Assembly (NCBI GenBank): GCA_020631355.1
Contig: JAHDHL010000003.1
Location: 62,001 to 126,000, forward strand
DNA: 64,000 nt
Direction: 5' to 3'
Origin: Saprospiraceae bacterium
GTDB lineage: Bacteria; Bacteroidota; Bacteroidia; Chitinophagales; Saprospiraceae
Below, in pieces: positions 1 through 64,000 of the stretch. Below the pieces are notes generated by a model. That model saw only the letters and a program-made list of their open reading frames with translations, had not been told where the DNA came from and ran no database searches. The position numbers and the translations under genes are program-made. Every line of letters starts with the position of its first letter. Positions within the stretch are counted from its first letter, which is position 1.

Positions 1-1571
1 GCACCAATGATGAGGAACAAATGATTGTTCTGGATGAATTCCACTTAGAATTCGTGGAAAGAAGATCCAGTGACAGAATCATTGCCAAGGTAACTGCCCA
101 ATCAAGTAATCCATTCAAGGTTTCGGCTCTTATGGAAAGTTACCCTTTGGTCAAATCAGCCGAACCTGACATGGATATTCCTTTGGATAGCTATGCATTC
201 TTCGAACCCGAGGATGTTTTGTATGAACACCAGTGGCATTTGAAAAACCCTGGGTTTGTGGTCGATTTCAATATGAGGCTCAAAAAAGGAGCGGACACCA
301 AGGTTGTGGATGCTTGGAAAAGACTGAATGGTTTCGGCTCCAAGGATATTACGGTTGCAGTAATCGACAATGGTTTTGATACAAGTCATCCGGATCTGAA
401 CGAAAAGGTACATAAGCCTTGGGATTTATGGAGGAATACAAGTACCCTGCTTGAGGGAGACGAACGCTATACACACGGAACACCCTGTGCCAGTGTGGCT
501 GTTGCCGGACTGAATGGTTCAGGCATTGTCGGAGCAGCTCCCAATGCCAAGTTCATGCCTTTGAGTGGTACAAGCTTTGGTACCAGGGATACAGAAAAGA
601 TGTTTCAGTATTGTATAGATAATGGTGCTGATGTCATCAGTTGTAGTTGGGGTTCGACGGATATCCGTTTTGACTTGAACACCCTGAAGAAAGATGCCAT
701 TTCCAAAGCTGCCAGACAAGGCAGGAATGGAAAAGGATGTGTGATTTGTTATGCAGCAGGCAATGAGGGATTGGATTATCTCAATTTCTACGCTGCGCAT
801 CCTGATGTGATAGCCGTCGGTGCTTGTGATAGCAGCGACAAACACTCAGATTATTCCAATCAAGGAATGGAACTCGACGTGGTAGCCTCATCCAATGGTC
901 AGTGGCCCATTACGGCAGCTCGTGCTTGGTGGGACCAAGGCATCAGTAGCAGGGATGGTGATTTCAAATTTTGGGCTGATGGCCAAAACAGAAGTGGAAT
1001 GCACAAGCATTTTGGTGGTACTTCCAGTGCTACGCCATTGGTTGCCGGAATCTGCGCTTTAGTGCTTTCCGCCAATCCGGACCTAACTTCAAAACAGGTT
1101 AAGGATATCCTTTGTAGGACTGCGGATAAGATTGGTCACCTATCAGATTATGACTCAAGGGGACACTCTAAGAAATACGGTTTTGGACGTGTGAATGCTG
1201 ACCGTGCAGTTGCAGAGGCCATCAGACTAAGGGATGGAGCTCCGGTGGCTCCACCAGTAGATGTAGAAGATGAAATCAAGAAAGGACAAGGTATCTTTAG
1301 ATTCAATGTCCAAAAACAGGAAGCCAAGGGATATGGTGTCCAGATTGGTGTATTCGCCAAGTATGGTAATGTTCTGATTGCCGTTGAAAAGTTACAGAAT
1401 CAGTTTGCCTTACCCATCGTGGTCAGTATCAATGAATTACAAGGACAAACAGTCTACAAGGTAGTTGTAGGAGCTTTCAAGAATAAATCAGATGCAAGTT
1501 CATTGCGTAAGCAAATGAAAGAGGCAGGAGTTGATGGTTTCGTCAGGAATTTTAAGGATTTGCTGATTTAG
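1..1571 (+). CDS. S8 (subtilisin-like) serine protease with C-terminal SPOR domain, 5' end outside window
   Basis: The frame is open from base 3, so the true start lies to the left and any signal peptide cannot be seen. Numbering from the first Met in the window (base 21), the subtilase triad is visible: Asp116 in VIDNG, His152 in THGTPCAS and Ser335 in GGTSSATP, with the oxyanion Asn248 in AAGNEG. After a linker (about residues 405-435) a SPOR domain follows (about 437-514, beginning GYGVQIG), closely similar to the SPOR domains of the RlpA-like protein at 5659. SPOR domains bind denuded peptidoglycan at division sites, so a protease held at septal wall is inferred. The last 20 bases overlap the convergent gene at 1552. 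The family assignment is secure; substrate is unknown. Confidence 0.93.
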   Translation, partial: TNDEEQMIVLDEFHLEFVERRSSDRIIAKVTAQSSNPFKVSALMESYPLVKSAEPDMDIPLDSYAFFEPEDVLYEHQWHLKNPGFVVDFNMRLKKGADTKVVDAWKRLNGFGSKDITVAVIDNGFDTSHPDLNEKVHKPWDLWRNTSTLLEGDERYTHGTPCASVAVAGLNGSGIVGAAPNAKFMPLSGTSFGTRDTEKMFQYCIDNGADVISCSWGSTDIRFDLNTLKKDAISKAARQGRNGKGCVICYAAGNEGLDYLNFYAAHPDVIAVGACDSSDKHSDYSNQGMELDVVASSNGQWPITAARAWWDQGISSRDGDFKFWADGQNRSGMHKHFGGTSSATPLVAGICALVLSANPDLTSKQVKDILCRTADKIGHLSDYDSRGHSKKYGFGRVNADRAVAEAIRLRDGAPVAPPVDVEDEIKKGQGIFRFNVQKQEAKGYGVQIGVFAKYGNVLIAVEKLQNQFALPIVVSINELQGQTVYKVVVGAFKNKSDASSLRKQMKEAGVDGFVRNFKDLLI

Positions 1572-1911
1572 CCTTAACGGATTCTAATGCAAAAGGGATT
1601 TGGATTTTCTCCTTGATTCTTTCGGAAAGGAATCGGGAAGGTTCCAAATCCCTTTTTTCTATTTCTACCAATATTTCCTGTATGGTAGGCTTGTCCTTTT
1701 CCGATAAATCATAAACAACAAGTATGTAATCACCTACCTCGTTCTCGAAGACAGAATTATCTCGTCTGAAGTTGAGGTAATTATACTTCCCATCCTGCAC
1801 CAATGGTAGAAATGCATCGAATAAGGCATCAATAAGAGCTGCATGCGATTCATACTCCTCCCATGTCCCCTTGATGGGTTGCAAATAGAAGCTATGACTG
1901 TATAAATCCAT
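1552..1911 (-). CDS. hypothetical protein, about 119 aa
   Basis: A soluble, acidic protein that I do not recognise. There is no signal peptide or membrane segment; aromatic residues cluster near the N terminus and a Glu/Lys-rich helix lies near the end. A longer reading from a TTG at 1932 would overlap the upstream gene; the ATG at 1911 starts 4 bases after that gene's stop and is preferred, making the two probably one operon. Its 3' end overlaps the protease gene in convergent orientation by 20 bp. No function can be inferred. Confidence 0.6.
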   Translation of the reverse strand: MDLYSHSFYLQPIKGTWEEYESHAALIDALFDAFLPLVQDGKYNYLNFRRDNSVFENEVGDYILVVYDLSEKDKPTIQEILVEIEKRDLEPSRFLSERIKEKIQIPFALESVKAKSANP

Positions 1912-1915
1912 CTGT

Positions 1916-2527
1916 TTAGAATCGTACCCCAATATCCAATCCCCACAAACCTATGGCCCCCTGACCTACGGCCTCACCTTCTGTTTTGACATTATACTCC
2001 CATCCTGCAGCTACCTGTGGTGTAAGAAAAATAGTTGTTTTCTTCTCATTCCCAACCCTGAATAGGAATTTATAACCAACTGAAGCCGTGGGTTGTAATA
2101 TCCAAATCTTACTTTGCCCAAAGTCTGAATCATCAGCAGTATCATATATCATATCCTCACCGATATCCCTATAATCAATCGTTAATCTCCATACATCCGA
2201 ACGAACTCCGATATACAACCCTTTCATGGGTTTCAGGATATAATATTTATAACCAAAGCTTCCGCCCCAGCCACCGCCACGTTCGTCTCCATGTTCACCC
2301 CAACCATGTCTACGGGCTCTATTATAAGCTATTCTTGCTTCCAAGCTGCTCTTGTAATATTTCCCCAATCCAGCTTCAACCTTAAGTCCGGGCATCATTC
2401 CGGCAGGATACATCTGATATTCGAATGACAATTCGATAGGTCGCTTATCCAAGTCATCATTCTGGCCTAATAGGAAAGTCAGAGGAAAGGATACCATAAT
2501 CATACACACAATGAAATTCAACTTCAT
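1916..2527 (-). CDS. putative outer-membrane beta-barrel protein
   Basis: 203 aa with a typical Bacteroidota signal peptide (about residues 1-21, cleavage near LLGQ). The mature part alternates polar and hydrophobic/aromatic residues in about 8-10 strand-like stretches (for example GYKYYIL, GLYIGVRSDVWRL, ASVGYKFLF) and ends in a strand closing with VRF, as expected of an outer-membrane barrel. A Gly/His/Arg-rich loop (about residues 73-92) could be surface exposed. It is the first gene of a probable two-gene operon with the small gene at 1552. The specific family is not recognised and function is unknown. Confidence 0.7.
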   Translation of the reverse strand: MKLNFIVCMIMVSFPLTFLLGQNDDLDKRPIELSFEYQMYPAGMMPGLKVEAGLGKYYKSSLEARIAYNRARRHGWGEHGDERGGGWGGSFGYKYYILKPMKGLYIGVRSDVWRLTIDYRDIGEDMIYDTADDSDFGQSKIWILQPTASVGYKFLFRVGNEKKTTIFLTPQVAAGWEYNVKTEGEAVGQGAIGLWGLDIGVRF

Positions 2528-2680
2528 TACTGGTCTAATTTCTTTAAGATAATAGAATGAGTCTTGTAACTTTGATAGGGTGAGTCGTTATTGTAAAGGA
2601 ACGCTAACTTACATAAACTTTAACGAATCGTTTGAAATATTAGATGCTTTTTATAGTTATCATATCAAATAAATGACAAA

Positions 2681-3196
2681 ATGAAATTGAGATTGTTGCT
2701 GCTTGCTCCCATATTTCTTTTAGGATGGATGAATGTACAAGCACAAGTACCAGAAACAGCCGAACAGTATGAGAAAGAGTACCAAAGGCGCGTAAAAAAG
2801 GAATACATCAACGACATATATATTCCCAAGGATCTGACGGATGCCTTTCAGGAACTGAAACGGCTTTCCGACAAGGAAGCCATTACGCGTTTCCAAAGGG
2901 CAGAGGAGGACACAGTAGCGAAGAAACTATACTTCTCTTTAGGGAGATGGATAGTAGTGAATTGGGGATTCCATGGTGGTTCCAGACTCTCACATTGGCT
3001 GAAAACCAAGGTTGGTGTGGCGCATCCCGAGGACCAGGCCCTTTTTGTCATCCGAACATTCCATAGAAGCCTCAATAAGAAAGAACTCGATGTCAAGACC
3101 TTGGTGCAGGAGCTGAATGAGAAGCGCAACAAGGAACGGATTAAGAACAAGAAAGTCATCAAGACGGAAAAACGGAAAGTTCCCAAGAACGAATAA
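2681..3196 (+). CDS. DUF6794-like exported protein
   Basis: 171 aa with a signal peptide (about 1-21, cleavage after QAQ). The central part follows the pattern I know from DUF6794: IPKDLTDAF near residue 48, an LGRWIVVNWG stretch, GGSRLSHWL and a final FHRSLN segment. The C terminus is a very basic Lys/Arg tail of about 30 residues, which may be disordered or bind nucleic acid or anionic polymers. A TAnnTTTG-like element lies at 2567-2574 but is far from the start. The gene is monocistronic, with a hairpin terminator downstream. The molecular role of the family is unknown; the family call is from memory of its motif. Confidence 0.7.
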   Translation: MKLRLLLLAPIFLLGWMNVQAQVPETAEQYEKEYQRRVKKEYINDIYIPKDLTDAFQELKRLSDKEAITRFQRAEEDTVAKKLYFSLGRWIVVNWGFHGGSRLSHWLKTKVGVAHPEDQALFVIRTFHRSLNKKELDVKTLVQELNEKRNKERIKNKKVIKTEKRKVPKNE

Positions 3197-3222
3197 AGAA
3201 AACCGTTTAGTATATATTGTAT

Positions 3223-3255
3223 GGGCCTTGTATCCGAAAGGATATAGGGCCTTTT
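3223..3255 (+). terminator. Rho-independent terminator after the DUF6794 gene
   Basis: Hairpin with arms GGGCCTTGTATCC and GGATATAGGGCCT around a GAAA loop, paired throughout if a few G-U pairs are allowed, followed by TTTT. It also borders the end of the convergent polX gene. Confidence 0.75.
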
Positions 3256-3256
3256 A

Positions 3257-4855
3257 CTATTCGAAATTATAAATGAATTCCTTGGTCAGACCGCCCTTTC
3301 TAGCTGCCATTACACCATATCGTATGTCATGTATCCCCTGGGTACTATGTGCATCCGGATTGATGGAAATCTTGACTCCTTTTTCCATGGCATAAGGAAT
3401 CCATTCAAAATCCATGTCCAATCTCAGTGGGTTGGCATTCATTTCAATGGCAACACCATTGGCAGCACAAGCATCAATCACTTTCTTATGGTCAATAGGA
3501 TATCCCTTTCTGGACAATAGTAATCTTCCTGTCGGGTGACCTAAAATCGTAGTGTACGGATTTTCAATGGCCTTGATAAGTCTTGAGGTTGCTTTCTCCT
3601 CATCCATCTTCAGATTGGAATGGACCGATGCTATGATAAAGTCAAACCCTTTAAGTATGTCTTCGTCATAATCCAAATTGCCATCATACAATATATCCGA
3701 CTCGATTCCCTTATAAATCCTGAAACCGTCTTCATATGATGCATTCAGGGCGTCTATTTCGGCCCATTGCTCCTTGATACGGTCTTCCTTGAGTCCATTG
3801 GCATAAAAGGCAGACTTGGAATGATCCGTTATACCAATATATCGATAACCCTTTTCCTTGGAATAGGAAGCCATTTCCTGTAACGAATTGATTCCATCAC
3901 TGTAAGTCGTATGTGAGTGAATCACGCCCTTTACATCGTCCTCGGTAATGAGTTGGGACATATCCTTGTTGATGTAAAGCCCATTTTCCCGTAATTCAGG
4001 AATGATATAGGGTAGGGATGCCTTTGAGAAAACTTCTTCCTCTGTCGCAATACCCTTGAAATCCTTTGCCTCACTGGAAGACAGGAATGACTCCATGAAT
4101 TCCCTAGTACCTGTATATCTGAATAATTTCGAACCCCATTCTTCCTCCTTACAATGAATAATATGAAAAATGAAGTCATCATCAGTTTTGAATTGGTACC
4201 TATTATTATCCTGCTTGACCAATTCGTAGTTCAAAGTTGTGGGATTCCCATTGCATAGAAGCAATTCCAACTTGTCAATAATCGGATGTTTTCTTCTGAA
4301 TGCACCTACGAATTCGACCTTTGCCTCAGGCAGTTCATTACGGACTTGTTCCATGATTCCATTGGCTTTGGAAAATATCCTGGCATAATGGAATTTATTC
4401 CTAGCACCAAGGAAGAAATGGATCTTATCAATCAAATCCGCCTGTGTCTTAGCCCCAAAACCTTTCAGACCTACCAATCGGTTCTCATTACAGGCATATA
4501 ATAATTCACCAACAGTCTCACAACCCAGTTCTTTCCAGACCACCCTGATTTTTGAGGGACCGAATCCCTTTATACCCAACATTTCTACAATACCGGGAGG
4601 GGTCTTCTCCCTGTACTTATTGTAGGTATTCATTTCCTGGGTTTCAATCAATTCGAGAATCTTACTGGTAGTCGCCTTACCTACACCCTTGAGTGAGGCA
4701 ATCTCGTCCTCGGTCATATCCACCAAGGCACGATCCAACTTCCTAAGTTGGATATAGGTATTCTTGTAGGATTTAATCTTGAATGGATTATCCTTGTGAA
4801 GCTCCATGATATTGGCCAAATCAGCGAATTTATTGGCTATTTCCTTATTGGTCAT
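3257..4855 (-). CDS. polX: PolX-family protein: HhH/polymerase-X fold with intact PHP domain, polymerase site degraded
   Basis: 532 aa, close to the usual bacterial PolX length of about 570. Order: an 8-kDa-like N-terminal domain with helix-hairpin-helix motifs (GVGK 57-60, GFGPSK 97-102, GFGAKT 132-137), a nucleotidyltransferase-like middle (about 150-260), and a PHP domain (305-532). In active PolX the palm reads GSxRR...VGDIDxL with a catalytic DxD; here it is GAFRRKHPIIDKLELLL (184-200), without DxD. The PHP metal ligands all seem present: H313/H315, D344/H345, E385, H412, H440, D501/H503. Inference: a 3'-5' exonuclease or phosphoesterase in DNA repair, probably no longer a polymerase. 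Its ATG overlaps the stop of the upstream gene as ATGA, so the two are translationally coupled. Confidence 0.88.
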   Translation of the reverse strand: MTNKEIANKFADLANIMELHKDNPFKIKSYKNTYIQLRKLDRALVDMTEDEIASLKGVGKATTSKILELIETQEMNTYNKYREKTPPGIVEMLGIKGFGPSKIRVVWKELGCETVGELLYACNENRLVGLKGFGAKTQADLIDKIHFFLGARNKFHYARIFSKANGIMEQVRNELPEAKVEFVGAFRRKHPIIDKLELLLCNGNPTTLNYELVKQDNNRYQFKTDDDFIFHIIHCKEEEWGSKLFRYTGTREFMESFLSSSEAKDFKGIATEEEVFSKASLPYIIPELRENGLYINKDMSQLITEDDVKGVIHSHTTYSDGINSLQEMASYSKEKGYRYIGITDHSKSAFYANGLKEDRIKEQWAEIDALNASYEDGFRIYKGIESDILYDGNLDYDEDILKGFDFIIASVHSNLKMDEEKATSRLIKAIENPYTTILGHPTGRLLLSRKGYPIDHKKVIDACAANGVAIEMNANPLRLDMDFEWIPYAMEKGVKISINPDAHSTQGIHDIRYGVMAARKGGLTKEFIYNFE

Positions 4856-5367
4856 GCTTGTTGTGCTGTTAAGTCAAGTAGTAAGGTTTTCAACGTAGGA
4901 ATAATTTTCCATTCGTCAGGTTCGATGGTCCATTTTACGGATTGTTCATCACCATCCAGATGGACATTGATGGTATGCTTGACGGAATCAATGACAATCG
5001 GTTGGTTTTGGGTTTTGCTTTCCTTTTCCCAATTATGGATTAATTTTTCCGCCAGATTCATTAGGGTCTGAATGGAATTGTCATTCAATATGAATGATTC
5101 CCGTTCAAAAGTGGGTGCATAATGACCAAACAACTTAATTTTCTCCATCGGGTCGTTCATTCTTTCCTCATCCTTGGATTTGCACCAAGTCAACTTCTCC
5201 AGATGACTTCCCCGGGATTCATGAGATATGAAATCTATCCGGATATGGTTGCCATTTTGCGGCTGTATGAATAGTTGTATGATAGGATGTATGCCAAGGA
5301 TTTTTTTATTCAGAATGCTATTGGCCTTATTCTGGAGTTCTGCCCAGTCATTAAAATCAGAATTCAT
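4852..5367 (-). CDS. hypothetical protein coupled to polX
   Basis: About 171 aa, soluble, no signal peptide, rich in Asn, Trp and charged residues. It resembles no family I recognise; the sheet-like central part (HIRIDFISHES, then HTINVHLDGD) is the only visible structure. The ATG at 5367 is preferred over a TTG two codons upstream. The stop codon overlaps the polX start as ATGA, the strongest available hint of a linked role, possibly in DNA repair; that is inference from position only. A promoter-like element lies about 50 bases upstream. Confidence 0.65.
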   Translation of the reverse strand: MNSDFNDWAELQNKANSILNKKILGIHPIIQLFIQPQNGNHIRIDFISHESRGSHLEKLTWCKSKDEERMNDPMEKIKLFGHYAPTFERESFILNDNSIQTLMNLAEKLIHNWEKESKTQNQPIVIDSVKHTINVHLDGDEQSVKWTIEPDEWKIIPTLKTLLLDLTAQQA

Positions 5368-5420
5368 ATTCAATTAGGGTGTATTAGTTAGTAGTGTGAT
5401 CACCATCGCTGATTCGCGCC

Positions 5421-5445
5421 CAAATGTAAGGAGGATTCATCAAAA
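5421..5445 (-). promoter_or_regulatory. putative promoter of the polX operon
   Basis: On the minus strand TACATTTG (5428-5421) matches the Bacteroidota -7 element TAnnTTTG exactly. The nearest TTTTG (5445-5441) is only 12 bp upstream instead of 19-21, so the -33 assignment is doubtful. Predicted 5' leader about 45-50 nt. Confidence 0.45.
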
Positions 5446-5658
5446 CATCAGGAAACAAGTGCCGCATATAATTAATATTCATACTCAATATACCATTAGC
5501 TTTATGCCAAATGAGTCAGAATTAGTTAATAATTAGCTAAATAGAAATGATTTTGATTTATTTGATAATTATGAATATACACATAACGTTATATTTACGG
5601 AACCTAAGCATCCTACATTCAAAGGTCTGTGGGATTTAATGAAGTAAATAACATATCA

Positions 5659-6831
5659 ATGAGAACACTCCTAACCTTAACATTACTATTGGCGACCACA
5701 TTGGTCTTTGCCAAGAAGACAGAGTATGGTTTGGCCTCCATTTATTCTGATGAATTCGAGGACAGTGCCACTGCCTACGGGGAAACATACGACCCTACGA
5801 AGATGACTGCGGCACACAAATCCTTACCATTTGGTTCCATAGTGAAGATTACCAATATGGATACAGGTAAGTCCGTAATGGTTAAAATCAATGATAAAGG
5901 GCCATTCATAAGGGGTTACATCATTGAGGTTTCAGGTGCAGCTGCCAAGGTATTGGAAATGAAGAAATCGGGTGCGAAGGTAAAGTTGGTCGTAGAGAAA
6001 GAGGGAAAATACCCGATGGATTCCGAATTGGACGAGGATTCTTACACAGAGGACGAATCTCCTTTCGCAGAGGATACGGATGGAGCGCCACAGGATTATG
6101 CTGATAATGGAGGGAGTCTGAACCAACCCAAACCTAATACTGGCGTAACAACCAAGCCTGATACCACTCCCAAATCCGTTTCGGACAACGATACAAAAAA
6201 ACCGGCGGCAGCAGCTTCCAATAATGGCTCATTAGCACCATTGAAAGACAAGGGCTATAAGGTGTATGACTTATACAAGGCATCGACATTCATACCCAAG
6301 GCTTCGGGGTATGGTGTGCAAGTAGGTACTTATCATAATCTACATAATGTCCTTAAGGAAACGGCTAAATTACAGGAGAACTGGTTCAGTAATATCATGC
6401 TTACAAGAGAAGTATCGGGCAAGAAAGTGACATACAAGGTTATCATTGGCCCGTTCGAACAGCGGTCATCAGCACAAAGCTATAAGCGAAATGCAGCAAA
6501 GAAAGGAGTAACAGGCTTTGTAGTCGCAGTTCAGCCAACCAAGGATTTGGAAGTATATCAGATCAAGGCCGTAAGACCTGCCAAGGAGGGTTACGCTGTT
6601 CAGGTAATGAACCTGACTGATGCTGATAATGTCATCAATGAGGTAGATAAGCTGAAGAAAAAGTGGTTCAAGAACATATTGATTAATGTCGTAAAGGGTA
6701 ATAGTAAAGGTGAACCGCACTATAAGATACTATTGGGACCTTTCCCAAAAAGGGAAACAGCCAACAGCTACAAGGAAAATCTGGCCAAGAAAAAAATGAG
6801 TGGTTTTGTAGTTGATTTAACGGGCAAATAA
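5659..6831 (+). CDS. rlpA: RlpA-like double-psi beta-barrel protein with two SPOR domains
   Basis: 390 aa from the ATG at 5659, which begins a clear signal peptide (MRTLLTLTLLLATTLVFA); a GTG 30 bases upstream would spoil it. There is no lipobox, unlike E. coli RlpA. Residues 23-105 form the double-psi beta-barrel (TAAHKSLPFG with His53, KINDKGPF with Asp79). The usual GRIIDLS motif reads GYIIEVS. A Pro/Asp/Asn-rich linker (about 115-205) leads to two SPOR domains (about 218-298 and 308-388). The family contains lytic transglycosylases that cleave denuded glycan strands at the septum. An imperfect -7 box, TATATTTA, lies upstream. Lytic activity is inferred, not certain given the Asp-to-Glu change. 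Confidence 0.88.
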   Translation: MRTLLTLTLLLATTLVFAKKTEYGLASIYSDEFEDSATAYGETYDPTKMTAAHKSLPFGSIVKITNMDTGKSVMVKINDKGPFIRGYIIEVSGAAAKVLEMKKSGAKVKLVVEKEGKYPMDSELDEDSYTEDESPFAEDTDGAPQDYADNGGSLNQPKPNTGVTTKPDTTPKSVSDNDTKKPAAAASNNGSLAPLKDKGYKVYDLYKASTFIPKASGYGVQVGTYHNLHNVLKETAKLQENWFSNIMLTREVSGKKVTYKVIIGPFEQRSSAQSYKRNAAKKGVTGFVVAVQPTKDLEVYQIKAVRPAKEGYAVQVMNLTDADNVINEVDKLKKKWFKNILINVVKGNSKGEPHYKILLGPFPKRETANSYKENLAKKKMSGFVVDLTGK

Positions 6832-6894
6832 GCATTGCTTCATTATATCAATCAAATAACATATATAATGTATATGAAAATCAGTGCCATTTAT

Positions 6895-6902
6895 TACATT
6901 TG
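6895..6902 (+). promoter_or_regulatory. putative -7 promoter element of the LEA lipoprotein-VF530 operon
   Basis: TACATTTG is an exact TAnnTTTG match 28 bp before the start at 6931. No TTG was found at 19-21 bp upstream, so only the -7 element is supported. Confidence 0.45.
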
Positions 6903-6930
6903 GAATTGATTTGATATATACACTTGTCTT

Positions 6931-7395
6931 ATGAAAAATTGCTTATTCCCACTATCCTTATTCGTTGTAATCTTATTGGGCAGTTGTGGCCAATCCAAGG
7001 AAATCACCTTCAAGGAAATGACCAATGTCCGCCTTAAGTCCGTGCAAGCCAATGGTACGGTAAAAGTAACTGCCGATGCTGTGATGCATAATCCCCGTAG
7101 AGTAGGGGCAAAGGTGACTTATATGGAATGCGAGGTGTATGTGGATGGTAAACCTTATGCCAGTGTTGCTCAGACCAAACAGGCCAAGGTACCGAAGCGT
7201 TCTGATTTTGCAGTACCTTTGGAAACAAGCATCTCGTTAAAGAAAATTATGGGTAATGCAGTTTCACTTACCAAAAGCGTATTGGGAGATGGCAAAGTGG
7301 ATGTGAAATTGGATGGGGTCGTCAAGGTTAAGGTTTTTGGCAAGACTTTTACGGTACCATTCGTTTATGATGAAGAAACTGAAGTAGGATTATAA
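6931..7395 (+). CDS. LEA type 2 family lipoprotein
   Basis: 154 aa. The signal peptide ends in a lipobox LLGSC (Cys19), predicting a lipid-anchored periplasmic or surface protein. The remainder fits the LEA14/WHy fold: an all-beta domain with a conserved N-P ([22 protein letters not shown]), then alternating strands ending [12 protein letters not shown]. Such proteins are widespread in Bacteroidota and have no assigned biochemical role; binding of hydrophobic or envelope components is usually presumed. The stop codon overlaps the next start as TAATG, so the pair is cotranscribed and probably coupled. Confidence 0.8.
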
Positions 7396-7610
7396 TGAAT
7401 GAACAACCGAATAACCCATTGCATGGCAAGACACTGGAATTCATCCTTACCTATTTGGTTGCCGCCCATGGTTGGGAGGGATTACACCAATGTGTAAGGG
7501 TGAATTGCTTCAAGAACAACCCCAGTATTAAATCCAGTCTTAAGTTCCTAAGGAAAAACCCTTGGGCCAGAACCAGAATAGAAAATTTCTATTTGGAAAC
7601 GATTGATTAA
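7395..7610 (+). CDS. VF530 family (DUF2132) protein
   Basis: 71 aa, matching the complete length of the VF530 family: NPLHGKTLE at the N terminus, GWEGLHQ, the signature [18 protein letters not shown] and a final PWAR. The family is a small helical fold often listed as DNA-binding, but I know of no established function. Its ATG overlaps the lipoprotein stop, and its end overlaps the convergent ychF gene by 4 bp. No reason for cotranscription with a lipoprotein is apparent. Confidence 0.88.
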
Positions 7611-8704
7611 ACGTTGAATCGGAAGTGCATGATATCTCCATCAACCACAATGTAATCCTTACCCTCAACACCCATCTTACCAGCATCCTTTACTGCACTT
7701 TCAGAGCCTAGGGTTACATAATCATTGTACTTGATGACCTCCGCACGGATAAATCCCTTTTCAAAATCACTATGGATGACTCCTGCAGCTTGAGGAGCGG
7801 TACTTCCGACCTTTACAGTCCAAGCCCTGACTTCCTTTTCACCCGCAGTGAAATAAGTGATAAGGTTCAATAATCTGTAACAAGCCTGAATCAATTTATT
7901 GACCCCGGGTTCGGATAGCCCCATATCCATTAGGAATTCCATGCGTTCTTCCTTGGATTCCAATTCGGCTATATCAGCTTCGATACCTGCACTGATCAGG
8001 ATGACTTGTGCCCCCTCATCCTTTACTGCTTCTGCGAATTTTGACGTGTGCTCGTTTCCATCCTGAACAGAATCCTCGTCCACATTACAAACATAAAGAA
8101 TCGGCTTTGCAGTCAGCAACAACATGGAATTGAATAATTCCAATTCATCATCATCCAATTCCAAGGAACGGGCTGGTTTCTCACTATTGAGATGGTTCAG
8201 AATCTTTTCGCCACTCTGGACAGCTCTTACTGCTTTTTTCTCACCGGCCTTGGCATTCTTCTTTAATTTCTCAAGACGCTTCTCTACCGTGTCCATATCC
8301 TTTAGGATTAACTCCATGTCAATGGTTTCCTTATCCCTTACAGGGTCTACACCTCCATCAACATGAACCACATTACCATCATCAAAACATCTGACAACGT
8401 GGACGATAGCATCAACTTCCCTGATATTGGCCAAGAATTGATTTCCCAGTCCCTCACCTTTGGAAGCTCCCTTGATCAATCCTGCAATATCCACGATTTC
8501 AACAGTAGTGGGCTGTATCTTCTGCGGATTGACAATCTCAGCCAACTTATCCAATCTTTCATCAGGAACCGTAATCATTCCCACATTGGGTTCCTTGGTA
8601 GCAAAAGGGTAGTTGGCAGCCAATGCCTTACCTGATGAAAGTGCATTAAATAGGGTAGATTTACCCACATTCGGAAGTCCAACAATGCCACATTTTAAAG
8701 CCAT
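7607..8704 (-). CDS. ychF: Obg-family redox-regulated ATPase YchF
   Basis: 365 aa, the usual length of YchF/OLA1. The P-loop GLPNVGKST is at residues 9-17, the G3 motif is DIAG, and the G4 motif is NVDE rather than NKxD, the change that gives YchF ATP instead of GTP preference. A coiled-coil insertion (about 130-170) and a C-terminal TGS domain (about 280-363, with [15 protein letters not shown]) complete the family layout. It associates with ribosomes and is linked to translation and stress responses. A strong promoter lies upstream at 8777-8808, divergent from acpH. Confidence 0.96.
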
Positions 8705-8776
8705 ATCAAAGAAGAATTAATATCGTATATTCGTTTTTTCCCAATGATGAATTCATCTTGGGATTGATTTTGGCTG

Positions 8777-8808
8777 CAAATATACTTTCTTCCACTCTTG
8801 AAATCCAA
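8777..8808 (-). promoter_or_regulatory. promoter of ychF
   Basis: On the minus strand TTG (8808-8806), a 21-bp spacer and TATATTTG (8784-8777) match the Bacteroidota -33/-7 consensus. Predicted leader about 65 nt before the ATG at 8704. Confidence 0.7.
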
Positions 8809-8887
8809 TTTTGTCGTCGATATGTGACTTGACAGAGCAACATTTAGTTTCTTAGTATTGTTAAATAATAACATCTTATTCCTCTAA

Positions 8888-9472
8888 ATGAATTACCTAG
8901 CTCATGCTTTTCTTTCTCATGGCCATCCAGAATTACTGGTAGGTAATTTTCTAGGGGATCTGGTGACCAATAAGGAGATGGCCTTACTTCCGACCAATAT
9001 CCAAAAGGGAATAGAGTTACATAGATTCATAGATATATTCACTGATGGGCATCATGCAGTCGAGAATACCGTCCAATTATTACATCCCTACCATCACAAG
9101 TACGCACCTGTGGTAGTGGATATTCTCTATGACTTTTCATTGCATGAGAATTGGGATGAATATGCTAGTACGGACTTGCAATCCTTTGCCAATGAATCCT
9201 ATGAAATCATCCTTAATCATTTGGATTATGTACCTGAAAGGCGCCATTCACAGGTCACTAGTATGATTTCACACAATTGGCTGATGGGATATGGAGATAT
9301 GAATCATTTACATCAGACTTTCATGAGAGTGAAGAAAAGAGCAAGATTTCCCAGTCAATTCGAGAATGCTACCAAACATTTACAAAGACATAAGGAACAA
9401 ATCAATGATGACTTCCAAGCCTTTTTTCCCGAAATCATCGAAAAGACTCTCGAATTCATAGCAAAGATGTAA
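8888..9472 (+). CDS. acpH: acyl carrier protein phosphodiesterase (AcpH family)
   Basis: 194 aa, the family's normal length. It begins MNYLAHAFLS and has the conserved GNFLGDLV, GIELHRFIDIFTDGHH and VVVDILYDFSLHENW segments whose His and Asp residues form the HD-like metal site. The enzyme removes the 4'-phosphopantetheine group from acyl carrier protein; some members may act on other phosphodiesters, so the substrate is inferred. It is first in a same-strand run with surE, the small membrane gene and lpxB (18 bp to surE). Confidence 0.88.
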   Translation: MNYLAHAFLSHGHPELLVGNFLGDLVTNKEMALLPTNIQKGIELHRFIDIFTDGHHAVENTVQLLHPYHHKYAPVVVDILYDFSLHENWDEYASTDLQSFANESYEIILNHLDYVPERRHSQVTSMISHNWLMGYGDMNHLHQTFMRVKKRARFPSQFENATKHLQRHKEQINDDFQAFFPEIIEKTLEFIAKM

Positions 9473-9490
9473 TTTCGCAATTCAATTCTT

Positions 9491-10270
9491 ATGATGATGA
9501 AACCACTTATTTTAGTTACCAATGATGATGGTATTGTAGCACCAGGAATCAGGGTGTTGGTTGAGGAAATGAAGCAACTCGGAGAAGTGGTTGTGGTTGC
9601 TCCCGACTCGCCCCAATCCGCAAAGGGGCACGCGATTACATTAATGAGTCCGATTCGATTGAATAAGGTCGATGTATTTGATGGGGTGGAATCCTACGAA
9701 TGTTCCGGTACGCCTGCTGACTGTGTCAAGATTGCTAAGAGCGTGATATTGGCTGATAGGAAAATCGACCTTTGTGTCTCAGGCATCAATCATGGTTCGA
9801 ATGCTTCTGTGAATATCATTTATTCCGGAACCATGTCAGCAGCTATGGAAGCTTCTTTGGAGGGTATCCATTCCATTGGATATTCCCTGGAGGATTTTGA
9901 TTATGATGCTGATTTTAGTCCTTGTAGGCCCATTGTAAGACAAATATCTGCATGGATTTTGGAGAATGGCATGAAAAATACCAAGTTGCTGAATGTCAAC
10001 TTTCCAAAAACAGAGGGTGGCCCTTACAAGGGTATAAAGGTATGTAAGCAATCCGAGGGATATTGGTCCGAAAAATATCATATTGCAGAAGACCCTAGAG
10101 GAGAGAAGTATTACTGGTTGACAGGAGAATTCATCAATCAGGATAATGATTCCAATACCGATAAGGTTGCACTAAGTAACGGATACGTTTCCGTCGTTCC
10201 CTCCCACCATGATTTAACACAATACAAGGCATTGGATGGTGAATTAGACGACCTAACACAATTGATATGA
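9491..10270 (+). CDS. surE: 5'/3'-nucleotidase SurE
   Basis: 259 aa. The N terminus LVTNDDG supplies the Asp-Asp metal pair (residues 12-13 from the first Met), followed by VVAPDSPQSAKGHAITL, YECSGTPADCVKIA and CVSGINHGSNASVNIIYSGT, all SurE signatures. SurE dephosphorylates nucleoside monophosphates and some polyphosphates in stress survival. Three consecutive ATG codons (9491, 9494, 9497) are possible starts; the first is listed. Its stop overlaps the next start as ATGA. Association with lpxB through a small membrane gene is an arrangement I recall from other Bacteroidota. Confidence 0.95.
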   Translation: MMMKPLILVTNDDGIVAPGIRVLVEEMKQLGEVVVVAPDSPQSAKGHAITLMSPIRLNKVDVFDGVESYECSGTPADCVKIAKSVILADRKIDLCVSGINHGSNASVNIIYSGTMSAAMEASLEGIHSIGYSLEDFDYDADFSPCRPIVRQISAWILENGMKNTKLLNVNFPKTEGGPYKGIKVCKQSEGYWSEKYHIAEDPRGEKYYWLTGEFINQDNDSNTDKVALSNGYVSVVPSHHDLTQYKALDGELDDLTQLI

Positions 10271-10563
10271 ATAAGGACACATTCGTTTTTGGTTTAATCG
10301 TGGCCCTCGTTACTCCATTCTTGGGTTACGGATTAGGATTATTGATTAATTTCTTCTTGGAAATGGGTGGTGTAATTGATAAATCCGGTGGTATTTTTCA
10401 GTTCACCCTTAAATTAAGGGTACTTGTATCCATTATTTTCAATTTGATACCTTTCCAGATTGCACAAAGGAATCGTTGGGACAATATGCTGAGAGCAGTG
10501 GGTGTCGTTACCATCCTACTCATGTTCGGATGGGCATTCCATTTCAATTTGCTTCATTTCTAG
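10267..10563 (+). CDS. small integral membrane protein between surE and lpxB
   Basis: 98 aa with three probable membrane segments (about residues 7-31, 48-66 and 78-97), separated by GGVIDKSGG and by a polar QIAQRNRWDN stretch. It overlaps the surE stop (ATGA) and ends one base before the lpxB ATG, so it belongs to the same operon and is probably translated by coupling. The position suggests a role linked to lipid A synthesis or envelope stress, but no motif supports an activity. Confidence 0.75.
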   Translation: MNKDTFVFGLIVALVTPFLGYGLGLLINFFLEMGGVIDKSGGIFQFTLKLRVLVSIIFNLIPFQIAQRNRWDNMLRAVGVVTILLMFGWAFHFNLLHF

Positions 10564-10564
10564 A

Positions 10565-11671
10565 ATGAAATTCTATATCATTGCAGGTGAGGCATCCGGG
10601 GATTTGCACGGTTCCAATCTCATCCGTGCCATAAGGGAATCCGAGCCAACAACAGACATTCGGTTCTGGGGTGGAGATAGGATGTCCAAGGAGTCTGGCA
10701 ATATCCCTGTCAAACACATCAGGGATTTGGCTTTCATGGGCTTCGTGGAAGTAATCTCCAACTTGGGCACCATTCTTGGCAACATCAAACTATGCAAGAA
10801 AGATATTCTCGAATTTCAGCCAGATGGCCTTATTCTTATTGATTACCCTGGATTTAATCTGAGAATTGCCAAATGGGCCAAGGAAAAGGGCATCAGGGTG
10901 TATTACTACATATCACCTCAAATATGGGCATGGAAAACAAAAAGGATTCATAAGATTATGTCATCTGTGGATGAACTCTATTGTATCATTCCCTTTGAAC
11001 AATCTTTTTATAAGCAGTTCAATTATGATGTCCAATATGTTGGGCATCCCTTGCTCGAGGAGGTAAATCGTTTCAATGTCAAAACCACCCAAAATCATTC
11101 AGACAATACCATAGCCTTATTACCCGGGAGTAGAAAGCAAGAAATTCGCAGGATGCTCCCTGTCATGTTGGAACTTGTACATTGCTTTCCGCAATTCCAT
11201 TTTACGATTGCAATGGCACCCGCTATTGATAAGTCTTTTTACTTGGATATCATATCGGAACAAAAGCAACAAATAACACTCGTCGATAATGGCACTTACC
11301 AATTGCTATCCAGAGCTCGAGCTGCGGTTGTAACATCAGGGACGGCAACATTGGAGGCTGGTTTGTTCCAAACTCCGCAGATTGTTGTTTACAAAGGAAA
11401 CATTATTTCCTATTGGATGGCCAAAAGATGGATTAAGGTCAAGTATATTTCGCTCGTGAATTTAATTCTGGATAGGCCGCTTGTCACCGAATTGATTCAG
11501 CATGAATTCAATGTTGAACAATTAGAAAAAGAATTGAACCTATTAATCGAAAAGGACAACAGAAAAAGAATCTTGGATGGCTATTCCGAATTGAATGACC
11601 TGTTGGATGAGGGTGGAGCTTCAAAATTGATTGCTGAAGACATCATTCAAAAAACAATGGAGATACAATAA
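10565..11671 (+). CDS. lpxB: lipid-A-disaccharide synthase
   Basis: 368 aa, the usual LpxB length, from the ATG at 10565 that begins MKFYIIAGEASGDLHG. A longer in-frame opening from 10502 lies wholly inside the preceding gene and is rejected. GT19 features include the N-terminal GEASGDLHGSNL, FIDYPGFN-like LIDYPGFNLRIAKWA, YYISPQIWAW, the LLPGSRKQEI linker and the donor-site GTATLEAGLFQTPQIVVYK. It joins lipid X and UDP-diacylglucosamine into the lipid A disaccharide at the inner membrane. Its stop codon lies inside the hairpin at 11656-11687. Confidence 0.95.
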   Translation: MKFYIIAGEASGDLHGSNLIRAIRESEPTTDIRFWGGDRMSKESGNIPVKHIRDLAFMGFVEVISNLGTILGNIKLCKKDILEFQPDGLILIDYPGFNLRIAKWAKEKGIRVYYYISPQIWAWKTKRIHKIMSSVDELYCIIPFEQSFYKQFNYDVQYVGHPLLEEVNRFNVKTTQNHSDNTIALLPGSRKQEIRRMLPVMLELVHCFPQFHFTIAMAPAIDKSFYLDIISEQKQQITLVDNGTYQLLSRARAAVVTSGTATLEAGLFQTPQIVVYKGNIISYWMAKRWIKVKYISLVNLILDRPLVTELIQHEFNVEQLEKELNLLIEKDNRKRILDGYSELNDLLDEGGASKLIAEDIIQKTMEIQ

Positions 11672-11687
11672 TCATTGTATCTCCATT
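11656..11687 (-). terminator. terminator of the DUF6089 gene, embedded in the lpxB 3' end
   Basis: A perfect 14-bp inverted repeat (arms AATGGAGATACAAT and ATTGTATCTCCATT) with a 4-base loop. On the minus strand it is followed by TGTTTTTTGA, so it suits termination of the minus-strand DUF6089 gene; on the plus strand no T run follows. Confidence 0.65.
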
Positions 11688-11715
11688 ACAAACAAGTATT
11701 TATAGCTCTAAGGGA

Positions 11716-12576
11716 TTAGAATGTCGGACACCCTTTCCTCCCTCTTGATCTTCCTCTAGCACCTACAAGTCCATTATCCGTAAAGTTATATGAAACTGTT
11801 ATACCGGAAATCAAGTACCAATCCAAATCATTAGAATCACCCCGACCTTGGCCATCATTCGGTGGAGTAGCATCAGGGTTCACCTCGTCACCTCTCCATG
11901 ATAGTTCAGCAGCTAACTCACCGTTGTTTGCAGCCAATGTTGCCAAATCAACATATGATGTACTCACATCATCCAAATAATCCGTGAAAGTCTTTCTGAA
12001 TCCAAGCTCTACACCTAGGTTCCATTTGTCATTGATGGCATACTTCAATCCACCTCCAAAAGGTATCGAAACCTGTAATGTCTTATAGGGAGCAGGACGA
12101 CCGTCAATACCTTGGCCCTCGGTTCCTAATGGTTGCAAATCAAACCATTCTCCCTCAAACTGGGTTTGGGGATTGAATTTATATACGGCAATACCACCAA
12201 AGACATAAGGAGAGAAAACTCGCTCAAGATTATATGGTTGGTATCCCAGAATATTGAATTCTCCTGTCAGAGCAAATTCGAAAATATTCGAACGGAAACT
12301 CAAATTCCTATTCCTTTTGAATTCACTTGGTGAACCATCAGAATCATCAGCTGAAATCTTTCCATAATTCAAGGCTCCCTTGATACTCACCCATTTACCC
12401 ACATTATAACGAGCAAATGCACCTGCTGAAAAATTTGTTTCTCCTAAACTCGTCCATAAACCGGATGGAGCCAAATCACCCAAATAATTCGAAACACCTA
12501 CTTGGACTCCAGCTTCTAACTGTGCGGATAATGAAATGGGAATAGCAACTAATAGCGTAAAAATTAACTTTTTCAT
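11716..12576 (-). CDS. DUF6089-family outer-membrane beta-barrel protein
   Basis: 286 aa with a signal peptide (MKKLIFTLLVAIPISLSA). Barrel-like strands start at once (AGVQVGVSNYLGDLAPS), with the family stretch GEWFDLQPLGTEGQG, SIPFGGGLKY and GVELGFRKTFTDYLDDVS, and a late DLDWYLISGITVSYNF strand. The same stretches recur in the paralogue at 30040. The family occurs in outer membranes of Bacteroidota and has no established function. The tail after the last strand (Gly/Arg-rich, ending CPTF) is unusual for a barrel and is absent from the paralogue. Confidence 0.83.
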   Translation of the reverse strand: MKKLIFTLLVAIPISLSAQLEAGVQVGVSNYLGDLAPSGLWTSLGETNFSAGAFARYNVGKWVSIKGALNYGKISADDSDGSPSEFKRNRNLSFRSNIFEFALTGEFNILGYQPYNLERVFSPYVFGGIAVYKFNPQTQFEGEWFDLQPLGTEGQGIDGRPAPYKTLQVSIPFGGGLKYAINDKWNLGVELGFRKTFTDYLDDVSTSYVDLATLAANNGELAAELSWRGDEVNPDATPPNDGQGRGDSNDLDWYLISGITVSYNFTDNGLVGARGRSRGRKGCPTF

Positions 12577-12868
12577 CTATGATTAAATCTTCTGATTTCA
12601 GTAAAATTATTCAATAAATAACACATAAAATTACATCAAAATTTATGCATTCTCCCATTATCCATACGTCTGAAAAACTTAAATGTAAGTTAAGAGTCGC
12701 AAATATTTCAATATTGTTAATTTAAAAATTCATATAATACTAATTATCAATAAATTATAATATTATTCAAAACTATCACAATATGAAATAAACACGGATA
12801 TTTTTCGGTCTAAGCCTTGATTTTAGTATCTTCGCATGATTTTAAAAACATAAGCATAAATTCAATTA

Positions 12869-15397
12869 ATGGCTGATTCGAGAATTATTCCCATTAGTTT
12901 AGAAGAAGAAATGAAAACTGCATACATCGATTATTCGATGTCAGTAATTGTTTCAAGAGCCTTACCTGATGTAAGAGACGGACTCAAACCTGTTCACAGG
13001 AGGGTCTTGTTTGGTATGTCCGGTTTAGGATTGACATATAATAAGTCCCACAAGAAATCTGCTCGTATTGTCGGTGAGGTATTGGGTAAATACCACCCTC
13101 ACGGTGATTCTTCCGTTTATGATACCATGGTTAGAATGGCCCAGGATTGGTCATTGCGTTATCCCTTGGTTGACGGACAGGGTAACTTCGGTTCCATGGA
13201 TGGCGATAGTCCTGCAGCCATGCGTTACACGGAGGCTCGTTTAAGAAGGATTTCAGACGAGTTATTGGCAGACATAGAAAAGGATACGGTAGACTTTGCT
13301 TTCAACTTTGATGATACGCTAAAGGAACCTACTGTTCTTCCTACCCGTATCCCCAATCTTTTGATTAATGGTGCTTCTGGTATTGCCGTAGGTATGGCTA
13401 CCAATATGTTACCTCACAATCTTACTGAAGTAATCGAAGGTACTGTTGCTATGGTAGACAATCCCGAAATTACAATGGAGGAATTGTGCCAACACATCAA
13501 AGGACCTGACTTTCCTACAGGAGGAACCATTTATGGTTATGAGGGAGTCAAACAAGGACTTGAAACCGGTAGAGGTCGTGTCGTTGTGAGAGGTAAGGCT
13601 GATATCCAAGATAATAATGGTAGGGAAAGGATTGTCATTAATGAGATTCCTTACCAAGTGAATAAGGCGGTGCTCGTATCCAAGATAGCCGAACTTGTCA
13701 ACGATAAGAAAATTGAGGGAATTTCGGATATCAGGGACGAATCCGATAGGAAAGGCCTGAGGATTGTTGTTGAAATCAAGAGGGATGCCATTGCTAATGT
13801 TGTCCTGAGTAAGTTATATAAGTATACTCCACTACAAACTTCCTATGGTATCAATAATGTGGCCCTGGTAAATGGCCGTCCACAAATATTGAACGTCAGA
13901 CAAATTCTGGATGAGTTCATTAAGTTCAGATTGGAGGTTATCCAGCGAAGAACGAGATACGACCTAAAGAAAGCTGAGGAAAGGGCCCATATCCTAGAGG
14001 GACTTATGATTGCCTTGGATAATCTGGATGCAGTTATTGCCTTGATTCGTGCAAGTAGGACACCGGAAGAAGCTAGAAATGGCCTAATGGAAAACTTCGG
14101 CCTTTCAGAAAGACAGGCTAGGGCGATACTAGACATGAGACTTCAGAAGCTAACGGGTCTTGAAAGAGATAAGATTAAGGCTGAATATGAAGAAATCATG
14201 GCTTTGATTACCGAGTTGAAGTCCATTTTAGCTTCAGAGGATAAGCAAAGAGGTATCATCAAGGATGAATTGGCTGATATCAAGGAGCGTTATGGTGATG
14301 AAAGAAGAACTGATATTGACTTTGCGGGTGGTAATATCCGAATTGAGGATTTAATTGCTGATGAGGAAGTTATCATCACGATTTCCCACTTGGGATATAT
14401 CAAACGCACCAAATCATCCGAGTTCAAGAAGCAAGGTAGAGGAGGTAAGGGAGCCAGAGCTTCCAAGACCCGTGATGCAGATTTTGTGGAGCACATGTTC
14501 TCCGCTACGACACATAACTACTTATTGCTCTTTACAGAAATGGGTAAGTGTTTCTGGTTGAGGGTATTTGAGATTCCGGAAGCATCCAAGAATTCAAGCG
14601 GTCGTGTGATTCAAAATATACTTACCATTCCAAAGGATGATAAGGTTAAGGGGTACATCAAGATATTGGACTTGAAAGATGAGGAATTCATCAATAATAA
14701 TTACATCGTATTCTGTACGAAACGTGGTGTTATCAAGAAAACCCTCGTAGAGGCATTCTCTCGTCCTAGAACCAATGGTATCAATGCGTTGACCATTAAT
14801 GAGGGAGACCAGTTATTGGAAGTGAAGCTAACCAATGGCACCAATGATATACTCATAGGAGCCAAGTCAGGACAAGCCATCCGTTTCCCAGAGGATAAGG
14901 TAAGGGCAATGGGTCGTTCAGCAGCGGGAGTAAGGGGTATCACCTTACAAGGACCAGATGATGCAGTAATCGGATTGATTACCATAGCTCCGGAAGAAAC
15001 GGAAAAGACCATTCTGGCCATTTCTGAAAATGGTAATGGAAAACGTTCCGAATTAACCGAATATCGTCAGACCAACAGAGGTGGAAAGGGTATCAAAACC
15101 CTACAGGTAACACCTAAGACTGGAAATTTGGTAGCCTTAAGATCCGTAGCCGAGGATGATGATATCATGATTATCAATAAATCAGGTATAAGCATTCGAT
15201 TGGCAGTAGCAGGTCTGCCTGTATTGGGTAGAGCGACACAAGGAGTGAGGGTCATCAAGGTCGGTAAGGATGATTCCATCGCTGATATCGCACTCATTGA
15301 GGGTGGTTCATCTGACGAGGAGGATGAAATCTTGGATGAGAATGTGGAAGCAAATGCAGTTGAAAATGATACGGACACCAATGATTCTGAGGAATAA
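12869..15397 (+). CDS. gyrA: DNA gyrase subunit A
   Basis: 842 aa. The breakage-reunion domain covers about 1-490; catalytic Tyr120 is in AMRYTEARL. The quinolone-determining region [10 protein letters not shown] keeps Ser81 and Asp85 (E. coli Ser83/Asp87), the sensitive state. The C-terminal beta-pinwheel has a GyrA box QGRGGKG at 522-528, with Gly for the usual second Arg, and a second box-like QTNRGGKG at 734-741. A strongly acidic tail of about 30 residues ends the protein, a feature reported to tune supercoiling in other GyrA proteins. It introduces negative supercoils with GyrB, which is not in the window. A near-consensus TATCTTCG lies at 12827-12834, 34 bp before the ATG. Confidence 0.98.
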
Positions 15398-15419
15398 ATG
15401 AAGTCCATCATGATAAACC

Positions 15420-15453
15420 AAAGGCCATTATCGCAACGATAATGGCCTTTTTT
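15420..15453 (+). terminator. Rho-independent terminator of gyrA
   Basis: A perfect 14-bp stem (AAAGGCCATTATCG / CGATAATGGCCTTT) with a CAA loop, followed by TTT, 22 bp after the gyrA stop. Confidence 0.92.
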
Positions 15454-15666
15454 AATGGAATCATGCAGCATTAGGGCCCTCTGGAGAGTTTTTCATTAAT
15501 AAAATATTAGTATAAGTTAAGGGTAAAACATGTTAGATTTGCAACATATAAAATCCAACTTACAATACTATTAGAATAATCACCTGATAATAAGGGATAT
15601 ATAAATTAAAAAGGAGACCATTCAAATGTATTGATACCATGATATCATCAACAGGTTTAATATTTT

Positions 15667-15696
15667 TTGAATAATCCTTAACGGTTTATACCTTTA
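15667..15696 (+). promoter_or_regulatory. putative promoter of the TPR protein gene
   Basis: TTG (15667-15669), a 19-bp spacer and TACCTTTA (15689-15696), one mismatch from TAnnTTTG. The rest of the 351-bp gap after gyrA holds the gyrA terminator and AT-rich sequence in which nothing else was recognised. Confidence 0.5.
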
Positions 15697-15748
15697 TAAT
15701 TAGTGATATTCGCACTGTACTTAATTTCAAACCAAAATTTTTTCTGTA

Positions 15749-17041
15749 ATGAAGAAATACTTTTCTACTTTTCTGTGCATGGCTCTAGTTGCTGTGAGTC
15801 TGAGTGCACAAAAACTACCAAAATCCGTAAAAGACGCTAAAAAGGCATTGAACGCTTCCAAATATGCAGAAGCATTGAATTTGATTGATGCTGCATTGCA
15901 GGAAGATGCTACTGCAAATATTTCCGAAGCATGGGCTGTAAAGGGAGATGCACTTACGGGTATCCTGGCTAATGAGAGAGGTGAGATTGAAAAGGCAAGG
16001 ATTTTGGGTCAGAATTATGTTGTTCAGAATGGAGCCAACGGACCATTGGCTTTCGATGCTTATAAGCAGGCTATGGAAAAGGCAGTCGATGACAAGGACA
16101 AGGGTATGAAAGCATCCGTAAAGGGTATGGTTGACTTGGCCACACACCTGAATGAGATTGCTCTGAACCAATTCAACAATAAGAACTACGAGGGTGCATT
16201 CAAATCTTTCGGTACTGTATTGGGTGCAAGGGAAGCATTGAATGCCATCGGTAACAAATCCATCCTTTCCAAGGAAGAGGATTTCAATACCATCCAATAT
16301 TACGCTGGATTAGCTGCTGCTTATAATGGTACACCTGAAAAGGCTACTGATATCTACAAATCCCTTGTTAACTTGAACTACAATAAGCCGCTTCCATACG
16401 AGCAGGTATTCGAAATGTTGGTAGCTACGGACGAAGCTGCTGCTTTTGAAGTATTGGAAAAGGGTAAGAAAGCTTGTGCTGATGACCCTAAGAACCTCAT
16501 TGGGTTCCTTTATAAGGAAATCAACTTCTACTTGAAGAAGCAGGAGTATGACAAGTTGGAAACGAAGTTACAGGATGCTATCGCACAAGATCCTGAAAAC
16601 CCAACATTGTACTACGCATTGGGTAATGTATATGGTTCCCTTTCTGATGGAGCATACAAGGATGGTGACAACACCAATGGTGCGAAGTATTTCGCTGAAG
16701 CTGAAAAATACTACAACACCACTTTGGAAGTGGATGCCAAGCATTACGAGTCTGCATACAATATTGGTGCATTGTACTATAACAGGGCGACTACCTTGAA
16801 TGGGCCATTGAAAGAGTTGGGTTCTGATATGTCAAGAGAGGGCATGGCCAAGTATGACAAACTAAAGGAAGAACAAAAGGATCTTTTGTTGAAGTCCGTA
16901 CCTCATTTTGAGAAAGCTTTGGGTATCAATGGAGAACATTTGGGTTCTGTAGAAGCACTTAAGGGTGTTGCTGCTTACACTAACAATGCTGCTGACTTGG
17001 CTAAGTATGAAGCATTGCTAAAGAAGCTCAAGGGAGAATAA
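15749..17041 (+). CDS. exported TPR-repeat protein
   Basis: 430 aa with a signal peptide (about 1-20, cleavage after SLSA). The mature protein is alpha-helical, with TPR-like units such as ALNASKYAEALNLIDAALQ, LYYALGNVY and SAYNIGALYYNRA. The order is irregular, with a helical middle (about 75-150) of weaker repeat character. TPR proteins scaffold protein interactions, here probably in the periplasm; no partner is indicated. It is monocistronic: gyrA is terminated upstream and a strong palindromic terminator follows. Confidence 0.85.
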   Translation: MKKYFSTFLCMALVAVSLSAQKLPKSVKDAKKALNASKYAEALNLIDAALQEDATANISEAWAVKGDALTGILANERGEIEKARILGQNYVVQNGANGPLAFDAYKQAMEKAVDDKDKGMKASVKGMVDLATHLNEIALNQFNNKNYEGAFKSFGTVLGAREALNAIGNKSILSKEEDFNTIQYYAGLAAAYNGTPEKATDIYKSLVNLNYNKPLPYEQVFEMLVATDEAAAFEVLEKGKKACADDPKNLIGFLYKEINFYLKKQEYDKLETKLQDAIAQDPENPTLYYALGNVYGSLSDGAYKDGDNTNGAKYFAEAEKYYNTTLEVDAKHYESAYNIGALYYNRATTLNGPLKELGSDMSREGMAKYDKLKEEQKDLLLKSVPHFEKALGINGEHLGSVEALKGVAAYTNNAADLAKYEALLKKLKGE

Positions 17042-17090
17042 TCTACACCTCTTACAGATGTGGAATTGGTTCCTAGGAACTAATATATAA

Positions 17091-17124
17091 AAGAGCCTTG
17101 CATGAAATTTCATGCAAGGCTTTT
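17091..17124. terminator. bidirectional terminator
   Basis: A 26-bp perfect palindrome (arms GCCTTGCATGAAA / TTTCATGCAAGGC), with TTTT on the plus side and TCTTTTATATATT on the minus side, between the convergent TPR gene and the T9SS operon. Confidence 0.85.
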
Positions 17125-17155
17125 AACTGTACGATTCTTAGAACAATAGCCGCAC

Positions 17156-19651
17156 CTATTTACTCTTGACTATTCTATGGGTTGAAATGAGTTCATCATT
17201 CTTTCTTAGGTGGATAATATATACACCACTTGCATATTTACCTAAATCCAGTGATCTTTCCTGCGTCTTAAGCACAAAGTTACCCAGCACATCATATATT
17301 TCGACATCCAGTCCATCTATATTTGACTCAATCGTCAACTTTCCATTTGTTGGATTAGGAAATACCCTTGTCTCATTTGATACAGAAGCCATCCTTGCCG
17401 AACCTCCCGGACAGGAGGACTGGGATTCAAAAGCTCCCATGTCCACAGTGCCCAGCATTCTGGGATTTCCCATGATATCAAACGAACCTACTGCCGTTGC
17501 ATCATTACCTGCATCCACCGCAGGCGAACATTCATCCAAGGAATAATCAGGATTCAGAAGCAAATCCCCAGCAGTAGCGGAGTACAGATTATTCAAAGCT
17601 GTACCGATGACTGATGTTCCCTGTATGTAACAATTCTCAGTTGTAAGATTCAATATATTATTATTATAATCCTTAAATGCCTTATCGAAACCCAAAGTCT
17701 GATGCGCGATGATACTATTCTTGAATGTGGCATCCAATTGGTCACCGAATCCTACTTGGAGGGTTATCAGATACTTATTCTTTGTTTCTCCCAGAATGGT
17801 GGAATTGAACACTTCGAACGTTTGGTCCCGATTGGTTGCAATCAATCCAATGGCATTGGCATTCGTTGAGGCATTATTTGCTATCAGGGAATTCTCAATT
17901 CTGGTAAATAAGGAATTATTCACCTCTATGGCACACCTGACAGTGGAATTGTTATCTGTGATTCTAGCCCTATTCAAAAGGAGTTCTGTCTGGTTACTAT
18001 GATAAACAGCACTTCCATATTCCGCTTCATTATTCGAAAATTCTGAATCAATCACATCCACCGTAGAGGTATAGGCAAACATACCTCCGCCATAAATGGC
18101 TGTATTCTGTTCTATCTTACAATTCAGAATTTGGACATGATTTGAATTATTGATGTAAAGACCTGCTCCACGAGCCCTAGCGAATGAGGCACTATTATTC
18201 GCACCACCACCAGAAATGATTATCCCATCCAGAGTGATACAACTCTTACCGACAATACTCACAACGTGAAAAGAATTGAATTCATTACCCCCAACACCGT
18301 CCACATCACCGGATAGGGTAGTCAGATGGGTTTTGAAATCCCTTTCGCCTCCTCCTGTGGGATATCCTCCCAAAAGATGAGTACTAGAAGGTATGGTAAA
18401 GTAAATTCCTCTGGATGTACCTGATGTAGGCAGATAATTACCCTCTGCAATGTGAATACTGTGATTCGTACCAACTGCCAAGGCTGATTGTAAATCAATA
18501 AAAGCATGCTCCCAGGAAGAACCATCATTGTTACCTGTCGCATTCAAATCCACATAAATATCATTCAAGACTATATGAACATTAGGGTCATTATCATCAC
18601 AATCAACAGCACTAATGAAGCCATCCTGATCAAAATCATCATCAAGGGTAGCGGGGTTGCAATCATCATCCAATCCATTGTAAGGAATCTCATTGGGAAG
18701 ATTCAAACAAAAATCAGAACATTCCTCAGGAGCTCCACCATCGACCCACAATTGTAATTTTTCTAATTCTTCAGCATCGAATGTTCCTCCAGCTCTGTCA
18801 TTCATACTTGGAAAAGCTATAGCCGTACCACAGCCAGCATAATTAGATATCGTTATTATATCTACCAACTTCGTACCTGTGAAGATATCCGTACCACATA
18901 CAAAACCTCCTTGGGATGCAGCCGAGTAGGACCTCAAATCCAAGCCGCCAGATTGTCCTGCACCATGACATGCTGTACTACAACCGTTGATTTCGAATAA
19001 CTGGGCCACGTCGGACCAACCCAAATTACCATTATCACAAGCATCAGAACTATTGGTGACATATGTGACTGGCTGGTTACAGGAAGTGATGAATGTATTC
19101 ATATCTCCGAAACCATCGCCATCCGCATCCAAATACCAAGTCGTTGCTCCAGGACCATTACAAATCCCACATTCATCAATAATTCCATAACAAGCTGTCT
19201 GGTCAATATTGAATTGCATCTCAGCAATAGATGCGCAATTACCTCCGTCATGATTGGATAGGATTGTAATTAGGATTTTCTCGATGAATAATCCACCAAA
19301 ATCAGGGCCTACAAAACCATCATAATTAGATGATTCAGGGCCTTGTGGGAAGTCATATTGCCCCAATTCAATCCAATTGGTGCCATCAACTGAATAATCA
19401 ATAATGACATCTTTCATCCCCCAACCACTTTCGCCGGTCCTATTGGCATTCCATATGTGACTGGTTGTGATGTATTGTGGTTCATGGAAATCATAGAGAA
19501 TCCAATGCGTATTCCCATGAATGGGATTAGGATTGGTTGATGTCGTGCAGGATACCCAGCTTTCATTCCAATAATTCCCATTATCCACACACTGTCCGAA
19601 AAGGGAAAACTGGATTGTTACTGATAGTAATATGAATATAAATTTCTTCAT
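17156..19651 (-). CDS. T9SS type A secreted protein with discoidin-like, cytochrome-c-like, MopE-like and beta-helix segments
   Basis: 831 aa. After a signal peptide (1-20) comes a discoidin-like domain (about 25-150, DVIIDYSVDGTNWIELG). A segment at 215-310 resembles the c-type haem domain found with DUF1501/DUF1800 proteins: CSTACHG (224-230), GGLDLRSY, a possible Met283 ligand in FPSMNDRAGG and LQLWVDGGAP; the haem motif spacing is CX3CH rather than CX2CH. Asp-rich MopE-like calcium motifs (YNGLDDDCNP, DCDDNDPN) lead to a parallel beta-helix (about 365-740) with Asn/Ser-rich turns. The last 75 residues are a T9SS sorting domain (VFPNPTNGKLTIES ... GVYIIHL). It ends the DUF1800-DUF1501 operon. 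Surface location is well supported; haem binding is inferred. Confidence 0.85.
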   Translation of the reverse strand: MKKFIFILLSVTIQFSLFGQCVDNGNYWNESWVSCTTSTNPNPIHGNTHWILYDFHEPQYITTSHIWNANRTGESGWGMKDVIIDYSVDGTNWIELGQYDFPQGPESSNYDGFVGPDFGGLFIEKILITILSNHDGGNCASIAEMQFNIDQTACYGIIDECGICNGPGATTWYLDADGDGFGDMNTFITSCNQPVTYVTNSSDACDNGNLGWSDVAQLFEINGCSTACHGAGQSGGLDLRSYSAASQGGFVCGTDIFTGTKLVDIITISNYAGCGTAIAFPSMNDRAGGTFDAEELEKLQLWVDGGAPEECSDFCLNLPNEIPYNGLDDDCNPATLDDDFDQDGFISAVDCDDNDPNVHIVLNDIYVDLNATGNNDGSSWEHAFIDLQSALAVGTNHSIHIAEGNYLPTSGTSRGIYFTIPSSTHLLGGYPTGGGERDFKTHLTTLSGDVDGVGGNEFNSFHVVSIVGKSCITLDGIIISGGGANNSASFARARGAGLYINNSNHVQILNCKIEQNTAIYGGGMFAYTSTVDVIDSEFSNNEAEYGSAVYHSNQTELLLNRARITDNNSTVRCAIEVNNSLFTRIENSLIANNASTNANAIGLIATNRDQTFEVFNSTILGETKNKYLITLQVGFGDQLDATFKNSIIAHQTLGFDKAFKDYNNNILNLTTENCYIQGTSVIGTALNNLYSATAGDLLLNPDYSLDECSPAVDAGNDATAVGSFDIMGNPRMLGTVDMGAFESQSSCPGGSARMASVSNETRVFPNPTNGKLTIESNIDGLDVEIYDVLGNFVLKTQERSLDLGKYASGVYIIHLRKNDELISTHRIVKSK

Positions 19652-19691
19652 TCGTTATCGTTCAAAATTGGTCTTTGAATATTGAATTGGG

Positions 19692-21110
19692 TTATAACAT
19701 GAATCCTAATGGTGCAGCATTGGGTGTAGGCGTCCAAAAATTCCCAATATTAGGAAGAATTTGGTCTAAATCTGCCGAAGAAGCTCCAAACCAAAGAGCC
19801 AAATCTGCAAAATACTCATCACAGGAAGTAGTAGGAATCAATCTACCACCACCGACATCCAAAGGATTATCCAAATATAAATCAGGATATTGTCCATAGA
19901 TTTTTTGTCCATCCACAGCCCCCCCGAATACCAATGAATTTCCTCCCCAAGCATGGTCGGTTCCATCACCATTTGAAGCTAGTTTCCTACCAAAATCAGA
20001 CATGGTGAATCCTGTTACATCATTTTGAACACCCAGTTCAATCATTGCATTATTGAAAGCACCTATTGCAGCATCAAGTGTGGCCATAAGGTCAGAATGA
20101 TCAGCCAACATATCCGCATGGGTATCAAACCCTCCGAATTCAACGAAGAATGTCTGATTATTCACTCCCAATTCATTCCTTGCGGCTATCGTTTTGGCCA
20201 CCATAAGGAGTTGTTGGGAAAAGGTATCATCCGCAAAGGTAGTAGTTATAGGTGTTCCGTTGGATATAGCTGAGCTAAAAGCAAAGGAATTGCCATTTGA
20301 ATCATTGACCGTATCCTTATAAGCTGTCTTCAGGATGTTATTGTATTCCTGATCCAGGATATTATCCAATGTCTGACGCTTCAAGGTTTGATAAAAGTTG
20401 TTATTCGACGCACCATTGAGTAATACACTCCCTGAATCCTTATGGCTAATAGCGTATTCTTTCACGACATTTCCTCTTTGGAAGATATTGACGCCACTCA
20501 GCGAGATATTCATTGAAATATCTGTATTCGTATTATTGGTATAAAGAATATCCGCCAGACGGCCTCCCCAACCTTGTGTGCCGATTTCCTGTGGAATGCT
20601 CGTTTGCCAATGTGTCCTTTGATCCAGATGTGAGAATAATCCCAAAGGAGCATTCACCGTTTGATTCTGTATCATGGATAGGGTAGTAGGCTCCACCAAA
20701 GCTCCCACATTACTTACAAAAGCTGCATTCCCATTTTCAAACATCGTTTGGATATTCGACATACTCGGATGCAATCCGAATTCGATGCCTGAAGTATTTG
20801 TAGGATTGATGGCCAATAAGTCATTCTGGGCCAATGCCAAGGCGCCCCTGACCGTAGCATATTCATTATACTCACTGATACCTCTGGGGACCAGCATATT
20901 AAAACTATCATTACCACCTTGTAGCATGATACAAACCAAGGCTTTATAACCTGTATTGGGTTGGAAAACAGATCTATTAGCTGCTGCTGCAGCATTCATT
21001 AATCCAAGATTGGTTATTCCAGAAAATAACGACGTAACACCTATGGAAGCACAGCCCATGGTAACCCTACCTAAGAATTCACGTCTTGTATGTTTATGAT
21101 GTTTACCCAT
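19692..21110 (-). CDS. DUF1501 domain protein with Tat-like signal
   Basis: 472 aa. The N terminus KHTRREFLGRVTMG is a twin-arginine signal, implying export of a folded protein. The body matches DUF1501, a family distantly related to alkaline phosphatase/sulfatase-like enzymes: CIMLQGGNDSFNMLVP, GLHPSMSNIQTMFENGNAAFV, FSHLDQRTHWQTS, FVEFGGFDTHADM and FTMSDFGRKLASNGDGTDHAWGG. It lies 38 bp after the DUF1800 gene and 40 bp before the T9SS gene, a recurrent partnership in Bacteroidota and Planctomycetota. Its biochemical role is not established. Confidence 0.92.
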   Translation of the reverse strand: MGKHHKHTRREFLGRVTMGCASIGVTSLFSGITNLGLMNAAAAANRSVFQPNTGYKALVCIMLQGGNDSFNMLVPRGISEYNEYATVRGALALAQNDLLAINPTNTSGIEFGLHPSMSNIQTMFENGNAAFVSNVGALVEPTTLSMIQNQTVNAPLGLFSHLDQRTHWQTSIPQEIGTQGWGGRLADILYTNNTNTDISMNISLSGVNIFQRGNVVKEYAISHKDSGSVLLNGASNNNFYQTLKRQTLDNILDQEYNNILKTAYKDTVNDSNGNSFAFSSAISNGTPITTTFADDTFSQQLLMVAKTIAARNELGVNNQTFFVEFGGFDTHADMLADHSDLMATLDAAIGAFNNAMIELGVQNDVTGFTMSDFGRKLASNGDGTDHAWGGNSLVFGGAVDGQKIYGQYPDLYLDNPLDVGGGRLIPTTSCDEYFADLALWFGASSADLDQILPNIGNFWTPTPNAAPLGFML

Positions 21111-21148
21111 GATACTTGATATTAGAATTGGAACGGGTTAGTAATTTT

Positions 21149-23008
21149 TTAGAGCAGAATCATATAATCCGGGGAAGCCATGATAAAGTACAATGCATTA
21201 TGTACAATATCCTCAGAAGTGAAATTGTTATTCCCGTCTATCTGATTTAATGCATCAATTATTATGGTTTTGGTATTCGGAGACAATTGTCCCTGACAGA
21301 GGATAATATCCAAGCGGTCAAGCAGGGTAGAGATGCCATTCACAGGATCATTATCCAAGATGGCAATTTCATCTGAAAAGTCAAGAAAGGGGCTATCCGA
21401 ATTATTATTATCCAGTTGGGGTTTTGTTGCATGGACTGCGGTCTGGTTCCTGAATGGTGTTACCTTAACGGCATTTTCCATACCGTTGAGATATTGTATG
21501 GTAGTTACCGCATGTAAGATCTGGAATTCAGGAGAGACCATATCATTCGGAGCCACATACGTTTCTTCGGCATAAAAAGGTGTAAAGAAATTAAATACGG
21601 ATGGAGCACCTTGGAAAGATTGCTCCAATTGTTCGCCTAGCACACTACCATCCTTGAACCAAAGATGACCTGAGGGACTATCAATGTCAAAGGCTCTGAA
21701 CAGATTCGTCAATCGCTCTATGGGCTGCCTCAACTTACCTGACCTAGGGTCATCAATCCAAGAACAATCCCTTGCTTCAGAATCCGTCAGAATGGCTCTG
21801 AATACTGCTTTCATATCACCACGAACTCCAGCGCCATTATTATTGAAAGCACTGGCCACACGATTGATGTAAGCAGGGGTAGGATTAGATTTTACCATTT
21901 GTTGAATGAGTCTCCTCGCCAGAAATGGACCTACATTTGGATGATTGAATAAGACATCAAGTGCATCTTCGATATCTTCCATTCCTGTTTGTCCATCCGG
22001 GATGATTGAACCATCAAACATCACCTTTGGACCTTGTTCATGATGTTCTTCCCACATAACCATTGGCACCGTCATGTCGAAATGATTCAATGGTTTAGAA
22101 AATTCCAATGGCTGGCCGGCATAATTAGGGTCGAAATCCAAATCATAGGCACCACCTGATAACCCGGTAAAAACCTTGGCCAATTCCTGTACATCTGTGA
22201 TATCATATGTCGGAATGGAATTACCATTAGCATCCAGTTTATGTGTGCCATCATTATTCAATTCATAAAGACCTATGGAAAAAAGCTGCATGATTTCACG
22301 CGCATAATTCTCATCTGGTAAGGAACCAATTGACGGATCCGACTTCTTATTTTTCCAATGGCTCAGATAATATCCCATCGCCAAATGTAAGGTCACATCT
22401 TCCAGCATGTCCCTGTAATTACCGAATGCTCCCTCATACATCACATCATAATAACTCGCTCCACCATCACCATGTCCATTCAAATCAATGCTTCTTGTGG
22501 AAACCACTAGGATTTGGGAAAGTGCAAAAGCTGCCTTATTCCTCAAAACATCGTTGTCCTTAAGTACTTTTTCATAGAATGCAAAACTTGCATATGACCT
22601 ATCTTTCTTGGTTCCATCTCCAGGATGAATTTGCTGTATCATACTTACTATTCCAGGATAAATCGACTGATAATCAGTTAAATAGGTACTATATGGCATA
22701 GCAAATTGCTCATCCAGCCACTGATTAACACCAACTTGGGCTACATATTGGATTTCCTCATAATTTGCTCCCAAACTAGCTTGATGCAGAAATCGGGATG
22801 CACCCTCCAAATCAAGGACGTAACCTGTACCATTGAGCGTGTGATTTGATGAATCATCACCATCTTCGGAACTGGAAGTTATTGTGACACCAATATCATT
22901 TCCCTTGCCAAAATGATCATCATAAATCTGGGCCTGAATAGGGGAGTGATACAGACAAAAAACTAGGAAGAAGGATGTTATAAGCACCCTAGGTTGAGTT
23001 CGTTTCAT
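21149..23008 (-). CDS. DUF1800 domain protein
   Basis: 619 aa, first gene of the operon. A signal peptide (about 1-26, cleavage near IQAQ) is followed by a short acidic stretch and the DUF1800 body: ASRFLHQASLGANYEEI, QWLDEQFAMP, LRNKAAFALSQILVVS, NYRDMLEDVTLHLAMGYYLSH, DENYAREIMQLFSIGLYELN and the PNVGPFLARRLIQQMVKSNP segment. The family is nearly always next to DUF1501, as here, and is probably exported and membrane or surface associated; its activity is unknown. An exact TACTTTTG element lies about 85 bp upstream. Confidence 0.93.
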   Translation of the reverse strand: MKRTQPRVLITSFFLVFCLYHSPIQAQIYDDHFGKGNDIGVTITSSSEDGDDSSNHTLNGTGYVLDLEGASRFLHQASLGANYEEIQYVAQVGVNQWLDEQFAMPYSTYLTDYQSIYPGIVSMIQQIHPGDGTKKDRSYASFAFYEKVLKDNDVLRNKAAFALSQILVVSTRSIDLNGHGDGGASYYDVMYEGAFGNYRDMLEDVTLHLAMGYYLSHWKNKKSDPSIGSLPDENYAREIMQLFSIGLYELNNDGTHKLDANGNSIPTYDITDVQELAKVFTGLSGGAYDLDFDPNYAGQPLEFSKPLNHFDMTVPMVMWEEHHEQGPKVMFDGSIIPDGQTGMEDIEDALDVLFNHPNVGPFLARRLIQQMVKSNPTPAYINRVASAFNNNGAGVRGDMKAVFRAILTDSEARDCSWIDDPRSGKLRQPIERLTNLFRAFDIDSPSGHLWFKDGSVLGEQLEQSFQGAPSVFNFFTPFYAEETYVAPNDMVSPEFQILHAVTTIQYLNGMENAVKVTPFRNQTAVHATKPQLDNNNSDSPFLDFSDEIAILDNDPVNGISTLLDRLDIILCQGQLSPNTKTIIIDALNQIDGNNNFTSEDIVHNALYFIMASPDYMILL

Positions 23009-23099
23009 GAATGAAATAGCTTGTTATACCTTAAAAAACAACAGTATCTGAATGAATCCAGATTTAGTGAGGATGTTCTGTGAAGTTTTTTACTATAAC

Positions 23100-23121
23100 C
23101 AAAAGTAAATAATTTTCTCAA
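23100..23121 (-). promoter_or_regulatory. putative promoter of the DUF1800 operon
   Basis: Minus-strand TACTTTTG (23107-23100) matches TAnnTTTG; a TTG (23121-23119) lies 11 bp upstream, shorter than the usual 19-21. Confidence 0.4.
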
Positions 23122-23394
23122 TCATACCCATATGTGGCTGTTACAAAATGTTACATGGTGAATTGTGATGTTTGTTTTCAGAGTATTTTGTGGATTTGGA
23201 GTTTGTTGTAGTAAAAAATTGTAACCCTCCTCGGCAGCCTCAATGAGTTTCTGGTTAATGTCTATGATTTATAGATTTTTACGGTATCCGTGTCAACTTA
23301 TTTCAGGATAATTCATAAACGCCTATAATTTACATTATGTTAAGTAATGTTGTCTGTATACTCGCCTAGCATACAAGATACTCACGGATTTGGA
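23122..23394. other. intergenic spacer without recognised genes
   Basis: The 386-bp gap between the DUF1800 and DUF6438 genes holds the promoter-like element above and a short direct repeat (two copies of GTTACA around 23137-23153). No ORF with coding character, RNA gene or clear hairpin terminator was seen. Confidence 0.5.
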
Positions 23395-23979
23395 TTATTC
23401 GTAAGAGCGTTCCCAGTTGGTATTCGCTATCAAATATTCGATATTTTTCTCTAGACGGGATAATGCATCAGGTGCATGATGGAAACTTCTGATGCGTTTT
23501 GAGCGATGCTCATCTATAGACAATGTAATCACCGTTTCTGGTATATGAGCCACGGGTCGCCCGTTTGTGGGATAAAAACTATTGAGTTGGAGAAGATTTG
23601 TATTATGGATATAATCTAAGAATTCCTTAGATTTTTCACGACCGATGTAAGCATAAAAGTTACCTCTACCCTGTTTGCAGCCCTCTTTGCAAGTTAGAAA
23701 TGCAATACCATCATTCAGAAGACTGAATTCAAAAGTTGCACATCCACCGCCATAACAAGGATGCTTTATCATGTGAACAACAGAAAACTTTTGCTTTTCA
23801 ATTGGAATCACTTCATTTTCAGTAACTAATGAAGTATCAATATCGGTTATTTTGAAATCTGGCTCAACCAACTCGACTGCAGGTGTAGTAGGGGCTTCTA
23901 CCCTACTACTTGCATTTCGATTACAAGACGCGCACAATAAAAATACGCATATTAGTGACAAAAAGTAAATTCTGTGCAA
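23395..23979 (-). CDS. DUF6438-like lipoprotein
   Basis: 194 aa from a TTG start; no ATG lies upstream before the stop codon TAG. The signal peptide ends LLCASC, a lipobox. The remainder follows the DUF6438 pattern: HMIKHPCYGGGCATFEFSLLNDGIAFLT, a short GREKSKEFLDYI helix, and ETVITLSIDEHRSKRI with a final helix. Several Cys (CYGGGC, CKEGC) may form disulfides. It begins 6 bp after the yidC stop, so it is probably cotranscribed with yidC. The family's function is unknown. Confidence 0.75.
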   Translation of the reverse strand: MHRIYFLSLICVFLLCASCNRNASSRVEAPTTPAVELVEPDFKITDIDTSLVTENEVIPIEKQKFSVVHMIKHPCYGGGCATFEFSLLNDGIAFLTCKEGCKQGRGNFYAYIGREKSKEFLDYIHNTNLLQLNSFYPTNGRPVAHIPETVITLSIDEHRSKRIRSFHHAPDALSRLEKNIEYLIANTNWERSYE

Positions 23980-23985
23980 AGTATA

Positions 23986-25890
23986 CTATTTTTTCTTCTT
24001 CTTGCCAGACTTTTCAGCTCTTTGACGTTCCTCTTGGGCTTTTTGGGCTTCCTCAAAGGCCTTGGCCAATCTGTCCCTGAAACCGCCCTCTTTCTTAGGT
24101 TTTTTCTTATAATCCTCAAGCTCCTTAGCCACCTTATCTTTATTGATAATCAATCCTTTAGTGACAACAGTCTGTGTAATGTTGATCAAGTTACTAAAAA
24201 ACATGTAACAAGTCAGACCAGCAGCCATAGTATTGAAAAAGAATAAGAACATCAATGGCATGAAATACTGAACATACTTCATTGCAGGATTAGCAGACAT
24301 ATCCATGTGTCTTGTATTATAGAACGTATAAATTACCGTGGTAATCGCCCATAATAAGGTAAACAAGCTCAAATGCTCGCCATAGAATGGAATTGGGAAA
24401 GGCAACCAAGTAAATACGTCATAAGAAGCCAAATCATTGGCCCACAGGAATGAAGCCTGTCTAAACTCTATGGATGCTGGGAAGAATCGATATAAGGCAA
24501 TCCAAATCGGCATCTGTATGACCATGGGCAAACAGCCACCCAAAGGATTCACACCTGTTTCACGATACAATTTCATCGTTTCCATTTGTACCGCTTGTTG
24601 GTCATCACCAATACGTTTCTTAATGGCGTCAATCTGTCCCTTAAGGGCTGCCATTTTAGATTGGGAATACAACATCTTATAGGTCAATGGGAAAAGAATC
24701 ATCTTAACCAGGAATGTAACAATAAGGATGACGATACCCTTGTTTCCAATAAACCCAGAGAAAAAGTTGAATAGTGGACGTATTACGTATCTGTTGATTG
24801 TTCCTAGGAGACTACTTCCGTAAGGTATGATATATTCCAAATCATTATCAAAGCTGGAAAGCCTACGGAACTCATTCGGCCCGGAATAGATATTCATTGA
24901 GAATGTATTCGCAAACGGCACCTTGAGTTGAGTACTGACTTTCTTTAGGTCCCCATCCGCTACATCTATCAATTCTATTTCGGAAACCATCGAATTGAAA
25001 GGTTGGTTTTTTGCTATTAATGAGGTATTGAAAAATTGATTGGCATGAGCCACCCAATCCATTGGTTTTTCCTTATTCACCTTATCATCTCCCCTACAAC
25101 TACAATAACTCGGTGATTTCTCACTAGCCTTATAATAAGCCGTGGATAGTGAGCTCTCATAATCGGTTGACTTTTCAATTCTATCCAGATAATTCAACCA
25201 GTCCAGAGTAATCTCATCCGTTCCATCTTCAAAGACATCACCCAAACCATTCATATTGATGGTATAATCAAGCGTATAATCTTCTTTGATGGTGTAAACT
25301 TGTTCAAAATACTTATCAGGACTACCCGCAAAAGCCTTGAATGAAATGGAACGATTTCCATCCTGGGTGGCCTTGAATACCAGGTCTTCAGTGGATACAA
25401 CGGCGGAAGCTTCCCTTACGGGCAAGTTATAGCCGAACTTATTCCTTTCATCCTCAAGAAGTAATAAGGGAGACACGATGTTCTCTTTCTCCTCATTATA
25501 TACACTTTTCTTGAATTCCTTTAACTCAACCTGTTTGAGCCTACCTCCTTGGTTCGTAAAGGTGAACTTGGCGAACTCATTCTCAATCACATAATCCTGT
25601 ACGTCACCCTCGGCAGACATAGCAAAAGCACCATAGCGGACGGCCAATCTAACCATATCCAATGAATCCACATTGATTCGCATGGACTTATCGGTTTGGC
25701 TGGTGGTATCGCTAGTTACCTTAGTACTATCTTCCAGAACCTGATTGGCCTCTATCTGTACCAATTCAATGGAATCCTTTATACGCTGTTCTTCTGCATG
25801 TGCAGCCCGCTTCTTTCCATCAAACCAAAAATAGGCCAACATGAGGATGGCAAGTAGGATAAAACCAATAGTTGAATTTCTATCTTTCAT
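23986..25890 (-). CDS. yidC: membrane protein insertase YidC
   Basis: 634 aa. One N-terminal membrane anchor (about 7-24) precedes a large periplasmic beta-sandwich domain (about 90-365). The C-terminal insertase core starts near RPLFNFFSGFIGNKGIVILIVTF and contains LFPLTYKMLYSQSKMAALKGQIDAIK, MKLYRETGVNPLGGCLPMVIQMPIWIALY and FLFFFNTMAAGLTCYMFFSNL. The tail is very basic and ends in five Lys, as in YidC proteins that bind ribosomes. It inserts and folds inner-membrane proteins alone or with SecYEG. An exact -7 element is 75 bp upstream. DUF6438 follows in the same operon. Confidence 0.97.
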   Translation of the reverse strand: MKDRNSTIGFILLAILMLAYFWFDGKKRAAHAEEQRIKDSIELVQIEANQVLEDSTKVTSDTTSQTDKSMRINVDSLDMVRLAVRYGAFAMSAEGDVQDYVIENEFAKFTFTNQGGRLKQVELKEFKKSVYNEEKENIVSPLLLLEDERNKFGYNLPVREASAVVSTEDLVFKATQDGNRSISFKAFAGSPDKYFEQVYTIKEDYTLDYTINMNGLGDVFEDGTDEITLDWLNYLDRIEKSTDYESSLSTAYYKASEKSPSYCSCRGDDKVNKEKPMDWVAHANQFFNTSLIAKNQPFNSMVSEIELIDVADGDLKKVSTQLKVPFANTFSMNIYSGPNEFRRLSSFDNDLEYIIPYGSSLLGTINRYVIRPLFNFFSGFIGNKGIVILIVTFLVKMILFPLTYKMLYSQSKMAALKGQIDAIKKRIGDDQQAVQMETMKLYRETGVNPLGGCLPMVIQMPIWIALYRFFPASIEFRQASFLWANDLASYDVFTWLPFPIPFYGEHLSLFTLLWAITTVIYTFYNTRHMDMSANPAMKYVQYFMPLMFLFFFNTMAAGLTCYMFFSNLINITQTVVTKGLIINKDKVAKELEDYKKKPKKEGGFRDRLAKAFEEAQKAQEERQRAEKSGKKKKK

Positions 25891-25966
25891 CTTAAAAGTC
25901 AGTAAGTTCCAATATCAAAATGGGATGTTTATCGTTCAGAATGACATCCACATCCTTATTAAACCG

Positions 25967-25989
25967 CAAATGTACGATTTTGGGTCAAA
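25967..25989 (-). promoter_or_regulatory. putative promoter of yidC
   Basis: Minus-strand TACATTTG (25974-25967) matches TAnnTTTG exactly. TTTG (25989-25986) is 11 bp upstream; no TTG at 19-21 bp. Confidence 0.45.
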
Positions 25990-26038
25990 GGCATGGCCCT
26001 TTCTACTACCAATATTTAGATATTTCAGATAAACCCAA

Positions 26039-27118
26039 CTAAATCCGAGAAGAACGATGCCTCAGGATATGGTCGGCAATGACCAATGCAGCCATGGATT
26101 CAACGATGGGAACGGCCCTTGGGACCACACAAGGGTCATGCCTCCCCTTTCCCTGTACACTTGCTTGCTCCCCTTTGTTATTGATGGATTCCTGTTCTTG
26201 TACAATGGTTGCCACTGGTTTGAATGCCACTTTGAAATAAATATCTTCCCCATTGGAAATACCTCCCTGGATGCCTCCTGAATAATTGGTCTTGGTCTTG
26301 ATATGCCCATTCTCATTGTAAAAGGCATCATTGTGTTCTGAACCCCGCATTTTCGTTCCCTCAAAACCAGAACCATATTCAAAGCCCTTACATGCATTGA
26401 TGGAAAGCATTGCCTTTGCAAGGTCTGCATGCAATTTATCGAAAGCAGGTTCGCCTAGACCACTTGGGCATCCTTTGACAACACAGCTAACAACTCCGCC
26501 TATCGTATCACCATCCTTTCTCACGGCCCGAATCAGTGATTCCATTTCATTTGCCATATCGGCATCCGGACACCTGACCGGATTAAGTTCAATCGCACCC
26601 AAGTCCATATCAGCGTAATGCCTCTCCAAACGCAAGGCCCCTACTCCACTTACATAAGCATTTATCTTGATGCCTTGCTGATTCAGGAATAGTTTAGCAA
26701 CTGCACCAGCAGCTACCCTGGCCGCTGTTTCCCTTGCAGAAGAACGCCCTCCACCTCTGTAATCCCTATGCCCCCATTTGGAATCATAGGTGTAATCAGC
26801 ATGAGATGGTCTGTATTTGTCTTTTATGTGGGAATAATCCTTGGAACGTTGGTCCTTATTCCAGATGAGTAGATGCAATGGTGTCCCTGTGGATTTACCC
26901 TCAAAGACACCTGAAAGGATTTCGACATGATCCGCTTCGTTCCTTTGCGTCACAATCTTGGATTGACCGGGTCTGCGCCTAGCCATTTCCTGCTGTATGA
27001 ATTCCAAATTGATATCTAAACCAGCTGGACAACCATCTATGGTTACACCAATAGCCTTGCCATGTGATTCACCGAATGTTGTAATACGAAATATGTTTCC
27101 AAATATGTTTCCTGCCAT
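26039..27118 (-). CDS. aroC: chorismate synthase
   Basis: 359 aa from the ATG at 27118. Motifs: [18 protein letters not shown] (His19), [50 protein letters not shown] and GSEHNDAF, which bind FMN and EPSP. It catalyses the last shikimate-pathway step, EPSP to chorismate. An in-frame opening 57 bases longer would place the start upstream of the promoter at 27124-27155 and is rejected. The promoter's -7 box is only 5 nt from the ATG. Confidence 0.97.
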
Positions 27119-27123
27119 AGCTG

Positions 27124-27155
27124 CAAAGGTAGCTTCTTTTGAATAAGTGTCGCAA
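27124..27155 (-). promoter_or_regulatory. promoter of aroC, predicted to give a leaderless mRNA
   Basis: Minus strand: TTG (27155-27153), 21-bp spacer, TACCTTTG (27131-27124), then CAGCT and the aroC ATG. Transcription would begin at or within a few bases of the start codon. Confidence 0.7.
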
Positions 27156-27356
27156 CAGAAAACAAGCATTATCACAAGGAATACTTAACCAATTCAATAT
27201 TCGTCTAGATGGGCAGAATTCCATTACCCAAAAACATTCGTCTTAAGCAATTAACAATAGTTCTACAGCAATCCATTCCATTGTTTCGGAAATCAGATAT
27301 GGCGAATTCGTAATAATGACCTATTTTGTCACACCAACCACAAACTGAATTGAGAA

Positions 27357-29210
27357 ATGAAACCAATTGTAAGCATTTTACTTTTTTTACCCCTATTCTT
27401 CAATCTTTCCATAGCACAGGATAGTTTAAGAATCGATAGTCTCAGACAGATTGTCGAGACATCCACTACTCAAGATACCAATAGGGTCAATGCACTTACA
27501 GACTTGGCACAGGAATACAATAATCGCATTGATTTTGAAAAAATGCTTCCCCTGGGTATCGAGGCACTTCGACTCTCTGAAGAACTAGGTTTTGATAGAG
27601 GTATCGGAATGTCTTACAATGCCATGGCAGCACATCATGTTTACGGTAAGAACTACGACAAGGTAGTTGATAATTCTCTCAAGGCCCTCAAAGCATTCAA
27701 GAAAGCCGGAGGTGATGAACAAGAAAATACTTCCCTCAACAATCTGGGTATTGCCTATAATTCACTTAAGGATTTCCCCAAGGCAATAGATACCTACAAT
27801 ACCATTTGGGAAAGGGTCAAAGATAAACGACCATATAGTCAAATCCATATGGCAACCCTTTATAATCTATCTGAAGCTTATAAGGGTGTCATGGATACGG
27901 ATAATGTAATCCGTTGTAATGAATTGCTTCTTGAGATTGCAGAAGAACTCGATTCAGACAGAGGAAGAATAGCTGCATATTCCCAATTGGCTAACATCAA
28001 TGTACCAAGAAACATCAATCCAAGGCTTGCTATAGAATATGCCAACAAGGGATTGGAAATAGTGGACTCCGTCCAGCAATTGAATCAGTATTATCATCTG
28101 GTTTTTGCCATAGCCCAAGCCAACTTCAGTCTAAGGAATTATGCCGAAGCAGAGAAAGATTATAAAAGGTGTATCCATCATTCCAAGGAAACAAAGAATT
28201 ACGGAGGTGTTGAAATAGGTTATCAAATCCTGAGTCGTGTATATCTAGAGCAAGAATTGGATGAAAAGGCTTTCTCTGCCATGAAGAATTCCAGTAAATT
28301 CTCACTGGAGGGTGTAGAGGATAAGAATAGGAAGCTCATCAGGGATTTGGAAGTCCAATACGAAACGGATAAAATCCGGGAGGAAAAGGTCAGTGCTGAA
28401 AAAATAGCAGTACTGAACAGGAATCTACTCATTGCATCACTGGTCAGTCTATTGATGTTCAGTATTATTGCTTTCTTCTTATTCAGACAACAAAAACTCA
28501 AGAAGCAAGCAGAATTGATTCAATTGGAATTAAAGGAAACAAAGGCCAAATTGGAATTGGAGCGTCAATTAAGGAATTCCGAGCTCAAGGCTCTCAAGGC
28601 CCAAATGAATCCTCATTTCCTATTCAATGCATTTAATTCCATACAAGAATACATTATTCTCAATAAAAAGGAAATGGCAAGTGATTATCTGGGTAAATTC
28701 GCTGACCTTATGAGAATCTATCTGGACCATTCCAGAGAAAAGAGTATTGTATTAGAGGATGAAATCAGGGCAGCAGACTTATACCTAGAATTGGAACGTA
28801 TCCGTTTTGAGGAAGAAATGGAATACGAAATCAATGTGGATGAGAATGTGGATGAGGAAATGACAAGTATACCGCCTATGCTGATACAACCCTTCTTGGA
28901 GAATGCCCTTAAACATGGCTTATTCCATAAGAAAGGAGATAAGCGAATCCAATTGGCATTCAAAAAGGATACTGAAAATGCACTGATATGTTCCATTAGA
29001 GATAATGGTATAGGGCGTAAGGCATCTGCATTAATCAATCAACAAAGACTGAAAAAACATAAGTCATTTGCAACTGCTGCTACCCAGAATCGTATAGAAT
29101 TACTTAATATAGGTAGGGAAAAAGCCATTACATTTACCATCCATGACCTAACGGATGAAAATGAAAACCCATTAGGAACAGAAGTAATTCTTAGAATACC
29201 AAGCAAGTAA
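27357..29210 (+). CDS. TPR-containing LytS-type sensor histidine kinase
   Basis: 617 aa. A signal peptide (about 1-20) leads to a periplasmic TPR-like helical region (about 40-335), a coiled stretch, one membrane segment (about 355-377), a coiled coil, and a His_kinase domain (PF06580 type) with LKAQMNPHFLFNAFNSIQEY; phosphoacceptor His420. The ATP-binding domain has PPMLIQPFLENALKHG and RDNGIGRKAS. The layout matches kinases paired with LytTR regulators in Bacteroidota. The cognate regulator begins 2 bp after the stop. The signal sensed by the TPR region is unknown; protein or peptide ligands are plausible. Confidence 0.92.
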   Translation: MKPIVSILLFLPLFFNLSIAQDSLRIDSLRQIVETSTTQDTNRVNALTDLAQEYNNRIDFEKMLPLGIEALRLSEELGFDRGIGMSYNAMAAHHVYGKNYDKVVDNSLKALKAFKKAGGDEQENTSLNNLGIAYNSLKDFPKAIDTYNTIWERVKDKRPYSQIHMATLYNLSEAYKGVMDTDNVIRCNELLLEIAEELDSDRGRIAAYSQLANINVPRNINPRLAIEYANKGLEIVDSVQQLNQYYHLVFAIAQANFSLRNYAEAEKDYKRCIHHSKETKNYGGVEIGYQILSRVYLEQELDEKAFSAMKNSSKFSLEGVEDKNRKLIRDLEVQYETDKIREEKVSAEKIAVLNRNLLIASLVSLLMFSIIAFFLFRQQKLKKQAELIQLELKETKAKLELERQLRNSELKALKAQMNPHFLFNAFNSIQEYIILNKKEMASDYLGKFADLMRIYLDHSREKSIVLEDEIRAADLYLELERIRFEEEMEYEINVDENVDEEMTSIPPMLIQPFLENALKHGLFHKKGDKRIQLAFKKDTENALICSIRDNGIGRKASALINQQRLKKHKSFATAATQNRIELLNIGREKAITFTIHDLTDENENPLGTEVILRIPSK

Positions 29211-29212
29211 TC

Positions 29213-29962
29213 ATGAGAGCCATAGTCATAGATGATGAAATGAAAGCAAGAAGCCTATTGACAACCATCTTGAGGGAGTACTGCCCTACTGTCAATGAGG
29301 TGTTCGAAGCAGAGGATTTGCCAGGTGGTGTTGCAATCATCAAGGAAAAACATCCGGATATTGTCTTTCTGGACATAGAAATGCCCGGTTATTTGGGTGT
29401 CCAGATTTTGGATTTCTTTGATGAGCACGAAATCAACTTCCATATTGTTTTCACTACGGCCTATAATGAGTATGCTATCAAGGCATTCCAGATGAACGCA
29501 GTGGATTATCTACTCAAGCCACTCCGTCCTAATCAGATCAAGGAATCCGTGGCCAAAGTGGAGAAAATGGTCCAGCAAAAGAATATCTCCGCACAATTGG
29601 TGGAACTCAAGGAAGCCATGCAAAATAATAAGTTCGGAAAAATAGGTTTGCCTGTTTCCGATGGCATATACTTTGTCCGGATAGAGGACATCATCTATTT
29701 GAAAGCAGATGGTATGTATACGCATTTTTACCTTCTGAATGATGAGAAGAAAGTCATCAGCAAACCCATGAAGATGTTTGTGGAGATTCTGAAAGGTGAC
29801 CCAACATTCTACCGACCTCATCGTTCGTTCCTAATTAATGTAAGATTCATCAAACAATTGGTCAAAAAAGACGGGCCTTATATTATTATGGACAATGAGG
29901 GTATTGTTTCTATTTCCAGAGAAAAAAAGGACGAACTAATCACGCTTTTGGAATCACTCTGA
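29213..29962 (+). CDS. LytTR-family response regulator
   Basis: 249 aa. Receiver domain at 1-120 with acidic pocket DDE (7-9), phosphoacceptor Asp54 in FLDIEMPG, T/A switch in VFTTAYNEYAIKAF and LLKPLRPNQ. The LytTR DNA-binding domain covers about 140-245 (EDIIYLKADGMYTHFYL, FYRPHRSFLINVRFIKQL). It is separated by 2 bp from the kinase gene and is almost certainly its partner. No target sites could be assigned. A strong terminator follows. Confidence 0.95.
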   Translation: MRAIVIDDEMKARSLLTTILREYCPTVNEVFEAEDLPGGVAIIKEKHPDIVFLDIEMPGYLGVQILDFFDEHEINFHIVFTTAYNEYAIKAFQMNAVDYLLKPLRPNQIKESVAKVEKMVQQKNISAQLVELKEAMQNNKFGKIGLPVSDGIYFVRIEDIIYLKADGMYTHFYLLNDEKKVISKPMKMFVEILKGDPTFYRPHRSFLINVRFIKQLVKKDGPYIIMDNEGIVSISREKKDELITLLESL

Positions 29963-29986
29963 ATGAATATGAAAAGGTGAAATGAA

Positions 29987-30020
29987 AAAAGGGATGCAGT
30001 ACAAATACCGCATCCCTTTT
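29987..30020. terminator. bidirectional terminator
   Basis: Stem AAAAGGGATGC / GCATCCCTTTT with an inner GTA/TAC pair and CAAA loop; T-rich on both strands. It separates the convergent response-regulator and DUF6089 genes. Confidence 0.85.
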
Positions 30021-30039
30021 CTAGTGGAGCCATCAAGTA

Positions 30040-30876
30040 TCAGAAAGCTCTCTTTCTCATGTATCTCCAATCTTTCTTATTAATGAAATTATAGGTGAAA
30101 TATACATTGAAGTGACTGTACCAATCCATTCTGTCCGCATTTCCTCTTTTGAAGCCCTCTGGAAATTTCGAGCCCTCACTCGGATCGGCGAAGAAAGCAG
30201 CGGCTTCCCCCCTCGCACTGGCTATGACGCCATTGTCAGCATAAGTTCCACTGACATCATCCAGGTAATCCGTAAAGGTCTTGCGCATTCCCAATTCTAT
30301 CCCGGTGAAGAATTTCCTATCAAAATTGTATCGGATATCGATTCCGAAAGGAATACTGACCTGGAACAATGAATACATTTGCTTATCAGGATATTGGGGA
30401 AGACCCTGTCCCTCAGTTCCCAGAGGTTGCAGGTCATACCATTCTCCCTGATATTGTCCCTGAGGATTGAAATAAAAACCAGACACACCACCGAATATGA
30501 AAGGTGTTACTTTTCTTAGTTCTGTTTCCTTGGAAATGAGTGCAACCAGATTGACCTCGCCAATCAATGACACCTCACCCAATATGGATCTGAAACTCGT
30601 ATTCCTTTTATTGAAGTTCTTGGCGTACAAGTCGTCTCCGGAAATCTGACCAAATCCGAATTGGATTTTGGCAGCGAATCTCGAATCAAAATTATACCTG
30701 TAAAAAATGGAGCCCGCGAAGCTGAATTCCTCCAAGGCCGGAAATGTACTGGTAAGATCTCCTTGGTATTGATAGGTTCCTATACCTAATCCAACCTCGG
30801 AAAATGACTGTGCTTTAGTTTCAAACGTGAAGCAAAGGCCAAACATAAAAATGGCTATCAAGTAGATAGTTCTCAT
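30040..30876 (-). CDS. DUF6089-family outer-membrane protein (paralogue of the 11716 gene)
   Basis: 278 aa, signal peptide about 1-22 (cleavage near TKAQ). It shares with the gene at 11716 the stretches VGLGIGTYQYQGDL (compare VGVSNYLGDL), GEWYDLQPLGTEGQG, QVSIPFGIDIRYNF and GIELGMRKTFTDYLDDVSGTY. The final strand DWYSHFNVYFTYNF precedes a basic tail ending RAF. Barrel location in the outer membrane is well supported; function is not known. It lies beside the two-component system, convergent to it, which may be chance. Confidence 0.83.
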   Translation of the reverse strand: MRTIYLIAIFMFGLCFTFETKAQSFSEVGLGIGTYQYQGDLTSTFPALEEFSFAGSIFYRYNFDSRFAAKIQFGFGQISGDDLYAKNFNKRNTSFRSILGEVSLIGEVNLVALISKETELRKVTPFIFGGVSGFYFNPQGQYQGEWYDLQPLGTEGQGLPQYPDKQMYSLFQVSIPFGIDIRYNFDRKFFTGIELGMRKTFTDYLDDVSGTYADNGVIASARGEAAAFFADPSEGSKFPEGFKRGNADRMDWYSHFNVYFTYNFINKKDWRYMRKRAF

Positions 30877-31075
30877 AGTTCTTAATAAGTTTAAAGTTTG
30901 CCTGGCATATGGGGGGTTCTATGCTCAATATTCTCAAATTTAATGAATAATTCAGAAATGTCAGGGTACATATATGTTAATTGTAAAGGTGTAGACTGAA
31001 GAAACAGTCATTAGCCAAATCCTTTATTTATTTCCTGTTCAGTGTCTTATGATTATACATGGCCCTAAATCATGT

Positions 31076-32311
31076 TTAATAAAGGTCGCTACTATACTTT
31101 TTGAAATGCGCAGTAGCAAACTCCTTAAATGCACTGGGTTGTCCAATAAACGAGTCCTCGTCTATCTCATCCTTCAATGAACTCAGTTCGGGTATATCCA
31201 TCATCTCCTTCGGCAATTTGGTATATCCCCTGATGGCCATCTTTTGTTCTCCCTCATGCATTATAAGCTTAATGGGATATGGGCTGACATCGCTCCTACA
31301 TCCCAAGGCGTACATATAAGTAGTTTCTGCGATACCATCCTCATCCAAATCCGTGATACTAAGCGCGCCGTCGATTAAGCCGAGCATATTATCAAACTGG
31401 CAATCCTTTACGAAATCCATTGTCTTCCAAATGCGTCTTGGGAATTTCTTTCCCTCATCCACATAATGATACACATTAATGAAACGATCCGATCCATCTT
31501 CCAAATCCTTGCTATCCATTTCCTTGATGGTAACGATGAATATATTCTCGCCCAATTCATCTTTCCATTGATATCCTGTTTCGAATAAACCCGACAAATC
31601 CTTACGAATCACATCACTGACATCAGCATTCTTCATTTGTCTGACTATGAATCCACCACTATCATCAATCTTATGATTTCCGGGCTTCTCAGTAATCATG
31701 GATTCTTTACCCTGACTTTTTACTTCTCCTTTATTTGAAATGAACTTACCATTATCAAGATTAATGTCCAATTGATAAGATTCCTTGAATTCACCTGCAC
31801 TATCCTCTGATTGGTATCTTCCTTTATAACTCATATCCTCTCCCAAGGCACCTATCAATTCCTGATACCCCTCATCCCAACCTGAAAAACGAGCTATTTC
31901 CACCTCATTCAACCTGACGCCCTTATGATTGAATAATTGCATCTGGTAATGAATGTTATCCCCACTCCCAATGGGTAATTCCAACGCTCTGAATACAATG
32001 GCATAGGTTGAATCATTGACTTGATGATATCCTACTGGTCTTGTCTCATAATTGGGAATACCAGATTCTTCATCAATCCATCTGACTCCCAGGTATTCCA
32101 TGGACTGTTCATATGGAATGGCATCATTATCCTTAGCGATGTCATTCTTGATTTCAAGAGGGAATTCAATACTAGGAAATTGCGATATGAACTGACCGAA
32201 TTGCTCATCCAATTGTATCGCTTCTTCTCTTACTATCGGTTCATCAGAACTTGGAATCTGACAAGAAAAGAATAAGCCTAAAAGCATAAAATGTACTATA
32301 TACGGTCGCAT
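31076..32311 (-). CDS. lipoprotein, possibly of the M949_RS01915 type
   Basis: 411 aa. The signal peptide ends LFFSC, a lipobox with Cys17. The long middle part is beta-rich and acidic. The C-terminal third contains SITDLDEDGIAETTYMYALGC followed by RSDVSPYPIKLIMHEGEQKMAIRG, a stretch that resembles proteins annotated after Riemerella M949_RS01915 (linked there to surface polysaccharide); I make this link from memory and it needs confirmation. DLDEDG may be a calcium loop. It is monocistronic with 163 bp to the divergent regulator at 32474. Confidence 0.65.
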   Translation of the reverse strand: MRPYIVHFMLLGLFFSCQIPSSDEPIVREEAIQLDEQFGQFISQFPSIEFPLEIKNDIAKDNDAIPYEQSMEYLGVRWIDEESGIPNYETRPVGYHQVNDSTYAIVFRALELPIGSGDNIHYQMQLFNHKGVRLNEVEIARFSGWDEGYQELIGALGEDMSYKGRYQSEDSAGEFKESYQLDINLDNGKFISNKGEVKSQGKESMITEKPGNHKIDDSGGFIVRQMKNADVSDVIRKDLSGLFETGYQWKDELGENIFIVTIKEMDSKDLEDGSDRFINVYHYVDEGKKFPRRIWKTMDFVKDCQFDNMLGLIDGALSITDLDEDGIAETTYMYALGCRSDVSPYPIKLIMHEGEQKMAIRGYTKLPKEMMDIPELSSLKDEIDEDSFIGQPSAFKEFATAHFKKYSSDLY

Positions 32312-32473
32312 TGGAACAATTTTAGTGACAAAACGTATTAGTTAAATAGGATATGCAAGCATAACATACTATAAAATTACCCTAAAAGACCTTTTTCTTT
32401 TCAACATAAAACATATTTAATAAAAACAAATTATATTTATGTTGAATATGAACATGCAAATACTGAATATCGA

Positions 32474-33238
32474 ATGTCGAAACTGAGGGCAGTAATTATT
32501 GATGACGAGAAGGGAGGTAGAGATACGTTAGCTAATTTTCTGAAGTTGTATTGTGAGGATGTCGAACTGATTGGTGAGGCAGATGGCGTAGAAACGGGTT
32601 TGAGCCTGATTCGAGGCCTGAAAGACCCTCTTGATATTGTTTTCTTGGACATACAGCTGAAAGACGGATTGAGTTTCCAAATCCTGGACCAACTGGATAA
32701 TATTGATTTTGAAGTCGTGTTTGCCACGGCATATAATCAGTTTGCCATTAAGGCATTCAACTATAGTGCAGTGGGTTATCTTCTTAAGCCGATCGACCCA
32801 GAGGAATTAAAAGCTGCTGTGGAGCGTACCCAGAATGGTAGGAGTCCACAGATGAAAAAGCGCCTGGAGGTTTTATCCAATCACTTCAACAATCCGAATA
32901 CTTTCGAAAAGATGAGTATCTCAGCGGTTGATGGAATCTATTTCATCAACATCAAGGATATCATGAGATGTGAGGGTGAGGATAATTATACCCATATCTA
33001 TATGATAGGAGGTGAAAAGATTACCGTTTCTAAAACCATAAAGGAATACGAAAAGTTATTGACTCCGGTCAATTTTTACAGGGTTCACAAATCCCATGTA
33101 GTCAATCTGAATTTCATCACGAAATTCGTAAAGGGTGAAGGTGGATACTTGATTATGGATGATGGAAAAATGATTGAAGTTTCAAGAAGAAGACGTGCCG
33201 CATTCATGGAACAACTGCGAAAATTACAGTCCACATAG
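32474..33238 (+). CDS. orphan LytTR-family response regulator
   Basis: 254 aa. Receiver with IDDEKGG (9-15), phosphoacceptor Asp59 in FLDIQLKDG, FATAYNQFAIKAF and LLKPIDPEELKAAVERT, then a LytTR domain (about 145-250: IKDIMRCEGEDNYTHIYM, FYRVHKSHVVNLNFI). It is similar in layout to the regulator at 29213, but no kinase gene adjoins it. The next gene downstream on the same strand, 131 bp away, encodes the 51-aa GG-motif peptide; LytTR regulators often control peptide genes, so a link is plausible but unproved. Confidence 0.93.
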   Translation: MSKLRAVIIDDEKGGRDTLANFLKLYCEDVELIGEADGVETGLSLIRGLKDPLDIVFLDIQLKDGLSFQILDQLDNIDFEVVFATAYNQFAIKAFNYSAVGYLLKPIDPEELKAAVERTQNGRSPQMKKRLEVLSNHFNNPNTFEKMSISAVDGIYFINIKDIMRCEGEDNYTHIYMIGGEKITVSKTIKEYEKLLTPVNFYRVHKSHVVNLNFITKFVKGEGGYLIMDDGKMIEVSRRRRAAFMEQLRKLQST

Positions 33239-33283
33239 ATTTTTTTTACAAATATGTGAATTTTTTTATATCAATCTTTCATC

Positions 33284-33307
33284 TTTTGACGTTTTGGTAT
33301 ATTTTTG
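33284..33307 (+). promoter_or_regulatory. putative promoter region of the small peptide gene
   Basis: TATTTTTG (33300-33307) fits TAnnTTTG. TTTTG (33284-33288) lies 11 bp upstream. Overlapping it are two copies of TTTTGGTA (33292-33299 and 33303-33310) spaced 11 bp, about one helical turn, which could be a regulator site. Predicted leader about 55-60 nt. Confidence 0.4.
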
Positions 33308-33369
33308 GTAGACACTAACTATAAGGCTTACACTCAATTATTTGTTAACATTTGAGAAACTTTTGAGCT

Positions 33370-33525
33370 ATGAGATGGAAAAAGAAAAAAGATCTCTCAA
33401 CCTTTACTGAAAAGGCTGCCAAGGATGGAAAAGTCCTTGACAAAAAGGATACCCAAAAGGTAAAGGGAGGCAAGGTTCGTAAGGATCATATCTGGAATGG
33501 TTGTGGGGGGATTATCCCACACTAA
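33370..33525 (+). CDS. 51-aa basic peptide with GG motif, RiPP-precursor-like
   Basis: A short gene: ATG, 51 codons, TAA, with a perfect terminator 20 bp downstream. The N-terminal 34 residues are Lys/Asp-rich and carry KKDTQKVKGG (25-34), recalling the leader end of Bacteroidota GG-type peptide precursors; the rest is short and ends WNGCGGIIPH with a single Cys45. No signal peptide or membrane segment. It stands alone between an orphan LytTR regulator and a GH15 gene; no modifying enzyme, peptidase-transporter or immunity gene is in the window. Coding status rests on complete ORF, promoter-like element and terminator. It could be a secreted signal or natural-product precursor, or a small cytosolic basic protein. 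Confidence 0.65.
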   Translation: MRWKKKKDLSTFTEKAAKDGKVLDKKDTQKVKGGKVRKDHIWNGCGGIIPH

Positions 33526-33545
33526 ATAATTGTCTATAAGCAAGA

Positions 33546-33580
33546 AAATCCCTATTGGTTAGCACCAATAGGGATTTTTT
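33546..33580. terminator. bidirectional terminator after the 51-aa peptide gene
   Basis: Perfect 14-bp stem (AAATCCCTATTGGT / ACCAATAGGGATTT) with a TAGC loop, followed by six T on the plus strand and TTTTC on the minus strand; it also serves the convergent GH15 gene. Confidence 0.92.
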
Positions 33581-33605
33581 TATTCCACTAATCAGGACAT
33601 TTCTA

Positions 33606-35393
33606 TCAGCTAAGGAATAATGGTTTGTCCAATTTTTTTGAAATCGTGAATGCTGCATTAATCAAGCCGACATGACTATATAATTGTGGGAAATTACCCC
33701 ATTGTGAGCCAGTCTTCTCGTGGACATCCTCACTCAATAATCCCAAGTGGTTCGCACCCTTATCAATCAGATTCTCAAATATTTCAATGGCCTCATCCAA
33801 TCTGTCCATTCTGGCAAGTGTTTCTACATACCAAAATGCGCAAATCAGGAATGTAGATTCCGGCTTACCAAAATCATCCTCATGAACATAGCGATAAAAC
33901 AAGCCTGATTCGGTCCTCAATTCACTTTCCAATACTTTCAAATGCTGTTTGGCCCTATCACTTCTTGGATCCAGGTATCCCATATTGATCAGTTGCAATA
34001 AACTGGCATCCAAATTCGGTACACCCTCTGCCTGGGTATAGACTCCCCTTTCCTCATCATAACATCTTTCTATCATGGAAGCAGATTCTTCAATCAACCT
34101 ATTGGCCAATTGCAACATATCCTCATCATTGAACAATTTTGCAATCTTCGCCCCTGCTTGGCTACCCGCCCAGTGGAATAAAAAAGTATAACAATGCAAC
34201 TGTGACGTGCCCCGGAATTCCCACAAGCCATTATCAGGTTCATCCATTGTTTCCTCAATCATACGCAATGAATGCATCACCAGGTCTTTCAATCCAGTCT
34301 GTTCATTGTTCAATAGTCTTTTATCCGCAAACAAAGGAAGTAATGTCACCAATACCTGACCATACACATCATTCTGTACATGTTCGTATGCTTGGTTCCC
34401 TACCCTTACAGGACGTTCACCGCGATATCCTTTCAATGGCAATATCTTCTCAATCGGATCACCCTCGATTCCAATCTTGAATAAGGGTCTGAATCTTCCC
34501 TGTTCGTTCAAGGCTATATTCTGAATATAACCTGCATATTCCTCTAGAATCTTGAAATGACTCAGATCATTCAGTGCCTTGAGTGTATAGTGTGCATCCC
34601 GAATCCAGCAATACCTGTAATCCCAATTCCTTGTACTACCCGGGAATTCAGGCAAACTGGTTGTCGCTGCTGCAATGATAGCACCTGTATCCTGATATTG
34701 ATGCAATTTGAGAGTCAGCGCAGAACGGATTACAGCATCCTGATGGAATTTCTCCGTTGATGTATTCATCACCCATTTCCTCCAATATCTAATGGTCCTA
34801 TCAAGGAAGATATTCGTAGTGGAAACCAGTGGTCCCTCCAAGGGAACACCATAGCTCAACACCATATATCTTTCCTTATTCAAGACAAATGCCTGTTCTG
34901 AATCTATAAAGTTCAATGGAATATCAGTAGTCAATCTAACCGGGCTCTTATAACCCTCATATCGGATATGGCTACTTCCGAATACTTTCTTGGGTTTGAG
35001 TTGGCCGTAATCTCCCATCGGATTACAGGAAACGACAATCCTAGGATTCCCCGTAAGGGGCACAATCTTCCTAAAGATCATCAATGGCTTATAAGGTCTT
35101 TCATTCTGTATGAATCTTGGTGCGAAATCAATCACCTTATAGGAACCATCCTCACATTCGAATGTCGTTTCGAGGATATTCGTATTATATATGTAGGATT
35201 GAGAAGATGTATAGGTATCCCATTCCGGGGTAATGGAGAAATTACCTCCTTTTTCATCATCCAATAATGTCCCGAAAATAAAGCTGCTGTCGAATTTGGG
35301 CCAGCACATCCAACCGATGTTCGCTTTTTGGTCTATCAATGCCAAATAAGCACAATTCCCGATGATACCGTAGTCATATTTATGTGTCTCCAT
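33606..35393 (-). CDS. glycoside hydrolase family 15 protein
   Basis: 595 aa from the ATG at 35393 (a TTG lies four codons upstream). An N-terminal beta-sandwich (about 1-215: YGIIGNCAYLALIDQKANIGWMCWP) precedes the (alpha/alpha)6 barrel with the GH15 motifs RNWDYRYCWIRDAHYTL, NGLWEFRG and GLLSEDVHEKTGSQWGNFPQLYSH; the Glu residues of the second and third motifs are the probable acid and base. No signal peptide, so cytosolic. Bacterial members of this layout include glucoamylases and trehalases; the substrate cannot be decided, though trehalose or short alpha-glucans are likely. Divergent from the small gene at 35442. Confidence 0.9.
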   Translation of the reverse strand: METHKYDYGIIGNCAYLALIDQKANIGWMCWPKFDSSFIFGTLLDDEKGGNFSITPEWDTYTSSQSYIYNTNILETTFECEDGSYKVIDFAPRFIQNERPYKPLMIFRKIVPLTGNPRIVVSCNPMGDYGQLKPKKVFGSSHIRYEGYKSPVRLTTDIPLNFIDSEQAFVLNKERYMVLSYGVPLEGPLVSTTNIFLDRTIRYWRKWVMNTSTEKFHQDAVIRSALTLKLHQYQDTGAIIAAATTSLPEFPGSTRNWDYRYCWIRDAHYTLKALNDLSHFKILEEYAGYIQNIALNEQGRFRPLFKIGIEGDPIEKILPLKGYRGERPVRVGNQAYEHVQNDVYGQVLVTLLPLFADKRLLNNEQTGLKDLVMHSLRMIEETMDEPDNGLWEFRGTSQLHCYTFLFHWAGSQAGAKIAKLFNDEDMLQLANRLIEESASMIERCYDEERGVYTQAEGVPNLDASLLQLINMGYLDPRSDRAKQHLKVLESELRTESGLFYRYVHEDDFGKPESTFLICAFWYVETLARMDRLDEAIEIFENLIDKGANHLGLLSEDVHEKTGSQWGNFPQLYSHVGLINAAFTISKKLDKPLFLS

Positions 35394-35441
35394 ACCGTAT
35401 TCCAATTGATATTATTACTTTGGCACCAAATTAATGAATCC

Positions 35442-35720
35442 ATGAGAATCGAGGGATATATTGAACACCCAAACATGAAAATAACTGTCTTTAAAATGGA
35501 CAATCGCTATTCCGTCAAATTTGAAACCAGTTTGTATGAACAAACCTTCAAGCTAAGAACCGGTGGTTTCATCAATCATATGGAAGATGTCAAACAATAT
35601 GTAAGTGCTTCCTTTGCTGATGATGTCCTGACTCATTTCAATCATATGCATCAGATGAATCTAAGGAGGCAATCAGAAATGACTCCGTCCGAGGATGACG
35701 AATTCGAAACCATCATTTAG
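35442..35720 (+). CDS. hypothetical protein, 92 aa
   Basis: A soluble protein with a compact alpha/beta look (MKITVFKMDNRYSVKFETSLYEQTFKLR, then a helix VKQYVSASFADDVLTHFNHMH), rich in Met, His and Asp at the end. A longer opening from 35328 would run through the start of the divergent GH15 gene, so the ATG at 35442 is chosen. I do not recognise the family. It precedes guaB by 73 bp, but guaB has its own promoter. Confidence 0.7.
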   Translation: MRIEGYIEHPNMKITVFKMDNRYSVKFETSLYEQTFKLRTGGFINHMEDVKQYVSASFADDVLTHFNHMHQMNLRRQSEMTPSEDDEFETII

Positions 35721-35727
35721 GAGTTAA

Positions 35728-37278
<1,551 letters not shown>

Positions 37279-37305
37279 TATATTGAAAGAAATATTGAAT
37301 TTGGG

Positions 37306-37345
37306 AAACAACCGAGTCTGTGTTCAGGCTCGGTTGTTTTGTTTT
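37306..37345 (+). terminator. Rho-independent terminator of guaB
   Basis: Stem AACAACCGAG / CTCGGTTGTT with an inner CTG/CAG pair, followed by TTGTTTT. The remainder of the 346-bp gap to the next gene is AT-rich and holds only the promoter at 37540-37570. Confidence 0.85.
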
Positions 37346-37539
37346 AAATAGGCCTCGATTTTCATGATTCTCTTAAAAAGTCCTTAAGTCAAGGTAATTT
37401 ATCTTAAAAAACGTTAATAAATTTTACTTCAATTCACTTATTGAATCCTAATTATTAGATAGTATTAAAATTATATATAATAGTCATTATTGTTTTAATA
37501 ATTCAATTTTAGAAACCTAATTTTTAAGCATATCTAGGC

Positions 37540-37570
37540 TTGTCAAAAGTGAGACATGCCAGTACCTTTG
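37540..37570 (+). promoter_or_regulatory. promoter of the lipocalin-like lipoprotein gene
   Basis: TTG (37540-37542), 20-bp spacer, TACCTTTG (37563-37570): exact Bacteroidota consensus with ideal spacing. Leader about 50 nt. Confidence 0.72.
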
Positions 37571-37624
37571 AAATATCAATTAACCGCAGGGTATTCGAAA
37601 ATATCAGGCACAAAATGAATAAAG

Positions 37625-38047
37625 ATGAAAAAGGTATTTTTTGCAATGTTCCTAGCTTTAGCATTCATGAGTTGTGAAGACGAAGCAACCAACTCCAACA
37701 ACGAAGAAAACCAAATAGAAGCCACCATCCTTGGCAGATGGATCATAGAGGGATTTGAGGATAATATCCGTTATGAATTCACAGCTGACAGATTATTCAC
37801 CATTTATGGTGAGAATGGAGAATTCCCAACCTTGGAGGAATTCCAAACAGAGAATCCACAGCTTACAGGAAACGAATGGACCTACGAGGGCAATACTGTG
37901 GTGATTGATTTGAATTTCGGCAACTTCTCCAGATTGGTACCTGAATTCAAGTGCGGCAACTATGTGGCATTCATGAACCAAGAAGATGGTTCCAGTCATT
38001 CGACTTACTACAGAGAGGGATACAACCTAGCGGATTGTAACGAATAA
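37625..38047 (+). CDS. small lipocalin-like lipoprotein
   Basis: 140 aa. Signal peptide with lipobox AFMSC (Cys17), then an acidic Asn/Glu-rich linker. The core LGRWIIEGFEDNIRYEFTADRLFTIYGENG and GNEWTYEGNTVVIDLNFGN has the strand order of lipocalin-like domains common in Bacteroidota lipoproteins. Two Cys (CGNY and ADC) near the end could pair. It is monocistronic, with its own strong promoter and terminator. The ligand is unknown. Confidence 0.75.
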   Translation: MKKVFFAMFLALAFMSCEDEATNSNNEENQIEATILGRWIIEGFEDNIRYEFTADRLFTIYGENGEFPTLEEFQTENPQLTGNEWTYEGNTVVIDLNFGNFSRLVPEFKCGNYVAFMNQEDGSSHSTYYREGYNLADCNE

Positions 38048-38094
38048 GTAAAATGAAATCAGCAAAGATTTAACAGTTCATAGATGAGTATAGA

Positions 38095-38125
38095 AAAGCC
38101 CTTGCGAAAAGTCGCAAGGGCTTTC
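38095..38125. terminator. bidirectional terminator
   Basis: Stem AAAGCCCTTGCGA / TCGCAAGGGCTTT with an AAAAG loop, between the lipoprotein gene and the convergent 2743-aa gene; T-rich on both sides. Confidence 0.88.
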
Positions 38126-38157
38126 TAATTCTATGAAACTATTTCAAATCCAAAGGA

Positions 38158-41100
38158 TTAATCATTCATCAGTAATATCCTATCTGTCACTTGTGTAGTT
38201 CCATTTCTTAATGAAATGAAATAAACACCTTTGACCTGACTGGACAAGTCCACTTCGATGTTCTGAATCTGTTGATCAGTCTCAAATATCGTTTGTTGAA
38301 CAATCTGTCCGGAAACATTCATGATAATTACTTCTACTTGTCCACCCTTTGTGTTTTCAAAAGTGATGTTTACCTTATCCATCGTAGGGTTAGGTACCAT
38401 TTGATGCAATTCCAGGTCATTATTCTCTCTTTGGATATGAATAACATTAGAATACTCAAATGTACCATCCAAGTCCAGCATCCTAAGTCTATAGTAGGAT
38501 TGGCCCAATGGGAATTCGTCCGTAAATTCGTAAGCTATGGCAGAATGTGATTGTCCTGCAGCCTCGACATTACCGATGACTTCGAATCCGTTATCAGGAT
38601 TCACACTTCTTTCGATAATGAATACTTCAGAATTCACCTCAGTAGCAGTAATCCATTCCAATACATTAACATCATCCTGTGCCTTACCTCTGAAAACAAC
38701 CAATTCTACCGGTAATGCAAAATCTTGTAGGCTGATATTGGAGCCAGATGGTGCATTCTGATTGCTATTCACCACATTGGCACCCTCGATATTTCCATAA
38801 GAGGAATTGATTGAGGTAATGATACCCGGAACAACCATGTCCGCATCCGTGATACTGAAATCACCCGCACCATCCGTTGTGACATTCACATTCATGGTAG
38901 ATGTATTATTCGCACAGTCAGCTATATCCGTACAATAGGTTATTGTAATCGTTGCTGCCTGGTTTGCTGCAGGAGTAGTGAATGTCTGGTCAGTATAAAG
39001 TGTACCATCAATTGATACATACTCATACATTCCTGCATCAATATCATCTGCTACCCTATTACCAGAATTCAGTGTGATATCAGTGGTGATTCCAGTTGCA
39101 GGATTCGCATCAGAATCTATACTTGTATCAGTTCCTGCATTCTGGGTAGTGAATGCATCATACGTTGTTGAACCATCATTCGTACCAAATGTAACCGTAT
39201 AAGTTCCGTCTGCCAAGTCCCTGAATATGTATGAACCATCTGCCAAGGTCGTAGTAGACTGTGTGGCCATTGTCACTGTATTGGTCAATGTAACAGTAAT
39301 GCCCTGGATTGGTGTATCCGTTCCAGTATTATCACCATTGGCATTCCCTTGGGTTCCATCTGCATAATTATCCAAGAATACCATACCTGATATCGTATTG
39401 GAAACATCCCTCCAATCAGCCTCGTTGTCCAATCCGCCATTATCCGGGAAAATATCATCCGGAGTATCACCACTTGTCGGAGATGATGGAGCCGTATTAC
39501 CGGAGTTGAATCCATTATCAGTAGTGGTATTGTAACTTGTAACGGTAGGATTAGCTGTATCACTATCATAACAATCCAAAAGACCGTCATTATCAATATC
39601 AGTCGTACCACAACCAGTAATATCTGATACATCATCAGCATCCGTACCATCCCATGCCTCGTCCACATCCGGCACAAGATCACCATCCGTATCCAAGTCC
39701 AGATAATCCGGAATCATATCACCATCCTTATCATAAGGATTATTCGTAGTTCCTGCAGAGATAGAACTACCATCACTTTCTGTTCCTGTACCAACACCTC
39801 CAAAACCATTGAAGTTGTCATATTGGTCATCCAGACCATCACCATCCATATCGTTGGCATCAGGTAAGGCATAAGACGCAGTGGATGAACCCTCTACATT
39901 ATCCACGACACCATCATCATCCGCATCAATATCCAGCCAATTCGGCAAACCTGTTCCATCATTGTTTGGCATACAATAAGCATTGCCGATACCTGTTGGA
40001 TTCATGAATCCACCTACTGCCGGACAGGATGCAGTACCAGAACCAGCTTCTCTTTCATCAGCCCAACCGTTACCGTTGGTATCAATCTGAGGGTTACCTG
40101 CCGTACTTCCATCATGCAAACCATTGCCGTCGATATCCATACCGCCTGCTTCGATGATATCCAGTATCCCATCATTATCTGCATCAATATCCAAGTGATT
40201 CGGATACTCATCGGCACCCGTGGCATCGACGTTACAGAGTATACCCGCACCACATTCAAATCTATTCGGATTGGTCATGGTGAACATTGGACTTCCTCCG
40301 GGAGCGGTAGGTGAAGTGATGTCATTCACAACTGTATTGGATGGGTCATAGGTATCACAGAAACCATCGTCATCCACATCATTACAAGTACCTGTGCCTA
40401 CTTTTCCGTCATTGTCCGGATCAGGATTTCCTGATGGATTAGCTTCCAGAATATCCGGAATACCGTCGTTATCCGAATCCAAATCCACAAAGTCATTATG
40501 ACCATCATTATCCGTATCCAAGTCTGACTTAATGATCTGAGGAGTACCCGCAGTGGCATCATCATTATTATCATTATCATATGCATCTGCCCAACCATCA
40601 TTGTCATTATCATTGATCAGGTTCTGATTACCGGCATTGATATTATCCACTTGACCATTTCCATCAGCATCAACTCCACCTGCCTCAACCAAATCCGGAA
40701 TACCATCATCATCAGCATCCAAATCCAAATGATTTGGTTTTCCATCACCATCACTATCGAACAGGGAACACAATCCTCCTGAGAATGTACCACTGTTTAC
40801 CGTACAATAGTCTTCGTCTTCGAAGTTGGGTGTTCCATCATTGTCTGCATCGGCATATGGATCTCCGTAAGGAGTTTCCAAATTATCCGGAATACCATCA
40901 TTATCGGCATCCAAATCGACATTATCAGCAACACCGTCAGAATCCCAATCTACTATTGCAACAAGACAACTCAAATCAGGAGCACCAGGTACTACAGCAC
41001 CACTACCAGTTGTAGGGTCAGAAGAATAAGGGCCTCTGAAAAGAACATTTGCCGGATTAATCATTACACCACCGTCATGACAAGCTGTATAGCTTGGATC

Positions 41101-44100
41101 ATCCGCATGCATGAATACCCTCATGTACAAGTAGTTCTTTTGACCAGGTGCAGGACCAAGTATATCCTCATAAACCTTGCGGTATCCACCACCACGAGAA
41201 GTATTTTCTGCAGCAGAACAACTTACAGTACATTCCGTAGCACTTGAACCCATTCCATTCAACATAATTGAAGAATAAGTTGGGGCATTATTCAGCAACT
41301 CGTAGGTTACAGGATAAGAATTCACCAAATTTCCATTACTCAATGGTCTGGAAGAACAAGGATGGTCAAAATCCTCCTGCGTACCATGAGTGAGACTTTC
41401 TGTTGCGATTTGCTGTCTTAATTCAAAGTCAAGAATCTGTTCATACCCCTCTACTTCAGCCACCCAGTAGGTACCTGAGCCACCTGCCATTTCAGGAAGG
41501 TCTATCTTATACCAAATTTCACAATGGTTATTATCTCCGGAAGAATTAAGTGATGAAACCACAGGGTCAGTAAGATAAGGCGTGGAATCCTCTCCTCCAC
41601 AAGACCCACAAAGTATAGGTGCTCCTGCAAAGTTACCAGCGTCACAATCAGTAACCGTATTGGTATTCTCCCCTGCCTCTACGCGAATCTTATACTGAAC
41701 ATCAGTCGTGATGGTTTCTCCGTGATATAGTCTGATTTCATATTCAGCCCCTGGTTCAAGATTACCAAAACGAGCCCAAATCTTATCACCTGCAGTAGAA
41801 CTTGTCTCATATTGAGTTGCAGTAGCTACAATCGTTTGTGTATTCCATAATTCCATATTGACAATATGTCCTGAAACATTCTCTAGGAATACATTCACCC
41901 AACTACTCTCCTGACCAGCATAAGTAGGATGTGTTGTTGGGTTATATGCGCCACCATTTGCAGGTAGTGGTGCAGTGAATTTGAAAAACACATCCCTCTG
42001 TCCAAATGTTTCTTCGTCCCTTGCTCCTAGTGCAGAGTAAGTATCCAATGCAGGATACCAAGGTGTGGAAGAACATCCTGTATTAACAGTCAAAGATTCT
42101 GCATCAGCCACCTTATCATTACAGGGAGCGGGATTACCATCGGTAACACCAATATCAAATGCCCATCCAGTTGCAGCACTGGAGATATCCCAAGGTTTCA
42201 CTCTCAATAGGTAGAATTGACCTTGGGTCAATCCATTGATTGTCCATGTTTCTCCCTCGCCATCCAAGGAACCGCTACAATCCAAAGGTGTGCTTGTATC
42301 ACAAGCATTATATACGAATGCAACACCATCATGTGTATTGTCATTAGCATCATAAGTAATATCCATGGAAGTCGTAACAGTGGATTGCGTCAATCCAAGG
42401 GATGTACATTGGTTGGTCGGCACTTCGAACATATACCACAAATCACGATCATTTGATTCTGTTATGGCACTATAATCAACCGCATTACATACTCCACTCA
42501 AATCACAATCATTTGCTCCTGCGAATGTTTGTCCCACCAAAGTTTCTCCGGATTGAATCCAGTATTGATTCCAATTGTGTCCTGCGTCAGAATTAGGATT
42601 ACCAGAAGGGCCTATGGCCGGTGAAGTACCACTACATATCGTAGAATAAGTATTATTGGATTGGGCAGGAGCATTGGGTGTGACTGTTACTGTAGGATTA
42701 GCAGAAGTACTACCAGCAGTTTGTACAATCCTAACCAAATATCCCCCATCCGTGATGCCATGGGTATCATCCAGACAACTGATTGCCTGATTGAATGTAC
42801 CATTACTTGTAACATTGAAAGAACTCAAGTGACTTCCTGCTAAATCATTGCAGTTATTTGCACTTGGGCTATCTCCAAGGTAAGTCAATACTGTAATCTC
42901 CTGATCACCCGTAAGGCCCGAAACGGTAAGGTTTGCAGAAGTGGAATACGTCAATGCGAATCCATCATTATTACTGATTGGATCAAAGGCATACCATAGG
43001 TCGTTACCTGCAGTTACAGGATCAGAACCCGAATCTGTCGAGTAGTTGAAAGTAACGGATTGTGGATTTTCAATATCATATCCCGGTAATACATTCTGGA
43101 AGTGGCTACAATTGTTGTTCTCAAATGTAACATTGGCCTCTACCGTAATAGGACCCGTTGCATTGACTGCAATGATTTGTATTTCCCTGCTTTGGCCATC
43201 CGTTGAAACAATATCACCTAATGTAGTAATATCAGTTCCTCCGGTTAGTGTAATCATTTCACAATGATCCATATCTGTTGGATCACCAGCACTCCCACAA
43301 GCAGCAGTCACATCGAATACATTGATAATATATTGGTCACCAGCATTTCCTGTAAGGGATAATTCAGTAAAGAAATCCTGAACAACCGATGGATAATCAG
43401 GATATAGGACTTCATACCACAAATCAGCACCAGCAACAGTAACACCTGCGCAATTAATGGAATTCCCCTCATCAGATGCAAGCGTTAGATCTCCTGTGCT
43501 TGCGACACCTGTATCATCCAGATTATTTGTTGTGACATTAATCGCATTATTACATACATCATTGGGCTGCGGTGCAGTTGCACAAATGGACAAAATATCA
43601 GTGGCGACATTCATGTCCGCACAAGTCAATGTTGGCGATGATGGATCAGGTAAGCCAGGCATAACCCTGATATAAATCGGAGCAGTACTATATGAGGTAA
43701 GACCGGAAATCGTGTATTCTGTTACGCCAGAGGAAAATACGGAACCTACAACATTCGGTTGGCTACCATTGGTATTGGAAATAGTGACACCTGCGGTACC
43801 TACTGCATTATCCGAGTTGTTAGTGGATACGGCTCCTGTGTACAATGCAAATACCGCATATTGGTCTGCATCTAATCCTGTCAAGGACAATGTGAACTCA
43901 TCCGTTCCATCCGGCAAATCAATCTGATACCACAAATCCTGCCAGTTGGTCATAATATCGAATGGATTATCACAATTCCTTATTGAATTATTACCAAAAT
44001 CAGGTACACCTCCACCCCATGCAAATGGTCCGGATGTTGTAGGGCCATCAATGGTTGCCTGATTGAAATCCAAAGGATAACAAGTACCTAGAATATTCGG

Positions 44101-46389
44101 AGATGTAGCGCTCCAGGAATCAGTACCATTACATGTGCTTGTCAAGGTGAATTCCTGTGTACAAACCAAATTAGCACTTCCGTCATACCCACTCAATGTT
44201 ACGATATGAGAATTCAGATCTGTATACATGAAATCATAATCAGTGCCCGTTGTAACGGATGAAATGGTAGTACCGTTATCATCTGTTAATTCATAGGTAG
44301 TACCACCTCCTAAAGCAGAGAAATTGATTCTGCCAGTAAATGTCTCTGCTGTACAATCAAAGACAGGAGTTGTAATCGTTTCTGTTGTCCCTGTACAAGG
44401 TGAGGAAATTTTCACACAGAAAGTACCTGTTCTATTATTTGTGGAGCTACCCTCCTGGGCAACTACCAGGTAATACGTTGTACCTGCTGTAACAGCAACA
44501 CCCGTAGCAGTGAGGTCTGGTTTGGTTGCCGTAAAATTATCATTACATCCGTATGCCAATACATCAGACGGGCAATTGGCACTCAAATCAGTGGTAAACA
44601 TAAAGCCCATTTCAGGCGTGAAATTATCTCCACTATCCCAATTGGCAATGTCTGTAACAGCTATGTCCACTGTACCAGTAGAAGCAGCTACATAAGTCCA
44701 AACCATATCAATATCAGTGGCTGTCCACCAATCCGGATCAGAGGAACTACAAGGCTCACAACCAGCTCCAGTTTGAGTGTCAGTGTAATCACCTGTATTT
44801 ATACTGAAATCTCCGCATTCCTCTACACCTGCAACAATCGGAGGTGCAGGATCAAAGATGGATACGTCATAAGTACCCGTCCAGTCATTGTTATAATGTT
44901 CGACTTCCAGATAGTAAGTAGCACCAGCAGTCAATCCTGAAACCGTTTGTGTCTCGTTCAATGGATTGCCGAAATTAAAGCATTCTATTTCAGTATCAGA
45001 AGCTGCATCACCACAACTCGCGTAGATTGCTCCCTCTACATCATTTATACTTGTTCCGGAAAGATTTGCATTATCCACAGTAATAGTTGCAAATCCTGAA
45101 GCTGGAGCAACGAATTTATAGTAAGCATCCTCAGAACTACCTCCTCCATCACAAGAAAGATTATTACCAGAATCAGTATAGGTCGTTACATCTAAGGAAG
45201 TGGTGGGCGTACCATCAGTGGTGACATTGAAAGCCTCTGCACACTCATCATTGTTACAGCTTGCAGATACAGCTACTCCTGAAGAAGCACAAGTTACAAA
45301 TGCCGTACCCTCTGCTTCAATATTAACAGTATAAGAACCTACTGCCCTATTGAAAGTGTACATGACACCAGTCGTGGCATTCGATTGGACTACCGCACCA
45401 TCAATCAGGATATCAGTCATATTGGCATCACCGGAACCGTCACTATCCACAGTAACCTGAATATCGAATGTACCTGCCCCACAATCCAAATTGGCATCTA
45501 GGATGGTTGCTGTCGGGAGCATGTTACATTCACAAAGTTCAGTAACTGGAGCCAAGACTAATTCACATCCACCATAAGCACTTCCATCAATAGTCAGGGT
45601 AACATTCTCACCGGCATTAAAAGGTCCGACGGTTGTTATACCTGTACCCGCTCCGGTGATGTTCAAGCCTGGGTTGACATCATTCAAAATATCCACATCC
45701 GTACCATCGCCTAGGGCGGTTACATCAACATCTATGCTGAATTGTCCCATACCACAATTCGGTGTAATAGAAGGACTATTGGCAGTAGGTGGTGCACAGA
45801 AATTAGCTGTCACTTCAACATCATCTATACTTGAATCACTTGTAAAGTATCCTGAATCCACGACTCTAAAACGCACAACCGTTTGACTTGAGACATAAGA
45901 TGTTAGGTCTACGGTAAATTGTGTCCATACATCATATTCACCATCATAAATGGCTACATCCGTAGTGAAATTTGTACCACCATCGGTAGATACATCTATG
46001 TGCATTTCACTATCCGCCTCAGTATCGCTTGCATCTTCTTCGTTGAAGTACCAAAAACTTAAGCTAGCTGAACTGGCACCTGTCAAATTCATGGCAGGAG
46101 AATCCAATGCTCCGTTATCAGTTCCAGATTCATCATGCCACGCATAACAACCAGTACCCGTTGTATGGTCTGATGGAGCAGAGTAATTAGAACCATCAGT
46201 TGTTGCAAATGAAAAGGCTTCGAAAGATCCTGAGCCATTTGTCCAACCTGTTGGTAAGGAGCAAGTTGAAGACCCGAAGTCTTCAGATAGAACAGTAGTC
46301 TGTCCCATTAATCCAGATACTGCAAGGCACATGAATATCCAGAATGCGGAAAGTTTGGAGAAACTTCCCCTAGTCAATGTGTAGTTCAT
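38158..46389 (-). CDS. giant (2743 aa) T9SS type A secreted protein with thrombospondin type 3-like repeats
   Basis: Signal peptide about 1-29, then a choice-of-anchor J/MAM-like domain (about 31-195, with SEDFGSSTCSLPTGW and LSFWYFNEEDASD). From about 200 to 1800 there is a series of beta-sandwich modules, many of the pre-peptidase C-terminal type (DLWYEVLYP, DAYYKFVAPASGFATITV, YYLEVEHYNND) with paired Cys. About 1815-2320 is a run of Asp-rich calcium repeats (DADNDGIPD, DSDGDGKPNHLDLDADDDG). An SdrD B-like domain (about 2330-2420, ISGMVFLDN ... DGSYIFRDLADGTYTV) and a T9SS sorting domain (last 75 residues, MVPNPTMDKVNITF) end it. It is a probable calcium-stiffened surface adhesin; ligand unknown. 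Confidence 0.88.
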   Translation of the reverse strand: MNYTLTRGSFSKLSAFWIFMCLAVSGLMGQTTVLSEDFGSSTCSLPTGWTNGSGSFEAFSFATTDGSNYSAPSDHTTGTGCYAWHDESGTDNGALDSPAMNLTGASSASLSFWYFNEEDASDTEADSEMHIDVSTDGGTNFTTDVAIYDGEYDVWTQFTVDLTSYVSSQTVVRFRVVDSGYFTSDSSIDDVEVTANFCAPPTANSPSITPNCGMGQFSIDVDVTALGDGTDVDILNDVNPGLNITGAGTGITTVGPFNAGENVTLTIDGSAYGGCELVLAPVTELCECNMLPTATILDANLDCGAGTFDIQVTVDSDGSGDANMTDILIDGAVVQSNATTGVMYTFNRAVGSYTVNIEAEGTAFVTCASSGVAVSASCNNDECAEAFNVTTDGTPTTSLDVTTYTDSGNNLSCDGGGSSEDAYYKFVAPASGFATITVDNANLSGTSINDVEGAIYASCGDAASDTEIECFNFGNPLNETQTVSGLTAGATYYLEVEHYNNDWTGTYDVSIFDPAPPIVAGVEECGDFSINTGDYTDTQTGAGCEPCSSSDPDWWTATDIDMVWTYVAASTGTVDIAVTDIANWDSGDNFTPEMGFMFTTDLSANCPSDVLAYGCNDNFTATKPDLTATGVAVTAGTTYYLVVAQEGSSTNNRTGTFCVKISSPCTGTTETITTPVFDCTAETFTGRINFSALGGGTTYELTDDNGTTISSVTTGTDYDFMYTDLNSHIVTLSGYDGSANLVCTQEFTLTSTCNGTDSWSATSPNILGTCYPLDFNQATIDGPTTSGPFAWGGGVPDFGNNSIRNCDNPFDIMTNWQDLWYQIDLPDGTDEFTLSLTGLDADQYAVFALYTGAVSTNNSDNAVGTAGVTISNTNGSQPNVVGSVFSSGVTEYTISGLTSYSTAPIYIRVMPGLPDPSSPTLTCADMNVATDILSICATAPQPNDVCNNAINVTTNNLDDTGVASTGDLTLASDEGNSINCAGVTVAGADLWYEVLYPDYPSVVQDFFTELSLTGNAGDQYIINVFDVTAACGSAGDPTDMDHCEMITLTGGTDITTLGDIVSTDGQSREIQIIAVNATGPITVEANVTFENNNCSHFQNVLPGYDIENPQSVTFNYSTDSGSDPVTAGNDLWYAFDPISNNDGFALTYSTSANLTVSGLTGDQEITVLTYLGDSPSANNCNDLAGSHLSSFNVTSNGTFNQAISCLDDTHGITDGGYLVRIVQTAGSTSANPTVTVTPNAPAQSNNTYSTICSGTSPAIGPSGNPNSDAGHNWNQYWIQSGETLVGQTFAGANDCDLSGVCNAVDYSAITESNDRDLWYMFEVPTNQCTSLGLTQSTVTTSMDITYDANDNTHDGVAFVYNACDTSTPLDCSGSLDGEGETWTINGLTQGQFYLLRVKPWDISSAATGWAFDIGVTDGNPAPCNDKVADAESLTVNTGCSSTPWYPALDTYSALGARDEETFGQRDVFFKFTAPLPANGGAYNPTTHPTYAGQESSWVNVFLENVSGHIVNMELWNTQTIVATATQYETSSTAGDKIWARFGNLEPGAEYEIRLYHGETITTDVQYKIRVEAGENTNTVTDCDAGNFAGAPILCGSCGGEDSTPYLTDPVVSSLNSSGDNNHCEIWYKIDLPEMAGGSGTYWVAEVEGYEQILDFELRQQIATESLTHGTQEDFDHPCSSRPLSNGNLVNSYPVTYELLNNAPTYSSIMLNGMGSSATECTVSCSAAENTSRGGGYRKVYEDILGPAPGQKNYLYMRVFMHADDPSYTACHDGGVMINPANVLFRGPYSSDPTTGSGAVVPGAPDLSCLVAIVDWDSDGVADNVDLDADNDGIPDNLETPYGDPYADADNDGTPNFEDEDYCTVNSGTFSGGLCSLFDSDGDGKPNHLDLDADDDGIPDLVEAGGVDADGNGQVDNINAGNQNLINDNDNDGWADAYDNDNNDDATAGTPQIIKSDLDTDNDGHNDFVDLDSDNDGIPDILEANPSGNPDPDNDGKVGTGTCNDVDDDGFCDTYDPSNTVVNDITSPTAPGGSPMFTMTNPNRFECGAGILCNVDATGADEYPNHLDIDADNDGILDIIEAGGMDIDGNGLHDGSTAGNPQIDTNGNGWADEREAGSGTASCPAVGGFMNPTGIGNAYCMPNNDGTGLPNWLDIDADDDGVVDNVEGSSTASYALPDANDMDGDGLDDQYDNFNGFGGVGTGTESDGSSISAGTTNNPYDKDGDMIPDYLDLDTDGDLVPDVDEAWDGTDADDVSDITGCGTTDIDNDGLLDCYDSDTANPTVTSYNTTTDNGFNSGNTAPSSPTSGDTPDDIFPDNGGLDNEADWRDVSNTISGMVFLDNYADGTQGNANGDNTGTDTPIQGITVTLTNTVTMATQSTTTLADGSYIFRDLADGTYTVTFGTNDGSTTYDAFTTQNAGTDTSIDSDANPATGITTDITLNSGNRVADDIDAGMYEYVSIDGTLYTDQTFTTPAANQAATITITYCTDIADCANNTSTMNVNVTTDGAGDFSITDADMVVPGIITSINSSYGNIEGANVVNSNQNAPSGSNISLQDFALPVELVVFRGKAQDDVNVLEWITATEVNSEVFIIERSVNPDNGFEVIGNVEAAGQSHSAIAYEFTDEFPLGQSYYRLRMLDLDGTFEYSNVIHIQRENNDLELHQMVPNPTMDKVNITFENTKGGQVEVIIMNVSGQIVQQTIFETDQQIQNIEVDLSSQVKGVYFISLRNGTTQVTDRILLMND
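39400..40950 (-). repeat. coding array of DxDxDG calcium-binding repeats
   Basis: Inside the 2743-aa gene, about 500 residues consist of thrombospondin type 3-like units (N/DxDxDGxxD) repeated with variable spacers. At DNA level the plus strand shows recurring CCATCATTATC-like words. Confidence 0.8.
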
Positions 46390-46631
46390 CTTTTTGTAGT
46401 TTTAGTTAAGCTGCTGGTGCTTAAAAATGTATAGTAAAATTAGACGAACTAAACTGGATAAAATAGCAAGATTAGGGACTAAACTTAACTTTATAATCCA
46501 TCGTGACTTACCATAAATATTTGTATATCAATTCTTAAACGTAAAATTTAAGAGTATTTTTATTCATTTTTAAATACTGACAATTATTGGCAAAACAAGG
46601 TAGAAAATAGAATTTAAAGGTGGTAAAAAAC

Positions 46632-46665
46632 AAAAAAGGCACATTCAAAATTGAATGTGCCTTTT
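46632..46665 (-). terminator. Rho-independent terminator after porP-ompA
   Basis: Perfect stem AAAAGGCACATTCAA / TTGAATGTGCCTTTT with a two-base loop and a minus-strand TTTTTTG tail. It isolates the adhesin-PorP operon from the downstream 2743-aa gene. Confidence 0.88.
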
Positions 46666-46685
46666 ATAATTCCCAACGTATAAGA

Positions 46686-48281
46686 TTAGTTTGTAATATA
46701 CAAATCTACTCTCCTATCGTTCTTATCTACAGTATTGGGTACTCCCCCTGCAGGTACTTCTTCTCCATAAGGCAGAAGGAAAACGCTGCCATTATTCAGG
46801 CCTTTTGACTGAAGATAACGCTTTACTGCATTGGCCCTTCTCATTGAAAGTGCCATATTGTATTGCTCGGAACCTTCAGCACTAGCATTACCTGATAAGA
46901 ACAATGTAAAACGTCCGCCTTGGCTTGCTATGTTTGAGTGGATGGCATCCAATTTGGATTTCTCCGTAGCATTCAGTTCAGATGACCCCTTATCAAAGTA
47001 TATACTACCCATTTGGTCAAAGAATGCGGAACCTGAACCTCCTTTTTCCAATTCAGCCAACTTGGCTTTCGTGCGGGACATATCTTCCTTGATGGCATTC
47101 AATTCAGCCATGATGGCTTGATCATTAGACTTTAGGTCTGCAATGTCAGAGGTGTTCTTATCAACTTGTTTTTGCAAAGAAGCCAATCGCTCGGCATCCA
47201 AGAGTCCTTTTTCTACCTTTTCAGAAAGTTCATCCACTTTTTCATTCATTGCCACATCCTTTTCCTCCACATCGGACTTAAGGATGGATAATTGGCCTCC
47301 AATACTATCAATCTTGTTTTCCAACATTGAGATGTATTGCTTTTCCTTGTTCGTTCTTCCACCGAATCGGTATCCTACAGTAATTTCATGTGAATTACCC
47401 AAATCACCCCTAGCTTCAGAATCCAACATCGTTTCATAGGTATAAGCAATATTGAATCTTTCCCTTACCCTTACCGCAGCTGATGCATGCAAGGCAGATG
47501 CGTTAGAAATACTATTCACAGAACGGTATCCTACACCTAACCAGAATGTCTCCTTGTAACCTGCAAGCACATTAGCATCCACTTGGAAAGGAATACCGGA
47601 CACCTTTCTAGCAAGCACCAATGGCTCGACTGTGAAATCCTTGTTTGCCTGAATCTTATAACTTGCGGATACGAGATAATGCCTTTCCAACCCAAAAGAA
47701 ACATTTTCCAGATTAGCAGGTTCTCGGTATTGTAAGCTGTTAGCTAGTACCTGGGGTACTGAAAAACCGATATTAAGACCCTTATAATGATAATTCAAGC
47801 CAGCCTGCAAATCAAAGTTGACTGTGTTCTCCGTTTCATTGAGCAATGTGTTATCCACATCCACTTCAGTATTGGCTTTGAGGTAATCGAATCTTTGATT
47901 CAATACACCCGCAGACAAACCAACCGAAAGTCTATGGCTCTTATCATCTGAAAAAGGAATATGATAAGCGTAGGTGAACATTGCTCCATAATTATTAATC
48001 AAGTGCGTTTCATCTGAGAAAACCATTCCTCCGATTCCTACATTTGAATTCTTAATGGGCATATCCAATGAAATAACATTGGTTAGCGGAGCATCGGGCA
48101 TTTCCACCCATTGGATACGACTGGTAAGGTTGATATTGCCGAAGCCACTTTCACCCGCCCTTGCCGGATTATATAGGTATGGATTAAAGATATAATGATC
48201 CAATACCGGGATTTGTTGGGCATCAGCCGTAACGCTGAATGCTGCCAACAAAACGATTACTATATATTTGAATTGTTTCAT
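46686..48281 (-). CDS. PorP/SprF-family outer-membrane protein fused to coiled coil and OmpA domain
   Basis: 531 aa from the ATG at 48281, which begins a signal peptide MKQFKYIVIVLLAAFSVTADA; an 8-codon longer start is less likely. The PorP/SprF barrel (about 22-310) opens with the signature QIPVLDHYIFNPYLYNPARAGESGFGNI and includes VGIGGMVFSDETH. A coiled coil follows (about 318-405). An OmpA peptidoglycan-binding domain closes the protein (about 415-531: IYFDKGSSELN, LFLSGNASAEGSEQYNMALSMRRANAVKRYL, NDRRVDLYI). It lies 40 bp downstream of the type B adhesin gene. PorP/SprF proteins serve export or surface attachment of such substrates; the OmpA part implies direct cell-wall anchoring. Confidence 0.92.
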   Translation of the reverse strand: MKQFKYIVIVLLAAFSVTADAQQIPVLDHYIFNPYLYNPARAGESGFGNINLTSRIQWVEMPDAPLTNVISLDMPIKNSNVGIGGMVFSDETHLINNYGAMFTYAYHIPFSDDKSHRLSVGLSAGVLNQRFDYLKANTEVDVDNTLLNETENTVNFDLQAGLNYHYKGLNIGFSVPQVLANSLQYREPANLENVSFGLERHYLVSASYKIQANKDFTVEPLVLARKVSGIPFQVDANVLAGYKETFWLGVGYRSVNSISNASALHASAAVRVRERFNIAYTYETMLDSEARGDLGNSHEITVGYRFGGRTNKEKQYISMLENKIDSIGGQLSILKSDVEEKDVAMNEKVDELSEKVEKGLLDAERLASLQKQVDKNTSDIADLKSNDQAIMAELNAIKEDMSRTKAKLAELEKGGSGSAFFDQMGSIYFDKGSSELNATEKSKLDAIHSNIASQGGRFTLFLSGNASAEGSEQYNMALSMRRANAVKRYLQSKGLNNGSVFLLPYGEEVPAGGVPNTVDKNDRRVDLYITN

Positions 48282-48321
48282 TTTACAATTATTAATAGTG
48301 AACAATAAGATGATGAATGGA

Positions 48322-51300
48322 TTAACGCTTAATCGTTACTGCTCCCTTGAACGTAGGACCATTAACTGCCTTAATCACATACCAATAAGTACCATCTGGC
48401 AAAGCCTCACCATCTAATGTACCATCCCAATCATTGTTATAATTATCGGTTTCGAAAATCTGAATACCTCCCCTTGCATACATTCTTATAGTGTATCCAT
48501 CCTTTAGATTCTCAAGGTAGGTTACTACCCAAGTTTCATTGACACCATCTCCGTTTGGAGTAATCAAATCAACTATTTCCAGATTCTCATTAGGGATAAC
48601 AGTAACATTCATCTCATCTGTACCAGAACATAAGTTCGCATCATATCCTGTTACGGTGTAGGTATATACACCTGCAGGGGCCGGACCGAAGATTGGATTG
48701 GCTGTACTAGGATTACTTAGATAATCCGTAGGAGTCCAATTGTAACTGATGGCACCTGTTGCAAGCAACTGGGCTGTTTCACCTTGTAATACTTCGATAT
48801 CATCCATAGCCACAACCGTTGGCCCCTCATTGATGGAAACAACTGTCTCAAGAGCAGCAGAAATACAATCTCCAACCGTTACTTCAACAAAGTAAGTTCC
48901 CGCATCTGCCAATGATACATTATTCAACACAGGATTCTGGTCAGTAGATGAGAATCCATTGGGCCCTGTCCAATTATAAGTAGCTCCAAAAATACCCGTA
49001 GCAGTAAGATTCACACTGCCACCTACACAAGCCACACCTGAGTTACCGGCATTAATACCTGTTGGAGAAGCATCAATCTGAACATATGTAGTCATCGGGT
49101 CTGAAGAACAACCCGTGGCTTGGTCAATCATTACCAAAGTATAAAGCCCTTGGTGATCTCCTTCAGTAACATTACTGAAAGATGGATCTTCCACAGCGTC
49201 AACCGGTAGGCCATTAGGACCTGTCCACATATAATCTACTCCTGCTGCAGCAGGTGCATCAATCTGAAGTGTTTCTCCCTCACACAATGGGCCATTATTC
49301 GTAATCATACCATTGATGACCGGTGAAGCATCTATGACAACATTCGTTGAACCAGCTGCAGATTCGCAACCATTCTCAGCAACGACAACCGTATATGTAC
49401 CTGCATCAGTTGCATTGACATTATCAAGTGTAACCACTGCCTGAGTTCCTACAATACCATTAGGACCGGACCATGTATAGGAAGCTCCAGGAATTGCGGA
49501 AGTCCCCAAAGTGATGCTTTCTCCCTCACAAACAGGGCCGTTATTAGAGGCCAAAGGAGTTGCTGGACTTGCTTGGACCACTACCTGAGCAGAGGTTGCA
49601 GATGAAGAACAACCACTAATTCCTACAACCAAGGTATATGTACCCGCATCTGCTGCTGAAGCACCTACTACTGTATATGTAGGGTCAGTTGTAGTTCCTA
49701 GAATACCATTAGGTCCAGACCATGTATAGGAAGCTCCGGATATCGCTGCAGTCGACAATACCAAATCATCTCCCTCACAAACAGGACTATTTGTGAATAA
49801 AGGAACGGAAGTCGGATTCGGCGTAACGGTAACAACCACACTATTCGTTGCAGTACAACCCGTATTAACATCTTCCACTACCAATTGGTAAGTACCTGAA
49901 TTGAGATTTGCTACAGCATTGGTAATCTGTGGATTCTGCATACTGGATGACCAGCCATTCGGTCCTGACCATGAATAATCGTAATCAGCATTGAAATCAG
50001 TTGTCAACTGTATGGCTGAACCCTCACAAACAGGACTATTGGAAGTAATGTTAGGTGTCGGTAAATCTGGTGATACAATCACATCCACCTGACCTCTTGG
50101 TCCTTCACAATCACCAATTACCTCAGATACGTAGTAATCTTCAGAAGATACCAATACAGGTGTGGTATAAGAAGGCCCTGAGAAGATTGCGGTGCCTCCA
50201 GTTGCATCCTCGTACCAATTGAATGTACCTGCACCTGCAAATATTTCAGTCGAAGTTCCTTGGCAAATATTGATAGGCATCAGCATAGGCATTGCAGGAG
50301 TAGGTGCCACAGTAACACTGACAAATGATGGTGCTGAGGCGCAACCGCCATTTACTTCAGTGACACTGAAAGTATAATCACCAGCAGCAAGCATACCTTG
50401 TGCATCCGTGGTAGGATTACCTAAGTTGTCCAACCATTCAAGTGTACCACCTGTTGAGGTAGATGCAACCAGATTGACCATTTCTCCTTCACACACTTCA
50501 ATATCAGCAGCTAAAGGTGGAACTGGCGTATCACTGACTGTAACTGTGATTGTAGTCGCCATGGATTCACATGCTCCATTGTCTTCGGTAACTGTGTACG
50601 TATATGTACCTGCAGCAAGTATTCCTTGGTTGGAAGAAACTTGTGTTCCGTCGGCATCATAATAATTCAATGAACCTGAGCCTGAAGCTGTAGCAGCAAG
50701 CATAACGTTCTCACCCACACATACTGCAACATTTGATGCAGTAGGAGCCATAGGAACAGTCGAAACGGTTACCGTTACAATATTGGCGGGCCCTTGACAA
50801 CTACCATTGTCTTCCCTTACCGTATAGGTATAGGTGCCGGCAGCCAACATCCCTTGATTCGTACCTGTGGGATTACCCATGTTATCAAACCATGAAAGTG
50901 CTCCACCGGCAAGTGATGTTGCTGATAATATTATATCCTCTCCCTCACATGCTACGATATCATTCGCAAGTGGCATTTCAGGATTAGAAGTAACCGTAAC
51001 AGAAATGGAAGTTGGATCTGACTCACAAGCACCATTATCCTCAGTTACAGAATAAGTATATGAACCTGCTGCCAAGAGACCTATTGTAGGAGAAACCTGT
51101 GTACCTGTATTATCGTAGTAATTCAATGTACCTGTTCCTGCAGCAGTAGCCATCAATTCAACATTCTCACCCTCACAAACCGTAACAGGGCCTGAGGAAG
51201 GAGCAGTTGGCTTTTCAGTCACTAATACTGATATGAATGCAGATTGACTGGTACAGCCACCATTGACTTCCTGTACAGAGTAAATGTAAGTACCAGCCAT

Positions 51301-52563
51301 TGTCGGTGTAATAGTGGGAGATGTGGCCATGTTGTTCTGGTCGAACCAATTGAATGAACCACCTCCTCCGAATGCTTCCAAGGTAATGGTTTCTCCTACA
51401 CATGCGGTTTGGTCAGATGCAACTGGTGCAGGTGTAGGTATGACATTAATAGTGACGCTCGTACATGGCGTTTCAGTGGTACAATCATCCTCATATCTAG
51501 CATAGTAAGTTGTCGTCTGAGTTTGGGAAACAGTGATGCTGTTACCAATTCCTACCGGAGGTCCTCCACAGAAATCCTCAAACCAATGTAATTCAGCACC
51601 TGTTCCAGCAGTTCCACCTACTGCAGTCAAGGTAACAAGGTTACCCGGACAAGTGAAGAAATCGGAAGCTGAGATAGAAGCAGGTTCAACAGATTCTGTC
51701 TTTACTGTAACTGTTGCTTGCCTATCAGACAAAGAAATCAGTGTACCGTTCTGTGTTCTAACCCTAAAGTCAGTCGTTTCATTCACAACAAAAACTTGGA
51801 TATCATTATCCGTACCGAATACGGTCCAACTGTTTGCAGTAGAAGTATTTCTGTATTCCCATACATAGGTACCATTCCATTCTGCACCAGCTGACGCAAG
51901 AATAACCAAAGTTCCATCACATACTTCAGACTCTGAAAGAATCAGTTCATCCGGTCTAGGTGGCGTCCAATATATATCCGCACGGATACGAGGTCTATCG
52001 GAGTTTGCGGTACCATCACCATCGAACCATCCCCTATCTGTCCATCCCGGAGGAAAGGAACGAATATCTGTTTCAAAGTTGGCGAAATAACGATTGTCAT
52101 CCCCACCGGTAATCAAGCAATCACAGGCACAACCACAATTCGCATTATAATTATTAACATCCTGATCCGCACTACCACAACTACCGAAACAGATGAATCC
52201 ACCTGAACAATTGTAGCAATCTTCCTCCCAGTACTCATACCTCATTTGCATTCTGGTTGGTACAGTGGAGCCATAAACATTGGAGTGTCCGGTAATGTCG
52301 GCATGATCGAATGTTACTTCACCATCTGCGTTGTGCGCAACGAATCCAATGGGATTGGTCCAGCCTATCCCATCGACATCGACGTTGGCCCTAGCTTCTA
52401 ATTTGATTTTGTGTTCCTCCTCTCCGATCTCATTTGATCCGCTGTAATCGAAATCAGTTTGAGTGAACCTAAGTCTGATGTCCATATCCCCATCATTATC
52501 CGTTTGGGCGAAAGCCATAATGGAGAAAGACAAAAAGAACAGAAGTAGATTTAGTTTCTTCAT
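48322..52563 (-). CDS. 1413-aa multi-Ig-like adhesin with T9SS type B (gliding-associated) sorting domain
   Basis: Signal peptide about 1-19. The unique N-terminal region (20-300) includes a cluster of eight Cys within about 40 residues (116-155). About thirteen Ig-like/PKD-like domains of roughly 75-85 residues follow, each with a CEGE/CVGE motif: one set carries NYYDNTG or WFDNMGN cores and ends YTYTVTEDNGACES, another carries YTWSGPNG and ends DAGTYTLVV. The last 90 residues are a type B domain: LITPNGDGVNETW, IRMYARGGIQIFE, DWDGTLDG, LPDGTYWYVI, FKGAVTIKR. Genes of this type are usually beside a PorP/SprF gene, as here. A surface fibre or adhesin is inferred. Confidence 0.9.
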   Translation of the reverse strand: MKKLNLLLFFLSFSIMAFAQTDNDGDMDIRLRFTQTDFDYSGSNEIGEEEHKIKLEARANVDVDGIGWTNPIGFVAHNADGEVTFDHADITGHSNVYGSTVPTRMQMRYEYWEEDCYNCSGGFICFGSCGSADQDVNNYNANCGCACDCLITGGDDNRYFANFETDIRSFPPGWTDRGWFDGDGTANSDRPRIRADIYWTPPRPDELILSESEVCDGTLVILASAGAEWNGTYVWEYRNTSTANSWTVFGTDNDIQVFVVNETTDFRVRTQNGTLISLSDRQATVTVKTESVEPASISASDFFTCPGNLVTLTAVGGTAGTGAELHWFEDFCGGPPVGIGNSITVSQTQTTTYYARYEDDCTTETPCTSVTINVIPTPAPVASDQTACVGETITLEAFGGGGSFNWFDQNNMATSPTITPTMAGTYIYSVQEVNGGCTSQSAFISVLVTEKPTAPSSGPVTVCEGENVELMATAAGTGTLNYYDNTGTQVSPTIGLLAAGSYTYSVTEDNGACESDPTSISVTVTSNPEMPLANDIVACEGEDIILSATSLAGGALSWFDNMGNPTGTNQGMLAAGTYTYTVREDNGSCQGPANIVTVTVSTVPMAPTASNVAVCVGENVMLAATASGSGSLNYYDADGTQVSSNQGILAAGTYTYTVTEDNGACESMATTITVTVSDTPVPPLAADIEVCEGEMVNLVASTSTGGTLEWLDNLGNPTTDAQGMLAAGDYTFSVTEVNGGCASAPSFVSVTVAPTPAMPMLMPINICQGTSTEIFAGAGTFNWYEDATGGTAIFSGPSYTTPVLVSSEDYYVSEVIGDCEGPRGQVDVIVSPDLPTPNITSNSPVCEGSAIQLTTDFNADYDYSWSGPNGWSSSMQNPQITNAVANLNSGTYQLVVEDVNTGCTATNSVVVTVTPNPTSVPLFTNSPVCEGDDLVLSTAAISGASYTWSGPNGILGTTTDPTYTVVGASAADAGTYTLVVGISGCSSSATSAQVVVQASPATPLASNNGPVCEGESITLGTSAIPGASYTWSGPNGIVGTQAVVTLDNVNATDAGTYTVVVAENGCESAAGSTNVVIDASPVINGMITNNGPLCEGETLQIDAPAAAGVDYMWTGPNGLPVDAVEDPSFSNVTEGDHQGLYTLVMIDQATGCSSDPMTTYVQIDASPTGINAGNSGVACVGGSVNLTATGIFGATYNWTGPNGFSSTDQNPVLNNVSLADAGTYFVEVTVGDCISAALETVVSINEGPTVVAMDDIEVLQGETAQLLATGAISYNWTPTDYLSNPSTANPIFGPAPAGVYTYTVTGYDANLCSGTDEMNVTVIPNENLEIVDLITPNGDGVNETWVVTYLENLKDGYTIRMYARGGIQIFETDNYNNDWDGTLDGEALPDGTYWYVIKAVNGPTFKGAVTIKR

Positions 52564-52620
52564 CTTTTATGTTTTGATAAAAAATTAATTGAGTTATATA
52601 TTCTGGGGTATTAACCGAAT

Positions 52621-53460
52621 TTACTTTGCTTCGTATTCATAGGGTGTGCCCTCTGTGTACTGCTTGATGTATGCATCCAAATCGAACCCTTCTGGAAGTG
52701 TAGGGAATTGGCCGTACTTTTCCTCGTATTCTTCAGGATGGTATACAAAATGCCAATGTTGCAATTTCAGAGCATATACATCATCGGGTTCATTTTCACC
52801 TTTGGCAGGATAATCCTCTCCAAAATCCGGATAGGACATGAACTCAGGCAATTCAGGCTGGATTCCCAAGTCCACTAATGCCCTGGAATCCGATGGTTTC
52901 ATTGCCATGATTTCAGGTGCATTCAGGAAATCCTCGTATTCCTGCATATGCTCATCTTGCCATTGTTTGATGAGGGTTTCGTATTCCTCTTGTGATTTTG
53001 CTAAATCCTCTGATGGGAAATGAGGAGCAATTTCCTTTAGTCTTGCCTTATCCAATCCTGCAGCTGCCTGAGAAAAAGGACTATAATATTTTTTGATGAT
53101 GTATGGGTTTTTCATACCCAAGGATTCCCAAGCAAATCCCTTTGATTTGATATCATCATGGTTTGCGAAAGCCTGGAATTCATCGAAATGATTTTCCGTC
53201 CAAGACTTGAATGCTTGGGTATATCCTGTATTATCCTGACCATCCATGAACTCTTCAGGATTGGGAAAATGAGGAGCCCTATCCAAAGATTCCGAATAAT
53301 CCACCTTTAGGAATTTCAGGACACCTAATACCGGATCCTTGCCTGTATATTGTTGTAAGTCAACATCAGCTGACTTATTCTGACAGCCAGCAAAAAATGC
53401 AATGGAAAGAAATATGCATAATAATGCATGTGGAAGTTTGTTCAAGTTTAGCATTCTCAT
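52621..53460 (-). CDS. lipoprotein with three diverged about 60-residue repeats
   Basis: 279 aa. The signal peptide ends FFAGC, a lipobox (Cys26). I recognise no family. Three tandem units share a pattern of a Pro-x-Phe-Pro start, an acidic helix with Tyr, then W-x-x-x-H and E-Y/F: RAPHFPNPEEF with SWTENHFDEFQAF, IAPHFPSEDL with QWQDEHMQEYEDF, and the less regular SYPDFGEDYP with HWHFVYHPEEYEE. The sequence is acidic and rich in aromatic residues. It lies 57 bp upstream of the adhesin gene on the same strand, probably in one operon with adhesin and PorP-OmpA, so a surface accessory role is inferred. Confidence 0.7.
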   Translation of the reverse strand: MRMLNLNKLPHALLCIFLSIAFFAGCQNKSADVDLQQYTGKDPVLGVLKFLKVDYSESLDRAPHFPNPEEFMDGQDNTGYTQAFKSWTENHFDEFQAFANHDDIKSKGFAWESLGMKNPYIIKKYYSPFSQAAAGLDKARLKEIAPHFPSEDLAKSQEEYETLIKQWQDEHMQEYEDFLNAPEIMAMKPSDSRALVDLGIQPELPEFMSYPDFGEDYPAKGENEPDDVYALKLQHWHFVYHPEEYEEKYGQFPTLPEGFDLDAYIKQYTEGTPYEYEAK

Positions 53461-53497
53461 TTTGGTTTGGTGCTTACCAAATAGGATATGTTTCGTA

Positions 53498-53505
53498 CAA
53501 ATATA
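53498..53505 (-). promoter_or_regulatory. putative -7 element of the lipoprotein-adhesin-PorP operon
   Basis: Minus-strand TATATTTG, exact TAnnTTTG, 37 bp before the start at 53460. A TTG lies 13 bp upstream (53521-53519), short of the normal spacing. Confidence 0.42.
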
Positions 53506-53695
53506 GTGATATAATTCTCAATTCCACTTTTTTAACGTTCACGAATACATACCCGTATCTATCTAATAACTAGCCTCTTATCATAAAAACAACACATATG
53601 TTTTATGCTGTAGTCATAACTTACTGTAATTGAGTGCAAAACCAAGGACTACTGAAGAAGTGAAACCACATGCCATGGTAATCGGGAATGATGTC

Positions 53696-53914
53696 CTAAA
53701 TCGAACCCAGCACATGTAACACCAGATTCAGACCAAAGAAGAAAATCATAAGAGCCGACAATATTGTAGCATAGGGGTTTACAGCTGCCCTGAACTCATC
53801 CAGCTTTTCCTGTTGTTCTGGATTCTTGGCTGTGAGTCTGCCTGTTGAGAATAAGAATAGATATATCCCACCTGCGAAGAAAAGGATTTCATATATGTAT
53901 GTGAATATTTCCAT
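53696..53914 (-). CDS. 72-aa membrane protein
   Basis: Two membrane segments (about 5-24 and 48-70) flank a polar loop TAKNPEQQEKLDEFRAA. No family is recognised. The ATG is only 4 nt from an exact -7 box, TATATTTG, suggesting a leaderless transcript, which supports this start. The 235-bp gap to the following lipoprotein gene makes it probably monocistronic. Confidence 0.72.
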   Translation of the reverse strand: MEIFTYIYEILFFAGGIYLFLFSTGRLTAKNPEQQEKLDEFRAAVNPYATILSALMIFFFGLNLVLHVLGSI

Positions 53915-53918
53915 GTTA

Positions 53919-53926
53919 CAAATATA
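53919..53926 (-). promoter_or_regulatory. -7 element of the 72-aa membrane protein gene
   Basis: Minus-strand TATATTTG followed by TAAC and ATG. No TTG at 19-21 bp; that position is occupied by the hairpin at 53927-53963. Confidence 0.45.
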
Positions 53927-53963
53927 AGACAGCCCATAGAAACATAGTTCCTACGGGCTGTCT
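53927..53963 (-). terminator. hairpin after the giant metalloprotease gene
   Basis: 13-bp stem (AGACAGCCCATAG / CTACGGGCTGTCT, one G-T pair) with an 11-base loop, 22 bp after the stop. It lacks a strong U tract (TATATTTG follows), so termination may be partial. Confidence 0.55.
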
Positions 53964-53984
53964 CACAACATCCATTATGAAAGA

Positions 53985-56900
53985 TTACTTAGCTATAACA
54001 ATCCTTTCAGTAACTGATTGTGTCTTGCTCGTCAGATGTATGAAATATATACCTGATGGCAAATGGTTAGCATCCACAGGAATTGAATCATTTGTCAATA
54101 TCCCATTATGGATATTACCAACTATCCTACCACTCATATCCATCATCCTAATCTGAATGATTTCATCATTATATCCATTGTGAGTGATTCTCAATTCCAT
54201 ATTACCAGAATTGGGATTTGGAACAACAATCAATTCCATGTCCATCAATACCATATCAGAATTGACTGCATTCAAATTTTGTCTTGGCAATGTACAAGCC
54301 GTATTATCCATTACATTCACGCCATTTACAACATCAATATTTCCAGTGAAATTAATTGGTTCAAATTCTCCACAACCATTACATATCGGGAAATTATATC
54401 CAGAGAGATTGCTATTGTTTCCACTGACTCTGATATCATTATTAGCATTCCCACTAAATGAATTAAATACAGGATTATTCATATCTCCCAATTCATTCAA
54501 ATCACTTGAATTTATCATTAATCCCCAATCAACAATATTGGAATTATTATTTAATATCCTGATACCATCATTATTATTAAAAAATTTATTACAACTTAAA
54601 TCAACCATGTGATTGGTTGTATTATAATTCCTGAATAATACACCATTAGAAAACTGATTAAATTCATTATCCGAAATGGGAAGTACGGAATTGGCGGCAA
54701 GTAAATTTTCAGTCAGAAAACTATTAAATAATCTGAGTCCGTTTCCTGTTACAGGATTACCTGAAACATTCATTAATTTATTACCTGTAAAACTATATTC
54801 CACAACATTATCCAATTGGACAGCATTATCCAGTACTTCGAAAGTATTATTGAAAATCTGAACATTCAATGCCCTCACGGCTCTTAGTGCTACGGAGGAA
54901 TTAGAAACAATATTATTATCCACATTAATTATTGTCCCGATGGGATTGGTATAATTAGGATGAATTTCACCTATGTTAATCCTATCGCCCCAATAGTACA
55001 TGAATGTCATTGCATTAGCTGTAATTCCATCAAAATTATTCTCCACTATATGAATCGAATTCCGATTCAGATTTAATGTATAAATCCCCCTATCCAGATT
55101 TCGGAAAGTATTATCTGTAATATTTGCCAATGATGTATTCTCAGCATTTAATCGTGTTGAAAGTATATGAATACCATGAGTAGATAAAGGAGAGTTTATA
55201 TCATTATATTCAAAAATATTATTCACAATATTAAATCCTAATCTGGCCCTGAAATTCGCTTTTTGGATATGAATTCCTTGGATATTATTTAATAAAAATG
55301 AATTTGAAACATCAATGAGATTATCATATTTCCCATGTGCTTCCTGAACCAAAATCGCATTGGTAGCATATGAAATCGTGGTATTATTCCGTACCATAAT
55401 AGAACCCGTTCTTGAATTATTCAGGTTACCTGCATACAAGGAAAGTAATTCGATACCCTGCCACAAATCATTAGTACCACAATTTGTATTTTTGGTCAGG
55501 ATACTATTATCAATAATTAATTGAGCCGTGGGTGAAACTTCGATTTTACCATTCGGAGAAAATCTGAGTGTACTATTATTGATTTCAATGATAGTATTAT
55601 TGGGTATGGTAATGATACCATCAATGAATAATTCCTGACCATTAATATTCGATGAGAATTCGGTCAAAACCGTCGGAGTACAACAATCATCATAGCAAAC
55701 TGATTGTTCACTATTCGTAAGTGTGAATGTTGTCAAAGGCATGTCTTCACCGTTGGTTAATAATTGTGTGGTAATTACCTCTGTATTATCGGAGGAGGAA
55801 ACATTTGGATTGGTAATGGTAGGCACATCTAATTGCCCGCATACATCGAATGGATTACCGAATCCATCCATTTTCCAAACCCGTGGGGTAACAGGCTCTA
55901 CGCTATTTGCACTCAAACTAGACCAAGCAACGACGGCCGCACCATCCCCGGATGTATGGCACATGTCGATTGATAAATTGTACCCAGGGATTTCATAAGC
56001 TGTGGATTGTACAACATTCAGTTGTTCATCCAATCTAACCGTCTGGTAATCTAGATCATCATTAGATGCGCTACCAATAGGTATTCTCATCAGATACCCA
56101 GATTCCATTTCGATAGCCTCTAAAAGATGATGCCTATATTGTATTCCACCCTCTGGAAAATATTCAAATAGGACCGTCGATGTGATCTCACTACTCCATA
56201 AAACATTACCATTCAGGTCCATTCTTAGTACCACGATAGGATAATTCGTTGCGCTAGCTTGCTTATTGGCAAATACGACCAATTCATTATCATCATTCAG
56301 GAAAATGGTTTCCACCATTAGATTTTGGTCAAGATTCTTTCTCCAGACAAAATCCCCTGTAACTTCGTCCACCCGTGCTACATGAAATCCACCTACACCA
56401 CCAAGGATAAAATCATCTCCATTCGGTAATTGCATGATGGTTTTGGGATGATTGAAATCAGACGTGGAATTACTGTATACCCGTTCTTCTATTAAACCCG
56501 GATTGCCATCGGCAGGAATCGTGAAAATCTTGAAGAATGGACTATAATCGGATGTGAAAGTTGCCAAAAGACGAATATCACCATTATGGTCCTCAATCAT
56601 GTCCAATGGGTATCGTCGGGATCCCTCGAGCTGTTTCTCTAGGAACCTACTCCAAAGATAATCACCATTGGCGTCTAGCTTAATCAAAATGATACCATCC
56701 CTAATGGTAGGGTCCGTACCCGTAATACCTCTAAAATACCCCGCTAATATGATGGTGCCGTCAGAAAGTTTCTCAGATTTAATGATTTGTAAATCCTCAA
56801 AATCAGTATTGAGATTGAATGAATAAAAATCGACTACTGCCCCACTTTCATCCAACTTGTATATAAAGGAATTTGTTTCTGTTGTAGGGCTAGCTGTTGC

Positions 56901-59900
56901 ATAATCGGGAGCATCACCATAGCCTACCATGACATATCCGCCACCATTCAACTCCTCAATACACGTTCCAAATTCGGTATAACCGTCCGAAGTATTTTGG
57001 TTGAGGGTATAGATATTTTGGAAATTAGGACTACAATCATCACTAATAGTAATGGTCTTGCAAACCTGTTTGGAACAATTAGGTTGGTTGGTATTCATTG
57101 CCGTAAGGCAAACATTATAGGTTCCACTATTCTGATAGACATGTACAGGATTATTCAATAGCGAGGTTCCCCCATCTCCAAAATCCCAAGTATAACTCAC
57201 ATTCTGAATAGAAGATGAGGAATTGAATTGAATCTGGCTGTAAACCAGAGGCAATGATGGAGCAAAAATAAAATCCAAATCTATGGATTCCACGAAGACC
57301 GTTACGATATCCGTTGTAGGCCAACCTCCCATACTTACTAGTTCTGCGGCATCCTGCGTTGAAAAATTCCTGACCAATTGATAGGATGTTGTTATTGATG
57401 GCGAAACAGTCAAAATGGGGTCTGCAGCATCTGCCACTATTGTCTGGTTTGTATTCAAATCAATCCATGTATATGTCATATCAGAAAGAGCACATTCATA
57501 ATCACCTATGGTGGCACTTTCCAAGCAGCTAATGATAACATCCTCACCTGCTGTGAAATTATCAGGAATCAACTCGATATGAGTGACTACTATGTCGGAA
57601 ATATTAGCATCGGTTTCAGAGGGATAGATAATCAAATCATTAAAATCTCCATCTCCTTGTAGCTCAAATCCTCTGACATATCTCCTGAAATCCACATCGT
57701 CAACAGCATTGACCATTTCTGTTTCAAATATTTCGAAGGCTCCTGATGAATCATTGACATTCTGGTTCCCGAAAGCACAATCATCTTGAGCATCAAAATC
57801 GTCATTTGGATTTCCGTTATTTATTCCTCTTTCATTATTGGCCAATATCACTCTTGTCTTGTTATTACCCGTCTCTGTCTTTTTGTACATAGAAAACAGA
57901 TAGCGTTGGTTATCCGTGGCACCTACGGTGGTTTGTATCCCCCTACCTTTGCTTTCTGTGCCATTAGTGGGATTTTGCTGCACCCTTAGTCTTGCCCCAC
58001 CAGCAGATGAAGGAGCATTGGTCAGGCTTTCATCAGGCATATAAGTTGCACGTCCATGAGAATTGAACCATACCGGAATCTGTCCATTACAAAATGCGTA
58101 TAGGTTGTCCGATATGGTATTTTCTGTACATAAGTTCGGATTACAAACCATATTACAATCATCCGGACCAAGGATACAAGCATTGGGTATTGAATTACAA
58201 CAGCTTATGAATAATGGAGCGGATATATTATTGGAATAATCACATTCCAATAAGGGAACAATTGGAAAATCAGGTATTTGATCCCCATCATTATCGGAAT
58301 AAGGATTAGGATGAAGGGTTCCCGTAATATTTCCATCATTATCCAAAATGAATTCATTATTATCATTCACTACTGCATAGGCTTGTCCTAAGGGTTCATT
58401 GATTGGCAATGTAATATTTATACATTCTCCAACACTGATGACATTGCTGGACATTTGCAGGTCAGAAATGGACAATGAAGTAATCAATTGCCCATTGGAA
58501 TTCGGATCCAGAGGATTATTTGAGTAGATGGATAGATTGGCATTGCTGCTCATTGCTGCATCACCATTGTTACATATCTCAATATAGAATTCGGTACCAT
58601 TACCTGTACAGGCATAAGAAAACGAAGTGATTTCCGCATCCGGTAATGGAGCATTCTTGATACCATACTGGAATGGATAAGCATTGAAAGATGCATCCGG
58701 AATGAGATGATTCAATTGTTGGTGTGTAGGGACAGTGAGGTCGTCATTGATATTCGTAGCAAAATAATTGTACTGATTCCAGATACCCCTAGTGGGCATC
58801 CATGGTGTACTATTGGAACCATACACCACCAAATCATCATCACATGGAATAATCAATTCAGTTTCGTTATCCGCATCAATATCAGCTATGACAGCATGCT
58901 CAACCTGCGTAGTTGAGGAGCAGGCCTCCTGTTCTAAAACCACATACTCATTGATATTCGCATCATACGATATAATCCTGAGTGTCGTTTCATCCCTATA
59001 GACGATTTCCTGTCTTCCATCACCCTCAAAGTCGAATGCAATGATTCCCGTACTGTGGGAAGTATCGTCATTTGCAATCGTATTGGCTACTTCCACAAGA
59101 TTACCATTGACACAATCATAAAATCTGATTTGTCCATCTATGATGAGACCGATTTCCAATTCAGGGTCATTATCCATATTGGCTACGGTTGGCCTATTCG
59201 TATAACCTGTAAAAGTAGTTTCACAAATAATTTGATTCTGTTGGATATCCCACACATACATACCTCCGACGTCATTATTTGAATTCACAACTTGCTTCAA
59301 TTCAACAATGATGGCATCAAGCGTTCCATTTCCGTCGAAATCAGCAATACTAGCCTGTTGATTCCTGTAAATCTCATTAGCAGCAAGTGGATGAATCTCA
59401 GGCCAATTGGCTTCCCGTGCAACAATCATGGATGGAGATCCACAAATAGCATCCAAATCCACGGCATATACCTGTCCTCCAACCAGAAGTTCTAATCCTC
59501 CACAAGTCGGACAAGCACTATCGGGAAGTAAATCTGCTGCAATGGATATCGAATTATCGAAGAAACTACTACCTCCGATGTTATTATCTTCTCCTCCCTC
59601 TACTAGGAGATCTCCATTCACACTACTGAAAATCTTATTGAAAGCATACAATTCAGGAACACCATCTCCATTGAAATCAGCTACCTCTATTCCAACACCC
59701 ACATTCCCCACAAAAGAATTGGGATAAATGACCGGTTCTGTTGAATTCCAAAGGTGGGCAGGTGCCGTTGAACAGCCCGTAGTCTCGAAGCACATGATAT
59801 ATCCATCATTCGAAAGGAAAAGGATGTTAATCTTTCCATCCGTAGGGTCGAGATCTGCAACAGTTGCATTATTATTGGGACTGTTTGGCATGCCTGGAGG

Positions 59901-62468
59901 AAAAGATACGGTATGCTCGATTGCAAGTGAGATTCCATCTATCACATTGAAACTATTCGATGACAAAGGATTCCAACCTATGATTTCGGACTGGGGATCA
60001 CAGTCTATATTTGCCACTATGGGAATTGTCCTTTTGGACCATGTGTTCAATAAGCGGTATTGTTCCTCGAAACTGAAAGGAACAGTGCCTGTAACATCAA
60101 TACAATCATCAGGACATGCATTGTAGTAATTGTCCTCACAATGGCTACAGCAATCAGGGTCGTAACAATCCACTAAACCATCACCGTCATCATCTATTCC
60201 ATTATCACAAATCTCATAATCAGCCCAGACTATCGGGTCATTAACCACTACACATTCACAAGTCGTTTCGGTACATGAACCAATGGATGTACTCGTCACC
60301 TGCAGACATACTTGGTATGCGCCTGGCATATCATACAGCACAGGAGGAGGATTCACAGCCGTACTGGTTTGTCCGTTACCGAAATCCCATGAATAAAGGG
60401 CTATATCGCCCGTTGTGTTATCCGTGAATGTAAAACTCTCTCCCGTTTCAATGACTCCGGATGGGTCCGTATAATTAAAGCCTGCTCCTACATCGCATAA
60501 TACCTCAATATCCGCACAAAACATTTCGGTACAACCTGTATTGGCACAGTAAACGGTTTCCAGACAAATCGTATGGGTTCCCTCATAGCTGGGGGTGTAT
60601 TCGAATGTTGGGGTTGATGGTCCTTGTAAGGTATTGAATGTCCAATCGAATGAACATATCTGATTATTCGGGTCTTCCTGAACGAAGTTAATGGTAGTTC
60701 CAATCAAGACCTCTGTCGGGAAATCGAATGTCGTTACTGGATTCAATTCGCATACCGCATCCAAATCCACGCAATAGGTATCAATGCAATCCGCATCATT
60801 ACAACGTATAATTTCCAAACATACCGTATTGATACCTATGGTATTGAATGTAAAGTCCAAGGTATTTGTTGTACTTAGGGATGTCCCATCCACTGTCCAA
60901 TTATAAGAACACACCAAACCATCTGGATCAGTATGAGTGAATGTGTAGGTTGTCCCCACGAATATTTCCGCAGGGGTTGGAAAAGTGGCATCAATAGGAC
61001 AACAATCGCCCAGGCACCCCTGCGTTTCCGCATCATTGACCTTACTAAGAATATGTGCACTTGGTAATGGTCCGAATCCATTATTGAAATTAATGCCTGG
61101 TGTTCCATATGTAGCGCCTAAATCTAAGTGGCAATAACTCATTACGGTTCCACCTGTATTCGATGTTGGTATAATTGGATTGTTGTTGTCATAACAGCTG
61201 ACTCCCTCTGCCTCATCAGCCTCATCCACCATTCCATCCCCGTCATCATCCGTTCCATTATTGACAAATATGTAATTGCCACAATCATCAATTTGCTGAC
61301 CACCCCATATACATGCATGCGTATGACCAGAACCGAGGTTATGCCCCAATTCATGTGATACGACCTCCACATCCCATGAGTAGGTTGGAAAACCCGCATA
61401 GGTACCATCAATTCTACTCACTGCATATTTCTTAGTTTCGTCACAAAGTACATCCAAGTACGCCAATCCTCCCAATCTGCCTTGGGCAGGGTGCATGGAT
61501 ATCAGGTGTCCCAAATCGCCTATGAAAGGAGGATTAACATTCCCATTATTATAATAATTAGCGAATGTTGCCAAAGCTCCATCCACATTATTAACCACAT
61601 CATTGTTTTGGAGATTATAATAGGGATCATCTACCTCCCAAACAGCAACCTCGGTCAGTTTTATATCAATGCCATCATTCTGGAAAAGAAGGGTAACTTC
61701 ATTGAACATTCCAGTAATATAATCCACGACAAGCTGTTCTATGACAGCATCAGTTGGTGGTGGATTGGTATTGGGTGCGAAATGGTCAAAGACATAATGG
61801 TCGCATTCGAGATAGACACCTACACATTCCGTAGTGTTTTGTTGCCTTTGTTTGAACATATCCAGTTCAGGACCTACAGGTATCTGTATGTCATCCTTGG
61901 TCTCACACTTGAGTTGATGAGGCAGAAGTAGTTGATTATCATCATAAATGACATAATTGGTTCCCCTTTCTGACGAGGGACCTAATTTACCTAGGACGTA
62001 AGTTTTACCATTATACATAATAAGTCCTCTGACCTCATTTTTGAATATGCTAAATGCTATACTGGAGTTTGATTTTTGACCCTTTATATATCCATGATAG
62101 TACACTCCTTGTTCATATTCGAAAGGTTTCTTGCCATCAAGATCTAATGTACTGAATATGGGATTGCCCTTGAATAACTGGTTGCGATGGAGGACAAGTC
62201 TCCATGATTCACCATCATCAAATGGAATTTCAAGGAAAAGGACATTGTTTTGTGTTTCCAATAGCTTTTCTGAGACCTTAGGATTGAACTTCAGTAATTG
62301 ATAATCTTTTATCAATCCATCCAGTTGCTTCGATTTACCCTCTTGCGTCTCAAAAAGGTTCTGCCCCTTGATAGAGGATGGGATACCGATTAAAAAAGAG
62401 AATAATAGGATAAGGAAAAACTGCTTCCCGACTTGGGAATCCAGTCTGTAATTGTGTGTCTGATACAT
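53985..62468 (-). CDS. giant (2827 aa) reprolysin-like metalloprotease with many accessory domains, T9SS type A
   Basis: Signal peptide about 12-36 after a polar N terminus, then a propeptide-like region to about 210. The catalytic domain (about 212-470) has the zinc motif HELGHNLGSGH (His372, Glu373, His376, His382) and Met443 in TVMSYC as Met-turn, typical of reprolysin-like M12B/metzincin proteases. Then come several PKD-like modules (about 490-735), a MopE-type Asp/Cys segment (ICDNGIDDDGDGLVDCYDPDCC), an FG-GAP-like repeat region (about 790-1270), a CARDB-like module, a DUF4114-like segment (GDGDFNDLIIYP), further PKD (YTWDFGDGGTS), a propeller-like stretch, a right-handed beta-helix (about 2260-2700) and a T9SS domain (VVPNPNSGNMELRI ... 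GIYFIHLTS). It probably degrades or processes extracellular protein at the cell surface. Confidence 0.9.
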   Translation of the reverse strand: MYQTHNYRLDSQVGKQFFLILLFSFLIGIPSSIKGQNLFETQEGKSKQLDGLIKDYQLLKFNPKVSEKLLETQNNVLFLEIPFDDGESWRLVLHRNQLFKGNPIFSTLDLDGKKPFEYEQGVYYHGYIKGQKSNSSIAFSIFKNEVRGLIMYNGKTYVLGKLGPSSERGTNYVIYDDNQLLLPHQLKCETKDDIQIPVGPELDMFKQRQQNTTECVGVYLECDHYVFDHFAPNTNPPPTDAVIEQLVVDYITGMFNEVTLLFQNDGIDIKLTEVAVWEVDDPYYNLQNNDVVNNVDGALATFANYYNNGNVNPPFIGDLGHLISMHPAQGRLGGLAYLDVLCDETKKYAVSRIDGTYAGFPTYSWDVEVVSHELGHNLGSGHTHACIWGGQQIDDCGNYIFVNNGTDDDGDGMVDEADEAEGVSCYDNNNPIIPTSNTGGTVMSYCHLDLGATYGTPGINFNNGFGPLPSAHILSKVNDAETQGCLGDCCPIDATFPTPAEIFVGTTYTFTHTDPDGLVCSYNWTVDGTSLSTTNTLDFTFNTIGINTVCLEIIRCNDADCIDTYCVDLDAVCELNPVTTFDFPTEVLIGTTINFVQEDPNNQICSFDWTFNTLQGPSTPTFEYTPSYEGTHTICLETVYCANTGCTEMFCADIEVLCDVGAGFNYTDPSGVIETGESFTFTDNTTGDIALYSWDFGNGQTSTAVNPPPVLYDMPGAYQVCLQVTSTSIGSCTETTCECVVVNDPIVWADYEICDNGIDDDGDGLVDCYDPDCCSHCEDNYYNACPDDCIDVTGTVPFSFEEQYRLLNTWSKRTIPIVANIDCDPQSEIIGWNPLSSNSFNVIDGISLAIEHTVSFPPGMPNSPNNNATVADLDPTDGKINILFLSNDGYIMCFETTGCSTAPAHLWNSTEPVIYPNSFVGNVGVGIEVADFNGDGVPELYAFNKIFSSVNGDLLVEGGEDNNIGGSSFFDNSISIAADLLPDSACPTCGGLELLVGGQVYAVDLDAICGSPSMIVAREANWPEIHPLAANEIYRNQQASIADFDGNGTLDAIIVELKQVVNSNNDVGGMYVWDIQQNQIICETTFTGYTNRPTVANMDNDPELEIGLIIDGQIRFYDCVNGNLVEVANTIANDDTSHSTGIIAFDFEGDGRQEIVYRDETTLRIISYDANINEYVVLEQEACSSTTQVEHAVIADIDADNETELIIPCDDDLVVYGSNSTPWMPTRGIWNQYNYFATNINDDLTVPTHQQLNHLIPDASFNAYPFQYGIKNAPLPDAEITSFSYACTGNGTEFYIEICNNGDAAMSSNANLSIYSNNPLDPNSNGQLITSLSISDLQMSSNVISVGECINITLPINEPLGQAYAVVNDNNEFILDNDGNITGTLHPNPYSDNDGDQIPDFPIVPLLECDYSNNISAPLFISCCNSIPNACILGPDDCNMVCNPNLCTENTISDNLYAFCNGQIPVWFNSHGRATYMPDESLTNAPSSAGGARLRVQQNPTNGTESKGRGIQTTVGATDNQRYLFSMYKKTETGNNKTRVILANNERGINNGNPNDDFDAQDDCAFGNQNVNDSSGAFEIFETEMVNAVDDVDFRRYVRGFELQGDGDFNDLIIYPSETDANISDIVVTHIELIPDNFTAGEDVIISCLESATIGDYECALSDMTYTWIDLNTNQTIVADAADPILTVSPSITTSYQLVRNFSTQDAAELVSMGGWPTTDIVTVFVESIDLDFIFAPSLPLVYSQIQFNSSSSIQNVSYTWDFGDGGTSLLNNPVHVYQNSGTYNVCLTAMNTNQPNCSKQVCKTITISDDCSPNFQNIYTLNQNTSDGYTEFGTCIEELNGGGYVMVGYGDAPDYATASPTTETNSFIYKLDESGAVVDFYSFNLNTDFEDLQIIKSEKLSDGTIILAGYFRGITGTDPTIRDGIILIKLDANGDYLWSRFLEKQLEGSRRYPLDMIEDHNGDIRLLATFTSDYSPFFKIFTIPADGNPGLIEERVYSNSTSDFNHPKTIMQLPNGDDFILGGVGGFHVARVDEVTGDFVWRKNLDQNLMVETIFLNDDNELVVFANKQASATNYPIVVLRMDLNGNVLWSSEITSTVLFEYFPEGGIQYRHHLLEAIEMESGYLMRIPIGSASNDDLDYQTVRLDEQLNVVQSTAYEIPGYNLSIDMCHTSGDGAAVVAWSSLSANSVEPVTPRVWKMDGFGNPFDVCGQLDVPTITNPNVSSSDNTEVITTQLLTNGEDMPLTTFTLTNSEQSVCYDDCCTPTVLTEFSSNINGQELFIDGIITIPNNTIIEINNSTLRFSPNGKIEVSPTAQLIIDNSILTKNTNCGTNDLWQGIELLSLYAGNLNNSRTGSIMVRNNTTISYATNAILVQEAHGKYDNLIDVSNSFLLNNIQGIHIQKANFRARLGFNIVNNIFEYNDINSPLSTHGIHILSTRLNAENTSLANITDNTFRNLDRGIYTLNLNRNSIHIVENNFDGITANAMTFMYYWGDRINIGEIHPNYTNPIGTIINVDNNIVSNSSVALRAVRALNVQIFNNTFEVLDNAVQLDNVVEYSFTGNKLMNVSGNPVTGNGLRLFNSFLTENLLAANSVLPISDNEFNQFSNGVLFRNYNTTNHMVDLSCNKFFNNNDGIRILNNNSNIVDWGLMINSSDLNELGDMNNPVFNSFSGNANNDIRVSGNNSNLSGYNFPICNGCGEFEPINFTGNIDVVNGVNVMDNTACTLPRQNLNAVNSDMVLMDMELIVVPNPNSGNMELRITHNGYNDEIIQIRMMDMSGRIVGNIHNGILTNDSIPVDANHLPSGIYFIHLTSKTQSVTERIVIAK

Positions 62469-62907
62469 CTGTTTTGGTATTAATTGTTGAATTTATTGGG
62501 AAATAGAGTTAGTGTCATTGTCATGGACAATGATTGGATAATAACTTGTAATAGGATATTATGAGGGTGGGAAATGTAGGATTACTCATTTTCCAGGGTT
62601 TATATTTTAAATTAGTTGTTACTACAAAGCTATTAAAATTCATTCATATCCCAAAAAAATGATTCATCATAGTTACAACCTTAGAAATTACCCCTTTTGA
62701 ATTCTTTATTAACCCAGATAAGCTTATAACTGAGGACAACGATGTCAGATATTATACTTGGATGATTATCCTAATTGGATTTTTAGTCACAATGCAATGT
62801 TTTAAGCAACTCTCTTACATAATTTGAAAGAAATTAGGGTATAGTGTATATTACGTGCATCAATTTCTGCACTAAAACCGTTATAGTTGTATAAAATTCA
62901 AAAGTCC
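62469..62907. other. intergenic region with the metalloprotease promoter
   Basis: This 439-bp AT-rich gap between divergent genes contains the promoter at 62625-62654 and a 150-nt predicted leader for the minus-strand gene. No small ORF or RNA gene was recognised; no consensus promoter was found for the plus-strand lipoprotein. Confidence 0.5.
62625..62654 (-). promoter_or_regulatory. promoter of the giant metalloprotease gene
   Basis: Minus strand: TTG (62654-62652), 19-bp spacer, TAGCTTTG (62632-62625). The predicted leader of about 150 nt is the longest in the window and leaves room for post-transcriptional control. Confidence 0.65.
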
Positions 62908-63399
62908 GTGAAAAGATTTACATACTTACTCTTGGTTTGTTTTGTGGTATTGGGATTATCCAATTGTGTTGATCCACCTGATTACCCGGATGAGCCCATC
63001 ATTGAATTCCAGAACATGAGTAAGAACTTCATGCAGCAAGCTGCCATTGAGGGGGATTCCCTGCTCATCAATTTTAGTTTCACGGATGGGGACGGGAATT
63101 TGGGCTCTAACCCCAATGAAAGTTTCTTGGACGTTTTCCTCACAGACAAACGGGATGGTTTCCTAGCTAACCAGTATAAGATACCCTTTATTCCCCAACA
63201 AGGAGTAGGGAATGGTATTTCTGGGGATATCACAGTTATAGCTTACACCAGCTGTTGCATTACGGAAGTCTTTCCACCATGTTTTGCCACTCCTAGTATT
63301 CCTACCGATACATTGATATATCAAATCCAAATCATGGATAGGGACAGTAATATGAGTAATATCATCGAAACCGACCCTATTATTCTGGGTTGTAACTAA
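62908..63399 (+). CDS. lipoprotein with FTDGDGNLG motif
   Basis: 163 aa from a GTG at 62908, which places the signal peptide KRFTYLLLVCFVVLGLSNC directly at the N terminus with lipobox LSNC; a TTG seven codons upstream is the alternative and no ATG exists. The mature part is a single beta-rich domain with LLINFSFTDGDGNLGSN, a pattern frequent in Bacteroidota lipoproteins of unknown role, and DTLIYQIQIMDRDSN. A CC pair and two further Cys are present near the middle. Its end overlaps the convergent hemF by 20 bp. Confidence 0.72.
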   Translation: MKRFTYLLLVCFVVLGLSNCVDPPDYPDEPIIEFQNMSKNFMQQAAIEGDSLLINFSFTDGDGNLGSNPNESFLDVFLTDKRDGFLANQYKIPFIPQQGVGNGISGDITVIAYTSCCITEVFPPCFATPSIPTDTLIYQIQIMDRDSNMSNIIETDPIILGCN

Positions 63400-64000
63400 G
63401 CCAATCCATATCCTTAACCAAGTGTTCAAGGGTAAAGGCTTCCTCACTATCTGGTTCGGGTTGGTGGTTGTACTCCCAATTGGCAATGGCCGGAAGGCTC
63501 ATTAATATGGATTCGGTCCTACCATCGGTATCCAGACCAAACTTCGTTCCCTTATCCCATACAAGATTGAACTCAACATATCTACCCCGTCTGATGTGCT
63601 GCCATTTTTTTTGTGTTTCAGAAAATGGCTTATCCATATTATCCGTTAGTAGTTTCAGGTAAATCGGACAGAAAGTATTTCCCACATCCAAGACGTAATC
63701 GAATCTTTGTGTTTTGGTAAAACCATCATTGCTTGACAATCTATCAAAGAAAATCCCACCTATTCCCCGCGTTTCTTTCCTGTGTTTGATATAGAAGTAA
63801 TCATCCGCCCATTTCTTGAATTTGGGATAATATTCCGCTTGATGCTTATCACAGGTTTGTTTCAGCATGGAATGAAAGAAACGGGCTTCATCCGGAACAA
63901 TATAGTGAGGTGTCAAATCAATCCCACCTCCGAACCACCAGACACCATTATCCATTTCAAAATATCGGACATTCATATGGATAATGGGAACCAAGGGGTT
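63380..64000 (-). CDS. hemF: oxygen-dependent coproporphyrinogen-III oxidase, 5' end outside window
   Basis: The C-terminal 206 or so residues are present; the frame continues past the right edge (the apparent first residue is Leu of NPLVPIIHMN). HemF signatures are VPIIHMNVRYFE, VWWFGGGIDLTPHYI, EYYPKFKKWADDYFYIKHRKETRGIGGIFFD and RGRYVEFNLVWDKGTKFGL with GRTESILMSLP. It oxidatively decarboxylates coproporphyrinogen III to protoporphyrinogen IX in aerobic haem synthesis. It is the only haem gene in the window. Confidence 0.96.
   Translation of the reverse strand, partial: NPLVPIIHMNVRYFEMDNGVWWFGGGIDLTPHYIVPDEARFFHSMLKQTCDKHQAEYYPKFKKWADDYFYIKHRKETRGIGGIFFDRLSSNDGFTKTQRFDYVLDVGNTFCPIYLKLLTDNMDKPFSETQKKWQHIRRGRYVEFNLVWDKGTKFGLDTDGRTESILMSLPAIANWEYNHQPEPDSEEAFTLEHLVKDMDWLSYNPE

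Follow-up and report, generated by a model that had tools for sequence, protein, structure and literature searches.

A double-glycine peptide gene conserved with a LytTR regulator and a soluble TPR histidine kinase in Saprospiraceae: a possible peptide signalling system

Is the open reading frame of 51 codons that lies behind a LytTR response regulator gene in a Saprospiraceae bacterium a real gene, and if it is, what does its product do? The question is of some general interest. Peptide signalling is well established in Gram-positive bacteria, and to our knowledge it is hardly known in this Gram-negative group. Here, we address it by comparing the window, i.e. the whole 64,000-nucleotide stretch of DNA that was analysed, with the genomes of relatives, and by weighing the readings that the comparison leaves for the peptide.

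The reading frame spans positions 33370 to 33525 on the forward strand, from ATG to TAA, and the product is MRWKKKKDLSTFTEKAAKDGKVLDKKDTQKVKGGKVRKDHIWNGCGGIIPH, with 51 residues. It should be pointed out that its length alone is no proof, since frames of similar size arise by chance in dozens (85 of at least 40 residues overlap the surrounding 12 kb), and the gene call therefore rests on the comparison with relatives. Using BLAST, homologues were found in 11 of 61 close genomes, namely in most genomes of its own genus and in several others of the family. A search profile built from 12 peptide sequences gives matches in 111 of 298 Saprospiraceae genomes, about one third, at a cut-off of E≤0.01, with some doubt about the few weakest of them. 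With a 63-row profile and 395 genomes drawn across the phylum, the peptide turned out to be confined to Saprospiraceae save for two weak matches, both with E of ca 6e-4 (L137 in G416 and L138 in G420), which may represent further GG precursors from elsewhere in the phylum.

Between similar copies of the gene, the substitutions are concentrated at third codon positions and are mostly synonymous; the copies at loci L056 and L022 differ at 13 nucleotides, and 13 of the 13 differences are synonymous. This pattern indicates that the gene is under codon-level purifying selection. The homologue search proposed in the earlier note has thus given a positive answer, with the GG and the C-terminal motif conserved, and the complete frame that it considered overlooked is a genuine gene, as judged from the homologues, the substitution pattern and the conserved position behind the same regulator. 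An Rfam scan of the region gave no match, and a sigma-70 promoter scan gave nothing useful.

The flanking elements were examined next to the coding sequence. The claimed -7-like box is indeed found, as a candidate Bacteroidota -7 promoter box of the TAnnTTTG type (TATTTTTG, 33300 to 33307, forward strand) whose placement in the window is ambiguous, and a TAnYTTTA/G promoter-like box recurs 5′ of the peptide start codon in many relatives. An intrinsic-terminator-like stem-loop follows at 33545 to 33578 on the same strand. The earlier description of it as a perfect 14-bp terminator 20 bp past the stop is right as to the stem-loop and the spacing (ca 20 nt), but the stem has 15 bp, with perfect pairing between the arms 33545–33559 and 33564–33578 and a TAGC loop. 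Its location between convergent genes would also allow it to act for the GH15 gene on the opposite strand. Over the family, 45 of 70 loci have a hairpin with a T tail behind the stop codon of the peptide, as compared to 3.8 in shuffles, and this feature together with the recurrent upstream box makes it seem that the peptide gene has its own short transcript.

Turning to the peptide itself, the canonical C39 leader positions predict a leader comprising residues 1–34 (33370 to 33471, forward strand) that ends in LDKKDTQKVKGG, and the core features of the family predict a mature peptide of 17 residues, KVRKDHIWNGCGGIIPH (33472 to 33522, forward strand). GG is present at −2/−1 in 70 of 70 distinct family members, and in the leader consensus of these position −12 is occupied by L/I/M/V and D/E predominate at −8, M/L at −7 and I/V/L at −4, which fits the classical C39 double-glycine pattern and bears out the claimed GG-leader precursor. 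The cores of the 70 members have 15–29 residues and a mean net charge of +3.4, and they carry a strongly conserved C-terminal motif of C-G-G-I-x-P-Q type; the predicted core in Neolewinella persica, for example, is KRRGSWLRRVCGGIMPQ. The conserved GG and Cys region that had been postulated is therefore only partly right: the GG and the C-terminal motif are conserved, but the Cys is not invariant, being present in 58 and absent from 12 of the 70 distinct cores, with other residues in its place in otherwise conserved members. None of the curated family models covers the peptide, the matches being weak and to GG-leader models only, and a PDB search with the peptide profile returned chance matches only.

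A paralogous precursor (56%) exists in the same genome at G000:C9:134602-134751 (L013, ca 9600–9758, minus strand). Its core is almost identical, RIWNGCGGIIPQ, and it has no regulator or kinase alongside.

We now consider the genomic setting. The upstream gene, at 32474 to 33238 on the forward strand, encodes a LytTR response regulator of 254 residues, consisting of a receiver and a LytTR DNA-binding domain (Pfam PF00072 and PF04397), and a gap of 131 nt separates its end from the peptide frame. Among 71 loci ascertained through the peptide, 60 have a LytTR orthologue immediately before it and 52 a TPR histidine kinase immediately after it; the regulator orthologues upstream of the peptide are 54–88% identical. 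As a design against circularity, the named genomes were also searched with the regulator only, blind to the peptide, which yielded 80 loci. The peptide is next downstream on the same strand in 74 of the 79 testable ones, and the TPR kinase then comes after it in 57 of the 75 with enough sequence. A consistent genomic link between the peptide and the neighbouring LytTR gene is hence supported, and regulation of the peptide gene by the product of the latter is a possibility. The two-gene setting in which the link was framed is correct for regulator and peptide and misses a third component, the soluble TPR histidine kinase. On the strength of this recurrent gene order, the regulator, the GG peptide and the soluble TPR kinase are judged to be a conserved three-gene set. 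The case illustrates that a small gene which no curated model covers can hold a central place in such a system.

The set is found in Neolewinella, Lewinella, Flavilitoribacter, Phaeodactylibacter and many metagenome bins (Saprospiraceae and kin), and is conserved throughout a family of environmental bacteria. It is also present in cultured strains: Neolewinella persica, N. lacunae, N. agarilytica, N. aquimaris, Lewinella cohaerens and Flavilitoribacter nigricans. The other neighbours common to the loci are an ion-channel protein and a penicillin-binding protein (named by sequence inspection), pointing to an inherited chromosomal locus with vertical descent rather than to a bacteriocin island.

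In systems of the ComCDE/Pln type, the LytTR regulator binds to direct repeats that precede the precursor gene. A family-wide direct repeat of the LytTR type was sought upstream of the peptide gene across the loci and was not found, so that autoinduction is no more than a possibility. An excess of LytTR direct repeats with 21-bp spacing (20 versus 2.7) stems from few loci, mostly L102, and was rejected as a family-wide feature.

The window contains also a separate two-component pair a few kb upstream, consisting of a membrane TPR histidine kinase (27357 to 29210; called HK27357 below) and a LytTR regulator (29213 to 29962). This pair, 3–4 kb away, was considered as the source of the cognate kinase of the regulator at 32474 and was rejected, since a separate TPR kinase co-occurs with that regulator and HK27357 already has a regulator next to it.

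In the kinase of the three-gene set, TPR repeats precede a PF06580/HATPase core, and no HTH domain match was obtained for it. It lacks a membrane segment, its maximal hydropathy being nearly always below 1.75, compared to 2.74 in the control HK27357. In the genome of the window, the orthologue is at G000:C134:130946 (508 bits; the next best protein is below 160 bits), with neither regulator nor peptide beside it, and from this arrangement the kinase gene is taken to have moved away from its two partners in the window's genus.

The predicted structure of the kinase (mean pLDDT 86.9, 43 sequences) has a TPR superhelix over residues 13–368. The model matches RapI with Z 25.0 (352 residues aligned) and NprR with Z 24.5 (347 aligned), and its bacterial matches are mainly Rap and NprR structures, some of them peptide-bound, with Z of 21–25 over ca 290–355 residues; the sequence profile of the kinase reaches Rap3T and RapJ as well. 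The eukaryotic protein LGN, on the other hand, matches the model as well or better (Z 27). TPR is a generic fold whose superhelices look alike, and the model of HK27357, intended as a control, was of unusable quality (pLDDT 47.6); the modelled likeness to Rap and NprR is for these reasons suggestive only. A further comparison concerns the evolutionary distances. When regulator and kinase-domain distances are allowed for, the core distances track the TPR-domain distances (partial Mantel 0.22, p 0.04), a weak effect in one of seven tests, with the core tracking also the regulator (0.32). The leader distances do not track the TPR-domain distances in the partial Mantel analysis.

The co-occurrence of the components was studied in a sample of 150 genomes, whose make-up was inferred from the genome numbering, giving exactly 150, and with a threshold for regulator orthologues of at least 310 bits, below which there is a clear gap. 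Regulator and kinase orthologues co-occur in this sample (72 of 73 versus 5 of 77, with p-values that ignore phylogeny), and both are present in all 50 peptide-positive genomes. A C39 peptidase is encoded in 50 of the 50 peptide-positive genomes, compared to 43 of the 100 peptide-negative ones (Fisher 3e-14, not corrected for phylogeny). There are 22 genomes that have regulator and kinase without a match to the peptide profile. The loci of 20 of them were examined by reading, and in 18 a divergent GG peptide turned out to follow the regulator; most of these peptides end in P-Q or in P-S/L/H/R. The two without a GG peptide are G110 and G018 (L221). The latter has kept regulator and kinase, lacks both C39 and peptide, and is the only genome with regulator and kinase that is without C39.

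In one genome of the set, G077 (L222), two GG precursors stand in tandem within the cassette, and in G006 (L103), G071 (L101) and G237 (L114) GG precursors with similar ends are located away from regulator and kinase. Some genomes may for this reason send more than one peptide.

The search for a C39 peptidase in the genome itself, suggested by the earlier note, was successful. The single C39 peptidase-ABC transporter is at G000:C114:147750-149933 (L025, 11751–13937), on the same contig and 52 kb downstream. It is unlinked to the cassette and stands alone, and no membrane fusion or outer-membrane partner is in view in its L025 neighbourhood.

On balance, it is probable in our view that these components form a peptide signalling system of ComCDE-like organization, in which a cytosolic TPR kinase, perhaps similar to Rap and NprR, replaces the membrane receptor. 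Guided by its 34-residue leader, the precursor would reach the C39 peptidase-ABC transporter, to be cleaved there after Gly-Gly and exported as the basic 17-residue peptide. The CGGIxPQ-type C-terminal end would then be recognised in the superhelical groove of the TPR kinase, either after re-import, following the logic of Rap and NprR, or from a pool that is not exported. The kinase would by this means set the phosphorylation state of the LytTR regulator, presumably by phosphotransfer, and the regulator would alter the transcription of its target genes. The scheme predicts that a short synthetic peptide should shift gene expression via one named kinase and one named regulator. Points against it include the generic nature of the TPR fold, the weak Mantel effect, the lack of a family-wide LytTR repeat, the unlinked C39 transporter, the outer membrane that also has to be crossed in a Gram-negative cell, and the separation of the kinase gene from its partners in the window's genus.

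In the main rival reading, the peptide would be an output of the system and no signal, i.e. a secreted bacteriocin-like or other effector that is controlled by a regulator–kinase pair sensing something else. GG leaders are common to pheromones and class II bacteriocins, the cores are short and basic (+3.4 on average), and there are weak matches to bacteriocin leader models. However, clustering of the neighbours of at least 90 residues revealed no recurrent immunity-like or second structural gene, the channel and penicillin-binding proteins next to the loci speak for vertical inheritance, and the C-terminal motif is strongly conserved family-wide. We consider this alternative unlikely, while giving it more weight than the ones below.

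Another option is that the peptide acts intracellularly, where it would regulate the kinase, serve it as an adaptor or report on export capacity, so that signalling would be independent of secretion. A soluble kinase is directly reachable by an unexported precursor. This scenario leaves, however, the maintenance of the canonical C39 recognition positions and of the GG ending in 70 of 70 members to be accounted for, as well as the presence of a C39 peptidase in each of the 50 peptide-positive genomes and the absence of the peptide from G018, where C39 is missing. It appears improbable to us.

The earlier note had also considered a RiPP-like precursor. In this reading, the conserved Cys would be matured by a distant YcaO or radical SAM enzyme. 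The Cys is common, the look-up proposed for such enzymes did retrieve one YcaO and two SPASM proteins in the genome, and the commonest weak match of the family is TIGR04149, an rSAM-modified RiPP (24 of 63 members, best E 1.9e-4). None of these enzymes is near the locus, though, and no maturase recurs within ca 5 kb of the loci; the Cys is replaced in otherwise conserved members, and the similarity to TIGR04149 is weak, while the window peptide shows none at E≤1, with no curated RiPP family reached. The proposal is on these grounds abandoned as very improbable. Finally, a small RNA with an incidental frame, for which the promoter-like box and the terminator might suggest a short transcript, can be dismissed with near certainty in view of the third-position substitution bias, the conserved protein ends and the lack of an Rfam match.

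How does the favoured signalling system compare with known ones? ComCDE, BlpHR and PlnABCD are GG-pheromone systems of Gram-positive bacteria with LytTR regulators. Common to them and the present system are a GG-leader precursor, a LytTR regulator and a histidine kinase in one locus, and a C39-ABC exporter in the genome. Here, however, the host is a Gram-negative member of Bacteroidota, the exporter is unlinked and the cores are unrelated. Also, while ComCDE and Pln have a polytopic membrane receptor of HPK10 type, the kinase is in this case soluble, with a TPR sensor and a PF06580 core. The logic of GG pheromone, histidine kinase, response regulator and C39 exporter is described for ComDE and BlpHR (PMC7595303).

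With the RRNPP proteins (Rap, NprR, PlcR, Rgg, PrgX), the system shares a cytosolic TPR protein whose gene is beside that of a small propeptide in the relatives, though no longer in the window's genus. Rap and NprR can be aligned to the TPR fold over almost their entire length, but generic TPR proteins give equal or better matches. In contrast to the HTH of the RRNPP proteins, or the helical bundle of the Rap phosphatases, the effector is a histidine kinase domain (PF06580 and HATPase), and the peptide has a GG leader instead of the usual signal of an RRNPP propeptide. A large survey of RRNPP systems covered Firmicutes genomes only (PMC10075063).

Within Bacteroidota, genes for an HK/RR pair or a TPR protein accompany the GG precursors of some RiPP clusters of Bacteroidales (PMC10352776). 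The GG leader in a Bacteroidota peptide is common to these, to the precursors of TIGR04149 type and to the peptide studied here. The present system differs from the TIGR04149-type precursors in that its loci lack an rSAM gene or any other maturase gene, and in its core, which is unrelated and may be without Cys. In the open-access literature searched, we found no earlier description of the system and no characterised quorum system of GG peptide and two-component type in Bacteroidota, and the cassette looks like an undescribed bacterial communication system. By its defining features it fits neither ComCDE, from which the receptor differs, nor RRNPP, from which the effector and the leader differ. 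We propose tentatively, and with less confidence than the signalling role as such, that it represents a quorum-sensing class native to Gram-negative Bacteroidota, in which a C39-processed GG pheromone would be read intracellularly by a soluble TPR histidine kinase acting on a LytTR regulator. It is possible, and again short of probable, that this class is sensing of the RRNPP type joined to two-component signalling.
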